From: Calothrix sp. NIES-4105
GTDB taxonomy: Bacteria > Cyanobacteriota > Cyanobacteriia > Cyanobacteriales > Nostocaceae
Length of the DNA: 64,000 nt
Assembly (NCBI RefSeq): GCF_002368415.1
Contig: NZ_AP018290.1
Location: 5,717,614-5,781,613, forward strand
Direction: 5' to 3'
Position numbers and translations under genes: made by a program. Under the pieces are notes generated by a model. The model was not told where the DNA came from and did no database searches. It was given only the letters and a program-made list of their open reading frames with translations. Below are positions 1 through 64,000 of this stretch, one piece after another; position 1 is the first letter of the stretch, and every line of letters begins with the position of its first letter.

Positions 1-159
1 ATTATTAGCACGCTCTTGCATTAAGGGTAAACCGAAACCTATTGAGTGTTTAGTATCAAAACCATACCCATTGTCAGAAATTTGTAAGCATATTTGCTCG
101 CACGTGTAGGTAAGCAAAACGTGAATTTTTGTAGCTTGCCAAACATACTTGATTGATAA
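1..159 (-). pseudogene. Histidine kinase HATPase-domain remnant, cut by window edge
   Basis: Read on the minus strand, 159 to 1 gives about 53 codons containing ISDNGYGFD followed by GFGLPLMQERA. These are the N- and G-box motifs of a NarX/DegS-type histidine kinase ATPase domain, and they resemble the end of the kinase at 1404-5858 (ISDNGKGF, GFGLVSMQQRA). A TAG stop at 160-162 lies in frame directly upstream and there is no start codon or dimerisation domain, so what is visible is only the last part of the domain. The gene continues off the left edge. A frameshift further upstream rather than full decay cannot be excluded. Confidence 0.6.
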
Positions 160-648
160 CTAATGCATAATACTTAAATTTATGCAACTAGCCGAAAATT
201 TAGTTGTTATTTAACCTAAAGTTTAGGAATTTGCTGTTTGTAAAATTAGTGATTTAATTCAATCAAACTTATATACTCAAATAAGTTTGTTTCTTCTTAC
301 TAGCAACAGTAGTATTTTTAGTTTTGCTTCAACCAAACCGAGTTGAATATTACGTTATGGAAAAATCGAGACACTGATAGTAAATACTATAGTTTGGACA
401 ACAGGTGCCGATGTATAAAACTAGGAATTGACGAAAGTGCAGCAGAAATATTTGATAAATATGAATTTAAAGGTTAACTTGGTCATTTACTTCGCATTCG
501 CTACCTATGTAGATTTATTACCAACACCAGCTAGGAATTTTAAGGTAACAATTCCGAAAACTCTCTAATGAAATATTTCATCGTATTGCTAATATATAAT
601 ATTCACTCTCATGCCTTTTATCATACATATTGATTGAGAAGAATTGTC
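160..648. other. Intergenic, no feature recognised
   Basis: About 490 bases of AT-rich sequence between the kinase remnant and the receiver gene. I see no convincing ORF, RNA gene or terminator. A GAGAAGAA stretch just before 649 probably serves as the ribosome binding site of the next gene. Confidence 0.5.
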
Positions 649-1113
649 ATGATTGTAAACACTAGTTTTATTGAGCAAAATAATTTACTACCACTCAATG
701 GCTTACGAGTACTTTTAGTAGATGATAACGTTGATAACTTAGAAATAGTTGGGATAATATTAAAGGAGTTTTCTATGTCAGTTATGGCTGCTACATCAGC
801 AAAGCAAGCAAGAGAAATTTTAATGAAATGGATACCGGACATTTTAATCAGTGATATTGCAATGCCAGATGAAGATGGTTACTCATTTATTCGTTCTGTA
901 AGAAATTTAAAAGACGAAAAAATTAAATACATCCCAGCTATTGCTTTAACATCTGTAGACTTGGAAGAATGGCGTATATTAGCTTTTGAATCTGGCTTTC
1001 AAATGTATCAAGTTAAACCAATTGACTTCAACATATTAGTTACACTCATAGCACAACTTGCTGAACAAGCAACAACTGGTACAATTTCACCTCAATCAGA
1101 AACTTCGGTATAA
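649..1113 (+). CDS. Single-domain response regulator (REC)
   Basis: A stand-alone CheY-like receiver, about 154 aa. The acidic pair lies in LLVDDN, the phospho-acceptor aspartate in ILISDIAMP, the conserved Thr/Ser in AIALTS, and the Lys in VKPID. No output domain follows; the C-terminus is a short polar tail. An upstream TTG at 634 would add five residues, but the ATG at 649 is preceded by GAGAAGAA and is preferred. The REC sequence resembles the receiver at the C-terminus of the hybrid kinase at 12029-14020, as in phosphorelay shuttles and hybrid-kinase receivers. The cognate kinase is not evident: the nearest downstream kinase has its own regulator. Confidence 0.85.
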   Translation: MIVNTSFIEQNNLLPLNGLRVLLVDDNVDNLEIVGIILKEFSMSVMAATSAKQAREILMKWIPDILISDIAMPDEDGYSFIRSVRNLKDEKIKYIPAIALTSVDLEEWRILAFESGFQMYQVKPIDFNILVTLIAQLAEQATTGTISPQSETSV

Positions 1114-1403
1114 AACCTTACTGTAAAAATCAGCATTTATTCACTAACCTACAGTTGGTTGACTTATTTTAGATTTTATGTACAGCATCAAAATCAAAAT
1201 AAAACTAACAATTAAAACGCGCGCAACCTTTATAATTCAGGTACTTGGCATAAGTAAACCAACAAGATACTAATCAGTAAATTAAATCTAAAATAATTAT
1301 TTACAATTTGAACGCTGCGTCTTGTTCAAAGATAAAATATAAAAAGTAATACGCTTGATAATACACTTATAAATTTTACTCACTTAACCTCAAGCTGTAA
1401 TCC

Positions 1404-4400
1404 ATGTCCCAATCTTACGTAATAGCCCAACTTCAGGAAGAAAATCAACGTCTCCGTGCCGAAGTTGCTGCTTTACGGCAGGAACCAGAGCATGACTATA
1501 CGTGTTTACTCTCGAAAATTGCGACTGTTGCTAATATGCTACAGAAGGCGCCTGATTATGAAACTGTACTACCAGATATAGTGCAGTTGTTGGGGGAAGC
1601 TGTGGGGAGTAGTCGCTGTTGTATTATAAAGTCGCAGCTTGATATTGAGTCTGGAAAATCATTAATTGTCGTTCCATATGAATGGTCTAGTTCAACTGCA
1701 CCTAACTGGCACTCAGCAACTCCTGTAATGTTTTGGGAAGACTTCGGGCACTGTTGGACATCTTTGAGTTGCGGGTTGGTATTAAATTTTTTAGTCGAAG
1801 ACCAACAAGAACCAGCAAAAAGTATTCTTATTGCACAAGGCAATACATCAATGCTGTATGTGCCAATTATGACTCAAAATGAATGTTGGGGTGTAATTGG
1901 TTTTAATAATTGTAATGAAGCACGGTTGTTTAATGAAGAAGAAATTGCAATTCTTAAAGTGGCTGCTTCAAGTATTGCAGGCGCCGTTGAACGGGGAGAA
2001 TATATAAAAGAACTGCGACGTTCGGAAGCTTTGTATAAATCTTTGTTTGATATTAGCAACGAAGGTATTTACCGTTGGCAACTAGATAAACCAGTTTCGC
2101 TGTCTTTACCTGTTTTTGAACAAGTTGAACAAATTTACCAAAACTGTTATTTTGCGGAAGGAAATATTGCGCTTGCACAAATGTACGGTTTTACTAAAGT
2201 TGAAGATGTAATTGGATTAAGGATAGCCAATACTCACGTTACAGATTCAGACAAAAACCATAAGTTTGTAAGTAATTGTGTTGAGAATGGCTACCGTATC
2301 CGTAACGCTGAGTCAGAAGAAATTGATATTAATGGACAGAAACGTTATTTTCTTAATAGTATAATCAGCTTTATCGAAAATAATTGTGTAACAGGTGGCT
2401 GGGGTACACAAATTGATATTACAGAATTACGTAATAAAGAGCAAGCTTTACTTGATGGCGCCATTGAAAGAGAGCGTCTTTTACAAACAATAACAACTAT
2501 TGCAAATCAGCTTTTACGCGCACCTGACTATAATACAAATTTACCAGACGTATTACGTTCTCTAGGAGAAGCAGCAAGAGCAGACCGCTGTTACCTAGTC
2601 AAAAATCTTGTTGAACCCCAAACTGGCAAACTTGCGGTTCGCGTGCATACCGAATGGTGTAACTCAGGAATTATTGCGTCAATAGATATAACACCTGAAC
2701 TTGCTTCATCGGCGCCTTGGGATAATTTTCCAGGTGTACAAGAAAAGCTAATTCAAGGAGAAATGGTAACGCTGTGGATTGATGAATTACCCGAACCGAG
2801 CCGTAGCGAATTAAAAAAACAAGGCAATATTGCAATGACACTTGTACCAATTTTAGTACAAGAAAAGTTTTGGGGTGTATTTGGGTTTGATTATTGTAGC
2901 TTTGTGCCATCATTTGATGCAGCACACAACGCAATTTTTACCATCGTAGTAGACAGTATAGCAGCAGCAATCGAACGTCAGGAAAAAGATATAAAAATAA
3001 AATTAATTCAGCAAGCAGCACTCGAAGCTGAACAAGAAAAGGTCGCACGTTTGGCTTCGATGAATCTTGCGTTGCAAGAACGTGAGCGTCTTCTGGAAGC
3101 GACTGCTACAGTTGCAAATGCATTACTAACAACAGATAATTTTGATAAGGCTGTAAACTATGCTTTGCAAATCATTGGTGAGACTTTAGATACTGACCGC
3201 GTGATTGTAGTAGACCATTTTTACCAATCCAATCAGGTATCACTTGGCTGGCGAATTTTATACGAGTGGGATTCTCCGGGTACAATTTCTCAAATTTCTC
3301 ACCCAAGTTTAGTACAGGGAACTCCTGACGAAATTGAAGTATCTAATGCAATTTTGAAAACTGGGGAAATCTGGAGTTGTTTGCTTGAGGATATGCCCGA
3401 ACCCTTCCGTAGTGGGCAAGCTTCTCTTGGAGTAAAATCAGCGCATGTTATACCTATTTTTGTAGAAGGCAAGTTTTGGGGAAGCGTAGGATTTGATGAT
3501 TGTCTTGAAGCAAAACAACGCAGTACTGTAGAACTAGCAACATTGAGAATTGCTGCTAATTGTATTGGTAGTGCTATTGAGCGCAAACGCGCGACTCAAG
3601 CATTATTAGAAGCAGAACAACAGCGAGCAACAGAACTTGAACGGCACAATAACGAGTTGCAACAAACACTCAATAGTCTTAGCGCATCTGAAGAACGTTA
3701 TCGTACTTTAATGGAGCTTTCGAGTGAAGGTATTTTTAGGTTCGAGTATGCACAGCCAATTTCAGTTTCGCTTCCACTCTCTGAACAAATAAGAGAGATT
3801 TATCAGCAGTTTCTAGTTGCAGAACATAATCTTGCTTACGCGCAAATGTATGGTTATGACCAACCAAATGCAATGATTGGCACCCGTCTTACTGATATGC
3901 ATGTAATGGAGGCAGAAGAAAATATTCTTCAAATGTCGGAATTTGTTCGTTCGGGGCATCGGATGAGAAATCAAGAAACGGTGGAAATAGACCTTATAGG
4001 ACAAAAACATTACTTCCTGAACAATGGTTTCAGTATTATTAAAGACGGGTATGCAATTGGAGGGTGGGGTACTCAGATTGATATTACGCAATTACGGCAG
4101 CGTGACCTATTACTATCAGTTATTGCTAAAGTAACAAAAGAGTTGTTAAGAGCCTCTGATATAGATGTTGCAATTTGTGTTGCACTTCAAGCGATAGGAG
4201 AGAGCGCTAACATAAGTCGGGTTGTGTTTCTTTCTGAAGTTTTAGAACCATCTACGCAAAAACTCCAACATCATGTTGTTCATGAGTGGACGGCAAGCGG
4301 AATTTATGACCATCACTCTGTTGGCTTAAATGTGATGGATAATAGCGATTTTGCAGTGCTAATTCACGAACTTTATCAAGGAAAATCTATATGGCGAACA

Positions 4401-5858
4401 ATTGATGATTTTCCTTCGGTGACACGATTACATTTTGAGAAACTTTCGATTAAATCCTCTGGTGTTGTTCCTATTTTTATTGAGGGTCGCTACATTGGTA
4501 ATATTGCTTTTGATGATTGTGTAATGCCGCGCGCTTGGAGTCAGCAGGAAATTGATGTGCTTACGGCAGCAGCAGAAAGTATTGGAGCAGCTTTACACCG
4601 TCAGCAATTAGTTGAGCGCTTAGTTAATGAACGTTTAAAAGCAGAGCAAGAACGAGTTGCTCAACTTGCTACTGCTAACATCGCATTGAAGAAAACGCTT
4701 GATGTTTTAGCTACCGAACCAGAACTCGATAAATCATTAGGTCATGTTTTGCAAGTGACAACTGAACACTTAGGGTCATCTTCTGCCGCGCTTTGGTTAT
4801 ATAACCAAAATACAAATACTTTTACTATCAATTTGGTTTATCTAAATGGTAATATTATTGCCGCGACACCAGAAAATGCTCATTTATTAACAAACCAATG
4901 GATACGCGGAACAGATTTATCGCGAGATTTGGTACTTAAAGACCATATTCACTCGCGCGTTCCTGTGCTTTATGATGTTCTTAAGTCTTCCAAAGTGAGC
5001 GTTGGGCAACGTCAGTTCTTTAGAAATTTAGGTGTACAGGCTTTATTGGGAGTACCATTGTTGTTAGGCTCAGAAATTGTTGGTAGTTTTACCGTTCGCT
5101 TCAATGAAAAACGCCAACTGCAAGCAGAAGAACTCGAACTTACGCAAGCTTTAGCGCATCAAGCAACATTGGCAATTCAGCTTTTACGCATGGCAGAGGA
5201 AGCTAAAATAAATGTGTTACTTGAAGAACGTAACCGTATGGCAGGAGAAATTCATGATACTCTAGCGCAAGGTTTTACAGGTATTATCACTTACCTTGAA
5301 GCTGGAAGTAGAGCAGGCGCCAATCAAAATTTCATCAAAGTTCAATCCTGTATAGACAATGCACTCCAAACTGCACGTTCAAGTTTACAAGAAGCGCGTC
5401 GCTCAGTTTGGGCAATGCGTCCTCAAGCGCTTGAACAAGCAGACCTCAGCATTGCGCTGCATAGTTGGGTTGAACATTTAAGAAGCTGCACAAATATCGA
5501 AATAAACACACAAGGAGAACCTCACGACCTTTCCCCCGAAGTAGACCGCGAACTTTTACGAATTGCTCAAGAAGCTGTTGTTAATGCGCTTAAACATGCT
5601 CAGGCGCCTAAAATTACACTTGATTTAATTTGGCTTGAGGCACACCTAACGTTAAGAATAAGTGATAACGGTAAAGGATTCGTATTACACAACAGTGCTG
5701 TAAACCGTGGGTTTGGTTTAGTAAGTATGCAACAACGAGCATCGCGCATTGGTGGACAATTAATGATTTGTAGCGACGTTGGACAAGGCGCCCAAATCTC
5801 AGTCACAATTCCAATAAACGCAAATCCAATTATCGAGGTGAAGCATGAGCGAGTCTAA
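1404..5858 (+). CDS. Multi-GAF/PAS sensor histidine kinase (NarL-type)
   Basis: A 1484-aa soluble sensor kinase. By eye the order is: short N-terminal coiled coil, GAF (about 40-195), PAS (205-345), GAF (355-525), GAF (560-720), PAS (760-890), GAF (900-1060), GAF (1095-1240), HisKA_3 with phospho-His in GEIHDTLAQG (about 1278) and HATPase with VNALKHA and ISDNGKGF. The GAF and PAS units are clearly internal duplicates (recurring ERLL...ANxLL, GEA...R and GGWGTQIDIT blocks). No membrane segment is seen. The stop overlaps the start of the NarL-type regulator at 5845 by 14 bases, so the two are translationally coupled and almost certainly cognate. The ligand or chromophore is unknown; I see no obvious phytochrome-type bilin-binding cysteine motif. 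Confidence 0.93.
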   Translation: MSQSYVIAQLQEENQRLRAEVAALRQEPEHDYTCLLSKIATVANMLQKAPDYETVLPDIVQLLGEAVGSSRCCIIKSQLDIESGKSLIVVPYEWSSSTAPNWHSATPVMFWEDFGHCWTSLSCGLVLNFLVEDQQEPAKSILIAQGNTSMLYVPIMTQNECWGVIGFNNCNEARLFNEEEIAILKVAASSIAGAVERGEYIKELRRSEALYKSLFDISNEGIYRWQLDKPVSLSLPVFEQVEQIYQNCYFAEGNIALAQMYGFTKVEDVIGLRIANTHVTDSDKNHKFVSNCVENGYRIRNAESEEIDINGQKRYFLNSIISFIENNCVTGGWGTQIDITELRNKEQALLDGAIERERLLQTITTIANQLLRAPDYNTNLPDVLRSLGEAARADRCYLVKNLVEPQTGKLAVRVHTEWCNSGIIASIDITPELASSAPWDNFPGVQEKLIQGEMVTLWIDELPEPSRSELKKQGNIAMTLVPILVQEKFWGVFGFDYCSFVPSFDAAHNAIFTIVVDSIAAAIERQEKDIKIKLIQQAALEAEQEKVARLASMNLALQERERLLEATATVANALLTTDNFDKAVNYALQIIGETLDTDRVIVVDHFYQSNQVSLGWRILYEWDSPGTISQISHPSLVQGTPDEIEVSNAILKTGEIWSCLLEDMPEPFRSGQASLGVKSAHVIPIFVEGKFWGSVGFDDCLEAKQRSTVELATLRIAANCIGSAIERKRATQALLEAEQQRATELERHNNELQQTLNSLSASEERYRTLMELSSEGIFRFEYAQPISVSLPLSEQIREIYQQFLVAEHNLAYAQMYGYDQPNAMIGTRLTDMHVMEAEENILQMSEFVRSGHRMRNQETVEIDLIGQKHYFLNNGFSIIKDGYAIGGWGTQIDITQLRQRDLLLSVIAKVTKELLRASDIDVAICVALQAIGESANISRVVFLSEVLEPSTQKLQHHVVHEWTASGIYDHHSVGLNVMDNSDFAVLIHELYQGKSIWRTIDDFPSVTRLHFEKLSIKSSGVVPIFIEGRYIGNIAFDDCVMPRAWSQQEIDVLTAAAESIGAALHRQQLVERLVNERLKAEQERVAQLATANIALKKTLDVLATEPELDKSLGHVLQVTTEHLGSSSAALWLYNQNTNTFTINLVYLNGNIIAATPENAHLLTNQWIRGTDLSRDLVLKDHIHSRVPVLYDVLKSSKVSVGQRQFFRNLGVQALLGVPLLLGSEIVGSFTVRFNEKRQLQAEELELTQALAHQATLAIQLLRMAEEAKINVLLEERNRMAGEIHDTLAQGFTGIITYLEAGSRAGANQNFIKVQSCIDNALQTARSSLQEARRSVWAMRPQALEQADLSIALHSWVEHLRSCTNIEINTQGEPHDLSPEVDRELLRIAQEAVVNALKHAQAPKITLDLIWLEAHLTLRISDNGKGFVLHNSAVNRGFGLVSMQQRASRIGGQLMICSDVGQGAQISVTIPINANPIIEVKHERV

Positions 5859-6474
5859 AATACGGCTTTTAATTGCGGATGACCATGCTGTGGTACGAAA
5901 AGGACTTGTAGCAATGGTCGAAGATGAACCTGATATGCAAGTTGTTGCCGAAGCTTCTGACGGGCAAGAAGCTGTTGACCAATTTTGTGATGTTCGTCCA
6001 GATGTATGTTTACTTGATTTACGGATGCCAAAAATGAATGCTGTTGAAGCAATTGCTGCCATTCGACAACACAACCCAAACGCGCGTTTAATAATACTAA
6101 CAACTTACGACACCGACGAAGCTATTTATCAGGGACTAAGAGCAGGCGCCAAAGGTTATTTACTCAAAGATGCTACTATTGATGAATTGCTCAACTGTAT
6201 CCGCACAGTTCATGGAGGAAAAATTTGTTTACCAAGTGCAATAGCAGCCAAACTCGCAGAACATACAACCAGTCCTCAACTAAGTGACCGCGAACGAGAA
6301 GTATTGCAATTAATGGCTATGGGAAACAATAATCATGATATTGCCACCGCATTAGTAGTTGCCGAAAGCACAGTTAAATATCACGTTAATCATATATTAA
6401 GCAAATTAGGCGTTAACGACCGTACTCAAGCCGTGATTCTTGGGCTTAAACGAGGTTTAGTCAGTCTTGAATAA
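5845..6474 (+). CDS. NarL/LuxR-family response regulator
   Basis: A 209-aa two-domain regulator. The receiver has the acidic pair in LLIADDH, the phospho-acceptor in CLLDLRMP, Thr in IILTT and Lys in YLLKD. The C-terminal LuxR-type helix-turn-helix begins at LSDREREVLQL and ends in TVKYHVNHILSKLGV. The ATG lies inside the 3' end of the large kinase gene (14-base overlap) and is preceded by GAGGTGAAGC, a good ribosome binding site, so this is the partner of that kinase. The target promoters are not evident from the window. Confidence 0.94.
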   Translation: MSESKIRLLIADDHAVVRKGLVAMVEDEPDMQVVAEASDGQEAVDQFCDVRPDVCLLDLRMPKMNAVEAIAAIRQHNPNARLIILTTYDTDEAIYQGLRAGAKGYLLKDATIDELLNCIRTVHGGKICLPSAIAAKLAEHTTSPQLSDREREVLQLMAMGNNNHDIATALVVAESTVKYHVNHILSKLGVNDRTQAVILGLKRGLVSLE

Positions 6475-6483
6475 TTATTAATT

Positions 6484-6775
6484 TTAACTAGGTCTATTTT
6501 CTCGCCCGTGATAAACATTTAAAATCACAACATCATCATCTAGAACAATGTAGTGAATTGTATAACCATATTTACCAAAAGGAACTAAAAGTTTTCGCCC
6601 AGCCTGCTTTTTCACTTACAATGGCGCCTCTACGTGGATTTTGCTGTAGGCTTTCTGCTGAAGAAGAAATTGCCTTTAATGCACGCGAAGCGGCTTCAGT
6701 ATTATTAACTTTTATAAAGTCGTAGTGACGGTTTAAGTCGTCAATTGCTGTATCTGTCCAAATTATCTGGGGCAT
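6484..6775 (-). pseudogene. ParE/RelE-type toxin, frameshifted
   Basis: From ATG at 6775 the frame reads MPQIIWTDTAIDDLNRHYDF as in ParE toxins, but stops after 67 codons. One extra base near 6600 explains this: in the neighbouring frame the reading continues GRKLLVPFGKYGYTIHY and on to VYHGREN, the expected ParE C-terminus, ending at TAA 6484-6486. The restored protein would be about 96 aa, the usual family length. The start overlaps the end of the upstream antitoxin gene by 13 bases, a typical toxin-antitoxin operon. Either the toxin is inactivated or the extra base is a sequencing error. Confidence 0.8.
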
Positions 6776-7110
6776 GGGCGTTCATCATCAGTTCCTAAAC
6801 TTTCTATCCACTCGCGGACGCGCTCATGCTCTACTCCAGAACCTTTACGACGATATGCTTCGAGTGAAGATAAGCTTTTCTCAATCATTTGAGCTTCAGT
6901 AAGTGGTTGAAAATTTAAAGCACTGTCAATCTCACCAAATTCAAATGCTTCCTCTACTATTTGATCAGGTTTATTTGTTAGTAACCGCTCAAATTCTTCT
7001 AAATCGCCCTCTGAATTAGCTAGCCAATGAGATAGAAGGACTTTCACCTCAGTAGGTGATAATGCTTCAATATGCTCTAAGATTTGCTGCCTAATCCCAG
7101 TTACTGTCAT
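6763..7110 (-). CDS. Antitoxin-like partner of the ParE toxin
   Basis: About 115 aa starting MTVTGIRQQILEHIEALSP, followed by an acidic, helical body (SEGDLEEFERLL, VEEAFEFGEIDSAL). It lies upstream of and overlaps the ParE gene by 13 bases, the standard antitoxin position. A longer ORF starting at 7161 exists, but the ATG at 7110 gives the more natural N-terminus. I do not recognise the precise antitoxin family; no clear ribbon-helix-helix motif is visible, so the DNA-binding role is inferred from context only. With the toxin apparently frameshifted it may be an orphan. Confidence 0.65.
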   Translation of the reverse strand: MTVTGIRQQILEHIEALSPTEVKVLLSHWLANSEGDLEEFERLLTNKPDQIVEEAFEFGEIDSALNFQPLTEAQMIEKSLSSLEAYRRKGSGVEHERVREWIESLGTDDERPCPR

Positions 7111-7129
7111 AAACTTATATATTTTGTAA

Positions 7130-7535
7130 CTATTTATATGTAGTATAGCACTTCGGCTCACCCTTGCTCGTCGAGTTGTTTATAATATTCTTTCTTCCAT
7201 TTTTTAGTCTAATAAAGGCACGTTCAGCTTCTATATCAGCTAGTACCTCATCAAAAAGTGGATTATTCTTATACATGCTAACTACATTTTCCCAATAATT
7301 TTCAGCTTGTGTTAATTCTATTTCTAAAGTAACTATTTTTGAATGTTTTAAACGTTCTTGCAAAATCTGCTGTAACTTCTATACCGCTTCATCTTCAGTT
7401 CCACCAGAACTTTTACAGTCTGCCAATCCTAGCACGACTGCGCTCTTCTTTACCATCTTGCTCTTGATCAATCAGCACACTGTAAGCAAACTTAGAAGCT
7501 TCAGCAGAAGTTTTTGAAAGATTAAAATTAACCAT
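7130..7535 (-). pseudogene. Degraded small hypothetical gene
   Basis: Minus-strand reading from ATG 7535 gives MVNFNLSKTSAEASKFAYSV and a charged stretch, then stops after about 40 codons. A +1 shift near 7425 continues LADCKSSGGTEDEAV up to a TAG, after which the same frame runs on as KLQQILQERLKHSKIVTLEI and on for about 75 residues. The pieces join into one protein of about 130 aa if one frameshift and one amber codon are repaired. The function is unknown. It sits beside toxin-antitoxin genes and may be an accessory remnant. The joining is my inference; the individual reading frames are visible. Confidence 0.5.
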
Positions 7536-7732
7536 ACTCTTTTTGCTTTTATTTTTTATCTATTATACATTCACGGCAGTACATTCCTTGAGTTAAGATG
7601 CGTGTAACATGCATCTGCGCCCCCTAACATCAGTATTTAAAGCAACGTTCTCAACACGAATTCAAAATTTTCAGCATACTAGAGGCGCCTTACGGTTGTT
7701 TGCTAGAGTTATTCGTAATTTATGGTGTGATC

Positions 7733-7758
7733 TGATATAATGTACGTAAAACTGTACA
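7733..7758 (+). promoter_or_regulatory. Extended -10 promoter with YefM-type operator
   Basis: TGATATAAT at 7733-7741 is a good extended -10 element. It overlaps TGTACG (7741-7746), followed by a perfect TGTACA (7753-7758) whose centre is 12 bases away. In E. coli, YefM-YoeB represses its own promoter by binding paired palindromes with a TGTACA core. The spacing and position, just before the antitoxin ATG at 7765, fit the same autoregulatory arrangement. The protein-DNA match is inferred from the family. Confidence 0.6.
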
Positions 7759-7764
7759 TGTCTT

Positions 7765-8067
7765 ATGTTGTCTTACCAAATTACATCTCCAACGGAAGCT
7801 CGGAATGATTTCTTTAAATTATTAGAGACGATTGTAGAAAGTCGTCAAGTATATATAGTTAATCGTCGTGATGGTGAGAATGTAGCATTAATTGCCGAGT
7901 CAGATTTAGCAAGCTTGGTTGAAACAGTGTATCTTTTGCGTTCGCCTAAAAACGCAAGTCGATTAATGGAAGCTATTGAGGAATCTAAAACAGGCAATAT
8001 AAAGCCTCAAAGTATCGAAGAATTGAAGCAGGAGTTGGGAATTGAGCAAGAAAAAAAAGAAATTTGA
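7765..8067 (+). CDS. yefM: YefM/Phd-family antitoxin
   Basis: A 100-aa protein. The N-terminal Phd/YefM fold is visible in SPTEARNDFFKLLETI, YIVNRRDGENVALI and SDLASLVETVYLL. The polar C-terminal tail (about residues 75-100) would wrap the toxin. It forms a dimer that binds and neutralises YoeB and represses the operon, probably through the TGTACA sites directly upstream. Its last 26 bases overlap the toxin gene in another frame. The leader between the -10 element and the ATG is very short, so little or no conventional ribosome binding site is visible. Confidence 0.9.
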   Translation: MLSYQITSPTEARNDFFKLLETIVESRQVYIVNRRDGENVALIAESDLASLVETVYLLRSPKNASRLMEAIEESKTGNIKPQSIEELKQELGIEQEKKEI

Positions 8068-8374
8068 GCAAGATGATTCTCAACCAGATCAAGTAAAAAT
8101 TATTGTTACTGTTAACCGAGTTCCTTATTTTACCCTCAAATTTAAGGAAGATTTAACATGGTGGTATAGGCATGATTTCCAAAAAGCATCGAAAATAATG
8201 GATTTAATTACTGCTGTGATGCAAGACCCGTTTGAGGGGATTGGGAAACCAGAGCCATTAAAGTATATGGAAGCAGATATTTGGTATCGGCGGATAAACT
8301 TGGAACATCGACTTACCTACCGAGTTGCAGAAGCTGAAGTATATTTCTTAACTTGTCGTTATCACTATGAGTAG
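8042..8374 (+). CDS. yoeB: Txe/YoeB-family mRNA interferase toxin
   Basis: A 110-aa ORF starting at TTG 8042 inside the antitoxin gene. The family core is clear: LKFKEDLTWWYRHDFQKASK, PFEGIGKPEPLKY, WYRRINLEHRLTYRV and the terminal CRYHYE, which carries the catalytic-region His and Tyr of YoeB (E. coli ends in CRYHY). It would cleave mRNA at the ribosomal A site when free of antitoxin. The first 20 residues are lysine-rich and lie upstream of the usual YoeB N-terminus, so translation could start later. The gene looks intact, unlike the ParE toxin nearby. Confidence 0.9.
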   Translation: MSKKKKKFEQDDSQPDQVKIIVTVNRVPYFTLKFKEDLTWWYRHDFQKASKIMDLITAVMQDPFEGIGKPEPLKYMEADIWYRRINLEHRLTYRVAEAEVYFLTCRYHYE

Positions 8375-8534
8375 CTAAAAAACAGAGGCGCCTAACACCC
8401 GAACTTTAGTAGAGGTTTTTTGCCAATCTAAAGTTTAAAAATTTACTGTTAGCTTTGAGGGTGACTTGTTCGCTTCAAACAAACATACTTAAAAATATCC
8501 CATTATAAACAACACTGTGTTTCTTCTGACTCCT

Positions 8535-9047
8535 GTGAGTAACCGCGACCATTACCAAGGGGCGCCGCTAGGTTCCAAGGTAACACTCGTTGAATATGGT
8601 GATTACTAGTGTTTGGAGTGTGGCAAAGTATACTCTGTAGTCAAAATATTACAGCAGCAATTCTCAAATGAGCTATGCTTTGTGTTTCGACATTTTCCAC
8701 AACCAGATATTCATCCTCATGCTCAACATGCGGCAGAAGCGGCTTTATCAGCAGCCAAGCAAGGAAAGTTTTGGCAAATGCACGACTGTTTATTTCAAAA
8801 TCAAGGCGCCCACGGGTTAGGCTATTTAGTTGAATATGCTGTAACGCTAGGTCTTGAAGTAAATCAATTCTTACAAGATATAGCGCGTGATGTGCATATC
8901 GAACGAGTTCAGCAAGATGTGGATAGCGGTATTAAAAGCGGAGTCAGCAAAACACCAACGTTTTTTATTAATGGAGTTCGCTATGACGGTGAATTTGAAG
9001 GCGCCGCATTATCTGCCGAAATAGCAAAACAAATTGAACAGCTTTAA
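8535..9047 (+). pseudogene. DsbA-family thiol oxidoreductase with in-frame TAG
   Basis: One continuous frame from GTG 8535 (VSNRDHYQGAPLGSKVTLVE) to TAA 9045-9047 is broken only by TAG at 8607-8609, located in EYGDY-stop-CLECGKV. The codon directly precedes the CLEC redox motif; related proteins have Gln there (GDYQCPYC), so CAG to TAG is the simplest change. Downstream features are typical of the DsbA-like thioredoxin fold: HFPQPDIHPHAQHAAEAALSA, WQMHDCLFQNQ and the cis-Pro motif SKTPTFFING. About 170 aa if repaired, with no signal peptide. An internal restart at TTG 8613 would lose the first active-site cysteine. Confidence 0.85.
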
Positions 9048-9060
9048 ACAGGGAAACAAC

Positions 9061-9741
9061 ATGGTATTCGCGACAAACGGACATAATAACAACGATGCAT
9101 ACTTAGAGTTTTTAACCCCCGACAATGCCGCAATGCTATTAATTGACCATCAAACAGGCACTATGTTGGGTGTACAAGATATACGACTCGACCAGTTTCG
9201 CAGTAATGTACTTGCTCTTGCCAAAACTGCCAAGCTGCATAAATTACCAACTGTAATTACAGTTAGTTATGCCGAAGGTCCAAATGGTCCATTGATGAGA
9301 GAACTCGCAGAAATGTTTCCAGAGGTAGATGTAGTTTCTCGCCCTGGTCCAATTAATGCTTGGGATGACCAAAACTTTGTGAAAGCTGTTGAAGCTACAG
9401 GTCGCAAGAAATTAATTATGGCAGGTGTCACTACTGATATCTGTTTATATTTCCCTGCAATTTCAGCAAAACGAGCAGGTTATGACGTTTGGTGTATTTA
9501 TGACGCATCTGGATGCTGGGATATGATGTCCGAGTTAAGTACTATCCTACGACTTCAGCAAGCAGGGTGCATTGTATCTAACTGGGCAGTAGTCACGGCA
9601 ATGTTACAACGAGATTGGCGTAATCAAAGCGCATCGGGCACCTTAGATATTTTTGGTGAACATTTACCTTTCTACAGCATGTTGTCCAACAATATGGAAA
9701 AAACCAAAGCACAAGTAGAAAAGCAACAAGCGATAATATAA
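9061..9741 (+). CDS. Isochorismatase-family cysteine hydrolase (YcaC-like)
   Basis: A 226-aa protein starting at ATG 9061 after CAGGGAAACAAC; a longer frame from 9034 overlaps the preceding gene and is less likely. Family marks are LLIDHQTGTM with the catalytic Asp, AGVTTDICL with the nucleophilic Cys, and SRPGPINAWDD. These match the YcaC-like branch of isochorismatase-like hydrolases, whose natural substrates are mostly unknown. It begins 13 bases after the DsbA-like frame, so the two probably formed an operon. No membrane or secretion signal is seen. Assigning an isochorismate substrate would be unsupported. Confidence 0.85.
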   Translation: MVFATNGHNNNDAYLEFLTPDNAAMLLIDHQTGTMLGVQDIRLDQFRSNVLALAKTAKLHKLPTVITVSYAEGPNGPLMRELAEMFPEVDVVSRPGPINAWDDQNFVKAVEATGRKKLIMAGVTTDICLYFPAISAKRAGYDVWCIYDASGCWDMMSELSTILRLQQAGCIVSNWAVVTAMLQRDWRNQSASGTLDIFGEHLPFYSMLSNNMEKTKAQVEKQQAII

Positions 9742-9746
9742 CAAAC

Positions 9747-10079
9747 TATGTGGTCTGTATCATTAATTCTGTGGGGTTAGTTTGCAACAGATACAACGGA
9801 TGTAACGGATGGGTTACTTGTTACAAACAAAACTTAGAGAACTCCACGAAAAAAAATGCCCAACGTCATTCTGAACGCAGTGAAGAATCTGGCCCAGATG
9901 CTTTGTTCTGGGAAAAATACGTTTACATCGCACTTTAAGATGCTCTAAGAGGGCATGACACCACAGGATCATTCATTTTTTGGCTTACTCTTATTATCTC
10001 AAATCAACTATCCGTTACATCCGTTCCAAAATCCGTTGCTAATCTTCCTACCTACCAAAACTTTTGACACAAACCACTA
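9747..10079. repeat. MITE-like inverted-repeat element, family A
   Basis: The left end (GTGGTCTGTATCATTAATTC then GTTTGCAACAG) pairs with the complement of the right end (GTTGCTAATCTTCC, then CAAAACTTTTGACACAAACC). Just inside, AACGGATGTAACGGATG at the left is matched by ATCCGTTACATCCGTT at the right. The same termini and inner repeats occur at 40589-40767. The centre (about 9860-9950) differs and carries a short CATTCTGAACGCAGTGAAGA repeat, apparently inserted. No transposase is encoded. It separates the isochorismatase gene from hxlB. Exact ends are approximate. Confidence 0.65.
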
Positions 10080-10091
10080 GGTAATAAGCTA

Positions 10092-10646
10092 ATGAGTATA
10101 CATCAAGCAATTGACTTGATTCTTTTCGAGAATCAACAAGTCCTACAAAATATCGATTTCGGCGCCGTAACAAAATTAGGCGAAGCAATCTCACAGTCTA
10201 AAAGAATTTTTGTCACGGGTGAAGGTCGCAGTGGTTTAGTAATGCGAATGTTCGCCATGCGCTTAATGCATTTGGGTTGTCAGGATTTTGTTGTTGGAGA
10301 AACTATAACACCTTCAATTCAAGCAAATGACTTGTTGATTGATTGTTCTGGTTCTGGCGCCACAGGAAACGTATTATCAATAGCACAAAAAGCACAAGCA
10401 ATAGGCGCGCACATTGCTAGCATTACAACTCAACCTGATTCCCCATTAGGACAAATAGCAGATATCGTCATTCATCTAGATGCGGCAGCAAAACAAGACC
10501 ATAGCAATGAGCATTCTCAACAATTTGCAGGCTGATTATTTGAGCAATCAGCACTATTACTTTTAGATGCTCTATTTCACGTTATGGCACAAAAAACAAA
10601 TAAAAGTCCAGAAGCATTATATAGCCTGCACGCCAATCTTGAGTAG
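10092..10646 (+). pseudogene. hxlB: 6-phospho-3-hexuloisomerase with in-frame TGA
   Basis: A SIS-domain isomerase that would convert hexulose-6-phosphate to fructose-6-phosphate in the ribulose monophosphate pathway. The frame from ATG 10092 shows the sugar-phosphate motifs VTGEGRSGLV and DCSGSGAT, then reaches TGA at 10533-10535 after HSQQFAG. The same frame resumes LFEQSALLLLDALFHV and ends at TAG 10644-10646, giving 184 residues, the normal family length. Family members have Ser or a similar residue before LFEQ, so a TCA to TGA change is likely. The lost tail contains the conserved FEQ glutamate near the active site. It is immediately upstream of hxlA. Confidence 0.85.
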
Positions 10647-10677
10647 ATATTCAAATAACAAACAGCGAGGTATTTCT

Positions 10678-11316
10678 ATGAAACTTCAAGTCTCTATTGA
10701 TTTAGTTTCTCTTGAGCAAGCGCTAAATCTTCTAAAAGAAGTTGCACAATATGTAGATATTATAGAAGCAGGTACACCGCTAATAAAACAAGAAGGGTTA
10801 CGAGTTGTAACCGCATTTAAACAAGCTTATCCAGATAAATTAATTTTTGCTGACATGAAAACAATGGATGCTGGTGAACTTGAAGCAGAACTAGCATTCC
10901 AAGCAGGCGCCGATATTACCACAGTTTTAGCTGTTGCAAATGATGCCACATTATCAGGAGCAATTGCCGCTGCCCAGAAATATGGGAAATCTGTTACAGC
11001 AGATATGATTGGAGTTCACGACCGTTTGCAGCGTGCGAAAGAACTCAAACAACTCGGAATTCAATCACTTGAAATGCACTGGGGATTAGACGAACAAGCA
11101 CACCATAATTGGGATTTTAATGAATTGCGAGTTATTAAAGATACAGTTGGTATTCCTTTTGCAGTTGCTGGTGGAATTAACGAAACGACTATAAATCAAG
11201 TCCAGGCAACAGGCGCCGAAGTAGCTGCCGTTGGTGGCGCCATTTACAATGCAACATCGCCTGTAGAAATGGCTCTGAGATTACGTTCTCAAATCAGCGC
11301 TCTCAGCACTGTATAG
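10678..11316 (+). CDS. hxlA: 3-hexulose-6-phosphate synthase
   Basis: A 212-aa TIM-barrel enzyme of the OMP-decarboxylase/HPS family, condensing formaldehyde with ribulose-5-phosphate (or the reverse). Family motifs are QVSIDLVSLEQAL at the N-terminus, EAGTPLIKQEG, IFADMKTMDAGE, VTADMIGVHD, and phosphate binding in FAVAGGINETT and VGGAIYNA. The ATG at 10678 follows AGCGAGG; a frame open from 10567 is only the reading upstream of this start. Together with the interrupted hxlB it forms an HPS-PHI pair. In a cyanobacterium this suggests formaldehyde detoxification or pentose phosphate supply; this role is inference. Confidence 0.9.
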   Translation: MKLQVSIDLVSLEQALNLLKEVAQYVDIIEAGTPLIKQEGLRVVTAFKQAYPDKLIFADMKTMDAGELEAELAFQAGADITTVLAVANDATLSGAIAAAQKYGKSVTADMIGVHDRLQRAKELKQLGIQSLEMHWGLDEQAHHNWDFNELRVIKDTVGIPFAVAGGINETTINQVQATGAEVAAVGGAIYNATSPVEMALRLRSQISALSTV

Positions 11317-11379
11317 CCAAATTTTACATTTAAGGCGCCCATGAATAAATTTTGACCATACAGACGCATTTATCACTGC

Positions 11380-11428
11380 CATCCTCACTACGTGAAACAT
11401 CTCCGAGATTCTTCACGTAGTAAGGATG
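11380..11428. repeat. Long hairpin repeat after hxlA
   Basis: CATCCTCACTACGTGAA (11380-11396) pairs with TTCACGTAGTAAGGATG (11412-11428) with one mismatch. It belongs to a widespread type of dispersed bacterial intergenic repeat built around GAAGATTC-like arms. It may end transcription of hxlA, although there is no clear T-run. Confidence 0.6.
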
Positions 11429-11521
11429 ACAAAGTTCAGCTTTTATCCGTTGGCTATATAGTATCGTTACCATCCCCCCCAAGGAGGATATTACTGCCGA
11501 TGAAGGTGTTATGGTTAAGAT

Positions 11522-11574
11522 CGTTATTAAAAGATAGGGGCTTATCTTTTAATAACGGTGGTCGTTATTAAAAG
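11522..11574. repeat. Perfect 15-bp inverted repeat plus a third arm
   Basis: CGTTATTAAAAGATA (11522-11536) is perfectly complementary to TATCTTTTAATAACG (11542-11556), with a 5-base loop. A third copy of the arm's first 12 bases lies at 11563-11574. It lies in the 712-base gap before the kinase gene at 12029. The arrangement resembles an operator or small mobile hairpin; its function is unknown. I see no gene elsewhere in this gap. Confidence 0.6.
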
Positions 11575-11916
11575 TTAGTTTATTTTTAAGTACTAAAAAC
11601 CTAGATATGGTATTTTTTATAACTTTATACTTAGATTTGGATTGAGGAAGATTGGACGGAGGATGGAGTTGCAACTGATTTACCAAGGATTGCGTAGGGC
11701 AGTGTTTGGTTGTGCGAATATGAACTCGAAAAGATTGCTTTTATTAATCATGCAATCTATAGTGATTACAACATATGTATGACGTGAGTATGTCATATAT
11801 ATCAAGAATTTGTGTCTAAGACTTGCATTTCTAAGATATCAATTTTTTTAGATTCAGAAGATTGGCGCCGTCTGGCTGCATCGATTTTTGTAAAGCGTCA
11901 TAACATTTACACACAC

Positions 11917-11942
11917 TTGACAAATATTTATCATACTTGACT
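11917..11942 (+). promoter_or_regulatory. Shared upstream motif beginning TTGACA (copy 1)
   Basis: A 26-base block beginning TTGACAAATATTTATCATAC lies about 85 bases before the hybrid kinase gene. A near copy occurs at 14275-14300. TTGACA is a good -35 box, but a canonical -10 at the usual distance is not convincing. The block could be part of a promoter or a common regulator site. Confidence 0.35.
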
Positions 11943-12028
11943 CTTAGAATCTTTCGATAATAGGTGCGGATACAGATACGAAAGCTTCTAAGGCTTGAAA
12001 AAGCAAAGATGTAATCAAGAGGTTAAGT

Positions 12029-14020
12029 ATGAGTTATATTTGGAATCATCTGCTGAAACGGTGCTATACTTATTCAACTCGTTACCATTTTATTCGCTAC
12101 ATTATTGCAGCTTTGTCAGTTGCGGTCGCACTACTACTAACTTTGTCACTACACCCTTTACTCAAATCAACAGTTTTCTCACTTTTTTTTGCAGCAGTAA
12201 CTTTTAGCGCTTGGTACGGGGGGTTAGAAACCGGGTTACTGGCAACTGTTTTATCCATTTTAGCTTGCGACTTCTTTTTGGCGCCTGAAACTGATAATCT
12301 TATACTTAGGCACGGTGCAAACTTTTTACATTTCGTTTTATTTACTTTAGTTGCAGTGTTGGTTAGTTCTCTTTATGCTCGACTACATAAGGCAAAACAA
12401 AAAGTTGAGACTAATTTAGTTAAACTACAATTGAGCGAAGAAAAGTATCGTCGTATCGTTGATACTGCTTCGGAAGGCATTTGGTTGTTAAACGACAACT
12501 TACATACCGAGTTTGTGAACGAGCAATTAGCTTCAATGCTTGGTTACAGAGTTTCAGAAATGAACGCGCGCTCATTTGAAGAGTTTATCACTTCAACAAA
12601 TCGTACAGAAATGAAAAAAATAGTTGAGCGATGGCAAAATGGCAGTAAAGAAAAGTTTGACTGCTGCTTTCGCGCTCAAAATGGTTCTGAGTTATGGGCA
12701 ATTGTTTCTAGCACACCAATTTTTACTTCAGAAGGTAATTTCAATGGTGTCCTAACAATGCTAACCGACATTACCGCGCGTAAAGGTATAGAAATAGAAC
12801 GAACTCAATTGCTAGAACGAGAACAAGTAAGTCGAAGAGAAGCAGAAGCAGCAAATCGATGTAAAGATGAGTTTTTGGCAATGCTTTCCCACGAATTACG
12901 CTCTCCCCTTAACCCAATTATTGGTTGGGCAGAAATATTACAAAGTAAAAAATTAAACTCCGAAAAAACCGATTATGCACTAAAAGCTATTGAACGTAAC
13001 GCCAAGTTGCAAGCTAAACTTATTGAAGACTTATTGAATGTGTCCCGTATTTTACAAGGTAAACTAAGTATAGAATCACATCGAATCAACTTGTTATCTG
13101 TTATTGAGGCAACAATCGAAACAGTTCGTTTAGCAGCAGAAGAAAAAGCGATATCGCTTAATTCAAATCATGAGTCTTTCCATCCTGAAATGCCTTCCCA
13201 TAGATTTGACTTGCTTGGTGACTCAAAGCGTTTACAGCAAATCTTTTGGAATTTACTACTAAATGCAATCAAATTTACACCTCATGGAGGTAGAATAGAT
13301 ATTGAATTATCTTTTATTGCAAATCAAAACTTTGCTCAAATTCAAGTTAAAGATACAGGTATAGGTATTGATTCTGAGTTTCTACCTCATGTTTTTGAAT
13401 CCTTTCGTCAAGCTGATAACTCCACAACTAGAAAATTTGGAGGGTTAGGTTTAGGATTAGCAATCGTTCGCCAGTTGGTAGAACTCCACGGTGGTACAGT
13501 TGAAGCTGATAGTTTGGGGAAAGGACAAGGTGCAACTTTTATTGTTAACTTACCACTTTTAACCCAAGAGAGTGAAGCAATAGAAATTTCGCATTCAGAT
13601 ACTGATTTATATATAAATTATAGTTATTTAACAAATTTAAAGATTTTAGTGGTAGATGATGAAGCCGATATTCGAGATTTACTTGTTTCTTTGCTGGAGC
13701 AATATGGAGCAATTGTAACAACTGCTGTTTCCGCTGAACATGCATTAGAAATACTTGCGGTTTCTGAACAAGATTTAATGATAAGCGATATAGGTATGCC
13801 AAACGTCAATGGTTATGCGCTAATGCGTCAAGTCAGAAATAGTTCAATACAACATAGACAAATTCCAGCAATTGCATTAACTGGTTATGCTAGTGATTTT
13901 GATATACAACAGTCACATTTGGCAGGTTTTGATAAAATTATAGCCAAACCTATAGAGCAAGCTAAGTTGATTAGTGCTATTAGTAGTATGAATATGTCTA
14001 AAACTTACCAAAATATTTGA
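12029..14020 (+). CDS. Membrane hybrid histidine kinase (DUF4118-PAS-HK-REC)
   Basis: A 663-aa hybrid kinase. Residues about 20-120 hold three or four membrane helices of the DUF4118/KdpD type (FAAVTFSAWYGGLETGLLAT). Then come a coiled coil, PAS (about 145-255), HisKA with phospho-His in MLSHELRSPLNPI, HATPase with NLLLNAIKFTPHGG, DTGIGI and GGLGLGLAI, and a C-terminal receiver with VVDDEAD, the aspartate in MISDIGMP and Lys in IAKPIE. ATG 12029 follows AAGAGGTTAAGT. The receiver resembles the stand-alone one at 649-1113. No cognate output regulator is adjacent, so it probably works through a phosphorelay. Confidence 0.93.
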   Translation: MSYIWNHLLKRCYTYSTRYHFIRYIIAALSVAVALLLTLSLHPLLKSTVFSLFFAAVTFSAWYGGLETGLLATVLSILACDFFLAPETDNLILRHGANFLHFVLFTLVAVLVSSLYARLHKAKQKVETNLVKLQLSEEKYRRIVDTASEGIWLLNDNLHTEFVNEQLASMLGYRVSEMNARSFEEFITSTNRTEMKKIVERWQNGSKEKFDCCFRAQNGSELWAIVSSTPIFTSEGNFNGVLTMLTDITARKGIEIERTQLLEREQVSRREAEAANRCKDEFLAMLSHELRSPLNPIIGWAEILQSKKLNSEKTDYALKAIERNAKLQAKLIEDLLNVSRILQGKLSIESHRINLLSVIEATIETVRLAAEEKAISLNSNHESFHPEMPSHRFDLLGDSKRLQQIFWNLLLNAIKFTPHGGRIDIELSFIANQNFAQIQVKDTGIGIDSEFLPHVFESFRQADNSTTRKFGGLGLGLAIVRQLVELHGGTVEADSLGKGQGATFIVNLPLLTQESEAIEISHSDTDLYINYSYLTNLKILVVDDEADIRDLLVSLLEQYGAIVTTAVSAEHALEILAVSEQDLMISDIGMPNVNGYALMRQVRNSSIQHRQIPAIALTGYASDFDIQQSHLAGFDKIIAKPIEQAKLISAISSMNMSKTYQNI

Positions 14021-14118
14021 CCTGACAGATCAGACATGATTTTATCTTAAACTATAAAATTCCTATTTTATTTTTGAAATTTGTAAGTAGGGTTATGCTT
14101 CACAAGACCATGATATGT

Positions 14119-14142
14119 ATGGTGGGCAGTGCCCACCCTACA
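14119..14142. repeat. GTGGGCAxTGCCCAC palindromic repeat (copy 1)
   Basis: GGTGGGCAGTGCCCACC forms a near-perfect palindrome, flanked by TAT and CTAC. Related copies lie at 17005, 35911 and 48130. It is a dispersed cyanobacterial intergenic repeat, possibly a transcript-end hairpin. Confidence 0.7.
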
Positions 14143-14274
14143 ATGGCAATAGTGTGTCAAAGTCTGTATATTTTATAAAATGTTTTCAACTCATAACTTT
14201 TTCCCATTGTTGAAAATAATTAAAAAATATTAATAGATATAATTTTTAGTAATTGTCATAATCCGTACACATTT

Positions 14275-14300
14275 TTGACAAACAATTATCATACTTAGCT
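14275..14300 (+). promoter_or_regulatory. Shared upstream motif beginning TTGACA (copy 2)
   Basis: A 26-base block beginning TTGACAAACAATTATCATAC, a near copy of 11917-11942, lies about 330 bases upstream of the phosphodiesterase gene. The distance leaves room for a long leader. The remainder of the gap 14021-14629 shows only the palindrome at 14119 and a GGAG ribosome binding site before 14630. Confidence 0.35.
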
Positions 14301-14629
14301 TTTATAATTTCAAGGTGAAAATTTTGATATTTTTAAAAAACTTAAATTCTGTTGTTTAATTAATATTTAATAAAAGCTTAACCAACAAAATTGTAGTAGT
14401 GTATTAATTTATAGCTATGGATACTATTGAGCTATATCAATAGAACAATCGAATATTAAATAGATAAAGTAGAATTCAGAAGGCATATATTATGTGCTTC
14501 TCTTTTCTGAATAACCGCACGTATTTCTCAAATCAAAAATTGAGTTTATAGGATGAAATCGACTTCTATCTTAACTCCGATTCAATGTGATTGTGTGCAT
14601 GTAATTAAAATTTATGGAGTCATAAACAA

Positions 14630-16615
14630 ATGGCAAGTAGTGACTTAAATATTTTAGACAAGAATTCTCTTACAACTAGTCTTAATAGTACTACAAGTAC
14701 TGATTTAAATACTCTTAACAACCAACAATCATTAACTGGGAAAAGTAGTCAAGGTCGAAATGTTCTTATCTTTGTTGCTGATGGTTTGCGTCCAAGTTCG
14801 GTAAACCCAGAAGATGCTCCTACGCTTTCTAGCATTCGTTCAGAAGGGGTTAATTTTGTTAATAGTCATTCGTTGTTTCCAACTTTTACAACTCCGAATG
14901 CTTCAGCTATTGCTACGGGGCATTATCTTGGTGATACAGGAGATTTTAGTAATACAATCTACACCGGGTTCCCTACTCCCAGTGCAAATGGTAGTCCGAC
15001 ACCCTTCATCGAAAATGATGCTGTTCTTGCAGACTTAAATGCTCAATTTAAAGGTAACTACGATGCTAGTGACCCTGATACTTTTAGCTATTACAACTTC
15101 TTGAACGAAGAAACTCTGCTTCAGTTCGCGCGCAATAATGGTTACAATACTGCTGCTGTTGGTAAACTTGGACCGACGCTTATTCAAGATGTGAGTCAGG
15201 GTAGTCGTGACCCCAGTACAGGTACTGTTCCACCTCCACAAACAATTATTATTGACGACTCGACGGGTAAAACAGGGGGAGTTCCTTTATCACAAGATAT
15301 CATTGGGCGTCTTGTTACTGCTGGAGTCGGCGCCACTGCTCCTGATAGAAGTAACGGAGTACCAGCAGGAACACCATTAAATAATGGTTTTTCTGGTAAT
15401 AATACTACTCCAGGTACCCAAGCAGCAAACTACGTTCAGCAACAATACTTCACTAATGCTGTAACCAAAGCAATTTTACCGGAGTTTGGCGCCGATTATT
15501 CCAGCAGTGATAAACCATTCGCGATGGTGTATTGGTCGCGCGACCCCGACGGTTCACAGCATAACCAAGGTGATAGTCTTAATAGCTTGACTCCGGGAAT
15601 AAACGGAGCTACTTCAAAAGCTGCAGTGAAGAATGCTGATGATAACTTGGCACAGATTATTGCTGAACTCAAATCTCAGAAATTAGCTGACGGTAGCAGT
15701 TTATACGATAACACCGATATCTTTATCACTTCAGACCACGGTTTTTCTACTATTAGTAAGAGTCCAACTGATACTCAAGGCAATGTAGTTAAAGACTATG
15801 CGTCATCGCTAACTTTTCCCGGAGTCAACCCAGGATTCTTGCCACCAGGTTTTGTTGCAATTGATATTGCCCATGATTTAGGACTAACTCTATATGACCC
15901 AGACACACCTGTAACAGATAGTAGTGGTAACAGAGTTGCTTACAAACCTGTTGACCCAACCCAAGGACAGCGAACAACATCAGGTAATGGGTTGATTGGT
16001 GGTAGTGGTCAAATACTTGCTCAACCGGATGCAAAAGTAGTTGTTGCTGCGAATGGTGGTTCGGACTTAATTTATGTTCCAGATAATGATGTTGAGACAG
16101 TCAAGAAAGTTGTAGACTTCCTCTCGAAGCAAGATTACACAAGTGCGTTATTTGTCAATGATGATTTTGGCTCAATTGGGGGAGCTTTACCTTTGAGTTC
16201 GATTAACTTGAAAGGTTCTGCACAAACACCAACTCCTTCAATTGTGTTGAATTTTAGGACTTTTGCAACTAATCCCGATAATCCTGCTGGTTCCGAAGTT
16301 GAAATTGCTGATACCGGGTTGCAGCAGGGACAGGGAATGCATGGTAGTTTCGGACGCGGTGACACCTTTAATAATATGTTGGCAATTGGTCCCGACTTCA
16401 AGACTAACTATACAGACTTGGCGCCAGTTAGTAATGCTGATGTTGCGGTGACGTTAGCAAATATTTTAGGATTTAATATTCCTAGCAATGGTGATTTAGT
16501 TGGTCGGGTTGCAAAGGAAGCATTGGTAGGAAATCCTGATAACGTTGACTTTAGTAAAGGTGTTCTTGCTTCTGACCCAACAGACAACGGAATTAAGACT
16601 TACTTAAATTATTAA
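14630..16615 (+). CDS. Alkaline phosphatase-superfamily / nucleotide pyrophosphatase-like protein
   Basis: 661 aa, with metal-site motifs of the type I phosphodiesterase/alkaline phosphatase superfamily in order: VADGLRPSS (Asp), SLFPTFTTPN (Thr nucleophile), YWSRDPDGSQHNQGD (Asp and His), ITSDHGFS (Asp-His) and GMHGSFGRGD (His). It would hydrolyse phosphomonoesters, phosphodiesters or pyrophosphates; the substrate is unknown. There is no classical signal peptide: the first 45 residues are Ser/Thr/Asn-rich, as in some exported cyanobacterial repeat proteins. ATG 14630 follows TATGGAGTCATAAACAA. After the TAA stop the same frame runs into a second, damaged domain of the same family, so the original may have been a double-domain protein. 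Confidence 0.85.
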   Translation: MASSDLNILDKNSLTTSLNSTTSTDLNTLNNQQSLTGKSSQGRNVLIFVADGLRPSSVNPEDAPTLSSIRSEGVNFVNSHSLFPTFTTPNASAIATGHYLGDTGDFSNTIYTGFPTPSANGSPTPFIENDAVLADLNAQFKGNYDASDPDTFSYYNFLNEETLLQFARNNGYNTAAVGKLGPTLIQDVSQGSRDPSTGTVPPPQTIIIDDSTGKTGGVPLSQDIIGRLVTAGVGATAPDRSNGVPAGTPLNNGFSGNNTTPGTQAANYVQQQYFTNAVTKAILPEFGADYSSSDKPFAMVYWSRDPDGSQHNQGDSLNSLTPGINGATSKAAVKNADDNLAQIIAELKSQKLADGSSLYDNTDIFITSDHGFSTISKSPTDTQGNVVKDYASSLTFPGVNPGFLPPGFVAIDIAHDLGLTLYDPDTPVTDSSGNRVAYKPVDPTQGQRTTSGNGLIGGSGQILAQPDAKVVVAANGGSDLIYVPDNDVETVKKVVDFLSKQDYTSALFVNDDFGSIGGALPLSSINLKGSAQTPTPSIVLNFRTFATNPDNPAGSEVEIADTGLQQGQGMHGSFGRGDTFNNMLAIGPDFKTNYTDLAPVSNADVAVTLANILGFNIPSNGDLVGRVAKEALVGNPDNVDFSKGVLASDPTDNGIKTYLNY

Positions 16616-16959
16616 CAAGTTGGTGATACTAAGTACTTCGATGCTGCAGGTTTTTCTGGTCGTACTGTCGGGTTAAATACAGGAGAAAAGCATGTATTAA
16701 TACTTTCAATAGATGGACTACGCGCGGCAGATTTAGCTGACCCCAATTTACAAAAAGATATCCCAAATATCTTGAACTTAGAAAATAGTGGTGTTACCTT
16801 TACCAACGCTTATACAACAGTTCCTTCCGATTCCTTCCCAGGTACGTTAGCTTATCTCAAATTGCTGTTACTGCGTTAGATTCACTAGGACTAGACCCAA
16901 ATGACTTACAAGGAGCAGTAGCTGAACATACCCAAGAGTTACCAGGATTATTTACCTAA
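16616..16959 (+). pseudogene. Remnant of a second phosphodiesterase/phosphatase domain
   Basis: In the same frame as the preceding gene, immediately after its TAA, the reading continues QVGDTKYFDAAGFSG, then HVLILSIDGLRAADLADPNL and FTNAYTTVPSDSFPGT. These are the metal-binding Asp and nucleophile regions of the same superfamily. The frame then stops (about 16878), while another frame reads SQIAVTALDSLGLDPNDLQG to TAA 16957-16959, a typical C-terminus of this family. The middle (several hundred residues) is missing. This is an internally deleted paralogue or lost second domain. Confidence 0.75.
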
Positions 16960-17004
16960 TAATCGCATTTGTAGCACAGGCGCCTCGGCTTTACAGTCTA
17001 TTTG

Positions 17005-17028
17005 TATGGTGGGCAATGCCCACCTTAC
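17005..17028. repeat. GTGGGCAxTGCCCAC palindromic repeat (copy 2)
   Basis: GGTGGGCAATGCCCACC between the phosphodiesterase remnant and the convergent L,D-transpeptidase gene. It could act as a terminator hairpin for one or both. Confidence 0.7.
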
Positions 17029-17068
17029 TAATTACAGAGGACACTGTGAATCACTTAGTACAAGTGTT

Positions 17069-17647
17069 TTAAGGCTCGACTTTAACAACTGTGCCAACCT
17101 TGACTTTATCAAACAGCGCTATTACATCTTTATTGTGCATCCGAATACAACCGTGAGAAACAGCTTGTCCAATAAATTGTGGCTGGTTTGTGCCGTGAAA
17201 ACCTATTCTACTTTTACCGTCAGTCCAAATACCTATCCAGCGCGGTCCTAATGGGTTTTCAGGGCCGGGTTGAATAATGCGTCCGGTTTTAAAGCTTTTA
17301 AATATAGGATTAATTTCTTGCTCAAACACGTGGTAAATTCCTTTAGGAGTTTCCCAACCAGATTTACCAACAGCTATCGGGTAAGTGGCGATAATTTCTG
17401 GACCGCGATATACATATACGATTTTAGCTCTTAGCTTGACTACTAAATGTATTTCATTAGCAGCAGGTTCAGTTTCGATTTCTTGACCTGGTTTTTTCGG
17501 TTTATCTGTACTAACACTTGCAGGCGCCTTTTGTGACGACGCAACCACAACTGCATGTGAGCTATCAGACAGCAGCAGCGTAGTACTTACAATACTAATA
17601 AGGGGAGCAAAAGCAATTAATCCTTTTACTAAATTCCAGGTACGCAT
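17069..17647 (-). CDS. L,D-transpeptidase (YkuD family)
   Basis: 192 aa with an N-terminal signal or anchor segment (about residues 7-32), a Pro/Lys/Glu-rich linker, then a YkuD catalytic domain from about 65 to the end. The catalytic signature is complete: HGTNQPQ (His151) and SHGCIRMHN (His165, nucleophilic Cys167). It would act in the periplasm, forming 3-3 peptidoglycan cross-links or attaching proteins to the wall. The substrate-side motif PIAVGKSGWETPKGIY is typical. It is oriented towards the phosphodiesterase remnant; nothing upstream suggests an operon. Confidence 0.92.
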   Translation of the reverse strand: MRTWNLVKGLIAFAPLISIVSTTLLLSDSSHAVVVASSQKAPASVSTDKPKKPGQEIETEPAANEIHLVVKLRAKIVYVYRGPEIIATYPIAVGKSGWETPKGIYHVFEQEINPIFKSFKTGRIIQPGPENPLGPRWIGIWTDGKSRIGFHGTNQPQFIGQAVSHGCIRMHNKDVIALFDKVKVGTVVKVEP

Positions 17648-17855
17648 AACTTGACCGCAGTATTATATTTTTATTTTTTGCTCGTCAGCGAAAAAGCCAC
17701 ACTCACATATAGCATGTTGTGGCTATACTGACATATTTTTACACAGTTTTTAGTAAACTTAACTACCAGCTATGCGGAATAATTGCTCTTTGTAGGCGCC
17801 TGAGTGAAGCTGGCATGACAATATATTTAATAAATTCAACTAATTTGGTAATCAA

Positions 17856-18344
17856 ATGTCCCAATTTGAGGCAATTCAAACAGCATATCAAATTTTCACT
17901 GACCAGTTTCAAAGCGCTGTTATCTGCACTGTCAGTGAAGATGGACTTCCAAATGCTAGCTATGCACCGTTTGTCATAGATGATATGAAAAATATCTATA
18001 TATACGTCAGCGGTCTTTCGACTCACACACAAAATCTAAATGTTAAACCTTTAGCTAGCGTCTTATTTATTGAAGACGAATCTAAAACTCAGCAGATGTT
18101 CGCTCGGCGCCGTTTAAGCTACGATTGTACAGCAAGTTTGGTAAATAGCAACACTGCAACATGGATTCAAATTGTATCAGACTTTGAATCAAGATTTGGC
18201 AATATTATTCAGGTATTACGCGACTTGCCAGATTTTCGCATTTTTCAGCTGACTCCAACTTCTGGTAGATTTGTCGTTGGTTTCGGCGCCGCTTATGATG
18301 TTGATGCCAGTGATTTAAATAAATTAATACATGTAACAGGATAG
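17856..18344 (+). CDS. HugZ-like / pyridoxamine-phosphate-oxidase-fold protein
   Basis: 162 aa with the split-barrel fold of the PNPOx-like/HugZ group: an opening helix, then AVICTVSEDGLPNASYAPFV, a strand IYIYVSGLSTHTQNL and the core ASVLFIEDES. HugZ members bind and degrade heme; others in the fold bind FMN. The motif RRRLSYDC sits in place of the usual RxRLT. The C-terminus lacks the His-rich tail of epsilon-proteobacterial HugZ, so heme degradation is plausible but unproven. ATG 17856 is used; no strong ribosome binding site is visible. Confidence 0.75.
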   Translation: MSQFEAIQTAYQIFTDQFQSAVICTVSEDGLPNASYAPFVIDDMKNIYIYVSGLSTHTQNLNVKPLASVLFIEDESKTQQMFARRRLSYDCTASLVNSNTATWIQIVSDFESRFGNIIQVLRDLPDFRIFQLTPTSGRFVVGFGAAYDVDASDLNKLIHVTG

Positions 18345-18470
18345 TGCTGAGTAGAAAGTGCTGAGTGCTGAGTGAAGTTAGGAGTTAGGAGTTAGGAGTT
18401 AGGAAGTTACTACTCAGCACTCAGCACGACTCACTCAGCACGACTCACTCAGCACTCATTACTACTAGTC
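18345..18470. repeat. Tandem heptamer and GTGCTGAGT repeat block
   Basis: Repeated GTGCTGAGT, then four GTTAGGA-type heptamers, then the complementary ACTCAGCAC units, so the block can fold into a long hairpin. A second block of the same type is at 44373-44545. It resembles short tandemly repeated repetitive (STRR) sequences of heterocystous cyanobacteria. It may also act as a terminator. Confidence 0.75.
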
Positions 18471-18527
18471 ATTTTTCTAGGTTATTTCTAGCCAATTTTC
18501 TGATGTGGCGCCCTTATGTAATAAGCA

Positions 18528-19496
18528 ATGATATGGACATGTTGTAGTTTACTTACTGCGTTATATCTATATATGTCTATATCTTCAAATGCTCCCAACT
18601 TACTCTTGTCACTTTCACAAAGTTTAGCTGATATAGTTGAACTCAGCGCTGGCGCCGTTGTTTCTGTAAATGCGGGTAGAAGGTTTTCACCTAGTGGAAT
18701 TCACTGGCGTAATGGTATCATTGTTACTTCTGATGAGTCGCTGCATAATGTCGAGGATATTACTGTGACTATAAGAGGTGGAAAAACTGTACCTGCTAAA
18801 TTATTAGGTCGTGATGCGAGTACCGATATAGCAGTTTTTCAAATTAGTAATCCAGATATTCCTGTTGCCAATATTGGAGATGCGACAACTTTAAAGGTTG
18901 GTCATCTTGTACTAGGAATGGCACTCAGTCGTGAAGGTGATATTAAAGCTGCAATGGGAACTATTAGTGTATGCAGTGGCACCTGGAAAAGTATGAGTGG
19001 TGGTAATATTGACCAGTTCATTCGTCCAGATATTACGTTATATCCAGGGTTTGCTGGTGGACCACTTGTAGATGCCAATGGTAATGTAGTTGGTATGAAT
19101 ACATCTGGACGACGCGCGACTGCTTTGACTATTCCTTCAGAGACAGTAAACCGCGTAGTTGACCAGTTAGTTGCAAAAGGAAGAATTGCTAAAGGTTATT
19201 TAGGTGTAGGAATGCAACCTGTACGTTTACCAAAAAATTTGCTTTCCTCACTGAATTTATCCTCGGATGGCGGAGTAATTGTAGTTAACATCGACAATAA
19301 TGCACCAGCAGAACAAGCAGGTATATTGCTTGGAGATATTTTAATTACGTTTGATGGTGCGCGCGTTCAAGATACAAATGATATTTTAGGGTATTTGAAT
19401 CAAGGACAATCTGTTAATCAATCAGTATCAGTACAAATAATTCGCGGTGGTGAGTTAGTTAATTTGACTGTTACCGTAGGTGAACGACCGTTTTAA
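18528..19496 (+). CDS. HtrA-like PDZ protein with lost catalytic residues
   Basis: 322 aa with a trypsin-like domain (about 35-220) and one PDZ domain (about 225-320; YLGVGMQPV, APAEQAGILLGDILITFDG). Against the HtrA/Deg pattern, the TNxHVV histidine is replaced (IVTSDESL, Glu70), the aspartate is kept (RDASTDIAV, Asp100) and the GNSGGP serine is replaced by Ala (YPGFAGGPL, Ala176). It should therefore be unable to cleave peptides and may act as a binding or scaffold protein. It precedes an active-looking, PDZ-less protease gene and a LuxR regulator. The start is uncertain: ATG 18573 is an alternative. Confidence 0.85.
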   Translation: MIWTCCSLLTALYLYMSISSNAPNLLLSLSQSLADIVELSAGAVVSVNAGRRFSPSGIHWRNGIIVTSDESLHNVEDITVTIRGGKTVPAKLLGRDASTDIAVFQISNPDIPVANIGDATTLKVGHLVLGMALSREGDIKAAMGTISVCSGTWKSMSGGNIDQFIRPDITLYPGFAGGPLVDANGNVVGMNTSGRRATALTIPSETVNRVVDQLVAKGRIAKGYLGVGMQPVRLPKNLLSSLNLSSDGGVIVVNIDNNAPAEQAGILLGDILITFDGARVQDTNDILGYLNQGQSVNQSVSVQIIRGGELVNLTVTVGERPF

Positions 19497-19590
19497 ATGG
19501 AATTGATCCCCCCAACAAGAACGCAAGTTAGGGGGATTTCCATAAGTTAGCAAGAATCACATCCCACAAGAATTTTACATAAAAGAAATA

Positions 19591-20184
19591 ATGGTTAGCA
19601 CAGTACTTACTTATATCTCAACAGAACTAACATCTATAGCTCAACAACTACGTCAAAACACAGTAAAAGTTAGAATAAACAATGAGAGTGCTGGTTCTGG
19701 AGTTATCTTACGCAGTGACGGTGTAATTATCACTAATGCTCACGTTGCTACAAGTAAACGCGCGGTTGTCGAACTTTGGGATGGAAGAGTTGTAGAAGCA
19801 GTTCGGACAAAAATTGACCCTACTGTTGATTTAGCTACTCTTCAAATTACGGTAGATAACTTAGATGCAGCCATAATTGGAAATGTTAGTAATCTCCGCG
19901 TTGGAGAGTTAGTTTTGGCTGTTGGTAATCCATTTGGTGATACTGGTGTAGTAACGGTTGGAATGGTTTCTTGTCTTGTTCCATATATAAATAAGTCAGT
20001 TCAAAAAACCTACTCATCTGTCCTAGCAGATATTACCCTGCATCCGGGAAACTCAGGAGGTCTTTTAGCTGACTGTTATGGTCGGGTTATAGGAATAAAT
20101 ACGATGATTGTTTATGGTGCAGCAGTTGCAATTCCAGTCTCAACTGTTGAGAATTTTTTGAATTCTGCTGCGGAGGTGATATGA
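19591..20184 (+). CDS. Trypsin-like serine protease without PDZ domain
   Basis: 197 aa comprising only the protease domain. The triad appears complete: His51 in IITNAHVA, Asp80 in DPTVDLATL and Ser155 in HPGNSGGLL. No signal peptide or membrane anchor is evident, so a cytoplasmic location is likely. The gene is 94 bases after the pseudo-protease and overlaps the start of the regulator at 20181 by four bases (ATGA). Lacking its own PDZ domain, it may depend on the neighbouring PDZ protein for substrate recognition; that is inference from arrangement. Confidence 0.85.
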   Translation: MVSTVLTYISTELTSIAQQLRQNTVKVRINNESAGSGVILRSDGVIITNAHVATSKRAVVELWDGRVVEAVRTKIDPTVDLATLQITVDNLDAAIIGNVSNLRVGELVLAVGNPFGDTGVVTVGMVSCLVPYINKSVQKTYSSVLADITLHPGNSGGLLADCYGRVIGINTMIVYGAAVAIPVSTVENFLNSAAEVI

Positions 20185-20807
20185 TTCGTGTGTTGGTAGT
20201 TGCTGCATCACCAGTGGTCAGGGTAGGTTTAGCGGCTGTGTTAGCATCCAGTCCTAAATTTCAGGTTTTTACAAGCGGCGCCGATATCGATATACTGACC
20301 AAAATAGCCGAGCAGCAACCTGATGTATTACTGCTTGATTGGAATGACAATAGAGAATTTTGGGATACTCTTTTGCAATCACAACATTCTATACCAATTA
20401 TTGTAATTACATCTAACGACCAACTAGATATTAATTTTATGTTACGTGCTGGTGTACGGGGAATATTGTCGCCTGAAGCGCGCGAATCAGAGATAATGCT
20501 TGCAGTTGAGACAGTAGCAGCGGGTATGGTAGTTTTTCATCCAGAAATGATTGACTATTTACTCGCTGCATCTAGTTTAAGTACAGAAGCAATGCCGACC
20601 AATCCGACTCAAGTACTAACTCCACGAGAAATTGAGGTATTACAGTTACTTGCTTCAGGTACTGGTAATAAAGCCATCGCTCAAAATTTACACATCTCAG
20701 AACATACAGTCAAATTTCATATTTCATCAATTTTCCAGAAATTAAACGTCTCTACACGTACCCAAGCAGTAGCTGTAGGTATACGTTTAGGATTAGTTAT
20801 GTTCTAG
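20181..20807 (+). CDS. LuxR/NarL-family response regulator
   Basis: 208 aa. The receiver-like N-terminus keeps an aspartate at the phospho-site (LLLDWND), but the acidic pair near the start is absent (VLVVAASPVVRVG) and the usual switch Lys is not obvious, so phosphorylation may not occur. The C-terminal LuxR helix-turn-helix is clear (LTPREIEVLQLLASG to TVKFHISSIFQKLNV). ATG overlaps the protease stop, with GAGGTGAT as ribosome binding site, so it is co-translated with the protease. The atypical receiver suggests control by protein interaction or proteolysis. Confidence 0.88.
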   Translation: MIRVLVVAASPVVRVGLAAVLASSPKFQVFTSGADIDILTKIAEQQPDVLLLDWNDNREFWDTLLQSQHSIPIIVITSNDQLDINFMLRAGVRGILSPEARESEIMLAVETVAAGMVVFHPEMIDYLLAASSLSTEAMPTNPTQVLTPREIEVLQLLASGTGNKAIAQNLHISEHTVKFHISSIFQKLNVSTRTQAVAVGIRLGLVMF

Positions 20808-20820
20808 TCATTATGAGGTT

Positions 20821-20961
20821 CTAAAAGCGAACTAAGCCATAATAACTACTTACAGCAACCAAAAGAATGAATAAAACTCCCACAATTACACTAACTGTCA
20901 ATTGAGTTGAAGCTTTTTTGTCTTCTTTGTCTGATGATTTTTGGGTTTGGTTAGGATTCAT
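20821..20961 (-). CDS. Small single-membrane-span protein (46 aa)
   Basis: Minus-strand ORF from ATG 20961 to TAG 20821: a charged, polar N-terminus (MNPNQTQKSSDKEDKKASTQ) followed by one hydrophobic helix (LTVSVIVGVLFILLVAVSSY) and a short YGLVRF end. The composition is that of a genuine small membrane protein. The family is not recognised; similar tiny one-helix proteins occur as photosystem or transporter subunits, but nothing here identifies one. It is convergent with the LuxR regulator. Confidence 0.6.
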   Translation of the reverse strand: MNPNQTQKSSDKEDKKASTQLTVSVIVGVLFILLVAVSSYYGLVRF

Positions 20962-21304
20962 AACTATTAAGAATTTATACTCATCTACTTACTAGTTTGT
21001 AGTAAATGCGGCGAACTACATCTAGCTTCAGATATAAGCCATATGTTTGAATCGATTACCCAAGATATGAGACGGCGCCTCTGAGGAATTCATGTATATA
21101 AAAGCGAAAAGGGGCAAGGTACTGACTTTTCTCTGATAAATGTAAATTTAAATACATTCATAACGGCATACTACAGTAAAATTCGCTATACTTCACCGCA
21201 CTTTTTCTAAAAAAAGTCATTTTTTTTACACACAAGCCGCTTAAGTGAAGTTACTGCTATAATTAAATATAATTTTATACATCATTCCGGAGGAATACTC
21301 CTTT

Positions 21305-22672
21305 GTGCGTAATATTAAGTGGCACAGTGAAAATAACTCAATTAACAAGGATACATTGTTTCCTTCAAGAATCTTTCAAACTTCTAAGTTTGGTGATGTT
21401 GTATCACCAGAATCAGTAGAAGCTATGAAGCAACCGGGTTTTCAAATGGGCGCCAACGGTGAGCAATATGGTATAGATTTATATTTTCCTAACACTGGCA
21501 GCACGTATGGTAATGCTCAATCAAATCAAACATCGATTTCGAGAGCAGAAAATATTGAAAATACTCCAGTTGGAATTTACTCGACTGTTAGAAGAATTGT
21601 GAGAGCGAATGACAAAGAAGCTGTGATTGGTCGAACTGTTAGAGGATTTGGAGCAATAGGTGGAGACAAAAACGCATTACTTAATTCAGCTTTCCAGTTA
21701 ACTGGTTTGCTGCTACCAGATGCAGACCCTCAAATTGAAGGCAGCAATAAACCTTTTAATAAAAATATTAATGTCAATTTATTTTTCGCTGCTAACAACG
21801 CGCGCTTACCAGAAAACAGCTATAGCTTTTATCATTCGGGTATTGGTAAAGCCAAATCACCATATCTAGATGCAAACAACGTCAATCAAGTGCCTGCTGC
21901 GACCTTTGACAGTATATGGATTGGTGTATCTCCTGTTAAAAAATATAGTTTCTCTTCAAAATCTCGATATGAATTAACTGGTTCAACTAAGACATTATCA
22001 GCAGCAGGCACCGAGGGTGGATTAGATACTAATGTTAATATTGCAGCTAATATCAACGGGCAAAATTTTTCAAACTATTTAATGAAAGATTTCTATAGCC
22101 AAATCTACTTACAAGTATTTAGTCAAGATGCTAACTTACGCACAACCACTAAATTTACAGAAGAAACAAATTATTATCCCCATATCAGTATGAGTGGTAA
22201 CATCACAACCCAAAATAATGTCTGGAGATATTAGGGTGGTATGATTGGCGGAGATAAAATCAACGCTTATCTTGGTACAGACTTTACTAGGTACACAAAC
22301 GATGGTTGGACTTTCTCTGGTGGCGCCATTGGTTATACAAATCCAGATAATGATTACTATAGTCAAGTATCAGGTAGCATTTCCAAGAAAATCAGCTTAG
22401 GGAAAAATTCTAATCTTGTCTTATCAACAGGATTGAACTATGCCATTGACCGTAAAGCAGAAATTGACCAATTTGTAGTAAAATCACCGGGTAGTTCAAT
22501 TACATTAGGCGCCAGAGCAAATCTTGGTAACGTATCGCTTGGTTTAGTCAACTATTTTGGTGATATTCTCCCAAATTCAATCGCTAACACTTTACTCGCC
22601 GATGTTAGTTGGAATTTAAGCAAGAACTTCCTAATTTCAGGAATATTATACTCCCATAAACGAAAGTTCTAA
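21305..22672 (+). pseudogene. Beta-barrel-like protein with in-frame TAG
   Basis: GTG 21305 follows a strong GGAGGAAT site. The frame gives 309 residues to TAG at 22232-22234 (NVWRY-stop), then resumes in the same frame with GGMIGGDKINAYLGTDF and runs to TAA at 22670-22672, 455 residues in all. Both halves alternate polar and hydrophobic residues in short strands rich in Gly, Asn, Ser and Tyr, and the last residue is Phe (SHKRKF), as in outer-membrane barrels. No N-terminal signal peptide is visible, so the start may be wrong or lost. The function is unknown. A two-gene reading (second start ATG 22241) is possible but less natural. Confidence 0.65.
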
Positions 22673-22730
22673 ACGTTCACGCTTTGGCACCAGCGCGCGT
22701 TATTATTTGTAATACCAGCTTTATTAATAA

Positions 22731-25508
22731 GTTTCAATCCCTTAAAGGGATTATTTTAAATTTCAATAGGAGTAAGAGCGCTTCCACGTTGATATAAAGC
22801 CATGTTTCAATCCCTTAAAGGGATTATTTTAAATTTCAATTCTAAAAAGCGAGCAGCATTCATACCACAAGAAAAGTTTCAATCCCTTAAAGGGATTATT
22901 TTAAATTTCAATGCGATTACGAGTTGCGGTATCACCTAAAATGTCTGTTTCAATCCCTTAAAGGGATTATTTTAAATTTCAATTTGAACTGATACCCCTT
23001 GTCCCAATCAGAGTAGGAGTTTCAATCCCTTAAAGGGATTATTTTAAATTTCAATATGTTAGGGCGTCGTGGTAGATTACTACCGTGGGGTTTCAATCCC
23101 TTAAAGGGATTATTTTAAATTTCAATGCGCCAACTGCTGCATGTATTTCATGGGTAGCTGGTGTTTCAATCCCTTAAAGGGATTATTTTAAATTTCAATT
23201 ACATTGGCTGAAAATCCTCTAAGCATAGTAGCCAGTTTCAATTCCTTAAAGGGATTATTTTAAATTTCAATGCAAGCACTGGTTCCTGCTTTGATTGAAA
23301 TTAAGTTTCAATCCCTTAAAGGGATTATTTTAAATTTCAATATGCCACTGTGCCAGCGACAGAAGCGGAGGCTAATCGTTTCAATCCCTTAAAGGGATTA
23401 TTTTAAATTTCAATACAAAAAGCTTTTCATGATAGTATTGGTTCTGCTGTTTCAATCCCTTAAAGGGATTATTTTAAATTTCAATCTAAAACTAATATCA
23501 TGAACTGTTCGGGAGTTTCGTTTCAATCCCTTAAAGGGATTATTTTAAATTTCAATTCTTCACAGTAAAAAAATCCACTCCTGTTACAGAGTGGTTTCAA
23601 TCCCTTAAAGGGATTATTTTAAATTTCAATGAATCAGGATTAAGAGCATAACAAGGATATAAGGTTGTTTCAATCCCTTAAAGGGATTATTTTAAATTTC
23701 AATAGAACTTAGTATTAAGTATGGTATGCAGCAGGAAGGTTTCAATCCCTTAAAGGGATTATTTTAAATTTCAATGTTTTTAATTCTTCATTTGAAAGTG
23801 GGGAAAAAGTTTCAATCCCTTAAAGGGATTATTTTAAATTTCAATGTTCTTTACCAAATCACCAAGGATTGCTGCATCAGAAGTTTCAATCCCTTAAAGG
23901 GATTATTTTAAATTTCAATATGATTTATATGGAGATAGAGGTTTATGAACTTAGGTTTCAATCCCTTAAAGGGATTATTTTAAATTTCAATTCGAATTAG
24001 TTCGTCTATTGATTCAGCTTTTTCAGTTTCAATCCCTTAAAGGGATTATTTTAAATTTCAATGTACCATAATTCGTTACTCGAACTGCACGCTCTTGTTT
24101 CAATCCCTTAAAGGGATTATTTTAAATTTCAATTGAGTGCGGACATTCTAAAACACATTTCGCCCAAGTTTCAATCCCTTAAAGGGATTATTTTAAATTT
24201 CAATGAGTGCAGCTTACAGCAGTGGCAGGATTTATGTAGTTTCAATCCCTTAAAGGGATTATTTTAAATTTCAATTTTAGTATAGTGTTCCCACGTTAGG
24301 CTGTTCGCTGTTTCAATCCCTTAAAGGGATTATTTTAAATTTCAATTGCTTAAACCCAATTTTATACCTCTTATCATTAATGTTTCAATCCCTTAAAGGG
24401 ATTATTTTAAATTTCAATGAAGTATTCCATCCACTGTTGCAATAAAATAATTCCGTTTCAATCCCTTAAAGGGATTATTTTAAATTTCAATAAAATTGAT
24501 TTAGATGCTTGGTGGGATTTGGTAAGTTTCAATCCCTTAAAGGGATTATTTTAAATTTCAATTCAATCTGACCTACGTTGGTGATATTAGTGGCTAGTTT
24601 CAATCCCTTAAAGGGATTATTTTAAATTTCAATCTTGTTCAATGATTATTTCATGCTCGCGTAGATGCGTTTCAATCCCTTAAAGGGATTATTTTAAATT
24701 TCAATTAAATTAGCAAATGAGCTACATCCACCCTATTTGTTTCAATCCCTTAAAGGGATTATTTTAAATTTCAATACCTAGCGCGTCAAGGGCATCAAAT
24801 ATCTCTAGCTTAAATGTTTCAATCCCTTAAAGGGATTATTTTAAATTTCAATTTTCCCAGAGATTCCTTTATATCGCTCTCCTCTTGAGATAACGGGAGT
24901 TTCAATCCCTTAAAGGGATTATTTTAAATTTCAATTGTACCGATTGGGAACTCATCTAGAGGTCATCAAGTGCGTTTCAATCCCTTAAAGGGATTATTTT
25001 AAATTTCAATTAAAGATGTTATGAATGATGATAATGCTGCCGAGAAGTTTCAATCCCTTAAAGGGATTATTTTAAATTTCAATCTGGTTAAAGGTTGAAA
25101 AACTTGCTTTGCTGCAAGTTTCAATCCCTTAAAGGGATTATTTTAAATTTCAATTTACACCATCTTCGTTTATTGGTAAAGTGGTTGGGTTTCAATCCCT
25201 TAAAGGGATTATTTTAAATTTCAATTCGGTTATCGGTTTAATGATGGATGTTGTCATAAAGTTTCAATCCCTTAAAGGGATTATTTTAAATTTCAATACA
25301 TCTATACCTTTACTAGTGAGTTACGCACGATGTTTCAATCCCTTAAAGGGATTATTTTAAATTTCAATCGACCGTAAATAGTGCTAATTGTGTGCAATCC
25401 ATGTTTCAATCCCTTAAAGGGATTATTTTAAATTTCAATAATTCGCCTTCTCGAAGTCAATGAAGACTGCTCTTTCAATCCCTTAAAGGGATTATTTTAA
25501 ATTTCAAT
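22731..25508 (-). CRISPR. CRISPR array 1: 39 repeats of 37 bp, 38 spacers
   Basis: The plus-strand repeat begins GTTTCAATCCCTTAAAGGGA and ends TTTTAAATTTCAAT; the average unit is about 72 bp, so spacers average 35. The complement ends in ATTGAAAC, the usual 8-nt crRNA tag of this repeat type, so transcription is on the minus strand with the leader at the right (25509 onwards). The inner AATCCCTTTAAGGGATT palindrome gives the Cas6 stem. Variants: the repeat near 23234 has ATTCC, and the leader-proximal repeat at 25472 starts with C instead of G. Spacers look non-repetitive. Confidence 0.98.
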
Positions 25509-25785
25509 GGCTCAATGTGGAAGCTTTGCTGTATTTGGTTTTCAAGGTTCTGTACCGCGAACTTAGAGTAATAATAGCGTTTCAGATGTTGAGGTGTCAA
25601 TATGAGCATAGGCTAAAATTGCTGGAATGGTTAATTGATAGGGGTTTCAGAGTTACCGCGAACCTCTGTCAGGCGCCAAATTCTTCAAAGCTTGACTGGA
25701 TAGGCGTTTCGAGGATAAATTGACGTGACGTGAAAAAAACACCAGTAGGTTCGCGGTCATATAGGAAAAATTAGGTAAATGCTAT
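25509..25785 (-). promoter_or_regulatory. CRISPR leader of array 1
   Basis: This flank is strongly similar to the right flank of array 2 (34470-34745): both start GCTCAATGTGG with AGCTTTGCTGTATTTGGTTT close by, and both contain three GCGAACC/GGTTCGCGGT-type boxes at similar spacing. The left flanks of the arrays are unrelated. This marks the right side as the leader carrying the promoter and integration signals, reading on the minus strand into the array. Confidence 0.8.
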
Positions 25786-25928
25786 CTAATTTGTTTGCCT
25801 GCGTACCATTCCCATTCCCATTGGTGTTTTTCTTCCGACTCCTGCGTATAGCGCAAAATCAGCTATTGCGTTTACTTGTTTGATGACTTCTGGTTCAACC
25901 TCTCCTATGATTTTATATGTTACTTGCC
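25786..25928 (-). pseudogene. cas6: Cas6 C-terminal fragment (3' part of split gene)
   Basis: Minus-strand frame ending at 25786 reads QVTYKIIGEVEPEVIKQVNA, then ADFALYAGVGRKTPMGMGMV and RRQTN. This is the Cas6 C-terminus with its Gly-rich RNA-binding loop. It is in register with the N-terminal part at 27997-28680: removing the intervening element would join ...FIGCV to G-QVTYK and give about 275 aa, a normal Cas6 length. It stands directly before the leader of array 1 and reads toward it. As split, neither part should make a complete Cas6. Confidence 0.85.
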
Positions 25929-27996
25929 GGTTCAAAAAATCTCGGAAAATCTGGACTCCTAGACCCACGCACAATCACGGTTCGTTGTACGATTTCCTTC
26001 ACCTGTTTCAAGATGACATTCTAACCGTCCGTTGTTTCGGACTTGCAAACGTTTGTTCACTCGGCACATTTAATCCACAAAGGATTATTACATCCAATGG
26101 CAACCGAATCACCAAATTCAAGGGTATTTTTCAATATACCCGTTGCGTAAGCTAGAAGAGGCTGTTGGCCTAGGCGTAAAGAAAGAGTGTCGGGCTATAC
26201 CTTTCACCCTTTTCGACAGAACGTTCCAGTGTGACCAGACGTGCTTCTTGTGTTCCATACCCTCGTAGGCGGCTCTGGCTGGAACGCCCTCAGAATAATT
26301 CATTGCACGTCGTGCAAGAACTAATGCTGCTGCCGTCCCTGAATTCATCCCATAAAGTGACATAAATTTGGTCATACCTATGAGGGATGAATACGCAGGA
26401 TTAACGGTAATTAATTTAATTCCTAATTTAAAACATCGTGAAGAGAGTAATTCATAAAAGCGGTTATAAGCAAAACCAGAAATCATTCGATTATAACGTT
26501 TATACTTGGCGCCATTATTTAATCGTGCTTTTTTACCATCAAAATCTAATTCTTCAATAACAATGGGGCATTTAAAAGCGAGTGCCAATGTTGTTAATTC
26601 TGTGACAACTTCCGCCAATACTGCCTCGGTTTGATTAGTCGATAAGCTATGCAGGTTAAATTTAATATCACCAAATCGTTTAGGATTACCATCCGCATTT
26701 ACTTTACACCATGCAACCGAGTTGATATTTAAATCTACACCAATACAACCCAACATTACCGAATCAGATGTTATGGGTTGATATACATCAACGGTGATAT
26801 GTGCCGACCAAACACCATATTTACGTTGAATTATCCGGTAAGTTATTGCTTGCCCACACGCCCATGCTGCACGAATTTCCTTATCGCCATAGCCATTTAA
26901 ATTGATTGGTATCTCTACATACTCACCGTATCTTGATTCTAAAGCGTATGGCACACGTATTTTTAAAATATCAAGAGAATCTTTTTCCAGACCAAGTATT
27001 AATTGACATACTTGATTACCGTTTGATTCGTCTTTACTACCAACGAAATAAATTGTTTCTTTATTACCTAAATTGACATGCAATTGTTTTGATTTTAAGT
27101 GTTTTAATTGACACACCATTCGGTGCAACTTGCGCTTTTGATTGTGTAATTTATTTTTTGCACTTTGGTAATATGTACCAGATTCGCGACCAAAAACCCG
27201 TGATGATGCCTCGTCAAATTGTGGTTGATATTTTGATGATATCTTCGCCTTTTTACCTTGTTTTTTCGTAGAATTGTATTTAGCGACTGTTTTTAAATAT
27301 TCAATGTGTTTTTTGACTTTCTTTTCAAGCGTATCTATTGAGGATTTTAATGATTTTATTTTCGATTCTAATGTTTGTATGTGTCGTGCTAGGGAATCTC
27401 TGGCACTTTTTATTTCACCTTCTATAAACGCAATAATACTCGAAGCTTGCCGTTTATTAATTGCATATTTTTTTTGCAATGTTGTATTCAATTCTGACTT
27501 TTTTTGATTTGAAAGTAATCCTTTAAGGCTAAATATTGATGCATATGTTGAAATTGCTGCATAGTCTGCTAGGAACAAACCTGTGTCGGTATTTGTATGT
27601 ATTTGCTTGACGTAGGTTTGTTTTCGCATAATGCATTTATGCACTTTTATATATTAGCTTTATAATTATAATTATTGCATGTTTACTGGAATTTTACTAC
27701 TTAGATAAATTAATAATTATCATCACAATTATATATCAATATTATCCAGTTGATAACCTGTCGTTATTAGTCAGCAGTACCCCAATTTTACGCATTGAAA
27801 ATTAATTGTATAAATCACCTTTTAATAGTACATTTTTAGTCTACTAATTGTAGATTTATTAAAAATAAACGAACATTATCAAGGAAGAGAGTATTGCCCC
27901 AGCGATTAACTAGATAATAACCTCATACATAGATTTTTGAAGATTTTATAACTAATCCTATGAAATCCTATGATTTTGGGTTACTGCTGATAACCC
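25929..27996 (-). mobile_element. IS200/IS605-type element (tnpB only) inside cas6
   Basis: About 2.07 kb between the two cas6 parts, carrying one gene (tnpB, minus strand). The left end begins with a hairpin at 27978-27996 (GGGTTA / TAACCC arms, 7-base loop) and has about 350 bases before tnpB; the right end is about 190 bases. There are no inverted terminal repeats and no target duplication, as expected for single-strand transposition of this family. No tnpA is present, so mobility would depend on a TnpA in trans. Ends are placed to within a few bases from the cas6 reading frame. Confidence 0.8.
26118..27644 (-). CDS. tnpB: TnpB-like RNA-guided nuclease, atypical
   Basis: 508 aa (ATG 27629 is an alternative start). 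Residues about 50-190 are Lys/Glu-rich and coiled-coil-like. The C-terminal RuvC-type domain has the first acidic site in CIGVDLNINSVAW (Asp304) and the second in IVIEELDFDGKK (Glu364/365). The TnpB zinc ribbon (paired CxxC) is absent, and where the third acidic residue is expected the sequence is YGMNSGTAAALVLARRAM, with no Asp. Related cyanobacterial proteins with an AAALVxARR block are known as IS605 OrfB variants. TnpB proteins use an RNA from the element's right end. Here the adjacent guide sequence would be cas6 itself. Nuclease activity is uncertain. Confidence 0.85.
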   Translation of the reverse strand: MHKCIMRKQTYVKQIHTNTDTGLFLADYAAISTYASIFSLKGLLSNQKKSELNTTLQKKYAINKRQASSIIAFIEGEIKSARDSLARHIQTLESKIKSLKSSIDTLEKKVKKHIEYLKTVAKYNSTKKQGKKAKISSKYQPQFDEASSRVFGRESGTYYQSAKNKLHNQKRKLHRMVCQLKHLKSKQLHVNLGNKETIYFVGSKDESNGNQVCQLILGLEKDSLDILKIRVPYALESRYGEYVEIPINLNGYGDKEIRAAWACGQAITYRIIQRKYGVWSAHITVDVYQPITSDSVMLGCIGVDLNINSVAWCKVNADGNPKRFGDIKFNLHSLSTNQTEAVLAEVVTELTTLALAFKCPIVIEELDFDGKKARLNNGAKYKRYNRMISGFAYNRFYELLSSRCFKLGIKLITVNPAYSSLIGMTKFMSLYGMNSGTAAALVLARRAMNYSEGVPARAAYEGMEHKKHVWSHWNVLSKRVKGIARHSFFTPRPTASSSLRNGYIEKYP

Positions 27997-28680
27997 TACA
28001 CAACCGATAAATTTACTGCGGGAGTCACTCGCTATTTCTGTGCGAATGTTAAAAAAGCTCGGAAAAATGCATTCGATTATATCGTTTGATATTTCAATAC
28101 CACTATATTTATTCCAGCGCTGTAATAAACTTTTGAATACTGACTCTTTACTGGGTAATGCTGTATCAAAGCTTCCTTGCCGAAAAGCTGTAGGAGTGGC
28201 AAATGTAAAGTTGATGTTTCGTTCGGCGCCACTTGCTTGTTCATATAATTGGGCGTAAGTACAGGCGTTTGCCCAAGGTTGGCTTGACTGTGGTGTAGCT
28301 AGAATACTAGTAATAAATAAGTCAGCAGAACCTAAATGCCAAGCTTTTTCAGGATTTATATTCAACCAGAGCTTAGTTAGCTTACTAAATAAAGTGTCAT
28401 CAAGTAAAGACAGGCGCCACCAGCAAGGAGTACCAGGTTGTATTGGTTCTTGGTGCTGCCATTGTAGAGAGTTACTTTTAAGTGATGTTTGTCTACAATA
28501 TATTTGTAAAGGGGAAAGCGTAAATGCTTTATCTATGGTTGTATCATGAAGGATATCGCCTAAACTCTTATCTACCGAACTGACAAGGTTGAGAAATAAA
28601 GCATGATAATGTCTGCCAGTTAAAAATTGTGGGTAGATGCTTGACTGAGGTAGTAGGTTAAGGACTAAGCTGTGAGGCAT
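27997..28680 (-). pseudogene. cas6: Cas6 N-terminal fragment (5' part of split gene)
   Basis: From ATG 28680 the frame reads MPHSLVLNLLPQSSIYPQFL, TGRHYHALFLNLVSSVDKSL, with later HLGSADLFITSIL and SKFIGCV. This is the RAMP-fold endoribonuclease Cas6, which cuts CRISPR repeat stems. His residues in the RHYHALF region are candidates for catalysis. At V228 the frame enters the IS left end and stops 12 codons later at 27958. The remaining 47 codons lie at 25786-25928. The insertion removes the C-terminal RNA-binding part, so this copy is probably inactive unless the element excises. Confidence 0.88.
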
Positions 28681-28743
28681 TTGGCTTACAAATCTTAAAT
28701 TTTATAAAATATGATTTGTTATTATGAGTTTACCACATTATTT

Positions 28744-29763
28744 TTACTCAATTCCCTCTAGTAGCTTAGAAACTTGTTCTGGAGCAGGAAGTTTATTTTT
28801 GAGTTCTTGCGGTACAGTAGACACTATTTGATAAGTTGCTACACCAATTGGTTTATTAGACTCTCGAAGCGCATATTCTACAATTGTTTGACTTTTCGAC
28901 TTACAAAGAATAATTCCAATTGATGGATTTTCATCTGGTTGTTTTACTTTGTCATCTAAAGCCGCTAAATAAAACTGCATTTTGCCTATATACTCAGGTA
29001 AAAACTTACCTATCTTAAGTTCTACTGCTACCAAGCATTTTAGAAGCCGATGGTATAATAAAATATCTATAAAATACTCTTCATCATCAATCTCAAGTCG
29101 ATATTGACTACCCATGAAAGCAAACATTCCACCCATTTCTTGTAGAAATGGTTCCACTCTTGCTAGAATTGCTTTTTCTAGCTGGTATTCGCTATGTTCG
29201 TCTGCTAACTCTAAGAAATCGAAAATATACTCATCCTTTACAGCTAACTTCGCTTGATTTCTTATCTCTTGTGAAACAGTCTGCTGAAAATTTGTTTGGT
29301 TAAGTAAAGTTTTTTCATACGTTTGGTTCTCTATTTGGTGGATTAAAACATTTTTTGTCCAACCAAATTTTTTTGTCATTCTAATATAAAATTCTCGTTC
29401 TAAATCATCTTTACACTTTTCTAAAATGACTATATTATGAGTCCAACCAATTTCTCGCACCATTGGTGCGAGTTTTTCATTATTGGCAAAACTTTCATAA
29501 AAAAGCCTCATCCGCCATAGGTTAGCAGCAGAGAATCCACTAATCCCAGGAAACTCAGTTTGTAAGTCTTTCGCTAACTGTTCAACAACTGATTTTCCCC
29601 AGCTATTGCTCTGCTGGCGCCCAACAATTATCTTGCCAATATCCCAATAAAGCGCAATAAGTTCTTTATTTACAGCTTTCAATGCTTCATATTGAGCAGA
29701 CCGAATACGTTGCTTTACTTCTAATAAAAGACTTCCGTATTCTTCAGGGATTGGTTTATTCAT
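28744..29763 (-). CDS. DUF1016/YhcG-type PDDEXK nuclease-domain protein
   Basis: About 339 aa from ATG 29763 (MNKPIPEEYGSLL); a longer frame from 29874 adds a hydrophobic, low-complexity stretch and is rejected. The N-terminal DUF1016_N part (YWDIGKIIVGRQ, FSAANLWRMRLFYE) is followed by the C-terminal PDDEXK nuclease part, with DDEEYFIDILLYH and VAVELKIG (Asp, Glu-x-Lys), then YIGKMQFYLAALDD. Such proteins are linked to recombination, mobile elements and phage defence. It sits between cas6 and array 2 but belongs to no known cas family. Confidence 0.88.
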   Translation of the reverse strand: MNKPIPEEYGSLLLEVKQRIRSAQYEALKAVNKELIALYWDIGKIIVGRQQSNSWGKSVVEQLAKDLQTEFPGISGFSAANLWRMRLFYESFANNEKLAPMVREIGWTHNIVILEKCKDDLEREFYIRMTKKFGWTKNVLIHQIENQTYEKTLLNQTNFQQTVSQEIRNQAKLAVKDEYIFDFLELADEHSEYQLEKAILARVEPFLQEMGGMFAFMGSQYRLEIDDEEYFIDILLYHRLLKCLVAVELKIGKFLPEYIGKMQFYLAALDDKVKQPDENPSIGIILCKSKSQTIVEYALRESNKPIGVATYQIVSTVPQELKNKLPAPEQVSKLLEGIE

Positions 29764-29814
29764 AAAGATGATTAGTAAATATAGTATTGTTATATAGATA
29801 ATTATACTGTGTAG

Positions 29815-29870
29815 TACCTTTAAACAGTTGGGTTCCTTGCCGAAAGCGAGAAACCCGAATTTTAAAGGTA
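29815..29870. repeat. Long inverted repeat beside DUF1016 gene
   Basis: TACCTTTAAACAGTTGGGTT on the left is complementary, with small gaps, to AAACCCGAATTTTAAAGGTA on the right, giving a stable hairpin at the trailer side of array 2. It lies just upstream of the DUF1016 start and could affect its expression. Confidence 0.5.
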
Positions 29871-29972
29871 GCAAAAACTTATCCTACTGACGAGGGGTCA
29901 AGGGGCGCCTCAAACCCGCCAAATACGCGACGACAAGTAGCAAAAACTTATCCTACTGACGAGGGGTCAAGG
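29868..29972. repeat. 36-bp exact direct repeat with 33-bp spacer
   Basis: Two identical 36-base copies (29868-29903 and 29937-29972, beginning GTAGCAAAAACTTATCCTAC) are separated by 33 unique bases. The second is followed by 38 bases up to the first repeat of array 2. Repeat and spacing sizes are CRISPR-like, but the sequence is unrelated to either array repeat and lacks a palindrome. Confidence 0.7.
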
Positions 29973-30010
29973 CGCCAATACCTAATTCTTCTTGTAAGGC
30001 TGAAGTATTC

Positions 30011-33000
30011 GTTTCAATCCCTAAAAGGGATTTTATAAAGTTTAAACATAATAGTCGGGTAAAGTGCGAAAATCGTCATCAGTTTCAATCCCTAAAAGGG
30101 ATTTTATAAAGTTTAAACAGTCAGCATTGCGCTTGGTGGTCGCTACGAAGTTTCAATCCCTAAAAGGGATTTTATAAAGTTTAAACTGCCCACGCCCTCA
30201 ACTATAAATCTACTTCTAATTGGTTTCAATCCCTAAAAGGAATTTTATAAAGTTTAAACTCTTACGCGAACGTGTAACTGTCCGAAGAATCTCGTTTCAA
30301 TCCCTAAAAGGAATTTTATAAAGTTTAAACAATGTGTTGAAGCGGGGGTGATAGGCTGTAAAGGTAGTTTCAATCCCTAAAAGGAATTTTATAAAGTTTA
30401 AACATTGTTGATGGTAAAGTTGAGTCAGTTAAAAGAGAGTTTGTTTCAATCCCTAAAAGGGATTTTATAAAGTTTAAACCCGATAAGCCATTTTTACTTC
30501 AGCCTCATTTGCTGTTTCAATCCCTAAAAGGGATTTTATAAAGTTTAAACTATAGTAGTGTTCAGTTGAGCAAGTTAATTGCTTGTTTCAATCCCTAAAA
30601 GGGATTTTATAAAGTTTAAACGATATCCCAGCGCGAAGAATCTATCATATCCAGTAGTTTCAATCCCTAAAAGGGATTTTATAAAGTTTAAACTGTGGCG
30701 CCACTACTTCAGTTTTAGATTCTGTTTTGTTTCAATCCCTAAAAGGGATTTTATAAAGTTTAAACATAATGAGTCTTGATTATGAAGGCTAATTTCTGAG
30801 TTTCAATCCCTAAAAGGGATTTTATAAAGTTTAAACCATAGACGATAAAATGAGTTACATGCCCGATAATGTGTTTCAATCCCTAAAAGGGATTTTATAA
30901 AGTTTAAACTTCTTGACTAGCGCCAATTAAAACAGCGCGTCCAGCATGTTTCAATCCCTAAAAGGGATTTTATAAAGTTTAAACCTCGCAGCATTGTTAA
31001 AAACTAAAGCGTTTGCAGTTTCAATCCCTAAAAGGGATTTTATAAAGTTTAAACTCAATTGGCAGTTTCTTTACCAATTTATTTAGAGTTTCAATCCCTA
31101 AAAGGGATTTTATAAAGTTTAAACTACATTACGCACTCTTAAGAGAGTCGGCGCATAGCGTTTCAATCCCTAAAAGGGATTTTATAAAGTTTAAACCTCA
31201 CTTATTTAAATACTGCACTACTTCGCTCCACAGGTTTCAATCCCTAAAAGGGATTTTATAAAGTTTAAACTACTATTAAATGGCGAGTATGGACGAGCTA
31301 CAAAGTTTCAATCCCTAAAAGGGATTTTATAAAGTTTAAACTGAACTACGATATAGCGAGTCGATGATAATTTTAAGTTTCAATCCCTAAAAGGGATTTT
31401 ATAAAGTTTAAACACTTTGATCCAAGGTGAGCGCAATCCTTACAGATACGTTTCAATCCCTAAAAGGGATTTTATAAAGTTTAAACTCTAAATATCGCTT
31501 GGCACGTTGCCTATGAATTGCAAAGTTTCAATCCCTAAAAGGGATTTTATAAAGTTTAAACGCATCGGTAGAATTAGCTCCTTACCCCAAACTTCATGTT
31601 TCAATCCCTAAAAGGGATTTTATAAAGTTTAAACTCATGTACGAACTTGTTTTAAGCATGTCCAAGAAAAGTTTCAATCCCTAAAAGGGATTTTATAAAG
31701 TTTAAACTAAACACACCCTCTGTGTACAGTGCCAAGCTACCGTTTCAATCCCTAAAAGGGATTTTATAAAGTTTAAACTATTAAGCAACTTGAGTTACTC
31801 GCTACCCTACTCGTTTCAATCCCTAAAAGGGATTTTATAAAGTTTAAACTACGATGATTATCTAACGCACAAAGATAAAGCGAGTTTCAATCCCTAAAAG
31901 GGATTTTATAAAGTTTAAACGATACCAAACTTGCAGATGATATTGGAATGTACGTTTCAATCCCTAAAAGGGATTTTATAAAGTTTAAACTTGGATGGTA
32001 CAAATCAGCAGAAACATGGGATAATAGCGATGTTTCAATCCCTAAAAGGGATTTTATAAAGTTTAAACGTAATTACTTATTTAGGGAGATTGATTGTGTT
32101 TTCGTTTCAATCCCTAAAAGGGATTTTATAAAGTTTAAACTTCAAATGCTTTAGGCAATGAAAAGCAAGCAACTATTGTTTCAATCCCTAAAAGGGATTT
32201 TATAAAGTTTAAACCTATTTTTAATAAAGGACTTCATACAAACAGCTGCGTTTCAATCCCTAAAAGGGATTTTATAAAGTTTAAACTCACAAGTGCATGA
32301 TTATCCTGTAGATGTACATAAAGTTTCAATCCCTAAAAGGGATTTTATAAAGTTTAAACATGTCCTTGCCTTGATTTTAAGTCAGTGGCGCCAGGGTTTC
32401 AATCCCTAAAAGGGATTTTATAAAGTTTAAACTTAGCTGCATTATTGAGTCTTGTTAACGCCTCAGCAAGTTTCAATCCCTAAAAGGGATTTTATAAAGT
32501 TTAAACTACTAACCAGCCAAGTACTGGAATGTATTTTACAAGTTTCAATCCCTAAAAGGGATTTTATAAAGTTTAAACGAGCCATCATTACCGTCAATGC
32601 CTCCTTCTATTGAATTAGTGTTTCAATCCCTAAAAGGGATTTTATAAAGTTTAAACTCGAAGCGGAACAAGCGCGCAAAAAAGTGATTGAAGTTTCAATC
32701 CCTAAAAGGGATTTTATAAAGTTTAAACCTGTGAAAATGTATTTTGTTTCGGGTGCCTCTAAGTTTCAATCCCTAAAAGGGATTTTATAAAGTTTAAACG
32801 TACTACTGCATTCACTTTGATAGCCCAATAGGGTTTCAATCCCTAAAAGGGATTTTATAAAGTTTAAACTATTTCTGAATCAAATCCCTATTGCTCTGCT
32901 TAAGTGTTTCAATCCCTAAAAGGGATTTTATAAAGTTTAAACGCTATCAAGACAGCGAACAGTTCAAGCAGTAAAAGTTTCAATCCCTAAAAGGGATTTT

Positions 33001-34469
33001 ATAAAGTTTAAACGCAAGCGGATACGATTCTAGAGTACTTAGTTAAGCGTTTCAATCCCTAAAAGGGATTTTATAAAGTTTAAACACTTACTCAATTTTC
33101 TTGCTGACAATCATCATGAGTTTCAATCCCTAAAAGGGATTTTATAAAGTTTAAACATGGTAAGAAAAAACATAAGCCTGTAAAAGTTGGTTTCAATCCC
33201 TAAAAGGGATTTTATAAAGTTTAAACACTTGCAAAAGAAGCGCGATTTACTAACATTAAGTTTCAATCCCTAAAAGGGATTTTATAAAGTTTAAACAAAA
33301 TTTACGTAAGGGGTAATTAATGCCTTACTTTGTTTCAATCCCTAAAAGGGATTTTATAAAGTTTAAACGAGGTTGCATTAGTCAATTCAAAACGTGGTAA
33401 AGTTTCAATCCCTAAAAGGGATTTTATAAAGTTTAAACCCTGTAATCATGCTGTTCTTCCCTACGTTGTACTTGTTTCAATCCCTAAAAGGGATTTTATA
33501 AAGTTTAAACTAGAGCTTCTATGTCATTAATGTATTGTGTTAGTTCATGCTGTTCTTCCCTACGTTGTACTTGTTTCAATCCCTAAAAGGGATTTTATAA
33601 AGTTTAAACATATCAAAGAATATATAGGGCAGGGTATAATGTGTTTCAATCCCTAAAAGGGATTTTATAAAGTTTAAACTCTCTTGCCAGAGATATCAAG
33701 CAAGGTAAAAAATTGTTTCAATCCCTAAAAGGGATTTTATAAAGTTTAAACATTATCAGCAAGCGGCTCTAAAGTTATGGTCGTAAGTTTCAATCCCTAA
33801 AAGGGATTTTATAAAGTTTAAACTCCAGCAACTTTAATGTCAGAATCCACCACATTAGTTTCAATCCCTAAAAGGGATTTTATAAAGTTTAAACATTGTT
33901 TATATCAAAAAACACAAAAATTTTGCTTGAAGTTTCAATCCCTAAAAGGGATTTTATAAAGTTTAAACACCAATTTCACCGCGCGGACCAGTTTTACCTA
34001 TCGGTTTCAATCCCTAAAAGGGATTTTATAAAGTTTAAACGTTACTGCTTTGTTACCTCAGTTGTTTGAGCCAAGCGTTTCAATCCCTAAAAGGGATTTT
34101 ATAAAGTTTAAACTTCTTACATCTTGTCAAGCAATTATTTAAAAAAATAGTTTCAATCCCTAAAAGGGATTTTATAAAGTTTAAACTATGTGGAGCTACT
34201 TCAGTAGCCATCCTTGATGGAGTTTCAATCCCTAAAAGGGATTTTATAAAGTTTAAACGCAACAATAACATCTTATCCCGTAATAGCTTGGAGTTTCAAT
34301 CCCTAAAAGGGATTTTATAAAGTTTAAACTTAATTTCACTCAACTTAGTACAGTCGCTAGTTGTTTCAATCCCTAAAAGGGATTTTATAAAGTTTAAACT
34401 AGTGGACGTAGTGATATTGCTCCAGCTTCTCGGTTTCAATCCCTAAAAGGGATTTTATAAAGTTTAAAC
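30011..34469 (-). CRISPR. CRISPR array 2: 62 repeats of 37 bp, 61 spacers
   Basis: The repeat begins GTTTCAATCCCTAAAAGGGA and ends TTATAAAGTTTAAAC on the plus strand; the average unit is about 72.5 bp. The complement ends ATTGAAAC, so it is transcribed on the minus strand from the leader at 34470. Three consecutive repeats near the trailer end (about 30222, 30294, 30366) carry AAGGAATTTT instead of AAGGGATTTT, consistent with old, distal units. One spacer (33511-33572) is 62 bases and chimeric. The first 16 bases of the repeat match array 1 almost exactly while the rest differs. Confidence 0.98.
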
Positions 34470-34745
34470 TGCTCAATGTGGGAGCTTTGCTGTATTTGGT
34501 TTTCAAGGTACTGTTCCGCGAACCTAAAGTAAGAATAGCTTTCTAGAGGTTAGGATGTCAAGATGAACATGTGTCAAAATCGCTGGAATGATTGTTTGGT
34601 AAGGGTTTTGCAGTTACCGCGAACCTACTTTGTGGTTGAAATGCTTCAATACTGCATGGGGTAAGCGTTTTAGCCGTAAATTAATCAAGCATTTCAAAAA
34701 CACCCTGTGGTTCGCGGTCTTGTTTGAAAAATTAGGCAAAGAATA
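34470..34745 (-). promoter_or_regulatory. CRISPR leader of array 2
   Basis: Similar along its length to 25509-25785, starting with GCTCAATGTGGGAGCTTTGC and including the CCGCGAACC boxes and the GTGGTTCGCGGTC box near the distal end, then GAAAAATTAGGCAAA. No cas gene adjoins it. The conserved boxes are candidate sites for adaptation proteins or transcription factors. Confidence 0.8.
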
Positions 34746-35114
34746 CTGTTGTGTCAAATACAGAGTGCTGCATCCATTGTCCGTATGACTTGAGAGTTTT
34801 ATGAATCTTTATACGGCGCCTGTCTGAGGGTACATTATACGATATAACTACAAACATGGTTACTTATTAAATATGAGTGTCTGGTTTATTCACAAAGTTA
34901 TGCAGTATATGACCGATTGTGTAATTGTGGCGCCTCCTGAATGTGCGTGCAGCACTATAACCTTTGAAGTATGTACAGTTGAAAATCTGTCACACTTTGT
35001 GAAGTAGTACTGATTTTTTTCATAGTATTTTACTACTTATGACGACGGTTGAAATCTACCTATCTAGTATTTAAAATGAGGTAAATACCTCAATGAATTT
35101 AGAGGTGCTGCAAC
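34746..35114. other. Intergenic, nothing recognised
   Basis: About 370 bases between leader 2 and the Uma2 gene. It holds two GGCGCC palindromes and an imperfect AGTAGTACT/AGTATTTTACTACT inverted repeat near 35006-35040, but no ORF or RNA gene I can support. Confidence 0.5.
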
Positions 35115-35882
35115 ATGGTACGACAAGTTACAGAATTTGATGCCGCCGATGACTTGGTTATTTACCCAGAAACCGACGGTGAACCGATGGCACAAAATAC
35201 GTTACAGTTTATTTGGATTGTAATTATCAAAGAAGGTTTAGAGATACTATTTGCATCAAATCCAGATGTATTTGTTGCTGGAGATTTGTTCTGGTATCCA
35301 ATTGCAGGTGATATTGATACAAAATATGCCCCTGATGCAATGGTGGTATTTGGTAGACCCAAAGGTCGTCGAGGTTCATATGTACAAGCGCGTGAAGGTA
35401 ATATCGCACCGCAGGTAGTGTTTGAAATCTTGTCACCCGGTAACAGGAAAAAAGAAATGGACGACAAGTTCGACTTTTACCAAAAGTACGGCGCCGAGGA
35501 ATACTATGTATACGATCCAGATAAAAATATTTTAAAAGGCTGGTTACGTTCAAAGAAAACTTTAAAACCAATCAATAAAATAAATAATTGGGTTAGTCCA
35601 CGTTTACAAATCAAGTTTGTGTTGACACCAGAAACACTGGAAATTTATCGTCCAGACGGTCGCAAGTTTGTAACTCCCGTAGAACTTGACGAAATGTATG
35701 AACAAGCACAACAACGCGCGGATGCTGAAAAACAACGCGCGGATGCTGAAAAACAACGCGCGGAAACTGAACGACAGGCAAGATTAAATGCAGTACGACA
35801 ATTACTACAAACAGGAATGAGTATCGAACAAGTTGCACAGATTTTTTCATTAACAGTGCAAGAAGTTGAGGAACAATTGTAA
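35115..35882 (+). CDS. Uma2/DUF820-family putative endonuclease
   Basis: 255 aa. The PDDEXK-like core is visible: YAPDAMVVFG (Asp), QVVFEILSPGNRKKEM (Glu) and YGAEEYYVYDPD. A C-terminal coiled tail contains the heptads QRADAEKQRADAEKQRAETE (imperfect tandem repeats also visible in the DNA), ending in a short helix-turn-helix-like segment GMSIEQVAQIFSLTVQEVEE. This family is heavily expanded in cyanobacteria; the biological role is not established. It stands alone, next to CRISPR leader 2. Confidence 0.9.
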   Translation: MVRQVTEFDAADDLVIYPETDGEPMAQNTLQFIWIVIIKEGLEILFASNPDVFVAGDLFWYPIAGDIDTKYAPDAMVVFGRPKGRRGSYVQAREGNIAPQVVFEILSPGNRKKEMDDKFDFYQKYGAEEYYVYDPDKNILKGWLRSKKTLKPINKINNWVSPRLQIKFVLTPETLEIYRPDGRKFVTPVELDEMYEQAQQRADAEKQRADAEKQRAETERQARLNAVRQLLQTGMSIEQVAQIFSLTVQEVEEQL

Positions 35883-35910
35883 ATAGTTTTTTAAAAAATC
35901 TAGGTATGTG

Positions 35911-35934
35911 TAAGGTGGGCAATGCCCACCATAC
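35911..35934. repeat. GTGGGCAxTGCCCAC palindromic repeat (copy 3)
   Basis: AAGGTGGGCAATGCCCACCA just after the Uma2 gene; it may end that transcript. Confidence 0.7.
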
Positions 35935-36092
35935 ATAGTATTTTTGTATTTTAAAAATTAAATAGGGAATCTTGTAGTAACTAGATACTGGTGCCAACGA
36001 ATTAACGATTCAGAATTTAATGTTTTTTTTGGTCAAAGTAACCTTTTGCCTCCACGTTGGCACTATTAAGTAGAGTTGTTTAGTGAGGCGCC

Positions 36093-36440
36093 ATGTCCGA
36101 CGAGCGTGATCTAGAGTTGATTTTTCAATCACAACAGGGAAATAAAGCTGCATTCGGTCTGCTTGTGTCACGCTATCAACCAATGGCGCAACGCCTTGCT
36201 ATACGAGTTATGGGTAATAAAGATTTGGCTCAAGAGCTTGTACAAGAAGCTATGCTGCAAGCCTATCTTTCGCTCGAAAAACTCAATGACCCAACACGCT
36301 TTAAAAGTTGGCTGTACGGTATTGTACTAAATGTTTGTGTAGGTATCTGTAATAAAATTATCAGCGGAGAAATTCCTCCGTCTCCAGTGCCACAGGAGAA
36401 AGTTGAGAAGTTGATGGATTCAGGAAAGTTGAGCGATTAA
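36093..36440 (+). CDS. Short ECF-type sigma factor, region 2 only
   Basis: 115 aa. Residues 1-80 match sigma-70 region 2 (LIFQSQQGNKAAFGLLVSRY, then DLAQELVQEAMLQAYLSL and FKSWLYGIVLNV). The following 35 residues, VGICNKIISGEIPPSPVPQE and on, do not resemble the linker and region 4 helix-turn-helix of ECF sigma factors. The protein is about 65 residues shorter than usual, and I find no region 4 in another frame before the convergent gene. It may be a truncated gene, or a core- and -10-binding factor lacking -35 recognition. Confidence 0.75.
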   Translation: MSDERDLELIFQSQQGNKAAFGLLVSRYQPMAQRLAIRVMGNKDLAQELVQEAMLQAYLSLEKLNDPTRFKSWLYGIVLNVCVGICNKIISGEIPPSPVPQEKVEKLMDSGKLSD

Positions 36441-36463
36441 GAACAGGCTTTCTATGCCTGTTC
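36441..36463. terminator. Hairpin between convergent genes
   Basis: GAACAGGC (36441-36448) pairs perfectly with GCCTGTTC (36456-36463) around a 7-base loop, immediately after the sigma gene stop and before the end of the transketolase-like gene. It is suitable as a bidirectional terminator, although without a long T-run. Confidence 0.65.
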
Positions 36464-36473
36464 CACAAGAGGA

Positions 36474-38387
36474 TTACTTAATTAAGTTTTTGACTTGGTT
36501 GATGATGCTCACTGGGTCAATGCCTTGATGTGGGAATTGTTCCCATAGTCCACCGCATCCTTCTTTATGGGTGGCAAGGTAGTTATATTTGGGAGTATAT
36601 CCGCGTTCTAGTAACCAAGAACCGAAACGACTTCCTAAACCTGTGCGACGGTTGAATGCTTCTACTACAAGTACGAAAGGCGCCTTACCAATTTTCGCGA
36701 TCATTTCTTCATCGATAACGTTTAAAGTTGGTTTGTTGATTAAGCCTACATCTATTCCTTCTTGTTTGAGACGTTCGACTGCATCAAGCGCGCGGTACAA
36801 TGCATCGCCAAAGCTGACAATATAACCTTGGGTTCCTTCGCGCACTACTTCATCTTTACCAGGTACAAATTTATAATTATCTCCAAATAATTCGTTGCCG
36901 TCGCTACCTTTAATTGTCGGTACTTTGGAACGAGTTGAGAAAATAAACCGTAGTCCTGGGTCAGAGAATATTGCTTCTACACATGCTGTCATTTGGTTGG
37001 TGTCTGCTGGGAAGTATAGATGGGTTGGATGACCATCATCTAAACCGTTGTCGGCAAACATATTATTTAAACCAAAGTGACAGGTGTTATCTGCCATATC
37101 ATCGATACCCGCATGGGAGAAGTGGCACAATACATTCGAGTAGTTCAACCGTGCCATCGTAATTTCGGAAATACACATTTCTAGAAATGCAGAAAATGTG
37201 GCGAAAATTCCTTGCTTGCCGCGTTCCATGCCAAACCCAGCAGCAGCAGAGAAGTTACCACGCTCCATAATACCGGAAGGTACAAATACTTCTGGGTATG
37301 CATCGTGAATTTTCTTCAAACCACATGACCCTTCTAAGTCACTATCTATAACTTTAACTTTTTCCTTGCGTTCTGCTTCGCTCATTCGACTCAGAATATT
37401 TACCACTGCTTCACCAAATACGTTGCGGTTGGCGCCCCATTTATCGCTAGAACCAAGGAATGTATATGTTTGTTTAGGTTTTTCGATATTGTTGAGATAT
37501 TCGACTGCTGCACTGTGTCCGCGCGCTTCTAAATATTTAACTGCTAAATCTACAGATATTACATCATGACCGTGAGTCGAGCCTTCTAAACCTTCAATTG
37601 CTGGACACATTGGACGTTTGTTGATAACAGCAATTGGTCCAGGTGTATTTACAGCTTCACATAAACGGCGATATAAGTCATCTATATCTTCCCCGTCTCC
37701 CTCTAATACTTTTATACCATGACCTGTTAAAGTTTTAGCAACAGTAAAACCAGGTAAATATTTAGATGGGTGTCCTGCAATCGTTACATCATTATCGTCT
37801 ATTATTAGTTTGACATTAAGATGCAAAGCGGCAGCTAAACGCGCGGCTTCAGCATCGTTACCTTCTTGTTGTGAACCATCAGAACCTAAACAGAAAACTG
37901 TTTTGCCTGGATGAGCCATTGCGACACCGTTGACATAAGGCCACATATGACCTAGGCGCCCAGAACTGAATTTGACACCAGGAGTTAAGCCGAGTTCAGG
38001 GTGTCCGGGTAATTTAGAATTTGCTTCGCGATAACGTAAAAGTTGCTGTTCAGGTAAATCACCATGCAACGTTGACATTAAATATTGAGTACCAACTCGA
38101 TGTCCAGCTTCATCAAAGAATATAGGCACAAATTTATCTGCTGCACCTCGAAAGAATGCATCAAGAATCATTACCTCTGGGACTGTATCATAAGGTCCAC
38201 CCGTGTGACCACCCACTCCTCTAGCTGCTCCAGTCGCAGTGAAAAAGACTATCGCATCACGACAAAGTTGAATATTCGCTTTCAATGCTTCTCTATCTTC
38301 TGCTGTGAGTGTTCCATTTGCCGGATTGAGCGATATATATTTGTAGGCGCCTAGATTTATTGGAAATTGAATATTTGTTGTAGTCAT
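36474..38387 (-). CDS. Transketolase-family protein
   Basis: 637 aa. The thiamine diphosphate site is visible in CLGSDGSQQEGNDAEAAR and the following LIIDDNDVTIAGHPS; the pyrimidine-binding half has NFSAAAGFGMERGKQGIFAT, and the C-terminal third VEAFNRRTGLGSRFGSWLL. The protein differs from the Calvin-cycle transketolase in length and in many motifs (usual about 670 aa), so the donor and acceptor sugars are uncertain. It diverges from a DeoR-type regulator 130 bases away, which probably controls it. A link to the RuMP genes at 10-11 kb is possible but unproven. Confidence 0.88.
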   Translation of the reverse strand: MTTTNIQFPINLGAYKYISLNPANGTLTAEDREALKANIQLCRDAIVFFTATGAARGVGGHTGGPYDTVPEVMILDAFFRGAADKFVPIFFDEAGHRVGTQYLMSTLHGDLPEQQLLRYREANSKLPGHPELGLTPGVKFSSGRLGHMWPYVNGVAMAHPGKTVFCLGSDGSQQEGNDAEAARLAAALHLNVKLIIDDNDVTIAGHPSKYLPGFTVAKTLTGHGIKVLEGDGEDIDDLYRRLCEAVNTPGPIAVINKRPMCPAIEGLEGSTHGHDVISVDLAVKYLEARGHSAAVEYLNNIEKPKQTYTFLGSSDKWGANRNVFGEAVVNILSRMSEAERKEKVKVIDSDLEGSCGLKKIHDAYPEVFVPSGIMERGNFSAAAGFGMERGKQGIFATFSAFLEMCISEITMARLNYSNVLCHFSHAGIDDMADNTCHFGLNNMFADNGLDDGHPTHLYFPADTNQMTACVEAIFSDPGLRFIFSTRSKVPTIKGSDGNELFGDNYKFVPGKDEVVREGTQGYIVSFGDALYRALDAVERLKQEGIDVGLINKPTLNVIDEEMIAKIGKAPFVLVVEAFNRRTGLGSRFGSWLLERGYTPKYNYLATHKEGCGGLWEQFPHQGIDPVSIINQVKNLIK

Positions 38388-38517
38388 GTGTCAACGGCTC
38401 GCGATGGGTTGAAGAACGCCAAAATGTTTGCTAGGAACTTTTTGAGGTTATACAATAAGTATAAACTCACAAACGTGCAATTTCAAGAAAAAAAACGCAA
38501 CTTCCGGAAAATCAATT

Positions 38518-39282
38518 ATGTTGACTGCTGAACGACGACAATTCATCTTAGAAATTCTTCGTCGTGATAAAAAGGTGCTTTCTTCAGAACTCAGCGCTGT
38601 TCTCAAAGTTTCAGAAGATACGATACGACGCGATTTAAGAGAATTAGCTGAAACTGGTTTACTAAAACGTGTGCATGGAGGCGCCTTATTAACTTCTCCT
38701 GCAACTGCAAGTTATGCCGACCGGATACAGCAGGCGCCAATAGAAAAAGAAGCAATAGCGCGGGCAGCAGCTTCGTTAGTACGTCCGGGTCAGGTGGTGA
38801 TATTAGATGGAGGTACAACAACACTTCAAGTTGCGCGGCATTTACCCAAAGACTTAGAAGCGACAGTTATAACGAATAGTCCACCCATTGCTGTTGCTCT
38901 AGCAGAATATGCTTATATTGAAGTTGTGATGCTAGGTGGACAACTTTATAAAAAAGCTTTAGTTAATATTGGCGCCGCAACAGTTGAAGCATTACAAATG
39001 ATACGCGCGGATTTGTGCATGTTGGGAGTATGCAGTTTGCATCCAGAAATTGGAATTAGCGTTACGAATTTGAATGAAGCACACGTCAAACGGGCAATGA
39101 TGAAGAGTGCTGCCGAGGTAGTTGGATTAGTTACAGCAGCAAAACTCGATACTGCGGCGCCTTATGTAGTTGGCTCGATTCATGCGTTAACTTATTTGGT
39201 AACGGCGCCTGTTGTACCATTAAATGTACTAACTGCTTATAAAGCTTTGGGTTTAACAATAATTCGTGAAGATTATGTTTGA
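38518..39282 (+). CDS. DeoR/GlpR-family transcriptional regulator
   Basis: 254 aa. The N-terminal winged helix-turn-helix is typical (MLTAERRQFILEILRRDKKV, VSEDTIRRDLRELAETGLLK, RVHGGAL). The C-terminal sugar-phosphate sensor (DeoRC) is seen in ILDGGTTTLQVARHL and VVMLGGQLYK. Such repressors respond to phosphorylated sugars. It is divergent from the transketolase-like gene, and the 130-base gap between them should hold the operator; no perfect palindrome stands out there. The start is ATG 38518. Confidence 0.9.
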   Translation: MLTAERRQFILEILRRDKKVLSSELSAVLKVSEDTIRRDLRELAETGLLKRVHGGALLTSPATASYADRIQQAPIEKEAIARAAASLVRPGQVVILDGGTTTLQVARHLPKDLEATVITNSPPIAVALAEYAYIEVVMLGGQLYKKALVNIGAATVEALQMIRADLCMLGVCSLHPEIGISVTNLNEAHVKRAMMKSAAEVVGLVTAAKLDTAAPYVVGSIHALTYLVTAPVVPLNVLTAYKALGLTIIREDYV

Positions 39283-39294
39283 AATATGCGTTTT

Positions 39295-39365
39295 GTAGCA
39301 TAGGCATTCGGCGCCTGTGCAATAGATATTTTTTTTACCACAGAGACACAGAGAGCGCAGAGGGA
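39295..39365. repeat. Partial MITE-like element, family B left end
   Basis: GTAGCATAGGCATTCGGCGC (39295 onward) matches the terminus of the 176-base element at 41703-41878, and is followed by the ACCACAGAGACACAGAG motif that also recurs at 41820 and 51201. A matching right end was not found before 39713, so this is probably a solo or decayed end. The rest of the gap up to 39713 holds nothing I recognise. Confidence 0.5.
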
Positions 39366-39713
39366 AGAGAAACAAACCGCAAAGAACGCAAGGAAAGAGT
39401 TAAGAAAAGAGAACCCGGCTAAATTTTTGGTATAGACCACTTTCGGACAGTTTATGTAATTGATTCTGCCAGGTTGGCGCCATCTGAAAGTTTCTCCACA
39501 TTAAAGCAGTAAAAGTGTTTCTCATATCAGAACTACCAAACAGATTTCGCAATTTATCCAATTAATTGAAAATAAAAGCCATGCATAAAATTTGCTAAAA
39601 GTAAATATTGTTTAACTAATCTTATCATTAGTCTTTAAGAAATCTTTACAAAGGTATAAATTGTAGCGTGATTATTGAAAAAGCAATTATACTTATAATT
39701 AACAACCAGTTCT

Positions 39714-40469
39714 ATGGGTATATCTATGGACGTAAAATTAGATTTTACAGCAGAAGAAAGAAAGATATTGCTCGAAGAAATGCAAATTCTTGAGCATAAT
39801 ATTAGTATTTTTGATTGGGGTTTACGAGGTTTTAGAACTTATGCAAGTGCTGTTTTTACGCTGCCACTTACAAATTTCATGCAGACCATTGGTTACAATA
39901 AGAAAAAACTTGTTGATTTAAATAAGTCGGATAAGGTAATTCTCAATATCGGTTGTAGGGATGACACAAATAATGATTACATCAACGCCGAACTATTCCC
40001 TTCACTAGGAGAGATGTGGAGAATTTTGAGGGGCAAGCGGAGGATAGAATATGATTTATTTCTGAATATCTGCTATGAAGATAAAAATCTCTTAGAAGTT
40101 GCTGATGGAATTATTTTAAGTCATGTATTAGAACATATACCTTTAAATTTAGCACTTGTCGCTTTGAAAAATTGTTTTAAGTATTTAAAAAAGAATGGAT
40201 GTATACGTATTTGTGTTCCATATTTAGGAAGATACCAACAACCGCTAAATACATCTTATGAAAAAGCAAAAAATATGTTAGCTGTAAATACCATCATTTA
40301 TTGTTATGGACACAAAGTTATGTATAATGTGGAATTATTGAAATTACTAATGGCAGAAGTTGGATTTAGCCAAATTGAAGAAGTTAATTTTCAAGAAGGT
40401 TTGCTTGGGATGTCAGACCTTCCTGAGCGTCAACCAGAATCAATATATTTAACTGGTATCAAAATTTGA
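39714..40469 (+). CDS. SAM-dependent methyltransferase-like protein
   Basis: 251 aa (an alternative start at ATG 39726). The class I methyltransferase fold is suggested by VILNIGCRDDTNNDYINAEL (motif I region, lacking the full GxGxG), LSHVLEHIPLNLALVALKNC (the usual LEH post-motif) and YLKKNGCIRICVPYL. The substrate is unknown; similar type 11 methyltransferases often act in glycan or lipid modification. The codon use is AT-rich and only weak ribosome-binding signals precede the start. It is flanked on both sides by repeat-rich gaps. Confidence 0.75.
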   Translation: MGISMDVKLDFTAEERKILLEEMQILEHNISIFDWGLRGFRTYASAVFTLPLTNFMQTIGYNKKKLVDLNKSDKVILNIGCRDDTNNDYINAELFPSLGEMWRILRGKRRIEYDLFLNICYEDKNLLEVADGIILSHVLEHIPLNLALVALKNCFKYLKKNGCIRICVPYLGRYQQPLNTSYEKAKNMLAVNTIIYCYGHKVMYNVELLKLLMAEVGFSQIEEVNFQEGLLGMSDLPERQPESIYLTGIKI

Positions 40470-40588
40470 TTTGATAACTTTAATTTTGTCGGTATAGATG
40501 TTTACCAAAGAGACGTAGAGTCCACAGAGGAAGAAGTAAGAGAGATTTAAAATTAGTGCCTACCCCTCAAAATTAATCACATAGACCA

Positions 40589-40767
40589 ATAGTGGTTTGT
40601 GTCATAAAATTTGGGGTGTTGGTTAGCAACGGATTTTAACGGATGTAACGGATGAATTATTTGTTAAAAACAAGGTCTGGTTATTTAAAATTACCTATCC
40701 GTTACATCCGTTCCAACACGAGTTGCCAATCTTCCTACCTCCCAAAACTTATGACATGAAGCACTAT
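40589..40767. repeat. MITE-like element, family A (copy 2)
   Basis: Terminal arms AGTGGTTTGTGTCATAAAAT and the complement of CAAAACTTATGACATGAAGC pair over about 45 bases. The inner arms AACGGATGTAACGGATG and ATCCGTTACATCCGTT are the same as in the element at 9747-10079. It is non-coding and about 180 bases long. Confidence 0.7.
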
Positions 40768-40886
40768 TAGTTTATGTCATAAGTTTTGGTAGGTTCGTAG
40801 TAGCGCTTTAGCGCACGAAAATTTAGAGGGCTAAAGCCCAACTACGTACCTAACTCCCCAAAACTTTTTACACGGAATACTATTGG
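40763..40886. repeat. MITE-like element, family A termini, different core
   Basis: It starts within the end of the previous element. Its termini (TATGTCATAAGTTTTGGTAG and its complement near 40862) are those of family A, but the centre is a GTAGTAGCGCTTTAGCGC / GGGCTAAAGCCCAACTAC hairpin instead of the AACGGATG repeats. Confidence 0.6.
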
Positions 40887-41108
40887 TCTGTGTCATAAGT
40901 TTTGGTAGGTTGGTAGGGTGTGGAGGGCGCCGTTACAATTCTTCAATAAAACGAAAAATCATGTGCGCTCTCCGCACCAACGAGGGCGCCGGCGCGTGAC
41001 GCTAATAATCTTTTCCATGAAGAGTGGAGTTTTTTCGTAGCGTCACACACCCTACCATACGGTAACGACAGGCGCCAACTCACCAAATTTAATGATACGG
41101 ACTAATAG
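40881..41108. repeat. MITE-like element, family A termini, third core
   Basis: Left arm CTATTGGTCTGTGTCATAAG pairs with the complement of the right arm ending at 41108 (ATTTAATGATACGGACTAAT). The inside arms TAGGGTGTG / CACACCCTA enclose GGCGCC palindromes and a CGTGACGCTA / TAGCGTCAC pair. It ends directly at the 3' end of the P-loop gene. Confidence 0.6.
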
Positions 41109-41654
41109 TTAGGCTGGTGTAACATCTTCAAAGTTGGTATCATTTGTAATCGATTCCAAAAATTGCGAAATTTGTTCAATAGATTTGATGTGATAAACAC
41201 TTTTAGTACTTTGCGCCTGCTCAATATACTTACGATACCTTGGGGTCAAATATTTATGACATAACCAAAGCGTGCGGTAACAATTAATTGCACTCTTTAA
41301 TATTGGACTCTTTTCAGGCCAACCTTCAGGGGGTTTGAACTTACTTGTAAGCAGTCGTTTAGTTACCCACCAAAAATGCACATGTAGTGGTAGATCGACG
41401 AAAACTAAACTATCCGCCTCATCGAGTCGCTGCCAAACAGTTTCCATGCAGCCAAAACCGTCAATTATCCATTGGTCAGTCAGCAAAATTTTCTGATGCG
41501 CGCGTTTATAATCTTCATGTGGAACTTCGGCGCCTCCTGATTGATATTGAATCTTGTCTAAAGGGTGAAGTGGCAAATTGGTGATTTCCGATAATCTCTT
41601 ACTTAGAGTTGATTTACCGCCTCCAGTGTTACCAAATACTGCTACTTTTTTCAT
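41109..41654 (-). CDS. P-loop NTPase, adenylate kinase/FlaR-like
   Basis: 181 aa from ATG 41654 (MKKVAVFGNTGGGKSTLSKR); the longer frame from 41732 is unlikely. The Walker A motif GNTGGGKST begins near residue 8. DQWIIDGFG and SLVFVDLPLHVHFWWVTKRL match the small AAA/topology-modulation FlaR-like family related to adenylate kinases, which probably phosphorylate a small molecule; the substrate is unknown. The gene is boxed between two MITE-like repeats (41108 and 41703). Confidence 0.8.
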   Translation of the reverse strand: MKKVAVFGNTGGGKSTLSKRLSEITNLPLHPLDKIQYQSGGAEVPHEDYKRAHQKILLTDQWIIDGFGCMETVWQRLDEADSLVFVDLPLHVHFWWVTKRLLTSKFKPPEGWPEKSPILKSAINCYRTLWLCHKYLTPRYRKYIEQAQSTKSVYHIKSIEQISQFLESITNDTNFEDVTPA

Positions 41655-41702
41655 AGCCACAACAAACATTACAAACCTCCATGTCATTAATTCTGGCGAG
41701 TC

Positions 41703-41878
41703 GTAGCATAGGCATCTCACCTCTGCGTACACTTGTATTTGTATGTGAGGGATAGCCCTGCTTACTTTTGTGGTTCATTCCTCTCTTCTCTGTGTACAGA
41801 CGCGATTAATCGCGTCTCTACGTGTCTCTGTGGTAAAAAAATAAATTACTGCACGCACAGGCGAGACACCTATGCTAC
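41703..41878. repeat. MITE-like element, family B (176 bp)
   Basis: GTAGCATAGGCATCTCACCT at the left end is complementary, with a few mismatches over about 26 bases, to the right end finishing GCGAGACACCTATGCTAC. Inside lies a perfect AGACGCGATTAATCGCGTCT palindrome (41800-41819). The right terminus overlaps the stop codon of the glycosyltransferase gene that ends at 41875. Confidence 0.7.
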
Positions 41879-43536
41879 AGTACTTGCACTAAGCTATACT
41901 GTTTTACCTTGCCAATCACACGATATAGTATTCGTGAATTTGCTGATTCATTTATTTTACTCTCTTCAATCCAAGCATAATTATTTGGTGATACTTCCCT
42001 AAATGAATCAACCCTTTCAGCAATATTTTTGGTATAAAAATTAATTAGAACTCCCGTTTTCCCGCTAACATCAACTAAGCTAACGGCAGATGATTGGAGA
42101 ATTGGCGCCACTGTTTGGCTTTGGATAAAGGAGCGGAATTCTGGGTTATAGTCGCTAAAGGCGCCATTATATCCCAATACTGCTAAACCAAGCCAAACTG
42201 GAATTAGCCACCCTGCTAACCAGTAGTTAAAGAATGCTCGCGCTTTATAACGGTGACGGTTTATCCATACAATAGGTAAAATTAGCCATCCGGCGCCTAC
42301 TACTAAAATCAAAGTTGTATATTTATGGATTTCTGGATTACCGATAAATAATGTAATTACACCTGTAATTATTAAAAATATACCTATAATGCCAAAACCA
42401 TAACTTAAATAACGCTTAATTGAGGTTTTGAGCAATAATGTACTACCATCTTTGGATTGCCGATTAATTTTACCAGTTACTCCAAGGGTAAGCGCGTCAA
42501 GTCCAACAGCTGCAAGTAAGGCAATGAAAGGAAACAGACAAAGGCTATAATGTGATAAACGAGTTGAAACCAGACTAAGTTCAGCAAATAAAACAACTGG
42601 AAAGCCAACTAATAGTGATTTATATTCAACTGACTGGCGCCTAATTACTATAAATAAACCAAGTAAAGCAAAGAAGAACCAAGGGAAGGACTTAGCAGGA
42701 ACGTTCCACATATAGAAAATAATTCCATTTCCATTGCGTTCTTTTGAACCAACTTGCAGTGCAAAATTTAATAGTTGAGAAAGACTTCCACTACCATAAT
42801 GTAAATAATTAAGCCAAAGCCAAATAATAGTTGGAATTAAACCAACTAGAAAGCCGAAGTAGAAAGCTGGATTTTTTAACAAACGTTGGCGCCGACTTAC
42901 GTCTATTAAATATGGTAGTAAAGCTATAATTGGTAGAACAATCATTAAACTACGGACAAATAAAGCCAAACCAAAACAGAATCCACCCAAAAAGCATAAA
43001 GTATTATAGTTTATATATCGTTTGGGATAATTCTTTAGATATATTTCTGCTTTTAATAGAAGTAAGATTGCTAAAAGTACTAAAAATACCATACTTACAT
43101 CGGGAGTACCCAAACGGCAGTACTGTAACCAAAGAAACTCGACGCTAAAAATAGCAGCAGCCAACCATGCTATTTTTTTATATAATATAATTCGACCGAT
43201 TTCATATAAAATAAATATACTCAGTGTTCCCAAAATCATGCTGGGGAGACGAACGGCAAACTCATTTACACCAAATAACTTGTAAAAAACTGCGATTATC
43301 CAGTAGATACCAGGTGTTTTATGATGCGGACTCGTCCAAGGATGTACCCATTCACCAGAGTCTAACATTACCCTGGCGCGAATTGCATAAAGCCCTTCGT
43401 CATGTGCCATTAAACTGTTATTACCAGAACCAAATAATAGTAAAGGTAGTATCCAAATTAACAACGCTACGTAATGGGATTGCCTTGATTGAAGTTTTAA
43501 CCAGAGGGGACGAATATTTTGGTCTAGGTGCAACAT
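41875..43536 (-). CDS. ArnT/PMT-type membrane glycosyltransferase (GT39/GT83-like)
   Basis: 553 aa, with about 11-12 membrane helices. The conserved first periplasmic loop contains LMAHDEGLYAIRARVMLDSG, matching the DE(G)xY motif of lipid-phosphate-sugar-dependent transferases, and HHKTPGIYW further on. It would move a sugar from a polyprenyl-phosphate donor on the periplasmic face; the acceptor is unknown. Its TAG stop is formed within the terminus of the family-B element, so the original C-terminus may have been different. Long upstream gap 43537-43727 without features. Confidence 0.87.
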   Translation of the reverse strand: MLHLDQNIRPLWLKLQSRQSHYVALLIWILPLLLFGSGNNSLMAHDEGLYAIRARVMLDSGEWVHPWTSPHHKTPGIYWIIAVFYKLFGVNEFAVRLPSMILGTLSIFILYEIGRIILYKKIAWLAAAIFSVEFLWLQYCRLGTPDVSMVFLVLLAILLLLKAEIYLKNYPKRYINYNTLCFLGGFCFGLALFVRSLMIVLPIIALLPYLIDVSRRQRLLKNPAFYFGFLVGLIPTIIWLWLNYLHYGSGSLSQLLNFALQVGSKERNGNGIIFYMWNVPAKSFPWFFFALLGLFIVIRRQSVEYKSLLVGFPVVLFAELSLVSTRLSHYSLCLFPFIALLAAVGLDALTLGVTGKINRQSKDGSTLLLKTSIKRYLSYGFGIIGIFLIITGVITLFIGNPEIHKYTTLILVVGAGWLILPIVWINRHRYKARAFFNYWLAGWLIPVWLGLAVLGYNGAFSDYNPEFRSFIQSQTVAPILQSSAVSLVDVSGKTGVLINFYTKNIAERVDSFREVSPNNYAWIEESKINESANSRILYRVIGKVKQYSLVQVL

Positions 43537-43727
43537 TAAAGGATTGTATACGAAAAATTAGATGGAAGGAAGTAGCTTTATTTATCTAGCTTTTTTAAAA
43601 TATGTGAAGAGATACGAACGTATCACACAGAATCTGATTAACGATATCAGACGTTATCATATTTTTCGTTTTTTTTGCCAAAAACCTCCAAAACACAAAC
43701 TGAACATAAACAAAACATCAAATATCT

Positions 43728-44372
43728 ATGCTCCTTAGACCAAATGAACGTACTAAGCTAGACGACAGCGACGATAAATTGTTCTACTCTGAACCACGTT
43801 TCGTCACCCATGTCGATGAAGGCTTTATTCAACAACTTACTGATTTATATCGGCAACTATTAAAACCGAATACCCGCGTCTTGGATATGATGAGCAGTTG
43901 GGTTTCGCATCTACCTGAAGAGATACAATTTTCTCATGTTGAAGGACATGGACTCAATGCAGAAGAACTTGCACGCAACCCCAAGTTAAACCATTATTTT
44001 GTCCAAAATTTGAATGAAAACCCGAAGTTACCTTTACAAGACCAAGATTTTGATGCCGTTATCAACTGTGTCTCTGTACAGTACTTACAGTATCCAGAAG
44101 CAGTATTCTCGGAAATTCACAGAATTTTGAAACCTGGTGGTGTGGTAATTTTCAGCTTTTCCAACCGCATGTTTTATCAAAAAGCCATCGAAGCTTGGCG
44201 TGAGAATACAGAAAAAGGTAGAGTTGAGTTAGTTAAGAGCTATTTTCAGAATGTTCCTGGTTTTACTCCTCCCGAAGTTATAGCACGTCAGTCTCAAGTT
44301 CCGAATTTGTTACAGTGGTTAGGCGCCGGTGGTGGCGACCCGTTTTATGCAGTGGTAGCTTACAAACAGTAG
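43728..44372 (+). CDS. SAM-dependent methyltransferase (type 11-like)
   Basis: 214 aa. Motif I is unusual (RVLDMMSSWVSHLPEE rather than LDxGCGxG), but later motifs are clear: FDAVINCVSVQYLQYPEAVF and EIHRILKPGGVVIFSFSNRM, then GFTPPEVIARQ. Proteins of this type (VLDMMSSW) are conserved in cyanobacteria and plants; their substrate is not known to me. No operon partner: the lipoprotein gene downstream is separated by a long repeat block. Confidence 0.82.
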   Translation: MLLRPNERTKLDDSDDKLFYSEPRFVTHVDEGFIQQLTDLYRQLLKPNTRVLDMMSSWVSHLPEEIQFSHVEGHGLNAEELARNPKLNHYFVQNLNENPKLPLQDQDFDAVINCVSVQYLQYPEAVFSEIHRILKPGGVVIFSFSNRMFYQKAIEAWRENTEKGRVELVKSYFQNVPGFTPPEVIARQSQVPNLLQWLGAGGGDPFYAVVAYKQ

Positions 44373-44545
44373 TGCTGAGTTGATAAGAGTAGTGCTGAGT
44401 TGAAAGTGCTGAGTGCTGAGTAGAGACACGATTAATCGTGTCTGTACGGAGTTAGGAGTTAAGAATAAAAACTAATCACTCAGCACTCAGCACTCATCAC
44501 TCAGCACTCAGCACTCATCACTCAGCACTCAGCACTCATTACTAT
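44373..44545. repeat. GTGCTGAGT repeat block (second copy)
   Basis: Multiple GTGCTGAGT units, a GACACGATTAATCGTGTC palindrome, GAGTTAGGAGTTA heptamers and then about seven CACTCAGCACTCATCACT-type units in the opposite sense. It can fold into a long hairpin and resembles 18345-18470. It lies after the methyltransferase stop. Confidence 0.75.
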
Positions 44546-44646
44546 TATTTATATTTTCATGACGTTGGTTACTTAACGAGTTAAATTCAAGGTGTGTTGC
44601 GTTTGATCTGACGCGCGTTATGTGCAGTTTAAGGAGAATATTAACG

Positions 44647-45162
44647 ATGTCTTTTCCCCGTATACGTAGAATATTAGCAGCTTTACTGCTGTCTTTACTA
44701 CTGATAACATCTACAACTGCCTGTGCAACAAAGGCGCCAGGAAGGTTTGATACCGCACAGCAAGAAAGCAGCCGTCAGCGTAGCGGCCAAGCTGTTGCAA
44801 AGAATGCTACTCAAGGTAGTGAATTTAACAAACTGTTCCCTTCAGATGGTGGTGGTTACGACGTTGTATTTACTCAGGAGAAGAAAGGTTTCTCAGAAGC
44901 AAATTTGAAGAAAGACGGTAAGGTGGTTGCACAGTTAGCTGTTTCTGATACTACCAGCACACCAACAACTGCTAAATCCTACTCTAATAGTACAAAAACA
45001 ATTGCTGGCTATCCTGCAAAAACTTTAGGTAAAACCAAAACATCGATTTTAGTTGGTAAGTATCAAGTCTCGGCTATATCTAAAGACCCATCGTTCACCG
45101 AAAGTGATAGAGAAGCTTGGCTTCAGAAATTTAACCTTGCAGGGTTGTCAAGACTGAAATAA
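44647..45162 (+). CDS. Putative lipoprotein, unknown function
   Basis: 171 aa from ATG 44647, which follows AAGGAGAATATTAACG; the upstream start at 44620 is rejected. The N-terminus has basic residues, a hydrophobic stretch (ILAALLLSLLLITS) and a lipobox-like TTAC, so it is probably lipid-anchored. The mature part is polar, with YDVVFTQEKKGFSEANLKKD and a C-terminal helix; it resembles conserved cyanobacterial proteins of unknown role. No catalytic motif is visible. Confidence 0.72.
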   Translation: MSFPRIRRILAALLLSLLLITSTTACATKAPGRFDTAQQESSRQRSGQAVAKNATQGSEFNKLFPSDGGGYDVVFTQEKKGFSEANLKKDGKVVAQLAVSDTTSTPTTAKSYSNSTKTIAGYPAKTLGKTKTSILVGKYQVSAISKDPSFTESDREAWLQKFNLAGLSRLK

Positions 45163-45223
45163 TTTGATTGATTGAGTACTGACGATTCCTTAATGGTAAA
45201 CGACCAATACAACAGGATTTGCT

Positions 45224-46111
45224 ATGGCTAGACCAATTCAAGATTTAGTAGACCAATTACCAACTGGTGGCTTGACAATTTCGATGTTAAATGCATTGGA
45301 TTTTGTTGCTCCTGGTGAGTGGCAAAACATAACTGGTTTTGTCAACACTATTCAACATGTTACAGGTGAGACAGATGACGATGTTGTCCAGCAAATTGGT
45401 GAACGCGCGATATATTTGTACAACGACCGTTCGCAGGGGTATCAAACTGCAATGTGGTTGTATCAAACAGTTGATGGTACAGATAAAGCATTAGGCGCCG
45501 CAGCGTTGGCAAATAAAGTTGGTGAAAGCATTTCGTTTTTGGGCTTTCTTGATAAAATTACTCCTAAAGCCGATAAAGCTCAAACAATTGACTTGTGTTT
45601 GAAAATTGTTGCTGAACTAGTTGCATTTTGCCAAATTAATGGTATTCCTGGTGATAGCATTGGTGATTTCGTTGCTGCATTGGGAGAATATGGTGGTGAG
45701 TCGTTTATGCGTATGGCTGCACTAGTTTGCGTAGATGGATTAATACCATTAGGTCCCGATTTTATTAATGCTGCTGCTCAACGACTTGGTGGAATGACAC
45801 CCCAAGATTTAGAACAAAGCTCAACCTTCAATAATATCAAAGACACAATCCCTGGCAATGGCTCTGGTGGAAAGCTCGATTTTATTGGTCAAAGTTTTGA
45901 CTCAGTAAAGGGCTGGATGGGGAACCTGGTTAATTCCAGAAATCTCACACCACAAAAAGTTGTTAGCAATTTAAGCAGCGTCATGCAAATTGCTGATGAT
46001 AAATTAGATTATGTTGCCGCGTTCATTGATATGTCCACAAATTACTATGAGCATACCGGTACGCAAACTCTCGCAAAGCGCCTAATTGAACGCGCGTTCG
46101 CAGAACTGTAA
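45224..46111 (+). CDS. Conserved hypothetical protein, unknown function
   Basis: 295 aa, soluble, rich in alpha-helical segments (SYLYQ-like; QTAMWLYQTVDGTDKALGAA, LIPLGPDFINAAAQRLGGM), with a Gly/Ser linker near residue 210 (GNGSGGK). No signal peptide, membrane span or recognisable catalytic motif. It reads like a conserved cyanobacterial protein family, but I cannot name it. It is 61 bases downstream of the lipoprotein gene and may be co-transcribed. The 3' flank contains long hairpins. Confidence 0.75.
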   Translation: MARPIQDLVDQLPTGGLTISMLNALDFVAPGEWQNITGFVNTIQHVTGETDDDVVQQIGERAIYLYNDRSQGYQTAMWLYQTVDGTDKALGAAALANKVGESISFLGFLDKITPKADKAQTIDLCLKIVAELVAFCQINGIPGDSIGDFVAALGEYGGESFMRMAALVCVDGLIPLGPDFINAAAQRLGGMTPQDLEQSSTFNNIKDTIPGNGSGGKLDFIGQSFDSVKGWMGNLVNSRNLTPQKVVSNLSSVMQIADDKLDYVAAFIDMSTNYYEHTGTQTLAKRLIERAFAEL

Positions 46112-46245
46112 GGTGTGTGACGCCATAAACAATCTAGAACAATAACGAACAATTATGTGGCGTCACGCACCATATATGTAGTTAATTGTGCGTCACAGCA
46201 GTAAGATTTTTGCTTCGATGGAGAATTGTTGTAGCTGTGACGCAC
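46112..46245. repeat. Two GTGCGTCAC-type inverted repeats (terminator region)
   Basis: GGTGTGTGACGCCA (46112-46125) pairs with TGGCGTCACGCACC (46158-46171), and GTGCGTCACAGC (46188-46199) pairs with GCTGTGACGCAC (46234-46245). They separate convergent genes. The same TGACGC/GCGTCAC words occur inside the family-A element at 40881-41108. Confidence 0.65.
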
Positions 46246-46251
46246 CCTACT

Positions 46252-47094
46252 TTATTGTGGTAAATTTAACTTAGATGTGATTTCGCTCAAAAACGGCTCA
46301 AACACAGCCAGATTTTCGTACTTATCAAATTTTCCGCTTTTGCTTGTTAGGTCATATGCCGTATTAATTACGTATAGTGAATTACCATCAAAAGCAACGT
46401 ATTTAAGATGTTGTTCTTGAACTCCACCTTCACGTTTAAGACCAGTGAAACCGTAGCGTACACCCTGGAGCTTACCAATATTTGCTTTTTGTGGTGGATA
46501 ACCTGAAAAATTAACTTTACCAGCGTAACTATTTAGACGCTCTTTAGTTAGGACTGCGTATTCGTCTGTAACCCAAGTATCGAGCGCTTGCCGTATTTTG
46601 TCTTGGTAGCTTGGATTTTGATAATCAATCTTAACACCTTTAGGAATACCCGCAGTAATTAACATATTAAGAAACTTTGGTTGCTGAGATAGGGGAAAAA
46701 TTTCCATCTCAACAGAACCCAAGGTTTTACCGTTTGAAGAAACACACAAAAATGGTTCATCCCCCTTACATGGTGCAACATCCCAGCCTACAGGCGCCAT
46801 TGTTGTTCTCAATACACTCTTCCAAATATTACCTGGCGGTTGGGATGGTTGGGTTATCACAGCAGAAGCAGGAGTTGCTGTCACACTTGGGGTTAAGCTG
46901 GATTGTGTCGGTCGCGGTTGCACATTGTTATCAGAACTGGGCCTTTTAAATACAGATTTCAATATGAACGGTGATAGCGCAAGTAAAATAAGACCGATTA
47001 GTAGATGATAGACTCGCAAAAATTTGCTCCTTTCGCTTATAGTATCTAATTGCTGGTTACATTGTAGTTTGTTGTATTTATAACACTGCAACAT
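46252..47094 (-). CDS. Membrane-anchored hypothetical protein
   Basis: 280 aa. One membrane helix (about residues 28-46, VYHLLIGLILLALSPFILKS) is followed by a Pro/Thr/Ser-rich linker (50-90) and a soluble domain of about 190 residues that contains paired cysteines (VAPCKGDEPFLCVSS) possibly forming a disulfide. The soluble part would face the periplasm. The family is not recognised. The start codon is uncertain because the first 25 residues are unusual; no good ribosome binding site is seen. Confidence 0.65.
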   Translation of the reverse strand: MLQCYKYNKLQCNQQLDTISERSKFLRVYHLLIGLILLALSPFILKSVFKRPSSDNNVQPRPTQSSLTPSVTATPASAVITQPSQPPGNIWKSVLRTTMAPVGWDVAPCKGDEPFLCVSSNGKTLGSVEMEIFPLSQQPKFLNMLITAGIPKGVKIDYQNPSYQDKIRQALDTWVTDEYAVLTKERLNSYAGKVNFSGYPPQKANIGKLQGVRYGFTGLKREGGVQEQHLKYVAFDGNSLYVINTAYDLTSKSGKFDKYENLAVFEPFLSEITSKLNLPQ

Positions 47095-47118
47095 TCAATA
47101 AAGATACAAACAGTATTT

Positions 47119-47149
47119 AACCCGCCCATTATATATATACGGGCGGGTT
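47119..47149 (-). terminator. GC-rich hairpin after rpsU
   Basis: AACCCGCCC (47119-47127) pairs perfectly with GGGCGGGTT (47141-47149) around an AT loop, between rpsU and the next gene, all on the minus strand. It is the most likely transcript end for the rbp/rpsU region. A T-run is missing. Confidence 0.55.
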
Positions 47150-47200
47150 AATTAAGATACAGGAATATTAGACCAGACGTAGACGTTACATGTAACGTCT

Positions 47201-47395
47201 CTACTTAAAATGCTGACGCATTCTACGATTTTGCTTCCTGCGCGCGACAGCTTTACGCTTATGCTTCTGCAAGGGAGTCTCAAAGTGACGCTTGGTTCTA
47301 ACATCTTGGAGAATACCCGCTTGCGACACTTGACGCTTAAATCTCCGCAAAGCTGATTCGATTCCTTCATTTTCGCCTAAAACTACTTGCGTCAT
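47201..47395 (-). CDS. rpsU: 30S ribosomal protein S21
   Basis: 64 aa, a full-length bS21: starts [20 protein letters not shown], then [24 protein letters not shown] and a very basic tail [14 protein letters not shown]21 sits on the 30S platform near the 3' end of 16S rRNA and assists initiation. The neighbouring upstream gene encodes an RRM protein on the same strand; the rbp-rpsU arrangement is well known from Anabaena-type cyanobacteria, where it responds to cold. Confidence 0.95.
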
Positions 47396-47529
47396 TATTA
47401 CAACTCCTTATGTTTGTGGATATTTTAACTTAAACTTGAACAGTAAAAACCAGCAGTTGAAGAGCCAATTGCTTATAACTGCTGGAGAGTAATTTCGTCA
47501 AAAAAGAGTGAAATCTTTGTGTTATAAGC

Positions 47530-47835
47530 TTAGTAACGACGACCACCACCTCGGTTGCCACCACCCCAACCTTCGCGTGATGAGCTTCTTTCCTCACGGG
47601 GTCTTGCTTTGTTAACTTTTAAATCACGTCCCATCCATTCCGCTCCGTCTAGAGCTTCTATCGCTGCATCTTCTTGCGAGCTGCTTTCCATCTCAACAAA
47701 TGCGAATCCGCGCATCCGACCTGTCTCACGGTCGGTGGGTACCTTGACACTACTGACTTTACCGTATTCTGCAAAAACACGCTTTAAATCATCTTCCGTA
47801 ACTTGATAGGATAAGTTACCTACATAAATAGACAT
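47530..47835 (-). CDS. rbp: RRM-type glycine-rich RNA-binding protein
   Basis: 101 aa from ATG 47835 after TTGGAGATCCCA (an ATG four codons upstream is less likely). One RRM covers residues 1-80, with RNP2 IYVGNLSYQ and RNP1 RGFAFVEM intact, followed by a short Gly/Arg/Ser-rich tail (GGGNRGGGRRY). Cyanobacterial Rbp proteins bind RNA and several are cold-inducible. A long AT-rich leader lies upstream (to about 47950). rpsU follows on the same strand after 134 bases. Confidence 0.95.
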   Translation of the reverse strand: MSIYVGNLSYQVTEDDLKRVFAEYGKVSSVKVPTDRETGRMRGFAFVEMESSSQEDAAIEALDGAEWMGRDLKVNKARPREERSSSREGWGGGNRGGGRRY

Positions 47836-48129
47836 TGGGATCTCCAAAATCGGGACACGTAGAGAATTAGATTCGGAGAAACCGTTTTAAAAGCTAAAAT
47901 GATTTTCACAACCGAATATAAATCTTAGATAGCCAGTATAGCAGATTATCCTAGTGTATAGCTCTGTTTTTACGCAAAGATTAAACATCGTATTCAAGTC
48001 AGGACGCGGTTTTTAGGCGCCCTAACCAGTTACCGCTAACCCCTGGTTCAAATGATGTAGTCGCACTGCCGTGAAGGCGCCCACGCCTAATTCAAGGTAA
48101 TAATTATAACTATAATTTTAAGATAATAC

Positions 48130-48154
48130 GTAGGGTGGGCAATGCCCACCATAC
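48130..48154. repeat. GTGGGCAxTGCCCAC palindromic repeat (copy 4)
   Basis: AGGGTGGGCAATGCCCACCA between rbp and the ABC exporter gene. It is near the 3' end of the exporter gene and may act as its terminator. Confidence 0.7.
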
Positions 48155-48212
48155 TAATACGTGACACAAACAGCAAAATGCTAAGACAATGCAATAATTA
48201 TTTAAATCGACC

Positions 48213-49961
48213 TTAAGAAGCATTTCCTAATTGCAAAGCATAAAGGTTTGCGTACACTCCATTTAGAGCAATAAGTTCGTTATGGGTTCCCTGTTCAAGA
48301 ATTTGTCCTTGTTGAATCACTATAACTTTATCGGCTTGCGTTACAGTGCTAAGGCGATGGGCAATAACGAAACTTGTACGATTTTTGAGAATTTTGGCTA
48401 TTGCGTCTTGTACTAACTCCTCGGTGCGAGTATCGATGCTGCTAGTTGCTTCATCTAAAATTAAAATTCGTGGGTTAATCAAAACAGCCCGCGCGATACT
48501 GATAAGTTGTCTTTGTCCAAGGCTTAATGTAACACCACGGGCGCCGACGACAGTATCATAGCCTTGTGGGAGCGTCATAATAAATTCATCGACATTAGCT
48601 ACTTTTGCTGCTGCTTCAATTTCTGTAAAATTTGCATCTGGGCGCCCAAAAGCGATATTCTCGGCAATAGTACCGCTAAACAAAATCATGTCTTGAAGCA
48701 CAATCCCAATTTGCGAACGTAAACTAGCTTGTGTGACAGTACGAACATCAATACCATCGATTTTAACGCTTCCTTCCGTAACATCATAAAAGCGTAAAAT
48801 CAAGTTAATGATTGTACTTTTACCTGCCCCAGTGGCGCCGACAAGCGCTATCATTTTCCCTGGTGCAGTTTCAAAAGTGACATTTTTCAGCACCGTTTGA
48901 TTAGCTTTATAGCCAAACGAAACATTCTCAAAACTAACTGCACCTTGAATTGGTAGCATTTCTATAGCATCAGCAGCATCAAATAGCTGTGAGGGTTCGT
49001 CTAAAAGCAAGAAAATTCGCTCAAGTCCAGCAATTGCTGATTGCGCTTGTGTGTAGAATTGGCTGAGAATTTGAATAGGTTGGAAAAACTGCTGAACGTA
49101 GAGGAGAAATGCCGTTACAGTTCCCACCGTCATCTTACCTGCCACCGCAAGATAACCACCATACGCTAATACACCCCCCAGCGAAAGCGTATTTAAAACA
49201 TCAATAGTTGGTAAAAATGCCGCTGTTATTGCCGTTGCTTGAATATTTGCATCTCGGTTTATCGCATTCAAACGGCGAAAATCATTTATATTACGCTCAA
49301 TTCGATTGAAAGCTTGTGCTTCCCTGACACTGCTTAAATCTTCCTCTAATCTACTTGATAAATCACCAATACTAGTACGAGTCAAACGGAACTTAGCGCG
49401 CGCCCAACCCCCAAATAATGTAGTAACAATAATTACTAATGGTACTAAAATATTACTTAGTAACCCTAACTGCAAATCTACAGCCAGCATAGCTAAAGCA
49501 ATTCCAACCAAGCTAAATAAGCTGCCAACAATTTGAGCAATAGCGAGTCCAAATACCTGATTTACAGTACTAACATCATTGAGTAAGCGACTCATCAAGT
49601 CACCTGCCGAACTTGTATCAAAAAAGCTTAACGGTAAAGATTGTATTTTTGTAAAAATATCTTGACGAAGTTGCGCGAGTACGTTTTGAGTAATCCAGTT
49701 AGTGCGAAGAATATGTCCGCGAAAAGCCGAAAATCCGATTAGATACACAACTAGCACAACAACTAGCATTTGCATCAATCCCGATAAATTACCTTTGGCA
49801 ATTAAATTATCTATCGACCAACCAATCAAAAAAGGCGCCATTCCCTGTGATAAGGCGCCGATAGAAACAAAAAAGACCGCTACAGGGATTTGACGACGAT
49901 AAGGAATAAGATATTGGGCAAAGCGTCGTAGAGTAGAAGGTTGAGAATTTACAGCAGTCAT
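48213..49961 (-). CDS. ABC exporter, fused membrane and ATPase domains
   Basis: 582 aa from ATG 49961 (MTAVNSQPSTLRRFAQYLIP); a longer frame from 50153 runs through a duplicated upstream segment and is rejected. Six membrane helices lie in residues 20-310. The nucleotide-binding domain has Walker A GATGAGKST, the ABC signature LSLGQRQ, Walker B RILILDEATS and the switch His in VIAHRLST. It forms a homodimer or half of a heterodimer like MsbA/BmrA, exporting lipids, peptides or drugs; the substrate cannot be read from sequence. Confidence 0.93.
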   Translation of the reverse strand: MTAVNSQPSTLRRFAQYLIPYRRQIPVAVFFVSIGALSQGMAPFLIGWSIDNLIAKGNLSGLMQMLVVVLVVYLIGFSAFRGHILRTNWITQNVLAQLRQDIFTKIQSLPLSFFDTSSAGDLMSRLLNDVSTVNQVFGLAIAQIVGSLFSLVGIALAMLAVDLQLGLLSNILVPLVIIVTTLFGGWARAKFRLTRTSIGDLSSRLEEDLSSVREAQAFNRIERNINDFRRLNAINRDANIQATAITAAFLPTIDVLNTLSLGGVLAYGGYLAVAGKMTVGTVTAFLLYVQQFFQPIQILSQFYTQAQSAIAGLERIFLLLDEPSQLFDAADAIEMLPIQGAVSFENVSFGYKANQTVLKNVTFETAPGKMIALVGATGAGKSTIINLILRFYDVTEGSVKIDGIDVRTVTQASLRSQIGIVLQDMILFSGTIAENIAFGRPDANFTEIEAAAKVANVDEFIMTLPQGYDTVVGARGVTLSLGQRQLISIARAVLINPRILILDEATSSIDTRTEELVQDAIAKILKNRTSFVIAHRLSTVTQADKVIVIQQGQILEQGTHNELIALNGVYANLYALQLGNAS

Positions 49962-50110
49962 TGGTAGGGGCGGGTTAACAGATATCCTATATTGTGAACG
50001 AAAAATCACCCTAAACCCGCCCCCACATGATGGTATTTTGGAATGGGTAGCAGTCATCGGTAGGAGTAGGTTAACATAATATATATTGTGAAATATTACA
50101 AACAAAAAAT
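49956..50110. repeat. Tandem duplication at the ABC gene start
   Basis: CAGTCATTGGTAGGGGCGGG (49956 on) recurs as CAGTCATCGGTAGGAGTAGG (50053 on); both are followed by GTTAACA and TATATTGTGAA-type blocks. The copies are diverged. Because the upstream copy also encodes a start (MTATHS versus MTAVNS), the 5' end of the exporter gene and its promoter region appear to have been duplicated. Confidence 0.5.
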
Positions 50111-50137
50111 CTTGCCTCACCCAAAACCATAATACCA

Positions 50138-50377
50138 ATGCTAAATATAACAATTGACGAAATCCAAAATGATCCAGCTAAATACCTCCGCCAAGTAGAG
50201 GCAGGTGAAAGCTTTGTAATTATCCAAGCTGACAAAGCGATTGCTGAACTTAGACCAGTCACTTCTACTGCCAAGCAATTAAGACCATTTGGCTTGTGTG
50301 CTGGAGAATTTACTGTTCCTGATGATTTTGACGCACCATTGCCAGAAGATATTATCAGTGGGTTTGAGGGACAATGA
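50138..50377 (+). CDS. Phd/YefM-family antitoxin
   Basis: 79 aa. The N-terminal Phd fold (MLNITIDEIQNDPAKYLRQV, EAGESFVIIQADKAIAEL) is followed by a toxin-binding tail with KQLRPFGLCAGEFTVPDDFD. The PFGLCAGEF motif is typical of the cyanobacterial Phd antitoxins paired with PIN toxins. Its stop overlaps the toxin start by four bases (ATGA), so they are coupled. The gene starts inside the duplicated upstream region of the divergent ABC exporter. Confidence 0.9.
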   Translation: MLNITIDEIQNDPAKYLRQVEAGESFVIIQADKAIAELRPVTSTAKQLRPFGLCAGEFTVPDDFDAPLPEDIISGFEGQ

Positions 50378-50757
50378 AAATTCTTTTAGACACACATATT
50401 TTCTTATGGTTCATCAGTGGCGATAATAAACTACCAATTGATATTTGCTCGGCTGTTCGTGACCCAGATAACGAAGTCTATTTGAGTGTTGTTTCAGTAT
50501 GGGAATGCATAATTAAGTATCAATTAGGTAAGTTACCACTACCCGAATCGCCTGAAATATATTTGCCAAAGCAACGAAAACTTCATCAAATCTCAAGTCT
50601 TGACCTTGATGAAAGTGCTGTTGCTCAACTAATTAAGTTACCATCACTACATAATGACCCGTTTGATAGAATACTTATTTGTCAAGCTTTAGAAAATAAT
50701 TTAACAATTGCAACAGTAGATGCAGCAGTTCGTACTTACTCAGTGAGTACGATTTAA
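50374..50757 (+). CDS. vapC: PIN-domain ribonuclease toxin (VapC family)
   Basis: 127 aa. The acidic residues of the PIN active site are present: LLDTHIFLWF (Asp6), SVWECIIKYQ (Glu), HNDPFDRIL (Asp) and ATVDAAV (Asp). It would cleave specific RNAs in a Mg-dependent way unless held by the antitoxin encoded immediately upstream with a four-base overlap. Length and motifs look intact. Confidence 0.92.
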   Translation: MKILLDTHIFLWFISGDNKLPIDICSAVRDPDNEVYLSVVSVWECIIKYQLGKLPLPESPEIYLPKQRKLHQISSLDLDESAVAQLIKLPSLHNDPFDRILICQALENNLTIATVDAAVRTYSVSTI

Positions 50758-50840
50758 GCATAATTAAATTGTGCATTTTTATTCAGCAAATTTATGTTTT
50801 GGTCAAGAGACTTTTAAAGCAGAGTTAATACCTGAAATTA

Positions 50841-50975
50841 GTGATAGCACTCTTGTTACAGGCGAATCAGGCAGCCATAACACCCTTGTTATCGGCGAAC
50901 CAGGCAAATTTATGTTTGGCTGGTAACGAGTTAGAAGTACTTATTAACCCAAATGGTAAAGCGAGGATTTTATGA
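50841..50975 (+). pseudogene. Remnant of a small DUF6888-like gene
   Basis: A 44-codon frame from GTG 50841 ends NLCLAGNELEVLINPNGKAR before TGA, which overlaps the ATG of the next gene. The AGNELEVLINPNG ending resembles small cyanobacterial proteins found just before DUF6887 genes. Upstream, the words TTGTTA(C/T)..GGCGAA(T/C)CAGGCA are duplicated and an AATTTATGTTTTGG fragment recurs at about 50791, so the 5' part seems scrambled. The gene is probably defective. The family name is a best guess. Confidence 0.4.
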
Positions 50976-51160
50976 GCGATACTAATTTTGCTGCAATGAG
51001 CAGAGAACAGCTAAGGGAATATATAAAAACTCACCCAAAAGATAAAGTTGCATTTCACATATATATGGATAAACTTCAAAGCGAACCAGAAATTGAAATT
51101 ACTTCAGATGAACAGTTTGAACAGGTAGTGCGTGAAAAGATTAGTCAGTCAGGTAGATAA
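50972..51160 (+). CDS. Small acidic protein (DUF6887-like)
   Basis: 62 aa: MSDTNFAAMSREQLREYIKT HPKD..., then a helical acidic stretch. The N-terminal MSREQLREYxxxHPxD pattern is seen in many small cyanobacterial proteins encoded next to tiny partner genes, thought from context to be toxin-antitoxin-like, though this is not established. ATG 50972 overlaps the preceding remnant's stop. No DNA-binding motif is visible. Confidence 0.65.
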   Translation: MSDTNFAAMSREQLREYIKTHPKDKVAFHIYMDKLQSEPEIEITSDEQFEQVVREKISQSGR

Positions 51161-51180
51161 ACTCCTCTTTGCCCTAGAAG

Positions 51181-51236
51181 TCTCTGTGGTAAGAATTTTT
51201 TAACCACAGAGGCACAGAGAACACGGAGAGAAGAGT
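51181..51236. repeat. ACCACAGAG inverted intergenic repeat
   Basis: TCTCTGTGGT (51181-51190) pairs with AACCACAGAG (51202-51211), then the GGCACAGAGAACACGGAGAG extension. The same words occur at 39337 and 41820-41834. It is a common dispersed cyanobacterial repeat and possible hairpin between convergent reading frames. Confidence 0.6.
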
Positions 51237-51390
51237 TTAGCGAGCAACCAAGTTCATCATTGACTCTGGATAACGGGCGCCTGCAACAGCATCTGATGGT
51301 AATATTTCGTTAATTTGCTGTATGTCTTCGGGTGTTAAAACTATATCTACAGCAGCGGCATTTTCTTGTAAGTACTGGCGCCTTTTGTAA
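51237..51390 (-). pseudogene. Aldo/keto reductase C-terminal fragment
   Basis: The minus-strand frame ending at TAA 51237-51239 reads KRRQYLQENAAAVDIVLTPE, then DIQQINEILPSDAVAGARYP and ESMMNLVAR. This is the C-terminal helix region of aldo/keto reductases (the LTPEDIxxINEIL and GxRYP motifs). The preceding part of the enzyme, including the Tyr/Lys active site and NADPH site, is absent upstream. It is a truncated relic. Confidence 0.75.
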
Positions 51391-51598
51391 AAGATGATTT
51401 ACTTTCTGACATTCCTTATGTTAGTAATACTGCCATACTTTCTTCACATCCTCTAGAAAGATATAGGCTTAACCCTTTTAGTAGATGAATTGTGAACTTA
51501 ATTTGTCTTTGAAAATACTAAAATAGTATTTAGGTATTATTAATTGCTTATAAAAATGGGAATACTAAAACAAGAAATATTTTTGCTACAAATGCTTT

Positions 51599-52333
51599 AT
51601 GGAATTACTTGAACTAATTTTAGTACTAGGTACAGTGGTTGGACTCGTTGATGGAAACACCATTCGCGTTAAAGATAATACAGGGCAACCAATTACAGTA
51701 AGATTAGCGTGTATTGTTGTACCTTCTTCGACTAACCAGCAAGCAACACAAAAACTCAAACAGTTATTGCCAGCAGGTAGCCTTGTTGTAGTTAGAACAG
51801 AACTACCTAAAGATGGTCGCACAATTGGCGAAATATTTGTAGATAATAAGTCAGTAAATCTCAAGATGGTAGAGGAAGGTAACGCGGTTGTTGACCGAAA
51901 AACTTTAGAATATTGCAATGAGACTAAAACCCAATTTTTAATTGCAGAGGCAACTGCTAAAAATAAACGGTTAGGATTATGGCAGCAATCAGATAATAGT
52001 ACCGATAAATCAAAAACATATTCTTTGCACGGAAAATTGATTTATGAAGAAGTTTCTGCTGTAATGTCGCCAAGAGCTTACCAGGGGGAAGAGTTTTTTC
52101 TAATTACTAATGGCTCCAAAAAACGATTAGTGCTGCGTCCATCTGCACAGGTTTCTCGTACACAGTTACAATCATTTCAGAATCAAGAAGTTGAGCTAAA
52201 AGCAGTGTATGTTGAAGCCACTCGCCCCTCCCCTCATGGCAATAGTGCTTGTCCTGTTGATATTAATGGACAATGTACACCTCAAGGCAATGGTTATCAA
52301 GTTTTATCTATTACACCGTTGGTTAAAAGATAA
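51599..52333 (+). CDS. Thermonuclease (SNase)-like protein, active site degenerate
   Basis: 244 aa. Residues about 8-130 follow the staphylococcal nuclease-like fold: VVGLVDGNTIRVKD, ITVRLACIVVPSS, VNLKMVEEGNAVV and a closing RLGLW. The usual RLxGIDxPE is changed to RLACIVVPS, so the calcium-binding Asp and catalytic Glu are not in place. The second half (about 140-244) is a beta-rich domain of unknown type (KTYSLHGKLIYEEVSAVMSP). No signal peptide. The role may be binding rather than cleavage. Start ATG 51599 has only a weak ribosome binding site. Confidence 0.72.
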   Translation: MELLELILVLGTVVGLVDGNTIRVKDNTGQPITVRLACIVVPSSTNQQATQKLKQLLPAGSLVVVRTELPKDGRTIGEIFVDNKSVNLKMVEEGNAVVDRKTLEYCNETKTQFLIAEATAKNKRLGLWQQSDNSTDKSKTYSLHGKLIYEEVSAVMSPRAYQGEEFFLITNGSKKRLVLRPSAQVSRTQLQSFQNQEVELKAVYVEATRPSPHGNSACPVDINGQCTPQGNGYQVLSITPLVKR

Positions 52334-52639
52334 TCTAATGTATGCAGTTGATGTGATGAAAGGCACAGAAGGGCATGACTAAGGGTGCTGACGCAGCGCC
52401 TCTTCTATAAATGGGAAGACTAAAGGCGCCGCACATCCGGATAGCTGAGTGGATAATTTTATTCCTACCATCGGATACTGTCTGCATTATGGATGATCTT
52501 AGCCATCAGATAGTGTTTTAAATCGCAGTTTGGGTAGGAAAATATACTAAGACTCGTAAGTAAAGTTTTATGTCAAACGATCCCACAATGCCACCTAGAT
52601 TATATAGCCCCACTTCTAGACTTTAGAGGATTTTTAGTA
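52334..52639 (+). promoter_or_regulatory. Upstream region of the exopolysaccharide cluster
   Basis: 306 bases without ORF. It contains ATCCGGATAG and CATCGGATACTGTC / CATCAGATAGTGTT pieces that suggest diverged short repeats, and AGAGGATTTTTAG as ribosome binding site before ATG 52640. The promoter of the whole plus-strand cluster is expected here; I cannot point to a specific box. Confidence 0.4.
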
Positions 52640-54067
52640 ATGACCAATTATATAGAAATCTCTGCTGGATACCCTGGCAAACCAGTAGCAAAGCAAGGAC
52701 GTTGGCAGCGTTACTTACTTTTGGGTTTAGCTACCAATGTCGCCTTTTGGAGTTCAGCTTTATTTTATTTAAAGGTTACACCGCCAACCTATACCAGTTC
52801 TTCGGCAGTTAATTTGCCTGGGGCAGCTTCAAATGCCAATGTTAGTTTACCAGGCATTGGTCAAGCTTCTTATGAAAATTCGTCTCCGTATGCGATTGGT
52901 TCTTCTCAAGACCCAAGAGAAAATTATAAATTTATAGCAGAGAGCGAACCTGTACTTAAAGCAGCAGCAGCTCAACTTAATATGTCGTCAGGAGAGTTTG
53001 GTAAACCGCAAATTAAGGTATTAGTTAATACCAGCGTTATGACGGTTGAGTTTAAAGGTGCGAGTCCCCAGGAAGCTAAGAATAAATCCTTAGCTTTTTA
53101 CAAAGCTCTGGAAACGAGACTTAATGAGCTTAGAACTCAAGAAGCTATTCGACGAGACGTAGGATTCCAAGAAGGACTTAATTCCTCGCAGAAAAAATTG
53201 CAAAGCGCTCAGAAGAACCTTTCGCAATATAAAGCACGTTCAGGTTTGAGTTCTGACGATCAGATTAAAAATCTGACAACAAATATTGAACAGTTGCGTA
53301 GGCAACGAGCCGAAATATTAGCGAGTCAGCAGCAAGCTAGTACTCGTTTAAAAGAATTATCGACCAATTTAAAATTATCGGCACCGCAAGCTACAGATGC
53401 TTTTGTCCTTCAAACAGATCAGATATTTCAGCAGAACTTTAAAAACTATAGTGACGCTAGCGCTGCTCTGGTTGTTTTAGAATCGAAATTTTTACCAAAC
53501 CATCCTACAGTTATTGCAGAGAGAGCCAAGCGAGATGCTGCTCAGAAAGCCTTACTAGATCGGAGTCAGTCTTTATTGGGACAGCCAGTTAGTCTGGCAA
53601 CTTTAAAGCAATTAAACCTTAATAGTACTAACTCTAGTACTGCTAGGGAGACTCTTTTCCAACAACTGGTTACGGTTCAGGCAGAGCAAAAGGGACTCAC
53701 AGCCCAAGCTGAAGCTTTAAACCAACAAATAGCCCAGCTTGAGAATAGACTTAAAAACCTGGCACAGCAAGAGTCTAAGTTGGATGATTTGAAACGGGAT
53801 ATGCAAGTTGCCGAAGCAGTCTTTTCAACTACTTTAACTAGATTAGATATTGGCAAGTCAAATGCCTTTGGTTCTTATCCACTTATTCAAATTGTCGCAG
53901 AACCTAGTTTACCCGATACTCCTACTGGGCCAAAAAAATCATATGTTTATTTAGGTGCGGGTGTAGGCTCTTTTCTTTCCACCACTGGAGTCGTATTACT
54001 TTGGCTGCGCGACCGCAATAAGCATAGTGAACGCAAAACGCGCATACGCAAAAGTTCCGATACCTAA
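52640..54067 (+). CDS. Wzz/GumC-like polysaccharide chain-length protein
   Basis: 475 aa. Membrane segment one at about 25-46 (YLLLGLATNVAFWSSALFYL), a long periplasmic coiled-coil region (about 150-410, many Gln/Leu/Lys heptads), then PxxP-type PSLPDTPTGPKKS before the second membrane segment (about 435-458). This is the architecture of PCP (Wzz/GumC) proteins, without a C-terminal tyrosine kinase. It would set the length or aid export of the polymer made by this cluster. First gene of the plus-strand set. Confidence 0.88.
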   Translation: MTNYIEISAGYPGKPVAKQGRWQRYLLLGLATNVAFWSSALFYLKVTPPTYTSSSAVNLPGAASNANVSLPGIGQASYENSSPYAIGSSQDPRENYKFIAESEPVLKAAAAQLNMSSGEFGKPQIKVLVNTSVMTVEFKGASPQEAKNKSLAFYKALETRLNELRTQEAIRRDVGFQEGLNSSQKKLQSAQKNLSQYKARSGLSSDDQIKNLTTNIEQLRRQRAEILASQQQASTRLKELSTNLKLSAPQATDAFVLQTDQIFQQNFKNYSDASAALVVLESKFLPNHPTVIAERAKRDAAQKALLDRSQSLLGQPVSLATLKQLNLNSTNSSTARETLFQQLVTVQAEQKGLTAQAEALNQQIAQLENRLKNLAQQESKLDDLKRDMQVAEAVFSTTLTRLDIGKSNAFGSYPLIQIVAEPSLPDTPTGPKKSYVYLGAGVGSFLSTTGVVLLWLRDRNKHSERKTRIRKSSDT

Positions 54068-54160
54068 ATTAGTTCAACATAAATATTTAAATTCTACCTT
54101 GTTATAACTAGGTACAAGGTTATTAGCCAATATTCAACTAAGCTTTATACTGAACTTGCA

Positions 54161-55450
54161 ATGAAGCCTATTAACTTTCCTGAACGTGTAATTTGGTATT
54201 CAATAATTGGTACTTATGCTTTTTACCTTATTGGTGGTCTATATATTGTAGGGTCAGTTATAGGCTGGATATTATTAATTTATTTATGCAAAAAGCTGTT
54301 TAATCAAACAGAAGCTACACCTCTAGATGAAAGGATTACGATTCCTTTGAGTACCTGGATATGGATTGGGGGAATGCTAGTGATGGAGTTAGCTCTAATT
54401 TTAGGGCATTATGACTTTGATTTACCTACAGGCTTAGTAATTAAATCTACAATTGGTTGGGCTAAGGGTTGGGCGCTCTTAGCTGTATTTCCTCTAGTAG
54501 GTGTGTTAAAAATTAGACCTCAGTTACTCTGGCGCGCGGCTTGTATCGTCTGTTTTCAAACATTGCTTTTCTCACCTATTTTTATTTTGGCTTACCTACT
54601 CCACTTACCTGAACAGCTTTATATTTCTCCCTTAAGAATAGTTGGTGGGCCAAGCGACGAGTTTTTTGCGTTTAGGCTTTACGAAATTGACCCAAGTAAT
54701 GCGTTACCCCGGTGGCGCCTTTTTACTCCTTGGGCGCCTGCTTTAGGGTTTATAGCTAATGTTTACTTTTTTATGGCATTACAAGAAACTAATAAAAAAT
54801 GGCGTTGGCTAGGTATAGCGGGCAGTATCTTCATGTGTGTTATTTCCGCCTCCCGTTTAGCATTGTTATCCATAACAGTAGTTTTTTTAGTTACTAGGGT
54901 GTTAACCAATTTAGCTCGTCCAGTCGTTTTAATTGCTTTAGGCTTTGGCAGTTTTATCACTAGTTTACTCGCAAACACTTTAGTTAAGAGCTATGAAACT
55001 TTTCAGCAGAAATTTACAGACGCTAGACCAGACTCTTCGAGAGTTCGTAAAACTTTAGCCGAAATTGCCCTTGAGCGTTCATGGAATGAGGCACCTATAT
55101 GGGGGCATGGAGTTGTACAAACAGGACCGCATTTAGTGGAATATATGCCCATTGGCTCTCACCACACTTGGTATGGTCTTTTATTTGTCAAAGGTTTTGT
55201 AGGAGTTATAGCATTAGGTTTTCCTATGTTATGTAGTTTTTTAGATTTATTAGTTAAAGCTCAAAAAAGTGAGACTGCAAAATCTGGTTTGAGTATGATA
55301 TTAATTCTATTTCTCTATACATTCGGTGAGAATCTAGAAATTTTATCTTACCTCTATTGGCCGGGTTTGGTAGTAATGGGCATGGCATTTAAAGGAAAAG
55401 AACAGCTTGATCTGTCTATTGATAGGCGCCCTGAAGCAACCTCTATTTAG
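54161..55450 (+). CDS. O-antigen polymerase/ligase-like membrane protein
   Basis: 429 aa with about 10-12 membrane helices and a large polar loop (about 270-330) carrying DARPDSSRVRKTLAEIALER and the GHGVVQTGPH...GSHHTWYGLLFVKG segment typical of Wzy/WaaL proteins (catalytic Arg and His lie in this loop in the family). It would polymerise or ligate undecaprenyl-linked repeat units at the periplasmic side. The start ATG 54161 has a weak ribosome binding site, 93 bases after the chain-length gene. Confidence 0.85.
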   Translation: MKPINFPERVIWYSIIGTYAFYLIGGLYIVGSVIGWILLIYLCKKLFNQTEATPLDERITIPLSTWIWIGGMLVMELALILGHYDFDLPTGLVIKSTIGWAKGWALLAVFPLVGVLKIRPQLLWRAACIVCFQTLLFSPIFILAYLLHLPEQLYISPLRIVGGPSDEFFAFRLYEIDPSNALPRWRLFTPWAPALGFIANVYFFMALQETNKKWRWLGIAGSIFMCVISASRLALLSITVVFLVTRVLTNLARPVVLIALGFGSFITSLLANTLVKSYETFQQKFTDARPDSSRVRKTLAEIALERSWNEAPIWGHGVVQTGPHLVEYMPIGSHHTWYGLLFVKGFVGVIALGFPMLCSFLDLLVKAQKSETAKSGLSMILILFLYTFGENLEILSYLYWPGLVVMGMAFKGKEQLDLSIDRRPEATSI

Positions 55451-55501
55451 AAACCAACTGGAAAAAACTTAATTATTTGTAATTTACATAGTATAGTAGT
55501 A

Positions 55502-56779
55502 ATGCTAATTAAAAAGTTAAAGCAAATATTATCCGGTCAATTTATTCGTAATGTTGGTTGGCTAGGAGGAGCGGAGTTAGCGAATCGTATATTTCGTTTG
55601 GGGACAACGTTTACTTTAGCTCGCCTGTTTACCCCCCATGATTATGGACTAGTAGCAGCCGTTTTTACTACCTATGAATTTACGACTGTTTTTACCATGC
55701 GATATGGCATCGGGGCTAAGATTATTCAGGCTTCGGAAGAGGAGCTAAAAGTTATATGTGACACTTCCTACTGGCTTAATTGGATTTTGTGTATCTCCCT
55801 TTTTGTCATTCAGTGTGTTGCTGCTTTTCCGGTTGCTGGGTTTTATCAAGATAATCGAGTTATTTTGCCTATTTGTGTCCTGGCATTAGTCTACTTAATG
55901 CTACCGATTTTTATGGTTCAATCTGCATTGATTCAAAGAGAGAACCGACTAAAGATTACAGCTTTATGTAATGTCACGCAGTCAATTGTAAGCAACATTT
56001 TAACTATAAGTATGGTTCTATTGGGTCTAGGGATGTGGGCTGTAGTTTTGTCCACAGTTCTGACGACACCAGTATGGATTATAATTAATTATATGAATCA
56101 TTCCTGGCGCCCTCCTAAGTCCTTTAAGCTAGAGCGATGGCAGGAAGTTGCTAATTTTAGTAAAGATATACTTGGCGTTGAGTTACTAGGTAAAGTCAGA
56201 GGTAATATAGATTACTTAATAATTGGACGTTTTCTGGGAGTTAATGCCCTAGGAATATACTATTTTGCCTTCAATGCTGGATTAGGGATTAGTCAGAATG
56301 TAATGGGTACATTTACTTCAGCTTTATACCCTCATCTTTGTGCGGCTCGTGGAGACTTTAAACAGCTTAAGGAGCGATTTTTAAGTAGTCTTAAATCTAC
56401 TGCCGTAATCGTGGTTCCACTTATTCTTTTACAATCGAGTTTAGCTCCGTTCTATGTGCCAATTATTTTTGGACAAAAATGGGTAACGGCAGTTCCAATT
56501 TTGGTACTTATCTGCCTCTCAGCTCTGCCGCAACCCCTTTCTAATGCCACTTACCTACTACTAAAGGCTGTAGGTAAAACAAATATGGTTCTCTACTGGA
56601 ACTTAACTTATACCGTGATTTTCGGGATTTCTCTACTAGTAGCTGTGAAATGGGGAATCTTAGGGGTAGCTGCTGCAGTATTCATTTGTCAAGTAGTGTT
56701 ACAGTCTGTCTTCAGTATCTGGGCTATTAGATATATCTTCGCTAAAAACTCATCTTTCTCGCTTGCACAAAAATTATAA
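55502..56779 (+). CDS. Wzx-like polysaccharide flippase (MOP superfamily)
   Basis: 425 aa with about 12 membrane helices. N-terminal FIRNVGWLGGAELANRIFRL GTT-type sequence and ARLFTPHDYGLVAAVFTTYE are hallmarks of the lipopolysaccharide-exporter (WzxC) branch. It would flip lipid-linked repeat units across the inner membrane for the neighbouring polymerase. The gene is 51 bases after the polymerase; its end comes 19 bases before the next start. Confidence 0.9.
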   Translation: MLIKKLKQILSGQFIRNVGWLGGAELANRIFRLGTTFTLARLFTPHDYGLVAAVFTTYEFTTVFTMRYGIGAKIIQASEEELKVICDTSYWLNWILCISLFVIQCVAAFPVAGFYQDNRVILPICVLALVYLMLPIFMVQSALIQRENRLKITALCNVTQSIVSNILTISMVLLGLGMWAVVLSTVLTTPVWIIINYMNHSWRPPKSFKLERWQEVANFSKDILGVELLGKVRGNIDYLIIGRFLGVNALGIYYFAFNAGLGISQNVMGTFTSALYPHLCAARGDFKQLKERFLSSLKSTAVIVVPLILLQSSLAPFYVPIIFGQKWVTAVPILVLICLSALPQPLSNATYLLLKAVGKTNMVLYWNLTYTVIFGISLLVAVKWGILGVAAAVFICQVVLQSVFSIWAIRYIFAKNSSFSLAQKL

Positions 56780-56798
56780 ATACGACCGGGATTTTGTT

Positions 56799-57932
56799 AT
56801 GCTTGCTAACTACGCTTCTTCGCTAATAACTGAGAATATAACTAACTCAGCACCAGAAAAACTTAAAGAACTTCTGCACCAAGCTTTAGGAAAATTAGAA
56901 CCGTTTGAACAATGTGCGCTACTAGACTATCCTGACCATCCCAATATTGGCGACAACCTTATTTGGTTGGGCGAAGTATTTTATCTAACTGATGTTCTAA
57001 AAACCAAAATTAACTATGCTGCAAGTCATAAGAACTTTTCTGAAGCGGAGATGGAAAAACAGGTCGGTAAAGCTCCTATACTCCTGCACGGTGGAGGCAA
57101 TCTAGGAGACCTTTGGCCGGAATTTCCAACATTTCGCCAACACATTATTTCTAAATACCAAGATCGTCCAATTATTATCTTGCCGCAAAGTATTTATTTT
57201 AGGGAGAAAGCCAATTTAATTAAAGCTGCCAAAGTCTTTAATTCTCATCCTAATTTAACTTTGTTTGTTCGTGACAATTACAGCTATGAAATTGCTATTC
57301 AACATTTTAGCAATTGTCAGATAATTAAAGCACCTGATATGGCTCTGCAAATGGTTAATATGCCGGGTTTATCATTTAATTACACTAAAAACCACTCTAT
57401 CCTGTATCATTGCCGAAATGACAAAGAGTTGAATCAAACCTCCTCTCCTGCCTCTATCGATCTCCCCAATTTAGTTGTAGAAGACTGGACTTCGTACAAA
57501 TATGATAGCCAATACTACAAAGAACTTCCTAGCAAATGGGCTAAACGCATGGCTCTAATTTCGTCCGGTTTGCAACAAGGCACAGTGATTCCTACAGAGT
57601 GGATATCTCGGCAGCTATGGAAACACTTCCATCCATATGCCTCTAAATTCAATAACCTCTACAATCCCTCTATGCATCTCAAATCATGGAGTTACATGCA
57701 TCATGGAATTTATCAATTCAAGCAACATCGTTTAATTATTACAAACCGCTTACACGGGCATATTCTCTGCATCCTTATGGGCATTCCCCATATTTTCCTA
57801 CCTAACGCCTACTATAAAAATGAAGCATTTTATGAAACTTGGACTTACTCGATTCCATTTTGCAGATTCGTAAAAGACCCTTCGCAAATTAAAGGCGCCG
57901 CACAAGAACTCTTGGATTTATTTTCAAATTAA
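56799..57932 (+). CDS. Polysaccharide pyruvyl transferase family protein
   Basis: 377 aa from ATG 56799; a TTG-started frame from 56763 overlaps the flippase and is not preferred. Family marks are DYPDHPNIGDNLIWLGE, LLHGGGNLGDLWP, IILPQSIYF and TNRLHGHILCILMGIPHIFL. It would add ketal pyruvate from phosphoenolpyruvate to a sugar, giving negative charge to the polymer. The position between flippase and glycosyltransferases fits cytoplasmic repeat-unit assembly. Confidence 0.9.
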   Translation: MLANYASSLITENITNSAPEKLKELLHQALGKLEPFEQCALLDYPDHPNIGDNLIWLGEVFYLTDVLKTKINYAASHKNFSEAEMEKQVGKAPILLHGGGNLGDLWPEFPTFRQHIISKYQDRPIIILPQSIYFREKANLIKAAKVFNSHPNLTLFVRDNYSYEIAIQHFSNCQIIKAPDMALQMVNMPGLSFNYTKNHSILYHCRNDKELNQTSSPASIDLPNLVVEDWTSYKYDSQYYKELPSKWAKRMALISSGLQQGTVIPTEWISRQLWKHFHPYASKFNNLYNPSMHLKSWSYMHHGIYQFKQHRLIITNRLHGHILCILMGIPHIFLPNAYYKNEAFYETWTYSIPFCRFVKDPSQIKGAAQELLDLFSN

Positions 57933-57995
57933 TTTGCAATTTTTGCATTTTCAGAACAATATCAACAAATTTCTAGCTAACCGAGGTCAAACATA

Positions 57996-58979
57996 GTGGC
58001 AATCATATCCGTCATTATTCCTGCCTATAATGCTGAACGAACTATTTTAGAAACGATTTCATCAGTTCAGCAACAAACTTTTTCAGATTTTGAGCTAATT
58101 GTAATTAATGATGGCTCAACTGACCGAACTTTAGAATTACTGAATTCAATTGAAGACCCCCGGCTTAAAGTATTTTCCTACAGCAATGGTGGTCTACCAG
58201 TAGCTCGCAATCGTGGTATTTCCCATGCCACTGGGGAATTTATTGCCTTTATCGATGCCGATGACTTATGGACACCAGATAAATTGGAACTACAACTAGC
58301 AGCTTTGCAACAGCATCCAGAAGCAGGAGTTGCTTATAGCTGGACTTGTAACATGAGCGAAGAAGGAGAACTTCTTTATCCAGTTACTCCTGTATTCAAT
58401 GGCAATGTTTATGCTAATTTGTTAGTTTGGAATTTTATTTCTAACGGTTCAAATCCTTTAATTCGCTCTCAAGCGCTCAAGTCAACTGGAGAGTTCGATC
58501 CAACACTGAAATCGGCTGAGGATTGGGAATATTGGTTGCGGCTAGCAGCGCATTGGCCTTTTGTTGTAGTACCTAATATCCAAATTTTATACCGTCGCTC
58601 TTCAAATTCAATGACATCTAAAATTGAGATAATTAAGCAAGCAAGCCTGATTGTACTTGAAAGGGCATTTGGCAACGCTCCACCAGAATTACAATACCTA
58701 AAAAAACAGGGTTTAGCTAATATTTACCAGTATTACGCAGAAGTATATTTGCGAGATATAACTAATAATAATAACGAATTAAATAAAGTTATGGATAATT
58801 TGTGGAAAGCAGTGTACTTACAACCGCAAAATTTGCTCAATAAATATACTCAAAGGTTAGTAGTTAAGGTTTTATTGCTCCGAGTTCTCTCACCTGGGAT
58901 TGCTAGCAATATTTTCCGGTTCATAAGCAAAATCCGCACAAATCGTCAACATTTACTCCAACAATCAGAAAGTATTTAA
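57996..58979 (+). CDS. GT2 glycosyltransferase (copy 1 of 3)
   Basis: 327 aa starting at GTG 57996 after CCGAGGTC. GT-A fold motifs: SVIIPAYNAERTI, VINDGSTDRTLELL, ARNRGISHATGEFIAFIDAD (the DxD-type metal site) and DWEYWLRLA. It transfers a sugar from a nucleotide donor to the growing lipid-linked unit. The sequence is nearly the same as the genes at 60537 and 61545 over the first 110 residues and diverges later, where acceptor specificity is expected. Confidence 0.93.
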   Translation: MAIISVIIPAYNAERTILETISSVQQQTFSDFELIVINDGSTDRTLELLNSIEDPRLKVFSYSNGGLPVARNRGISHATGEFIAFIDADDLWTPDKLELQLAALQQHPEAGVAYSWTCNMSEEGELLYPVTPVFNGNVYANLLVWNFISNGSNPLIRSQALKSTGEFDPTLKSAEDWEYWLRLAAHWPFVVVPNIQILYRRSSNSMTSKIEIIKQASLIVLERAFGNAPPELQYLKKQGLANIYQYYAEVYLRDITNNNNELNKVMDNLWKAVYLQPQNLLNKYTQRLVVKVLLLRVLSPGIASNIFRFISKIRTNRQHLLQQSESI

Positions 58980-58997
58980 CCTTGCCCAATTATTGTT

Positions 58998-60437
58998 ATG
59001 ACCATGATGCAAAACTCTCAATTTACACTTGTTGATCCCATGCTCACCCATCAAACTAATGGACACAATGAAGTAGGCGTAAGCGAATCTGGAGAGCGTA
59101 AGCAACCGACGGTTGCTTTGCTACCTTGCTGTGACGTATTCGAGGACTTTTTCGACACCATCGGTCTTTCACTGGAGACTTTTTGCAACGAGTTAACGGG
59201 TGGTTGGATGTTCAACTACATTGAAGCTCTACAACTTGCCGGTGTGCGAACAGTGCTGTTCTTCGTTTCATCCCGTGTTTCTGAGACGGTACGCTTAAAG
59301 CACCAGCCCACTGGAGCAACAATTTGCGTGATGCCCTCACCTAAAATCTACCGTGCCTACCGTGCTATGCGGCGCCAAGCAGTTGACGTTTCTGGGGGGA
59401 CGATAAAGGCGAAAGCGAGTGATGTTCAAGCGAAGGTTAGTAATCGTCGTTCCCGATTGGAAGCAATCAAGGATGGAATTAAGAGCTTAGGTTCTTACGT
59501 ATCTACGCCACTAGGATTACTAATTAAAGAGCTACGGCGCGAAGGCTGCGATGCCATTTTATGTCAGGATTATGAGTACGTCCGCTTCGACACTTGCGTG
59601 CTTTTGGGGAAGTTAATGCGTCTGCCTGTATTCGCGACTTTCCAGGGTGGTGAAAGGTTGGCAAGCATTGTTGAATATCCTTCACGCTGGCTGGCGATGC
59701 GCTTAAGTACAGGCTTAATTATCGCTACCCAAACCGAGATCCAACGAGTACGTGCTAATTATAGTGTGGCGCCTGCCAAAATAGCCCGTATTTTTAACCC
59801 AATGAATGTGATGACATGGCGTGCTATTAACCGTGACAAAACACGGGCAGCGCTTGGTATTCCAACTGATGCTACTGTAGTGGTCTATCACGGGCGCATG
59901 GAGATATGGTTAAAAGGGCTGGACATCCTGCTAGAGGCTTGGAATCAAATTTGCCGAGAGCGTCCAGGTAAAGAGCTTCGACTGCTACTGGTGGGGACAG
60001 GTAGCGATGCCAACGAACTCCAGCAGCAGATTACAAATATGCAACTACAAGGTGTGGTGTGGGTAAATGAATATGTACGCTCACGTACTGCTATTCAACA
60101 ATACCTTTCTGCTGCTGACGTTTATACTCTCCCATCCCGAAAAGAAGGCTTTCCGGTAGCTCCAATCGAGGCAATGGCATGTGGTTTACCTGTGGTGGCA
60201 ACTGATGCTCCTGGCGTGCCTGACATTTTAGAAAAAGGTGAGGAGTCAGGCGGAATAGTAGTGCCACGTAACGACGTAGCAGCATTGGCCTTGGCTCTCG
60301 GTCGTGTTCTAGACGACTCTTCAATGCGGCACCAATTAGGCAAAGCCGCGCGATGCCGTGCTGAAGAATGCTTTTCTTTAGAAGCAATCGGCAAGCAACT
60401 GCGTGACTTTCTCTTAACCTCGAAAACTTCAATTTAG
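58998..60437 (+). CDS. GT4-family glycosyltransferase
   Basis: 479 aa of GT-B fold. The C-terminal donor domain has VVYHGRMEIWLKGLDILLEA, LLLVGTGSD, and the E(x7)E motif in SRKEGFPVAPIEAMACGLPV. The N-terminal half includes an extra variable insert near 140-165. Start is MTMMQ; several ATGs are close. It lies 18 bases after GT2 copy 1. A second gene with a similar N-terminus begins at 63669. GGCGCC sites are rare here and base composition is somewhat more GC-rich than its neighbours. Confidence 0.92.
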   Translation: MTMMQNSQFTLVDPMLTHQTNGHNEVGVSESGERKQPTVALLPCCDVFEDFFDTIGLSLETFCNELTGGWMFNYIEALQLAGVRTVLFFVSSRVSETVRLKHQPTGATICVMPSPKIYRAYRAMRRQAVDVSGGTIKAKASDVQAKVSNRRSRLEAIKDGIKSLGSYVSTPLGLLIKELRREGCDAILCQDYEYVRFDTCVLLGKLMRLPVFATFQGGERLASIVEYPSRWLAMRLSTGLIIATQTEIQRVRANYSVAPAKIARIFNPMNVMTWRAINRDKTRAALGIPTDATVVVYHGRMEIWLKGLDILLEAWNQICRERPGKELRLLLVGTGSDANELQQQITNMQLQGVVWVNEYVRSRTAIQQYLSAADVYTLPSRKEGFPVAPIEAMACGLPVVATDAPGVPDILEKGEESGGIVVPRNDVAALALALGRVLDDSSMRHQLGKAARCRAEECFSLEAIGKQLRDFLLTSKTSI

Positions 60438-60536
60438 GAGAGTGGAGGTTATAGAACCATACAACTTTAAAATTAGTTTATCTAATTCTTCAAAGGCTAA
60501 AAAGTATAACTTAAAAACTAGTAAGGCTATAATTAT

Positions 60537-61499
60537 ATGCATAATCTTCCTGTCATTTCAATTATTATCCCTGCTTACAATGCGGAAAAGACAATATTGC
60601 AAACAATTGCATCAGTTCAACAACAAACCTTCTCAAATTTTGAGCTAATTGTAATTAATGATGGCTCGACTGACCGAACTTTAGAGTTACTGCATAGTAT
60701 TACAGATGAACGCCTCAAAATTTTCTCTTATGAAAATGGTGGCTTACCAGTAGCCCGCAATCGTGGTATCTCTCATGCTACTGGAGAATTTATTGCATTT
60801 CTCGATGCCGATGACTTATGGACACCCGATAAGTTGGAGTTACAATTAGCAGCATTGCAACAGCATCCAGAGGCAGGAGTTGCTTATAGCTGGACTTATT
60901 TCATGGATGACAAAGGAGAATCTTTATCACCAGGTGAGGCTACATTTCTTGAAGGTAATGTTTATGCCCAGTTGTTGGTTAATAATTTCCTTGCTAGCGG
61001 CTCGAATCCTTTAATCAGCAGGCAAGCTATTGAGTCAATAGGAGGGTTTGATTCTGCATTCCCACACTGTGCAGACTGGGATTATTGGCTGCGACTAGCA
61101 GCGAGTTGGCATTTTGTGGTAGTGAGGAAGCATCAAATTCTCTATCGTCAATCAAGAGGAGGAATGTCATCCAAAATTGATGGTATAGAGAAACAACAAC
61201 TTATTATGATTGAAAAAGTATACCGAACGGCTCCACAAGAACTTCAATATCTGAAAAATCATTCTTTGGCTTGGGTTTACCGTTATTGTGCAGAAAAATA
61301 TTTGCAACACAGTACCAATAATATTAGTGATGTTAATCGGGCTGGTCAAGAATTGTGGAGAGCAATCCGCCTTGAACCAAAAATTTTGCTAGAAAGATAT
61401 ACTCAAAATTTAATTAAATGGGTTATTAAAAGGTGGGTATTAATAAGGCTTGCATCTCTAAATTACCAGTCAGCCCCTCGGACTACCAATAAAGTGTAA
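60537..61499 (+). CDS. GT2 glycosyltransferase (copy 2 of 3)
   Basis: 320 aa. Same motif order as copy 1: SIIIPAYNAEKTI, VINDGSTDRTLELL, ARNRGISHATGEFIAFLDAD, DWDYWLRLA. The middle (FMDDKGESLSPGEATFLEGN) and C-terminus differ from copies 1 and 3. The 99-base gap from the GT4 gene is AT-rich and the ribosome binding site is weak. Donor and acceptor sugars cannot be read from sequence. Confidence 0.93.
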   Translation: MHNLPVISIIIPAYNAEKTILQTIASVQQQTFSNFELIVINDGSTDRTLELLHSITDERLKIFSYENGGLPVARNRGISHATGEFIAFLDADDLWTPDKLELQLAALQQHPEAGVAYSWTYFMDDKGESLSPGEATFLEGNVYAQLLVNNFLASGSNPLISRQAIESIGGFDSAFPHCADWDYWLRLAASWHFVVVRKHQILYRQSRGGMSSKIDGIEKQQLIMIEKVYRTAPQELQYLKNHSLAWVYRYCAEKYLQHSTNNISDVNRAGQELWRAIRLEPKILLERYTQNLIKWVIKRWVLIRLASLNYQSAPRTTNKV

Positions 61500-61544
61500 A
61501 TAACGAAAATCAGGACATGATATTTTCAGAGGAGCAAAACTTAA

Positions 61545-62516
61545 ATGTCAACAATATCCGTTATTATTCCAGCCTACAATGCTGAACGAACTATCTTAGA
61601 AACAATTAAATCGGTTCAGCAACAAACCTTTTCAGATTTTGAGCTAATTGTAATTAATGATGGCTCGATTGACCAAACTTTAGAGATTCTAAATTCAATT
61701 GAAGACCCTCGTCTCAAAATTTTCTCATATCGCAATGGCGGTTTACCAGTGGCGCGCAATCGTGGTATTTCTCATGCCACTGGAGAATTTATCGCATTTC
61801 TCGATGCTGATGATTTATGGACAGAGGATAAATTACAACTACAACTAGCAGCTTTGCAACAGCACCCAGAGGCAGGAGTTGCTTATAGCTGGACTTCTTT
61901 TATGGAGGAAAAAGAAGGCTCTTTATTTTTCAAACCATGTGAACCCGTATTTTTTGAAGGTAATGTGTATGCTAACTTGTTAGTTGGTGATTTTATTTAC
62001 AACGGCTCAAATACTTTAATTCGTAAGCAAGCAATTGAGTCAACAGGAGAGTTTGATTCTACACTGAAATCTTGTGAAGATTGGGACTATTGGTTGCGAC
62101 TAGCGGCTCGTTGGCATTTTGTTGTTGTTCCCAAACACCAAATTCTTTATCGTCGTTCAACAGGAGCAATGTCTTCTAAAGTTGAGGTGATGAAGCAAGC
62201 ATGTATTATAGTCATGGAAAAGGCATATCGCGCGGCGCCACCAGAACTTCAATATCTAAAAAATCAAACCTTTACTTCTTTTCACAAATACTGTGCTGAT
62301 TTATACCTAAAGCATAGTACCAATCTAAGTGGAGTCAAAGAGGCTGGACGGCATTTGTGGAGCGCAGTCCGGCTACAGCCACAGACTTTACTAAACAAAA
62401 GATTTCAAAAGTTAATACTCAAATTTTTATTGCTACGAATATTCTCACCTGGAATTACTAACAATTTTCTTGAGTTGATCACAAAAATCCGCGCGCGTCA
62501 ACCTCTAACCCAATGA
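61545..62516 (+). CDS. GT2 glycosyltransferase (copy 3 of 3)
   Basis: 323 aa starting at ATG 61545, preceded by AGAGGAGCAAAACTTAA. SVIIPAYNAERTI, VINDGSIDQTLEIL (DQ in place of DR), ARNRGISHATGEFIAFLDAD and DWDYWLRLA are present. It is closer to copy 1 in the N-terminal 60 residues and in the C-terminal IFSPGITNN block. Tandem duplication followed by divergence in the acceptor half is the simplest history. Confidence 0.93.
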   Translation: MSTISVIIPAYNAERTILETIKSVQQQTFSDFELIVINDGSIDQTLEILNSIEDPRLKIFSYRNGGLPVARNRGISHATGEFIAFLDADDLWTEDKLQLQLAALQQHPEAGVAYSWTSFMEEKEGSLFFKPCEPVFFEGNVYANLLVGDFIYNGSNTLIRKQAIESTGEFDSTLKSCEDWDYWLRLAARWHFVVVPKHQILYRRSTGAMSSKVEVMKQACIIVMEKAYRAAPPELQYLKNQTFTSFHKYCADLYLKHSTNLSGVKEAGRHLWSAVRLQPQTLLNKRFQKLILKFLLLRIFSPGITNNFLELITKIRARQPLTQ

Positions 62517-62544
62517 TGAAAATGTTTTCAAGATTAATAATGCT

Positions 62545-63663
62545 ATGCACACTTTATCGCGTTCTAAATTTCTACGCTTGGCACTTCTTTCCATTTGTAG
62601 TGGACTTGCAGCTGCCAACTGTAGTATTGTGAAGGCAACAAATGAGTCTAAGTTTACATTCAAAGCCAGCCGACTAAACACACTATCCAAAGGTTTTAAT
62701 CTTGAACACTGGCAGGGGCACGAACTGACAGATGGATTTTATACACAGGCAAGTCTATTAGAGTACAAAAGTTTAGGTTTGACTTATACCAGGCTACCAG
62801 TCGTTTTGTGGAGATTTTTAAATGATAATAACCCAAGTGTCTTGAAGACAGATTATCTTGCTGCTTTAGATACGATTGTTCAGATGCACGTTAACACGGG
62901 GTTAGGAATTATTGTATCTCCTTTCAATCATCCCTATGAGTTATACTCAGACCCTGTTATAGAAGCAAGATTTATAGCTTTCTGGAAAGCTTTTGCTAGT
63001 CACTTGAGCAGCACCGATCCAGAAAAAGTTTTTTTGGAAGTAATGAACGAACCTTCGGCAAAAACAGCTGAAGACTGGAATAAAGTCCAGGTTAAACTAA
63101 TTGCAGCAATTCGCTCAGGCGCACCAAATCATACAATTATTGCCAGTTCAAACCTGAGAGTTGCAGTCAATGATTGGGATAATATTCAAGCGCTTCTAGA
63201 TACTCAAATTGTAGAAGATAAAAACGTAGTGTATAACTTCCACTGTTACGTTCCATTTGTCTTTACACATCAAGGTGCTACCTGGGGATGGCACGCTTTG
63301 CAATTTATGAAAAATATTCCTTACCCTTCAACCCCTCAAGCAGTCGCACCAATGTTATCGTCCATTCGAGACTCTGAGGCTAAATCAGCAGTAGAGAATT
63401 ATGGTAAGGAAGAATGGAATAAAGATAAGTTCCTAAAAGTCTTATCGCCAATTGCTGAATGGGCGAAAACTAACGAAGTTTCTGTAATATGTAATGAGTT
63501 TGGAGCGATACCGTGGGTAGCTCCTAGAGATTCTATGCTTCGCTATTTAAAAGATATTACACAAGTTTTTGAAACCTATGGAATTGGTTGGGGGCATTGG
63601 TTTGGGTTGAATATGCAGGACACAGAAGTTATGCAAGCACTTGGACTTAAACCTTTATTGTAA
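62545..63663 (+). CDS. GH5-like glycoside hydrolase, exported
   Basis: 372 aa. The N-terminus (MHTLSRSKFLRLALLSICSG) is a signal peptide, with a Cys at 26 that could be lipidated. The TIM-barrel of family 5 shows the acid/base in VFLEVMNEPSA (about residue 167) and the nucleophile in VICNEFGAIPW (about 317), with the conserved HCYVPF and GWGHWFGL. It probably cuts a beta-glucan-like polymer. Sitting among synthesis genes, it may trim or release the exopolysaccharide, as BcsZ does in cellulose operons (analogy). Confidence 0.88.
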   Translation: MHTLSRSKFLRLALLSICSGLAAANCSIVKATNESKFTFKASRLNTLSKGFNLEHWQGHELTDGFYTQASLLEYKSLGLTYTRLPVVLWRFLNDNNPSVLKTDYLAALDTIVQMHVNTGLGIIVSPFNHPYELYSDPVIEARFIAFWKAFASHLSSTDPEKVFLEVMNEPSAKTAEDWNKVQVKLIAAIRSGAPNHTIIASSNLRVAVNDWDNIQALLDTQIVEDKNVVYNFHCYVPFVFTHQGATWGWHALQFMKNIPYPSTPQAVAPMLSSIRDSEAKSAVENYGKEEWNKDKFLKVLSPIAEWAKTNEVSVICNEFGAIPWVAPRDSMLRYLKDITQVFETYGIGWGHWFGLNMQDTEVMQALGLKPLL

Positions 63664-63668
63664 AAAAT

Positions 63669-64000
63669 ATGAAAAACTTTTCAAAGTCGCTAAATATTTC
63701 GTCCGACTTATTGACATATTTCAATTCTGGGTTGAATCAAAACATCAAGCTCAGTAACGGGAATATCCAAGAGTCGCTACCTGTAAACACGCAGTCAGAA
63801 CCGACGATCGCTTTACTGCCTTTTGGTGATTTAATCGAAGACTTTTTGGACAGTCTCGGAGTATCATTTGAAGCTTTCTGTAAAGAATTTACGGGCAGTT
63901 GGATGTTTGGTTACATCGATGCTCTGCGTCTTTATGGTGTGCGGACGGTACTTTTCTGTTTTTCGGCTAATGTAGCAGAACCATCGCGTTTTACACATGT
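63669..64000 (+). CDS. GT4-like glycosyltransferase, 5' part, cut by window end
   Basis: 110 codons from ATG 63669, open at the right edge. PTIALLPFGDLIEDFLDSLG, FCKEFTGSWMFGYIDALRLY and GVRTVLFCFSANVAEPSRF align with the N-terminus of the GT4 gene at 58998 (VALLPCCDVFEDFFDTIG, LTGGWMFNYIEALQLAGV), so it is a diverged paralogue. The start is five bases after the GH5 stop, suggesting co-transcription. Confidence 0.8.
   Translation, partial: MKNFSKSLNISSDLLTYFNSGLNQNIKLSNGNIQESLPVNTQSEPTIALLPFGDLIEDFLDSLGVSFEAFCKEFTGSWMFGYIDALRLYGVRTVLFCFSANVAEPSRFTH

Follow-up and report, generated by a model that had tools for sequence, protein, structure and literature searches.

In Calothrix sp. NIES-4105, a cas6 gene flanked by two large CRISPR arrays is broken up by an insert that carries a tnpB-like gene. 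This raises the questions if the two halves are really one gene, to which family the insert belongs, and what the encoded TnpB could still do at the site it occupies. We analysed a window of 64,000 nucleotides around this locus (C1:5717614-5781613 of the 12,037,678-base genome, which is in 8 contigs); positions given without a contig refer to the window, and its features are compiled in Table 1.

Table 1. Features of the interrupted cas6 locus and its surroundings (window positions)
Feature	Position	Strand	Remarks
cas6, N-terminal part	27994..28680	-	228 codons plus target GGG
cas6, C-terminal part	25786..25926	-	46 codons plus stop; carries Gly-rich loop GVGRKTPMGMGMV
IS607-like tnpB-only element	25927..27993	-	2067 bp net; GG at both junctions leaves an ambiguity of up to 2 bp
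Left end GGGTTATCAGCAGTAACCC	27978..27996	-	target GGG plus hairpin-like palindrome
Left-end direct repeat TCATAGGAT, two copies	27955..27973	-	10 bp apart; read by eye, no statistic
tnpB-like ORF	26118..27644	-	508 aa
Conserved 3' region	25927..26086	-	putative guide RNA (reRNA/omega RNA) scaffold
Right-end motifs TCTCGGAAA / TCTGGACTC	25940..25958	+	10 bp apart; read by eye, no statistic
Predicted guide	25907..25926	-	first 20 nt of the cas6 3' part, CAAGTAACATATAAAATC..
CRISPR array 1	22731..25508	-	39 repeats; begins 3' of cas6
CRISPR array 2	30011..34469	-	62 repeats
YhcG/DUF1016 PDDEXK nuclease gene	28744..29874	-	adjoins cas6

The N- and C-terminal domains of this Cas6 do not share one ORF but are split by the element. 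The N-terminal part matches PF19308 (E 1.9e-76) and the start of PF10040, and its ORF (28680-27958) runs for 11 codons beyond the cas6 part before it meets a stop at 27958; the C-terminal part matches the end of PF10040. If the target GGG is included a single time, the halves add up to 228 + 1 + 46 = 275 aa and join in frame, restoring the ORF seen in intact relatives. The best named records for this cas6 are those of Calothrix sp. PCC 7716, HK-06, FI2-JRJ7 and PCC 7103. Relative to the PCC 7716 orthologue, 626 of 684 nt of the N-terminal and 130 of 141 nt of the C-terminal part are identical, and neither half contains a frameshift or a stop, which suggests that the insertion is young. That the halves stem from two different cas6 genes, or were brought together by an assembly artefact, is almost certainly wrong: the genome does contain a second cas6, but its product is only 77% identical to the N-terminal part, whereas both halves match one and the same orthologue. 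A YhcG/DUF1016 gene lies beside this cas6 also in two relatives, among those for which ORFs were listed.

We searched six other genomes of the genus (G001-G006) for this cas6. Five of them (G002-G006) have the gene with an uninterrupted site, at 89-92% DNA identity, and the search of G001 gave no match to it. The insertion of a tnpB-only element into a single cas6, as proposed in the first-pass annotation, is thereby confirmed. The 275-aa ORF is intact in four of the five relatives; the cas6 of G003 (L068) has a stop after 106 aa, which is an independent loss. The empty junction reads GGTTGTGT(A/T)-GGG-CA(A/G)GT in these five genomes (short form GT(A/T)-GGG-CA(A/G)G), and the joined flanks of the window differ from it by the missing GGG alone. 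Compared with this site the insertion is exact, and the annotated absence of a target duplication holds. The net insert measures 2067 bp, with its boundaries corrected to those of Table 1. A second pair of filled and empty sites, for the copy L220 of G002, again lacks a target duplication. Its empty counterpart in the window's own genome has TTTAGGGG before and CAAGAGG after the junction; of the four empty loci examined for L220 one has GGG, and the other three, from other species, have CAG instead.

The split would destroy this cas6, since the C-terminal Gly-rich loop is separated from the rest of the protein. It had been assumed that the interrupted gene is the only cas gene present and that the arrays would need another Cas6 in trans. 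The second part was to the point; the first does not extend to the genome, which encodes an intact Cas6 paralogue of 280 aa; its gene belongs to a complete type I operon located at C1:3.75 Mb. Two further Cas6-like ORFs, at C1:9.13 and 5.42 Mb, show 35-36% identity over parts. In the 3.75-Mb operon, Cas3, Cas4, Cas1 and Cas2 score over their NCBIfam cut-offs; the three effectors, for which no Pfam or NCBIfam model matched, correspond to Cas8b, Cas7b and Cas5b (type I-B) in PADLOC. A type I-D assignment was considered as well, given a Cas1 above the I-D Cas1 cut-off and Cas3 and Cas6 best matching I-D models (PADLOC), but the effectors match I-B; with labels thus mixed we call the operon a complete type I system. 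Repeats of the operon array are identical to those of array 1 at 32-33 of 37 positions and to those of array 2 at 27 of 37. The operon Cas6 may take over crRNA processing for both arrays of the window. Three of the five relatives, namely G003, G004 and G006, have a second cas6 at a distance of about 6-7 kb to the one studied here, and in PCC 7103 cas1 and cas2 (names by reading) are found upstream of it; from this the cas6-array block of the window seems to have been split off from the operon in this genome. The insertion of an IS into such a secondary cas6 is an ordinary event.

The spacers gave little further information. We compared 98 of the 99 spacers with all sequences collected, hits at 22.7-34.5 kb of the window being filtered out. 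The strong matches were copies of the window's own array stretch, and one spacer was 93% like a stretch in the array of the other locus. The remaining matches were of 15-19 bases, one of them (15 bases, E 0.027) in the element copy L026/L052; none of the 98 spacers matched the window's own element (L005, L050, L196).

Other copies in this genome have the same outer ends as the insert. GGG directly precedes the exact left end TTATCAGCAGTAAC in 8 of 8 cases in this genome, and all 16 right ends listed, which were selected for reaching the end of the query, terminate in CGG. Five long copies have in common either both ends or just the right one; those outside the window lie at C1:6.48, 6.58, 6.16 and 4.11 Mb and show 80-92% DNA identity to it, with no left end found for the 6.16-Mb copy. 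Remnants consisting of a left end or a right end only are present as well. Of the relatives, G004 holds a single long copy and G002 four, three of which, at separate places, show 0-1 difference in 2058 positions; this means that the element moved recently. The left-end pattern was absent from the viral contigs searched.

The first-pass annotation had placed the insert in the IS200/IS605 group. Passages of PMC6188088 describe IS607 elements (IS607, IS1535, ISXfa1) as having GG ends, inserting at GG without duplication and carrying short directly repeated motifs at their ends. The insert has in common with them GG at both junctions with the host, GG in the empty cas6 site and the lack of a target duplication. 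It also has short direct repeats near its ends, those of the right end being related to the left-end repeat in inverted orientation, as read by eye and with no statistic; the left-end TCATAGGAT repeats are likely to be serine-transposase sites. GGG is in addition the depleted TAM of ISXfa1, an IS607 TnpB for which part of the text of PMC10711439 reports that the nucleotide flanking on the right forms part of the RNA scaffold. On its own GGG is not decisive for IS607, since another IS607 TnpB, that of ISFba1, is given a 5'-AGGAG TAM in the portion of PMC11061315 that deals with it. Judged by its sequence features, the insert appears IS607-like, and IS200/IS605 is the less likely label. We regard it as unlikely that the insert is an IS1341-like tnpB-only element which a Y1 TnpA inserted 3' of GGG and whose left tip forms a hairpin. 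Y1 elements, too, have a fixed motif at one side and cause no duplication, there is a palindrome at the left tip, and the genome holds 23 Y1 matches. Yet the right junction is also GG in the copies listed (rows selected for reaching the end), of 17 listed left ends 9 do not keep the outer CCC of the stem, and motifs of about 9 bp repeated at 10-bp spacing at both ends are the IS607 pattern in the relevant section of PMC6188088.

The tnpB-like gene is the only long ORF of the element, which contains neither a serine-recombinase TnpA nor a Y1 TnpA; lacking a TnpA, it is filed as IS607-like and not as a full member of IS607. The genome has 21 IS607 TnpA matches, 13 of them over the cut-off. Scanning 20 of these loci (including the 13) for the left end (17 bp, at most 4 mismatches allowed) tied none to the ends of our element; similarity at three of the 20 was weak (3-4 mismatches). 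We infer the helper, because no IS607 TnpA of the genome could be linked to these ends: very likely, the serine transposase of another IS607 element moved the element in trans. An IS607 element at C1:5789450 was dismissed as helper, since the left end adjoining it is part of a different remnant and the region upstream of the TnpA of this IS607 element shows only weak similarity. A group I or II intron, or another known RNA, in the insert was considered too, but Rfam detected only CRISPR repeats at gathering scores in the whole window. A permissive scan of 25400-29000 yielded CRISPR models together with a single miRNA model of low score, which we regard as a chance match.

If the element works like its IS607 counterparts, its right end would give rise to a structured RNA with the immediately adjoining cas6 sequence as its guide. 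Identity among seven copies is 85.6% over the final 160 nt, compared with 68.5% at the third codon position and 58.4% in the non-coding part on the 5' side. The final 160 nt are barely more conserved than the whole coding part (85.6 versus 82.7%), and in some copies (L052, L053) the tnpB frame extends into this region. In a consensus structure from nine distinct sequences, 98.0% of the cells are paired, 8 cells are changed on both sides and the covariation score is 0.171; none of 500 shuffles reached any of these three values. Compensated changes occur at two pairs of helix 3. These are the only pairs changed on both sides, a number that 197 of the 500 shuffles reach, and further pair types in the region are not above shuffles (reached by 500 of 500). 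Folding of the single RNA is no better than that of shuffled sequences (z 0.68), and in the window copy one conserved closing pair is broken. Taken together, this points to the 3' region as a probable guide-RNA scaffold, which would be expressed from the right end.

By analogy with the IS607 TnpB treated in parts of PMC10711439, the guide is predicted to be the 20 nt of Table 1. Sequence like CAAGTAACATATAAAATC follows GGG at the uninterrupted site. In the genome of the window, a search for GGG plus guide with up to three mismatches gave one match, the right junction of the element itself, which has CGG in place of GGG. The interrupted copy thus lacks a TAM, and at this threshold the paralogous cas6 is no target. 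The earlier expectation that the guide would match cas6 is valid for the uninterrupted site, with no further target in this genome at up to three mismatches. The accompanying picture of a direct collision between two RNA-guided systems goes too far, because a TnpB guide taken from flanking DNA is ordinary for such elements.

What was not expected lies in the protein itself. RuvC residues D304 and E364 are present, but the third RuvC position is occupied by Gly436, so that the D-E-D triad reads D-E-G. The protein passes TIGR01766 (41.8 versus a cut-off of 32), while its match to NF040570 (44.5 bits) stays under the cut-off of 100. A CxxC zinc ribbon between RuvC-II and RuvC-III was found in no member of this TnpB group. 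Its absence is not decisive, since D-bearing sisters and two other TnpBs of the genome (L040, L047) lack it as well. In a MAFFT alignment, residue 436 shares its column with the third RuvC Asp of the genome's other TnpBs, although the hhalign support of this alignment is weak (probability 37%, E 0.00035). All eight distinct proteins of the clade have Gly here. Outside the clade, the 22 zinc-less rows covering this site, after removal of a duplicate and a misaligned fragment, have Asp in 16 cases, His in 2, Gly in 3 and Ala in 1, the Gly and Ala rows being L061-L064. In a plasmid collection, 64 of 72,556 records match this TnpB, all with less than 60% identity; five homologues picked from them have Asp (one) or His (four). 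The clade is supported at 100/100, and its sister is the D-bearing L055 on a long branch, the tree being used for its topology alone. A TnpB match with E <= 0.001 was found in 10 of 292 sampled cyanobacterial genomes, the own genome included, with five first-look candidates scored per genome.

Within the clade, dN/dS is 0.09-0.21 in 28 pairs, with the exception of one very close pair (0.43), and 0.05-0.21 for the RuvC part. With values of about 0.1 despite Gly436, loss of the third carboxylate thus coexists with selection on this TnpB. Because of the Gly at the third RuvC position we consider the TnpBs of the clade probably cleavage-defective, and the notion that intact cas6 would be cut is doubtful. 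It is quite conceivable, though not what we expect, that the protein still cleaves with D/E369 or N434/S435 as third metal ligand and acts in homing by cutting uninterrupted cas6 on other copies of the chromosome. Residue 369, which could compensate, is acidic in 8 of 8 clade proteins and in 2 of the 12 D-bearing rows compared (chosen for carrying Asp), and the low dN/dS across the RuvC part and the recent movement of the element are in line with such an activity. What speaks against it is the uniform Gly436 of the clade, compared with the prevailing Asp of the zinc-less rows outside and with Asp or His in all five plasmid homologues looked at.

A decaying relic, with the split of cas6 as a dead end and no RNA-guided activity, is quite unlikely. 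The broken RNA pair of the window copy would fit such a relic, as would a TnpB frame of 508 aa here and in L051, compared with 519-562 aa in the six other distinct clade proteins. It is at odds, however, with the open frames and purifying selection of the long copies, the near-identity of the three copies in the relative, and cas6 halves free of frameshifts and stops.

A fold model of the protein was weak (pLDDT 69, pTM 0.48) and matched Cas12f first, then also Cas12k and RuvC. We make no claim that Cas12k is the closest relative, as Cas12f outranks it and the model is weak. Two matches of the sequence profile to known structures (E 0.12 and 0.3) were taken as chance, and Pfam matches to ApoO, prefoldin and the like as coiled-coil noise. 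Among the literature matches listed, mostly non-subscription papers, there was no report of a tnpB insertion in cas6 or of a zinc-less cyanobacterial TnpB.

We therefore favour, with a probability of roughly 0.8, the explanation that an IS607-like element moved in trans split a secondary cas6, and that its right-end RNA guides a TnpB which is probably non-cutting. A non-autonomous element consisting of left end, tnpB-like gene, guide-RNA region and right end would have jumped into the GGG of cas6. TnpB and its RNA would then recognise GGG plus guide in uninterrupted cas6, either after excision or on other copies of the chromosome; excision by a serine TnpA, as envisaged for IS607, should leave the joint GTAGGGCAAG. 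The interrupted copy would be spared, as its junction is CGG. Recognition would probably amount to binding rather than cutting, given the Gly at the third RuvC position of the clade. Possible but rather doubtful is the more far-reaching proposal that this still-mobile IS607-like clade keeps, under purifying selection, a non-cutting TnpB as an RNA-guided binder of the uninterrupted site.

Several known systems invite comparison. IS1341-like elements are tnpB-only elements of the IS200/IS605 group; the element of the window resembles them in having tnpB alone between two ends, whereas its target and ends are closer to IS607. TldRs are relatives of TnpB that act as RNA-guided transcription factors. 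Like these, the TnpB described here is predicted to be non-cleaving and kept by selection; unlike them, it still resides in a recently mobile element, with a guide set by the insertion site. The likeness to IS607 extends to a TnpB with a right-end RNA, here a predicted one, and to the GGG that serves as ISXfa1 TAM in the pertinent text of PMC10711439; the window element differs in lacking tnpA, and its TnpB in lacking both the zinc ribbon and the third RuvC carboxylate. Cas12m2 (type V-M) is, in the sections of PMC10442227 concerned, a compact effector with an altered RuvC triad (HDD) that binds without cutting, but it is a CRISPR effector with a crRNA, and the triad of our TnpB is D-E-G. The interrupted Cas6 itself resembles those of cyanobacterial type I operons, as seen from its identity to the intact one of this genome, and differs from them as a secondary copy beside arrays with no other cas gene adjoining.

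The insertion is ordinary in itself, cas6 being one of several in this genome. What is not ordinary, and was not expected, is the TnpB clade; what deserves a test is that an element which still moves carries a TnpB that has probably lost cleavage. In the current view, as put forward in part of PMC11870625, TnpB cuts element-free sites and thereby prevents loss of its own element and promotes its spread in the population. Recently moved copies with an incomplete RuvC triad would show that binding under RNA guidance is by itself enough to benefit a transposon. D-bearing relatives of the clade in the same genome make a matched comparison possible. Should the protein act as a binder, the empty allele, here intact cas6, would be occupied or silenced instead of cut, and the clade may represent a step between homing TnpBs and the non-cutting TldR, Cas12k and Cas12m.

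The left end of the window's IS607-like, tnpB-only element, GGGTTATCAGCAGTAAC, was also found at L059:1009-1108, a locus of a TnpB relative (39% identical) that carries Asp at the third RuvC position, where the clade of the window element has Gly (Gly436). These ends are therefore common to Asp-bearing and Gly-bearing elements. Four further zinc-less TnpB-like proteins of the same genome, outside this clade (L061-L064; three near-copies, two of them on C1 and one on C3, and one distant protein), have the third RuvC Asp replaced by Gly or Ala. In four distant plasmid homologues of the zinc-less TnpB group to which the window's protein belongs (L264-L267), this Asp is changed to His. RuvC and Cas9 have a His at the third RuvC position.

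For the complete type I operon elsewhere on the chromosome, the effector genes (L038:5700-9956) matched PADLOC type I-B models only, and its Cas1 passes the I-D model; the operon is a cyanobacterial type I system with mixed labelling. Within the array beside this operon, a stretch of 29 bases (L029:5906-5934) is 93% identical to spacer 40 of array 2 in the window, and the two are perhaps spacers from a single source.

Gene adjoining the split cas6 (window coordinates)
Feature	Position	Context
YhcG/DUF1016 PDDEXK nuclease gene	28744-29874	directly upstream of split cas6, in the CRISPR region

Such a nuclease gene likewise lies directly upstream of cas6 in the two Calothrix relatives with listed ORFs (L095 and L098). 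In one relative, Calothrix sp. PCC 7716, the intact cas6 is followed about 2 kb downstream by an additional 3' piece of the gene (L095:7497-7793).

The orthologous cas6 of another genome of the genus (G003, L068:1525-2354) is free of the insertion and has a reading frame that is broken. The secondary cas6 has therefore been lost at least twice within the genus.
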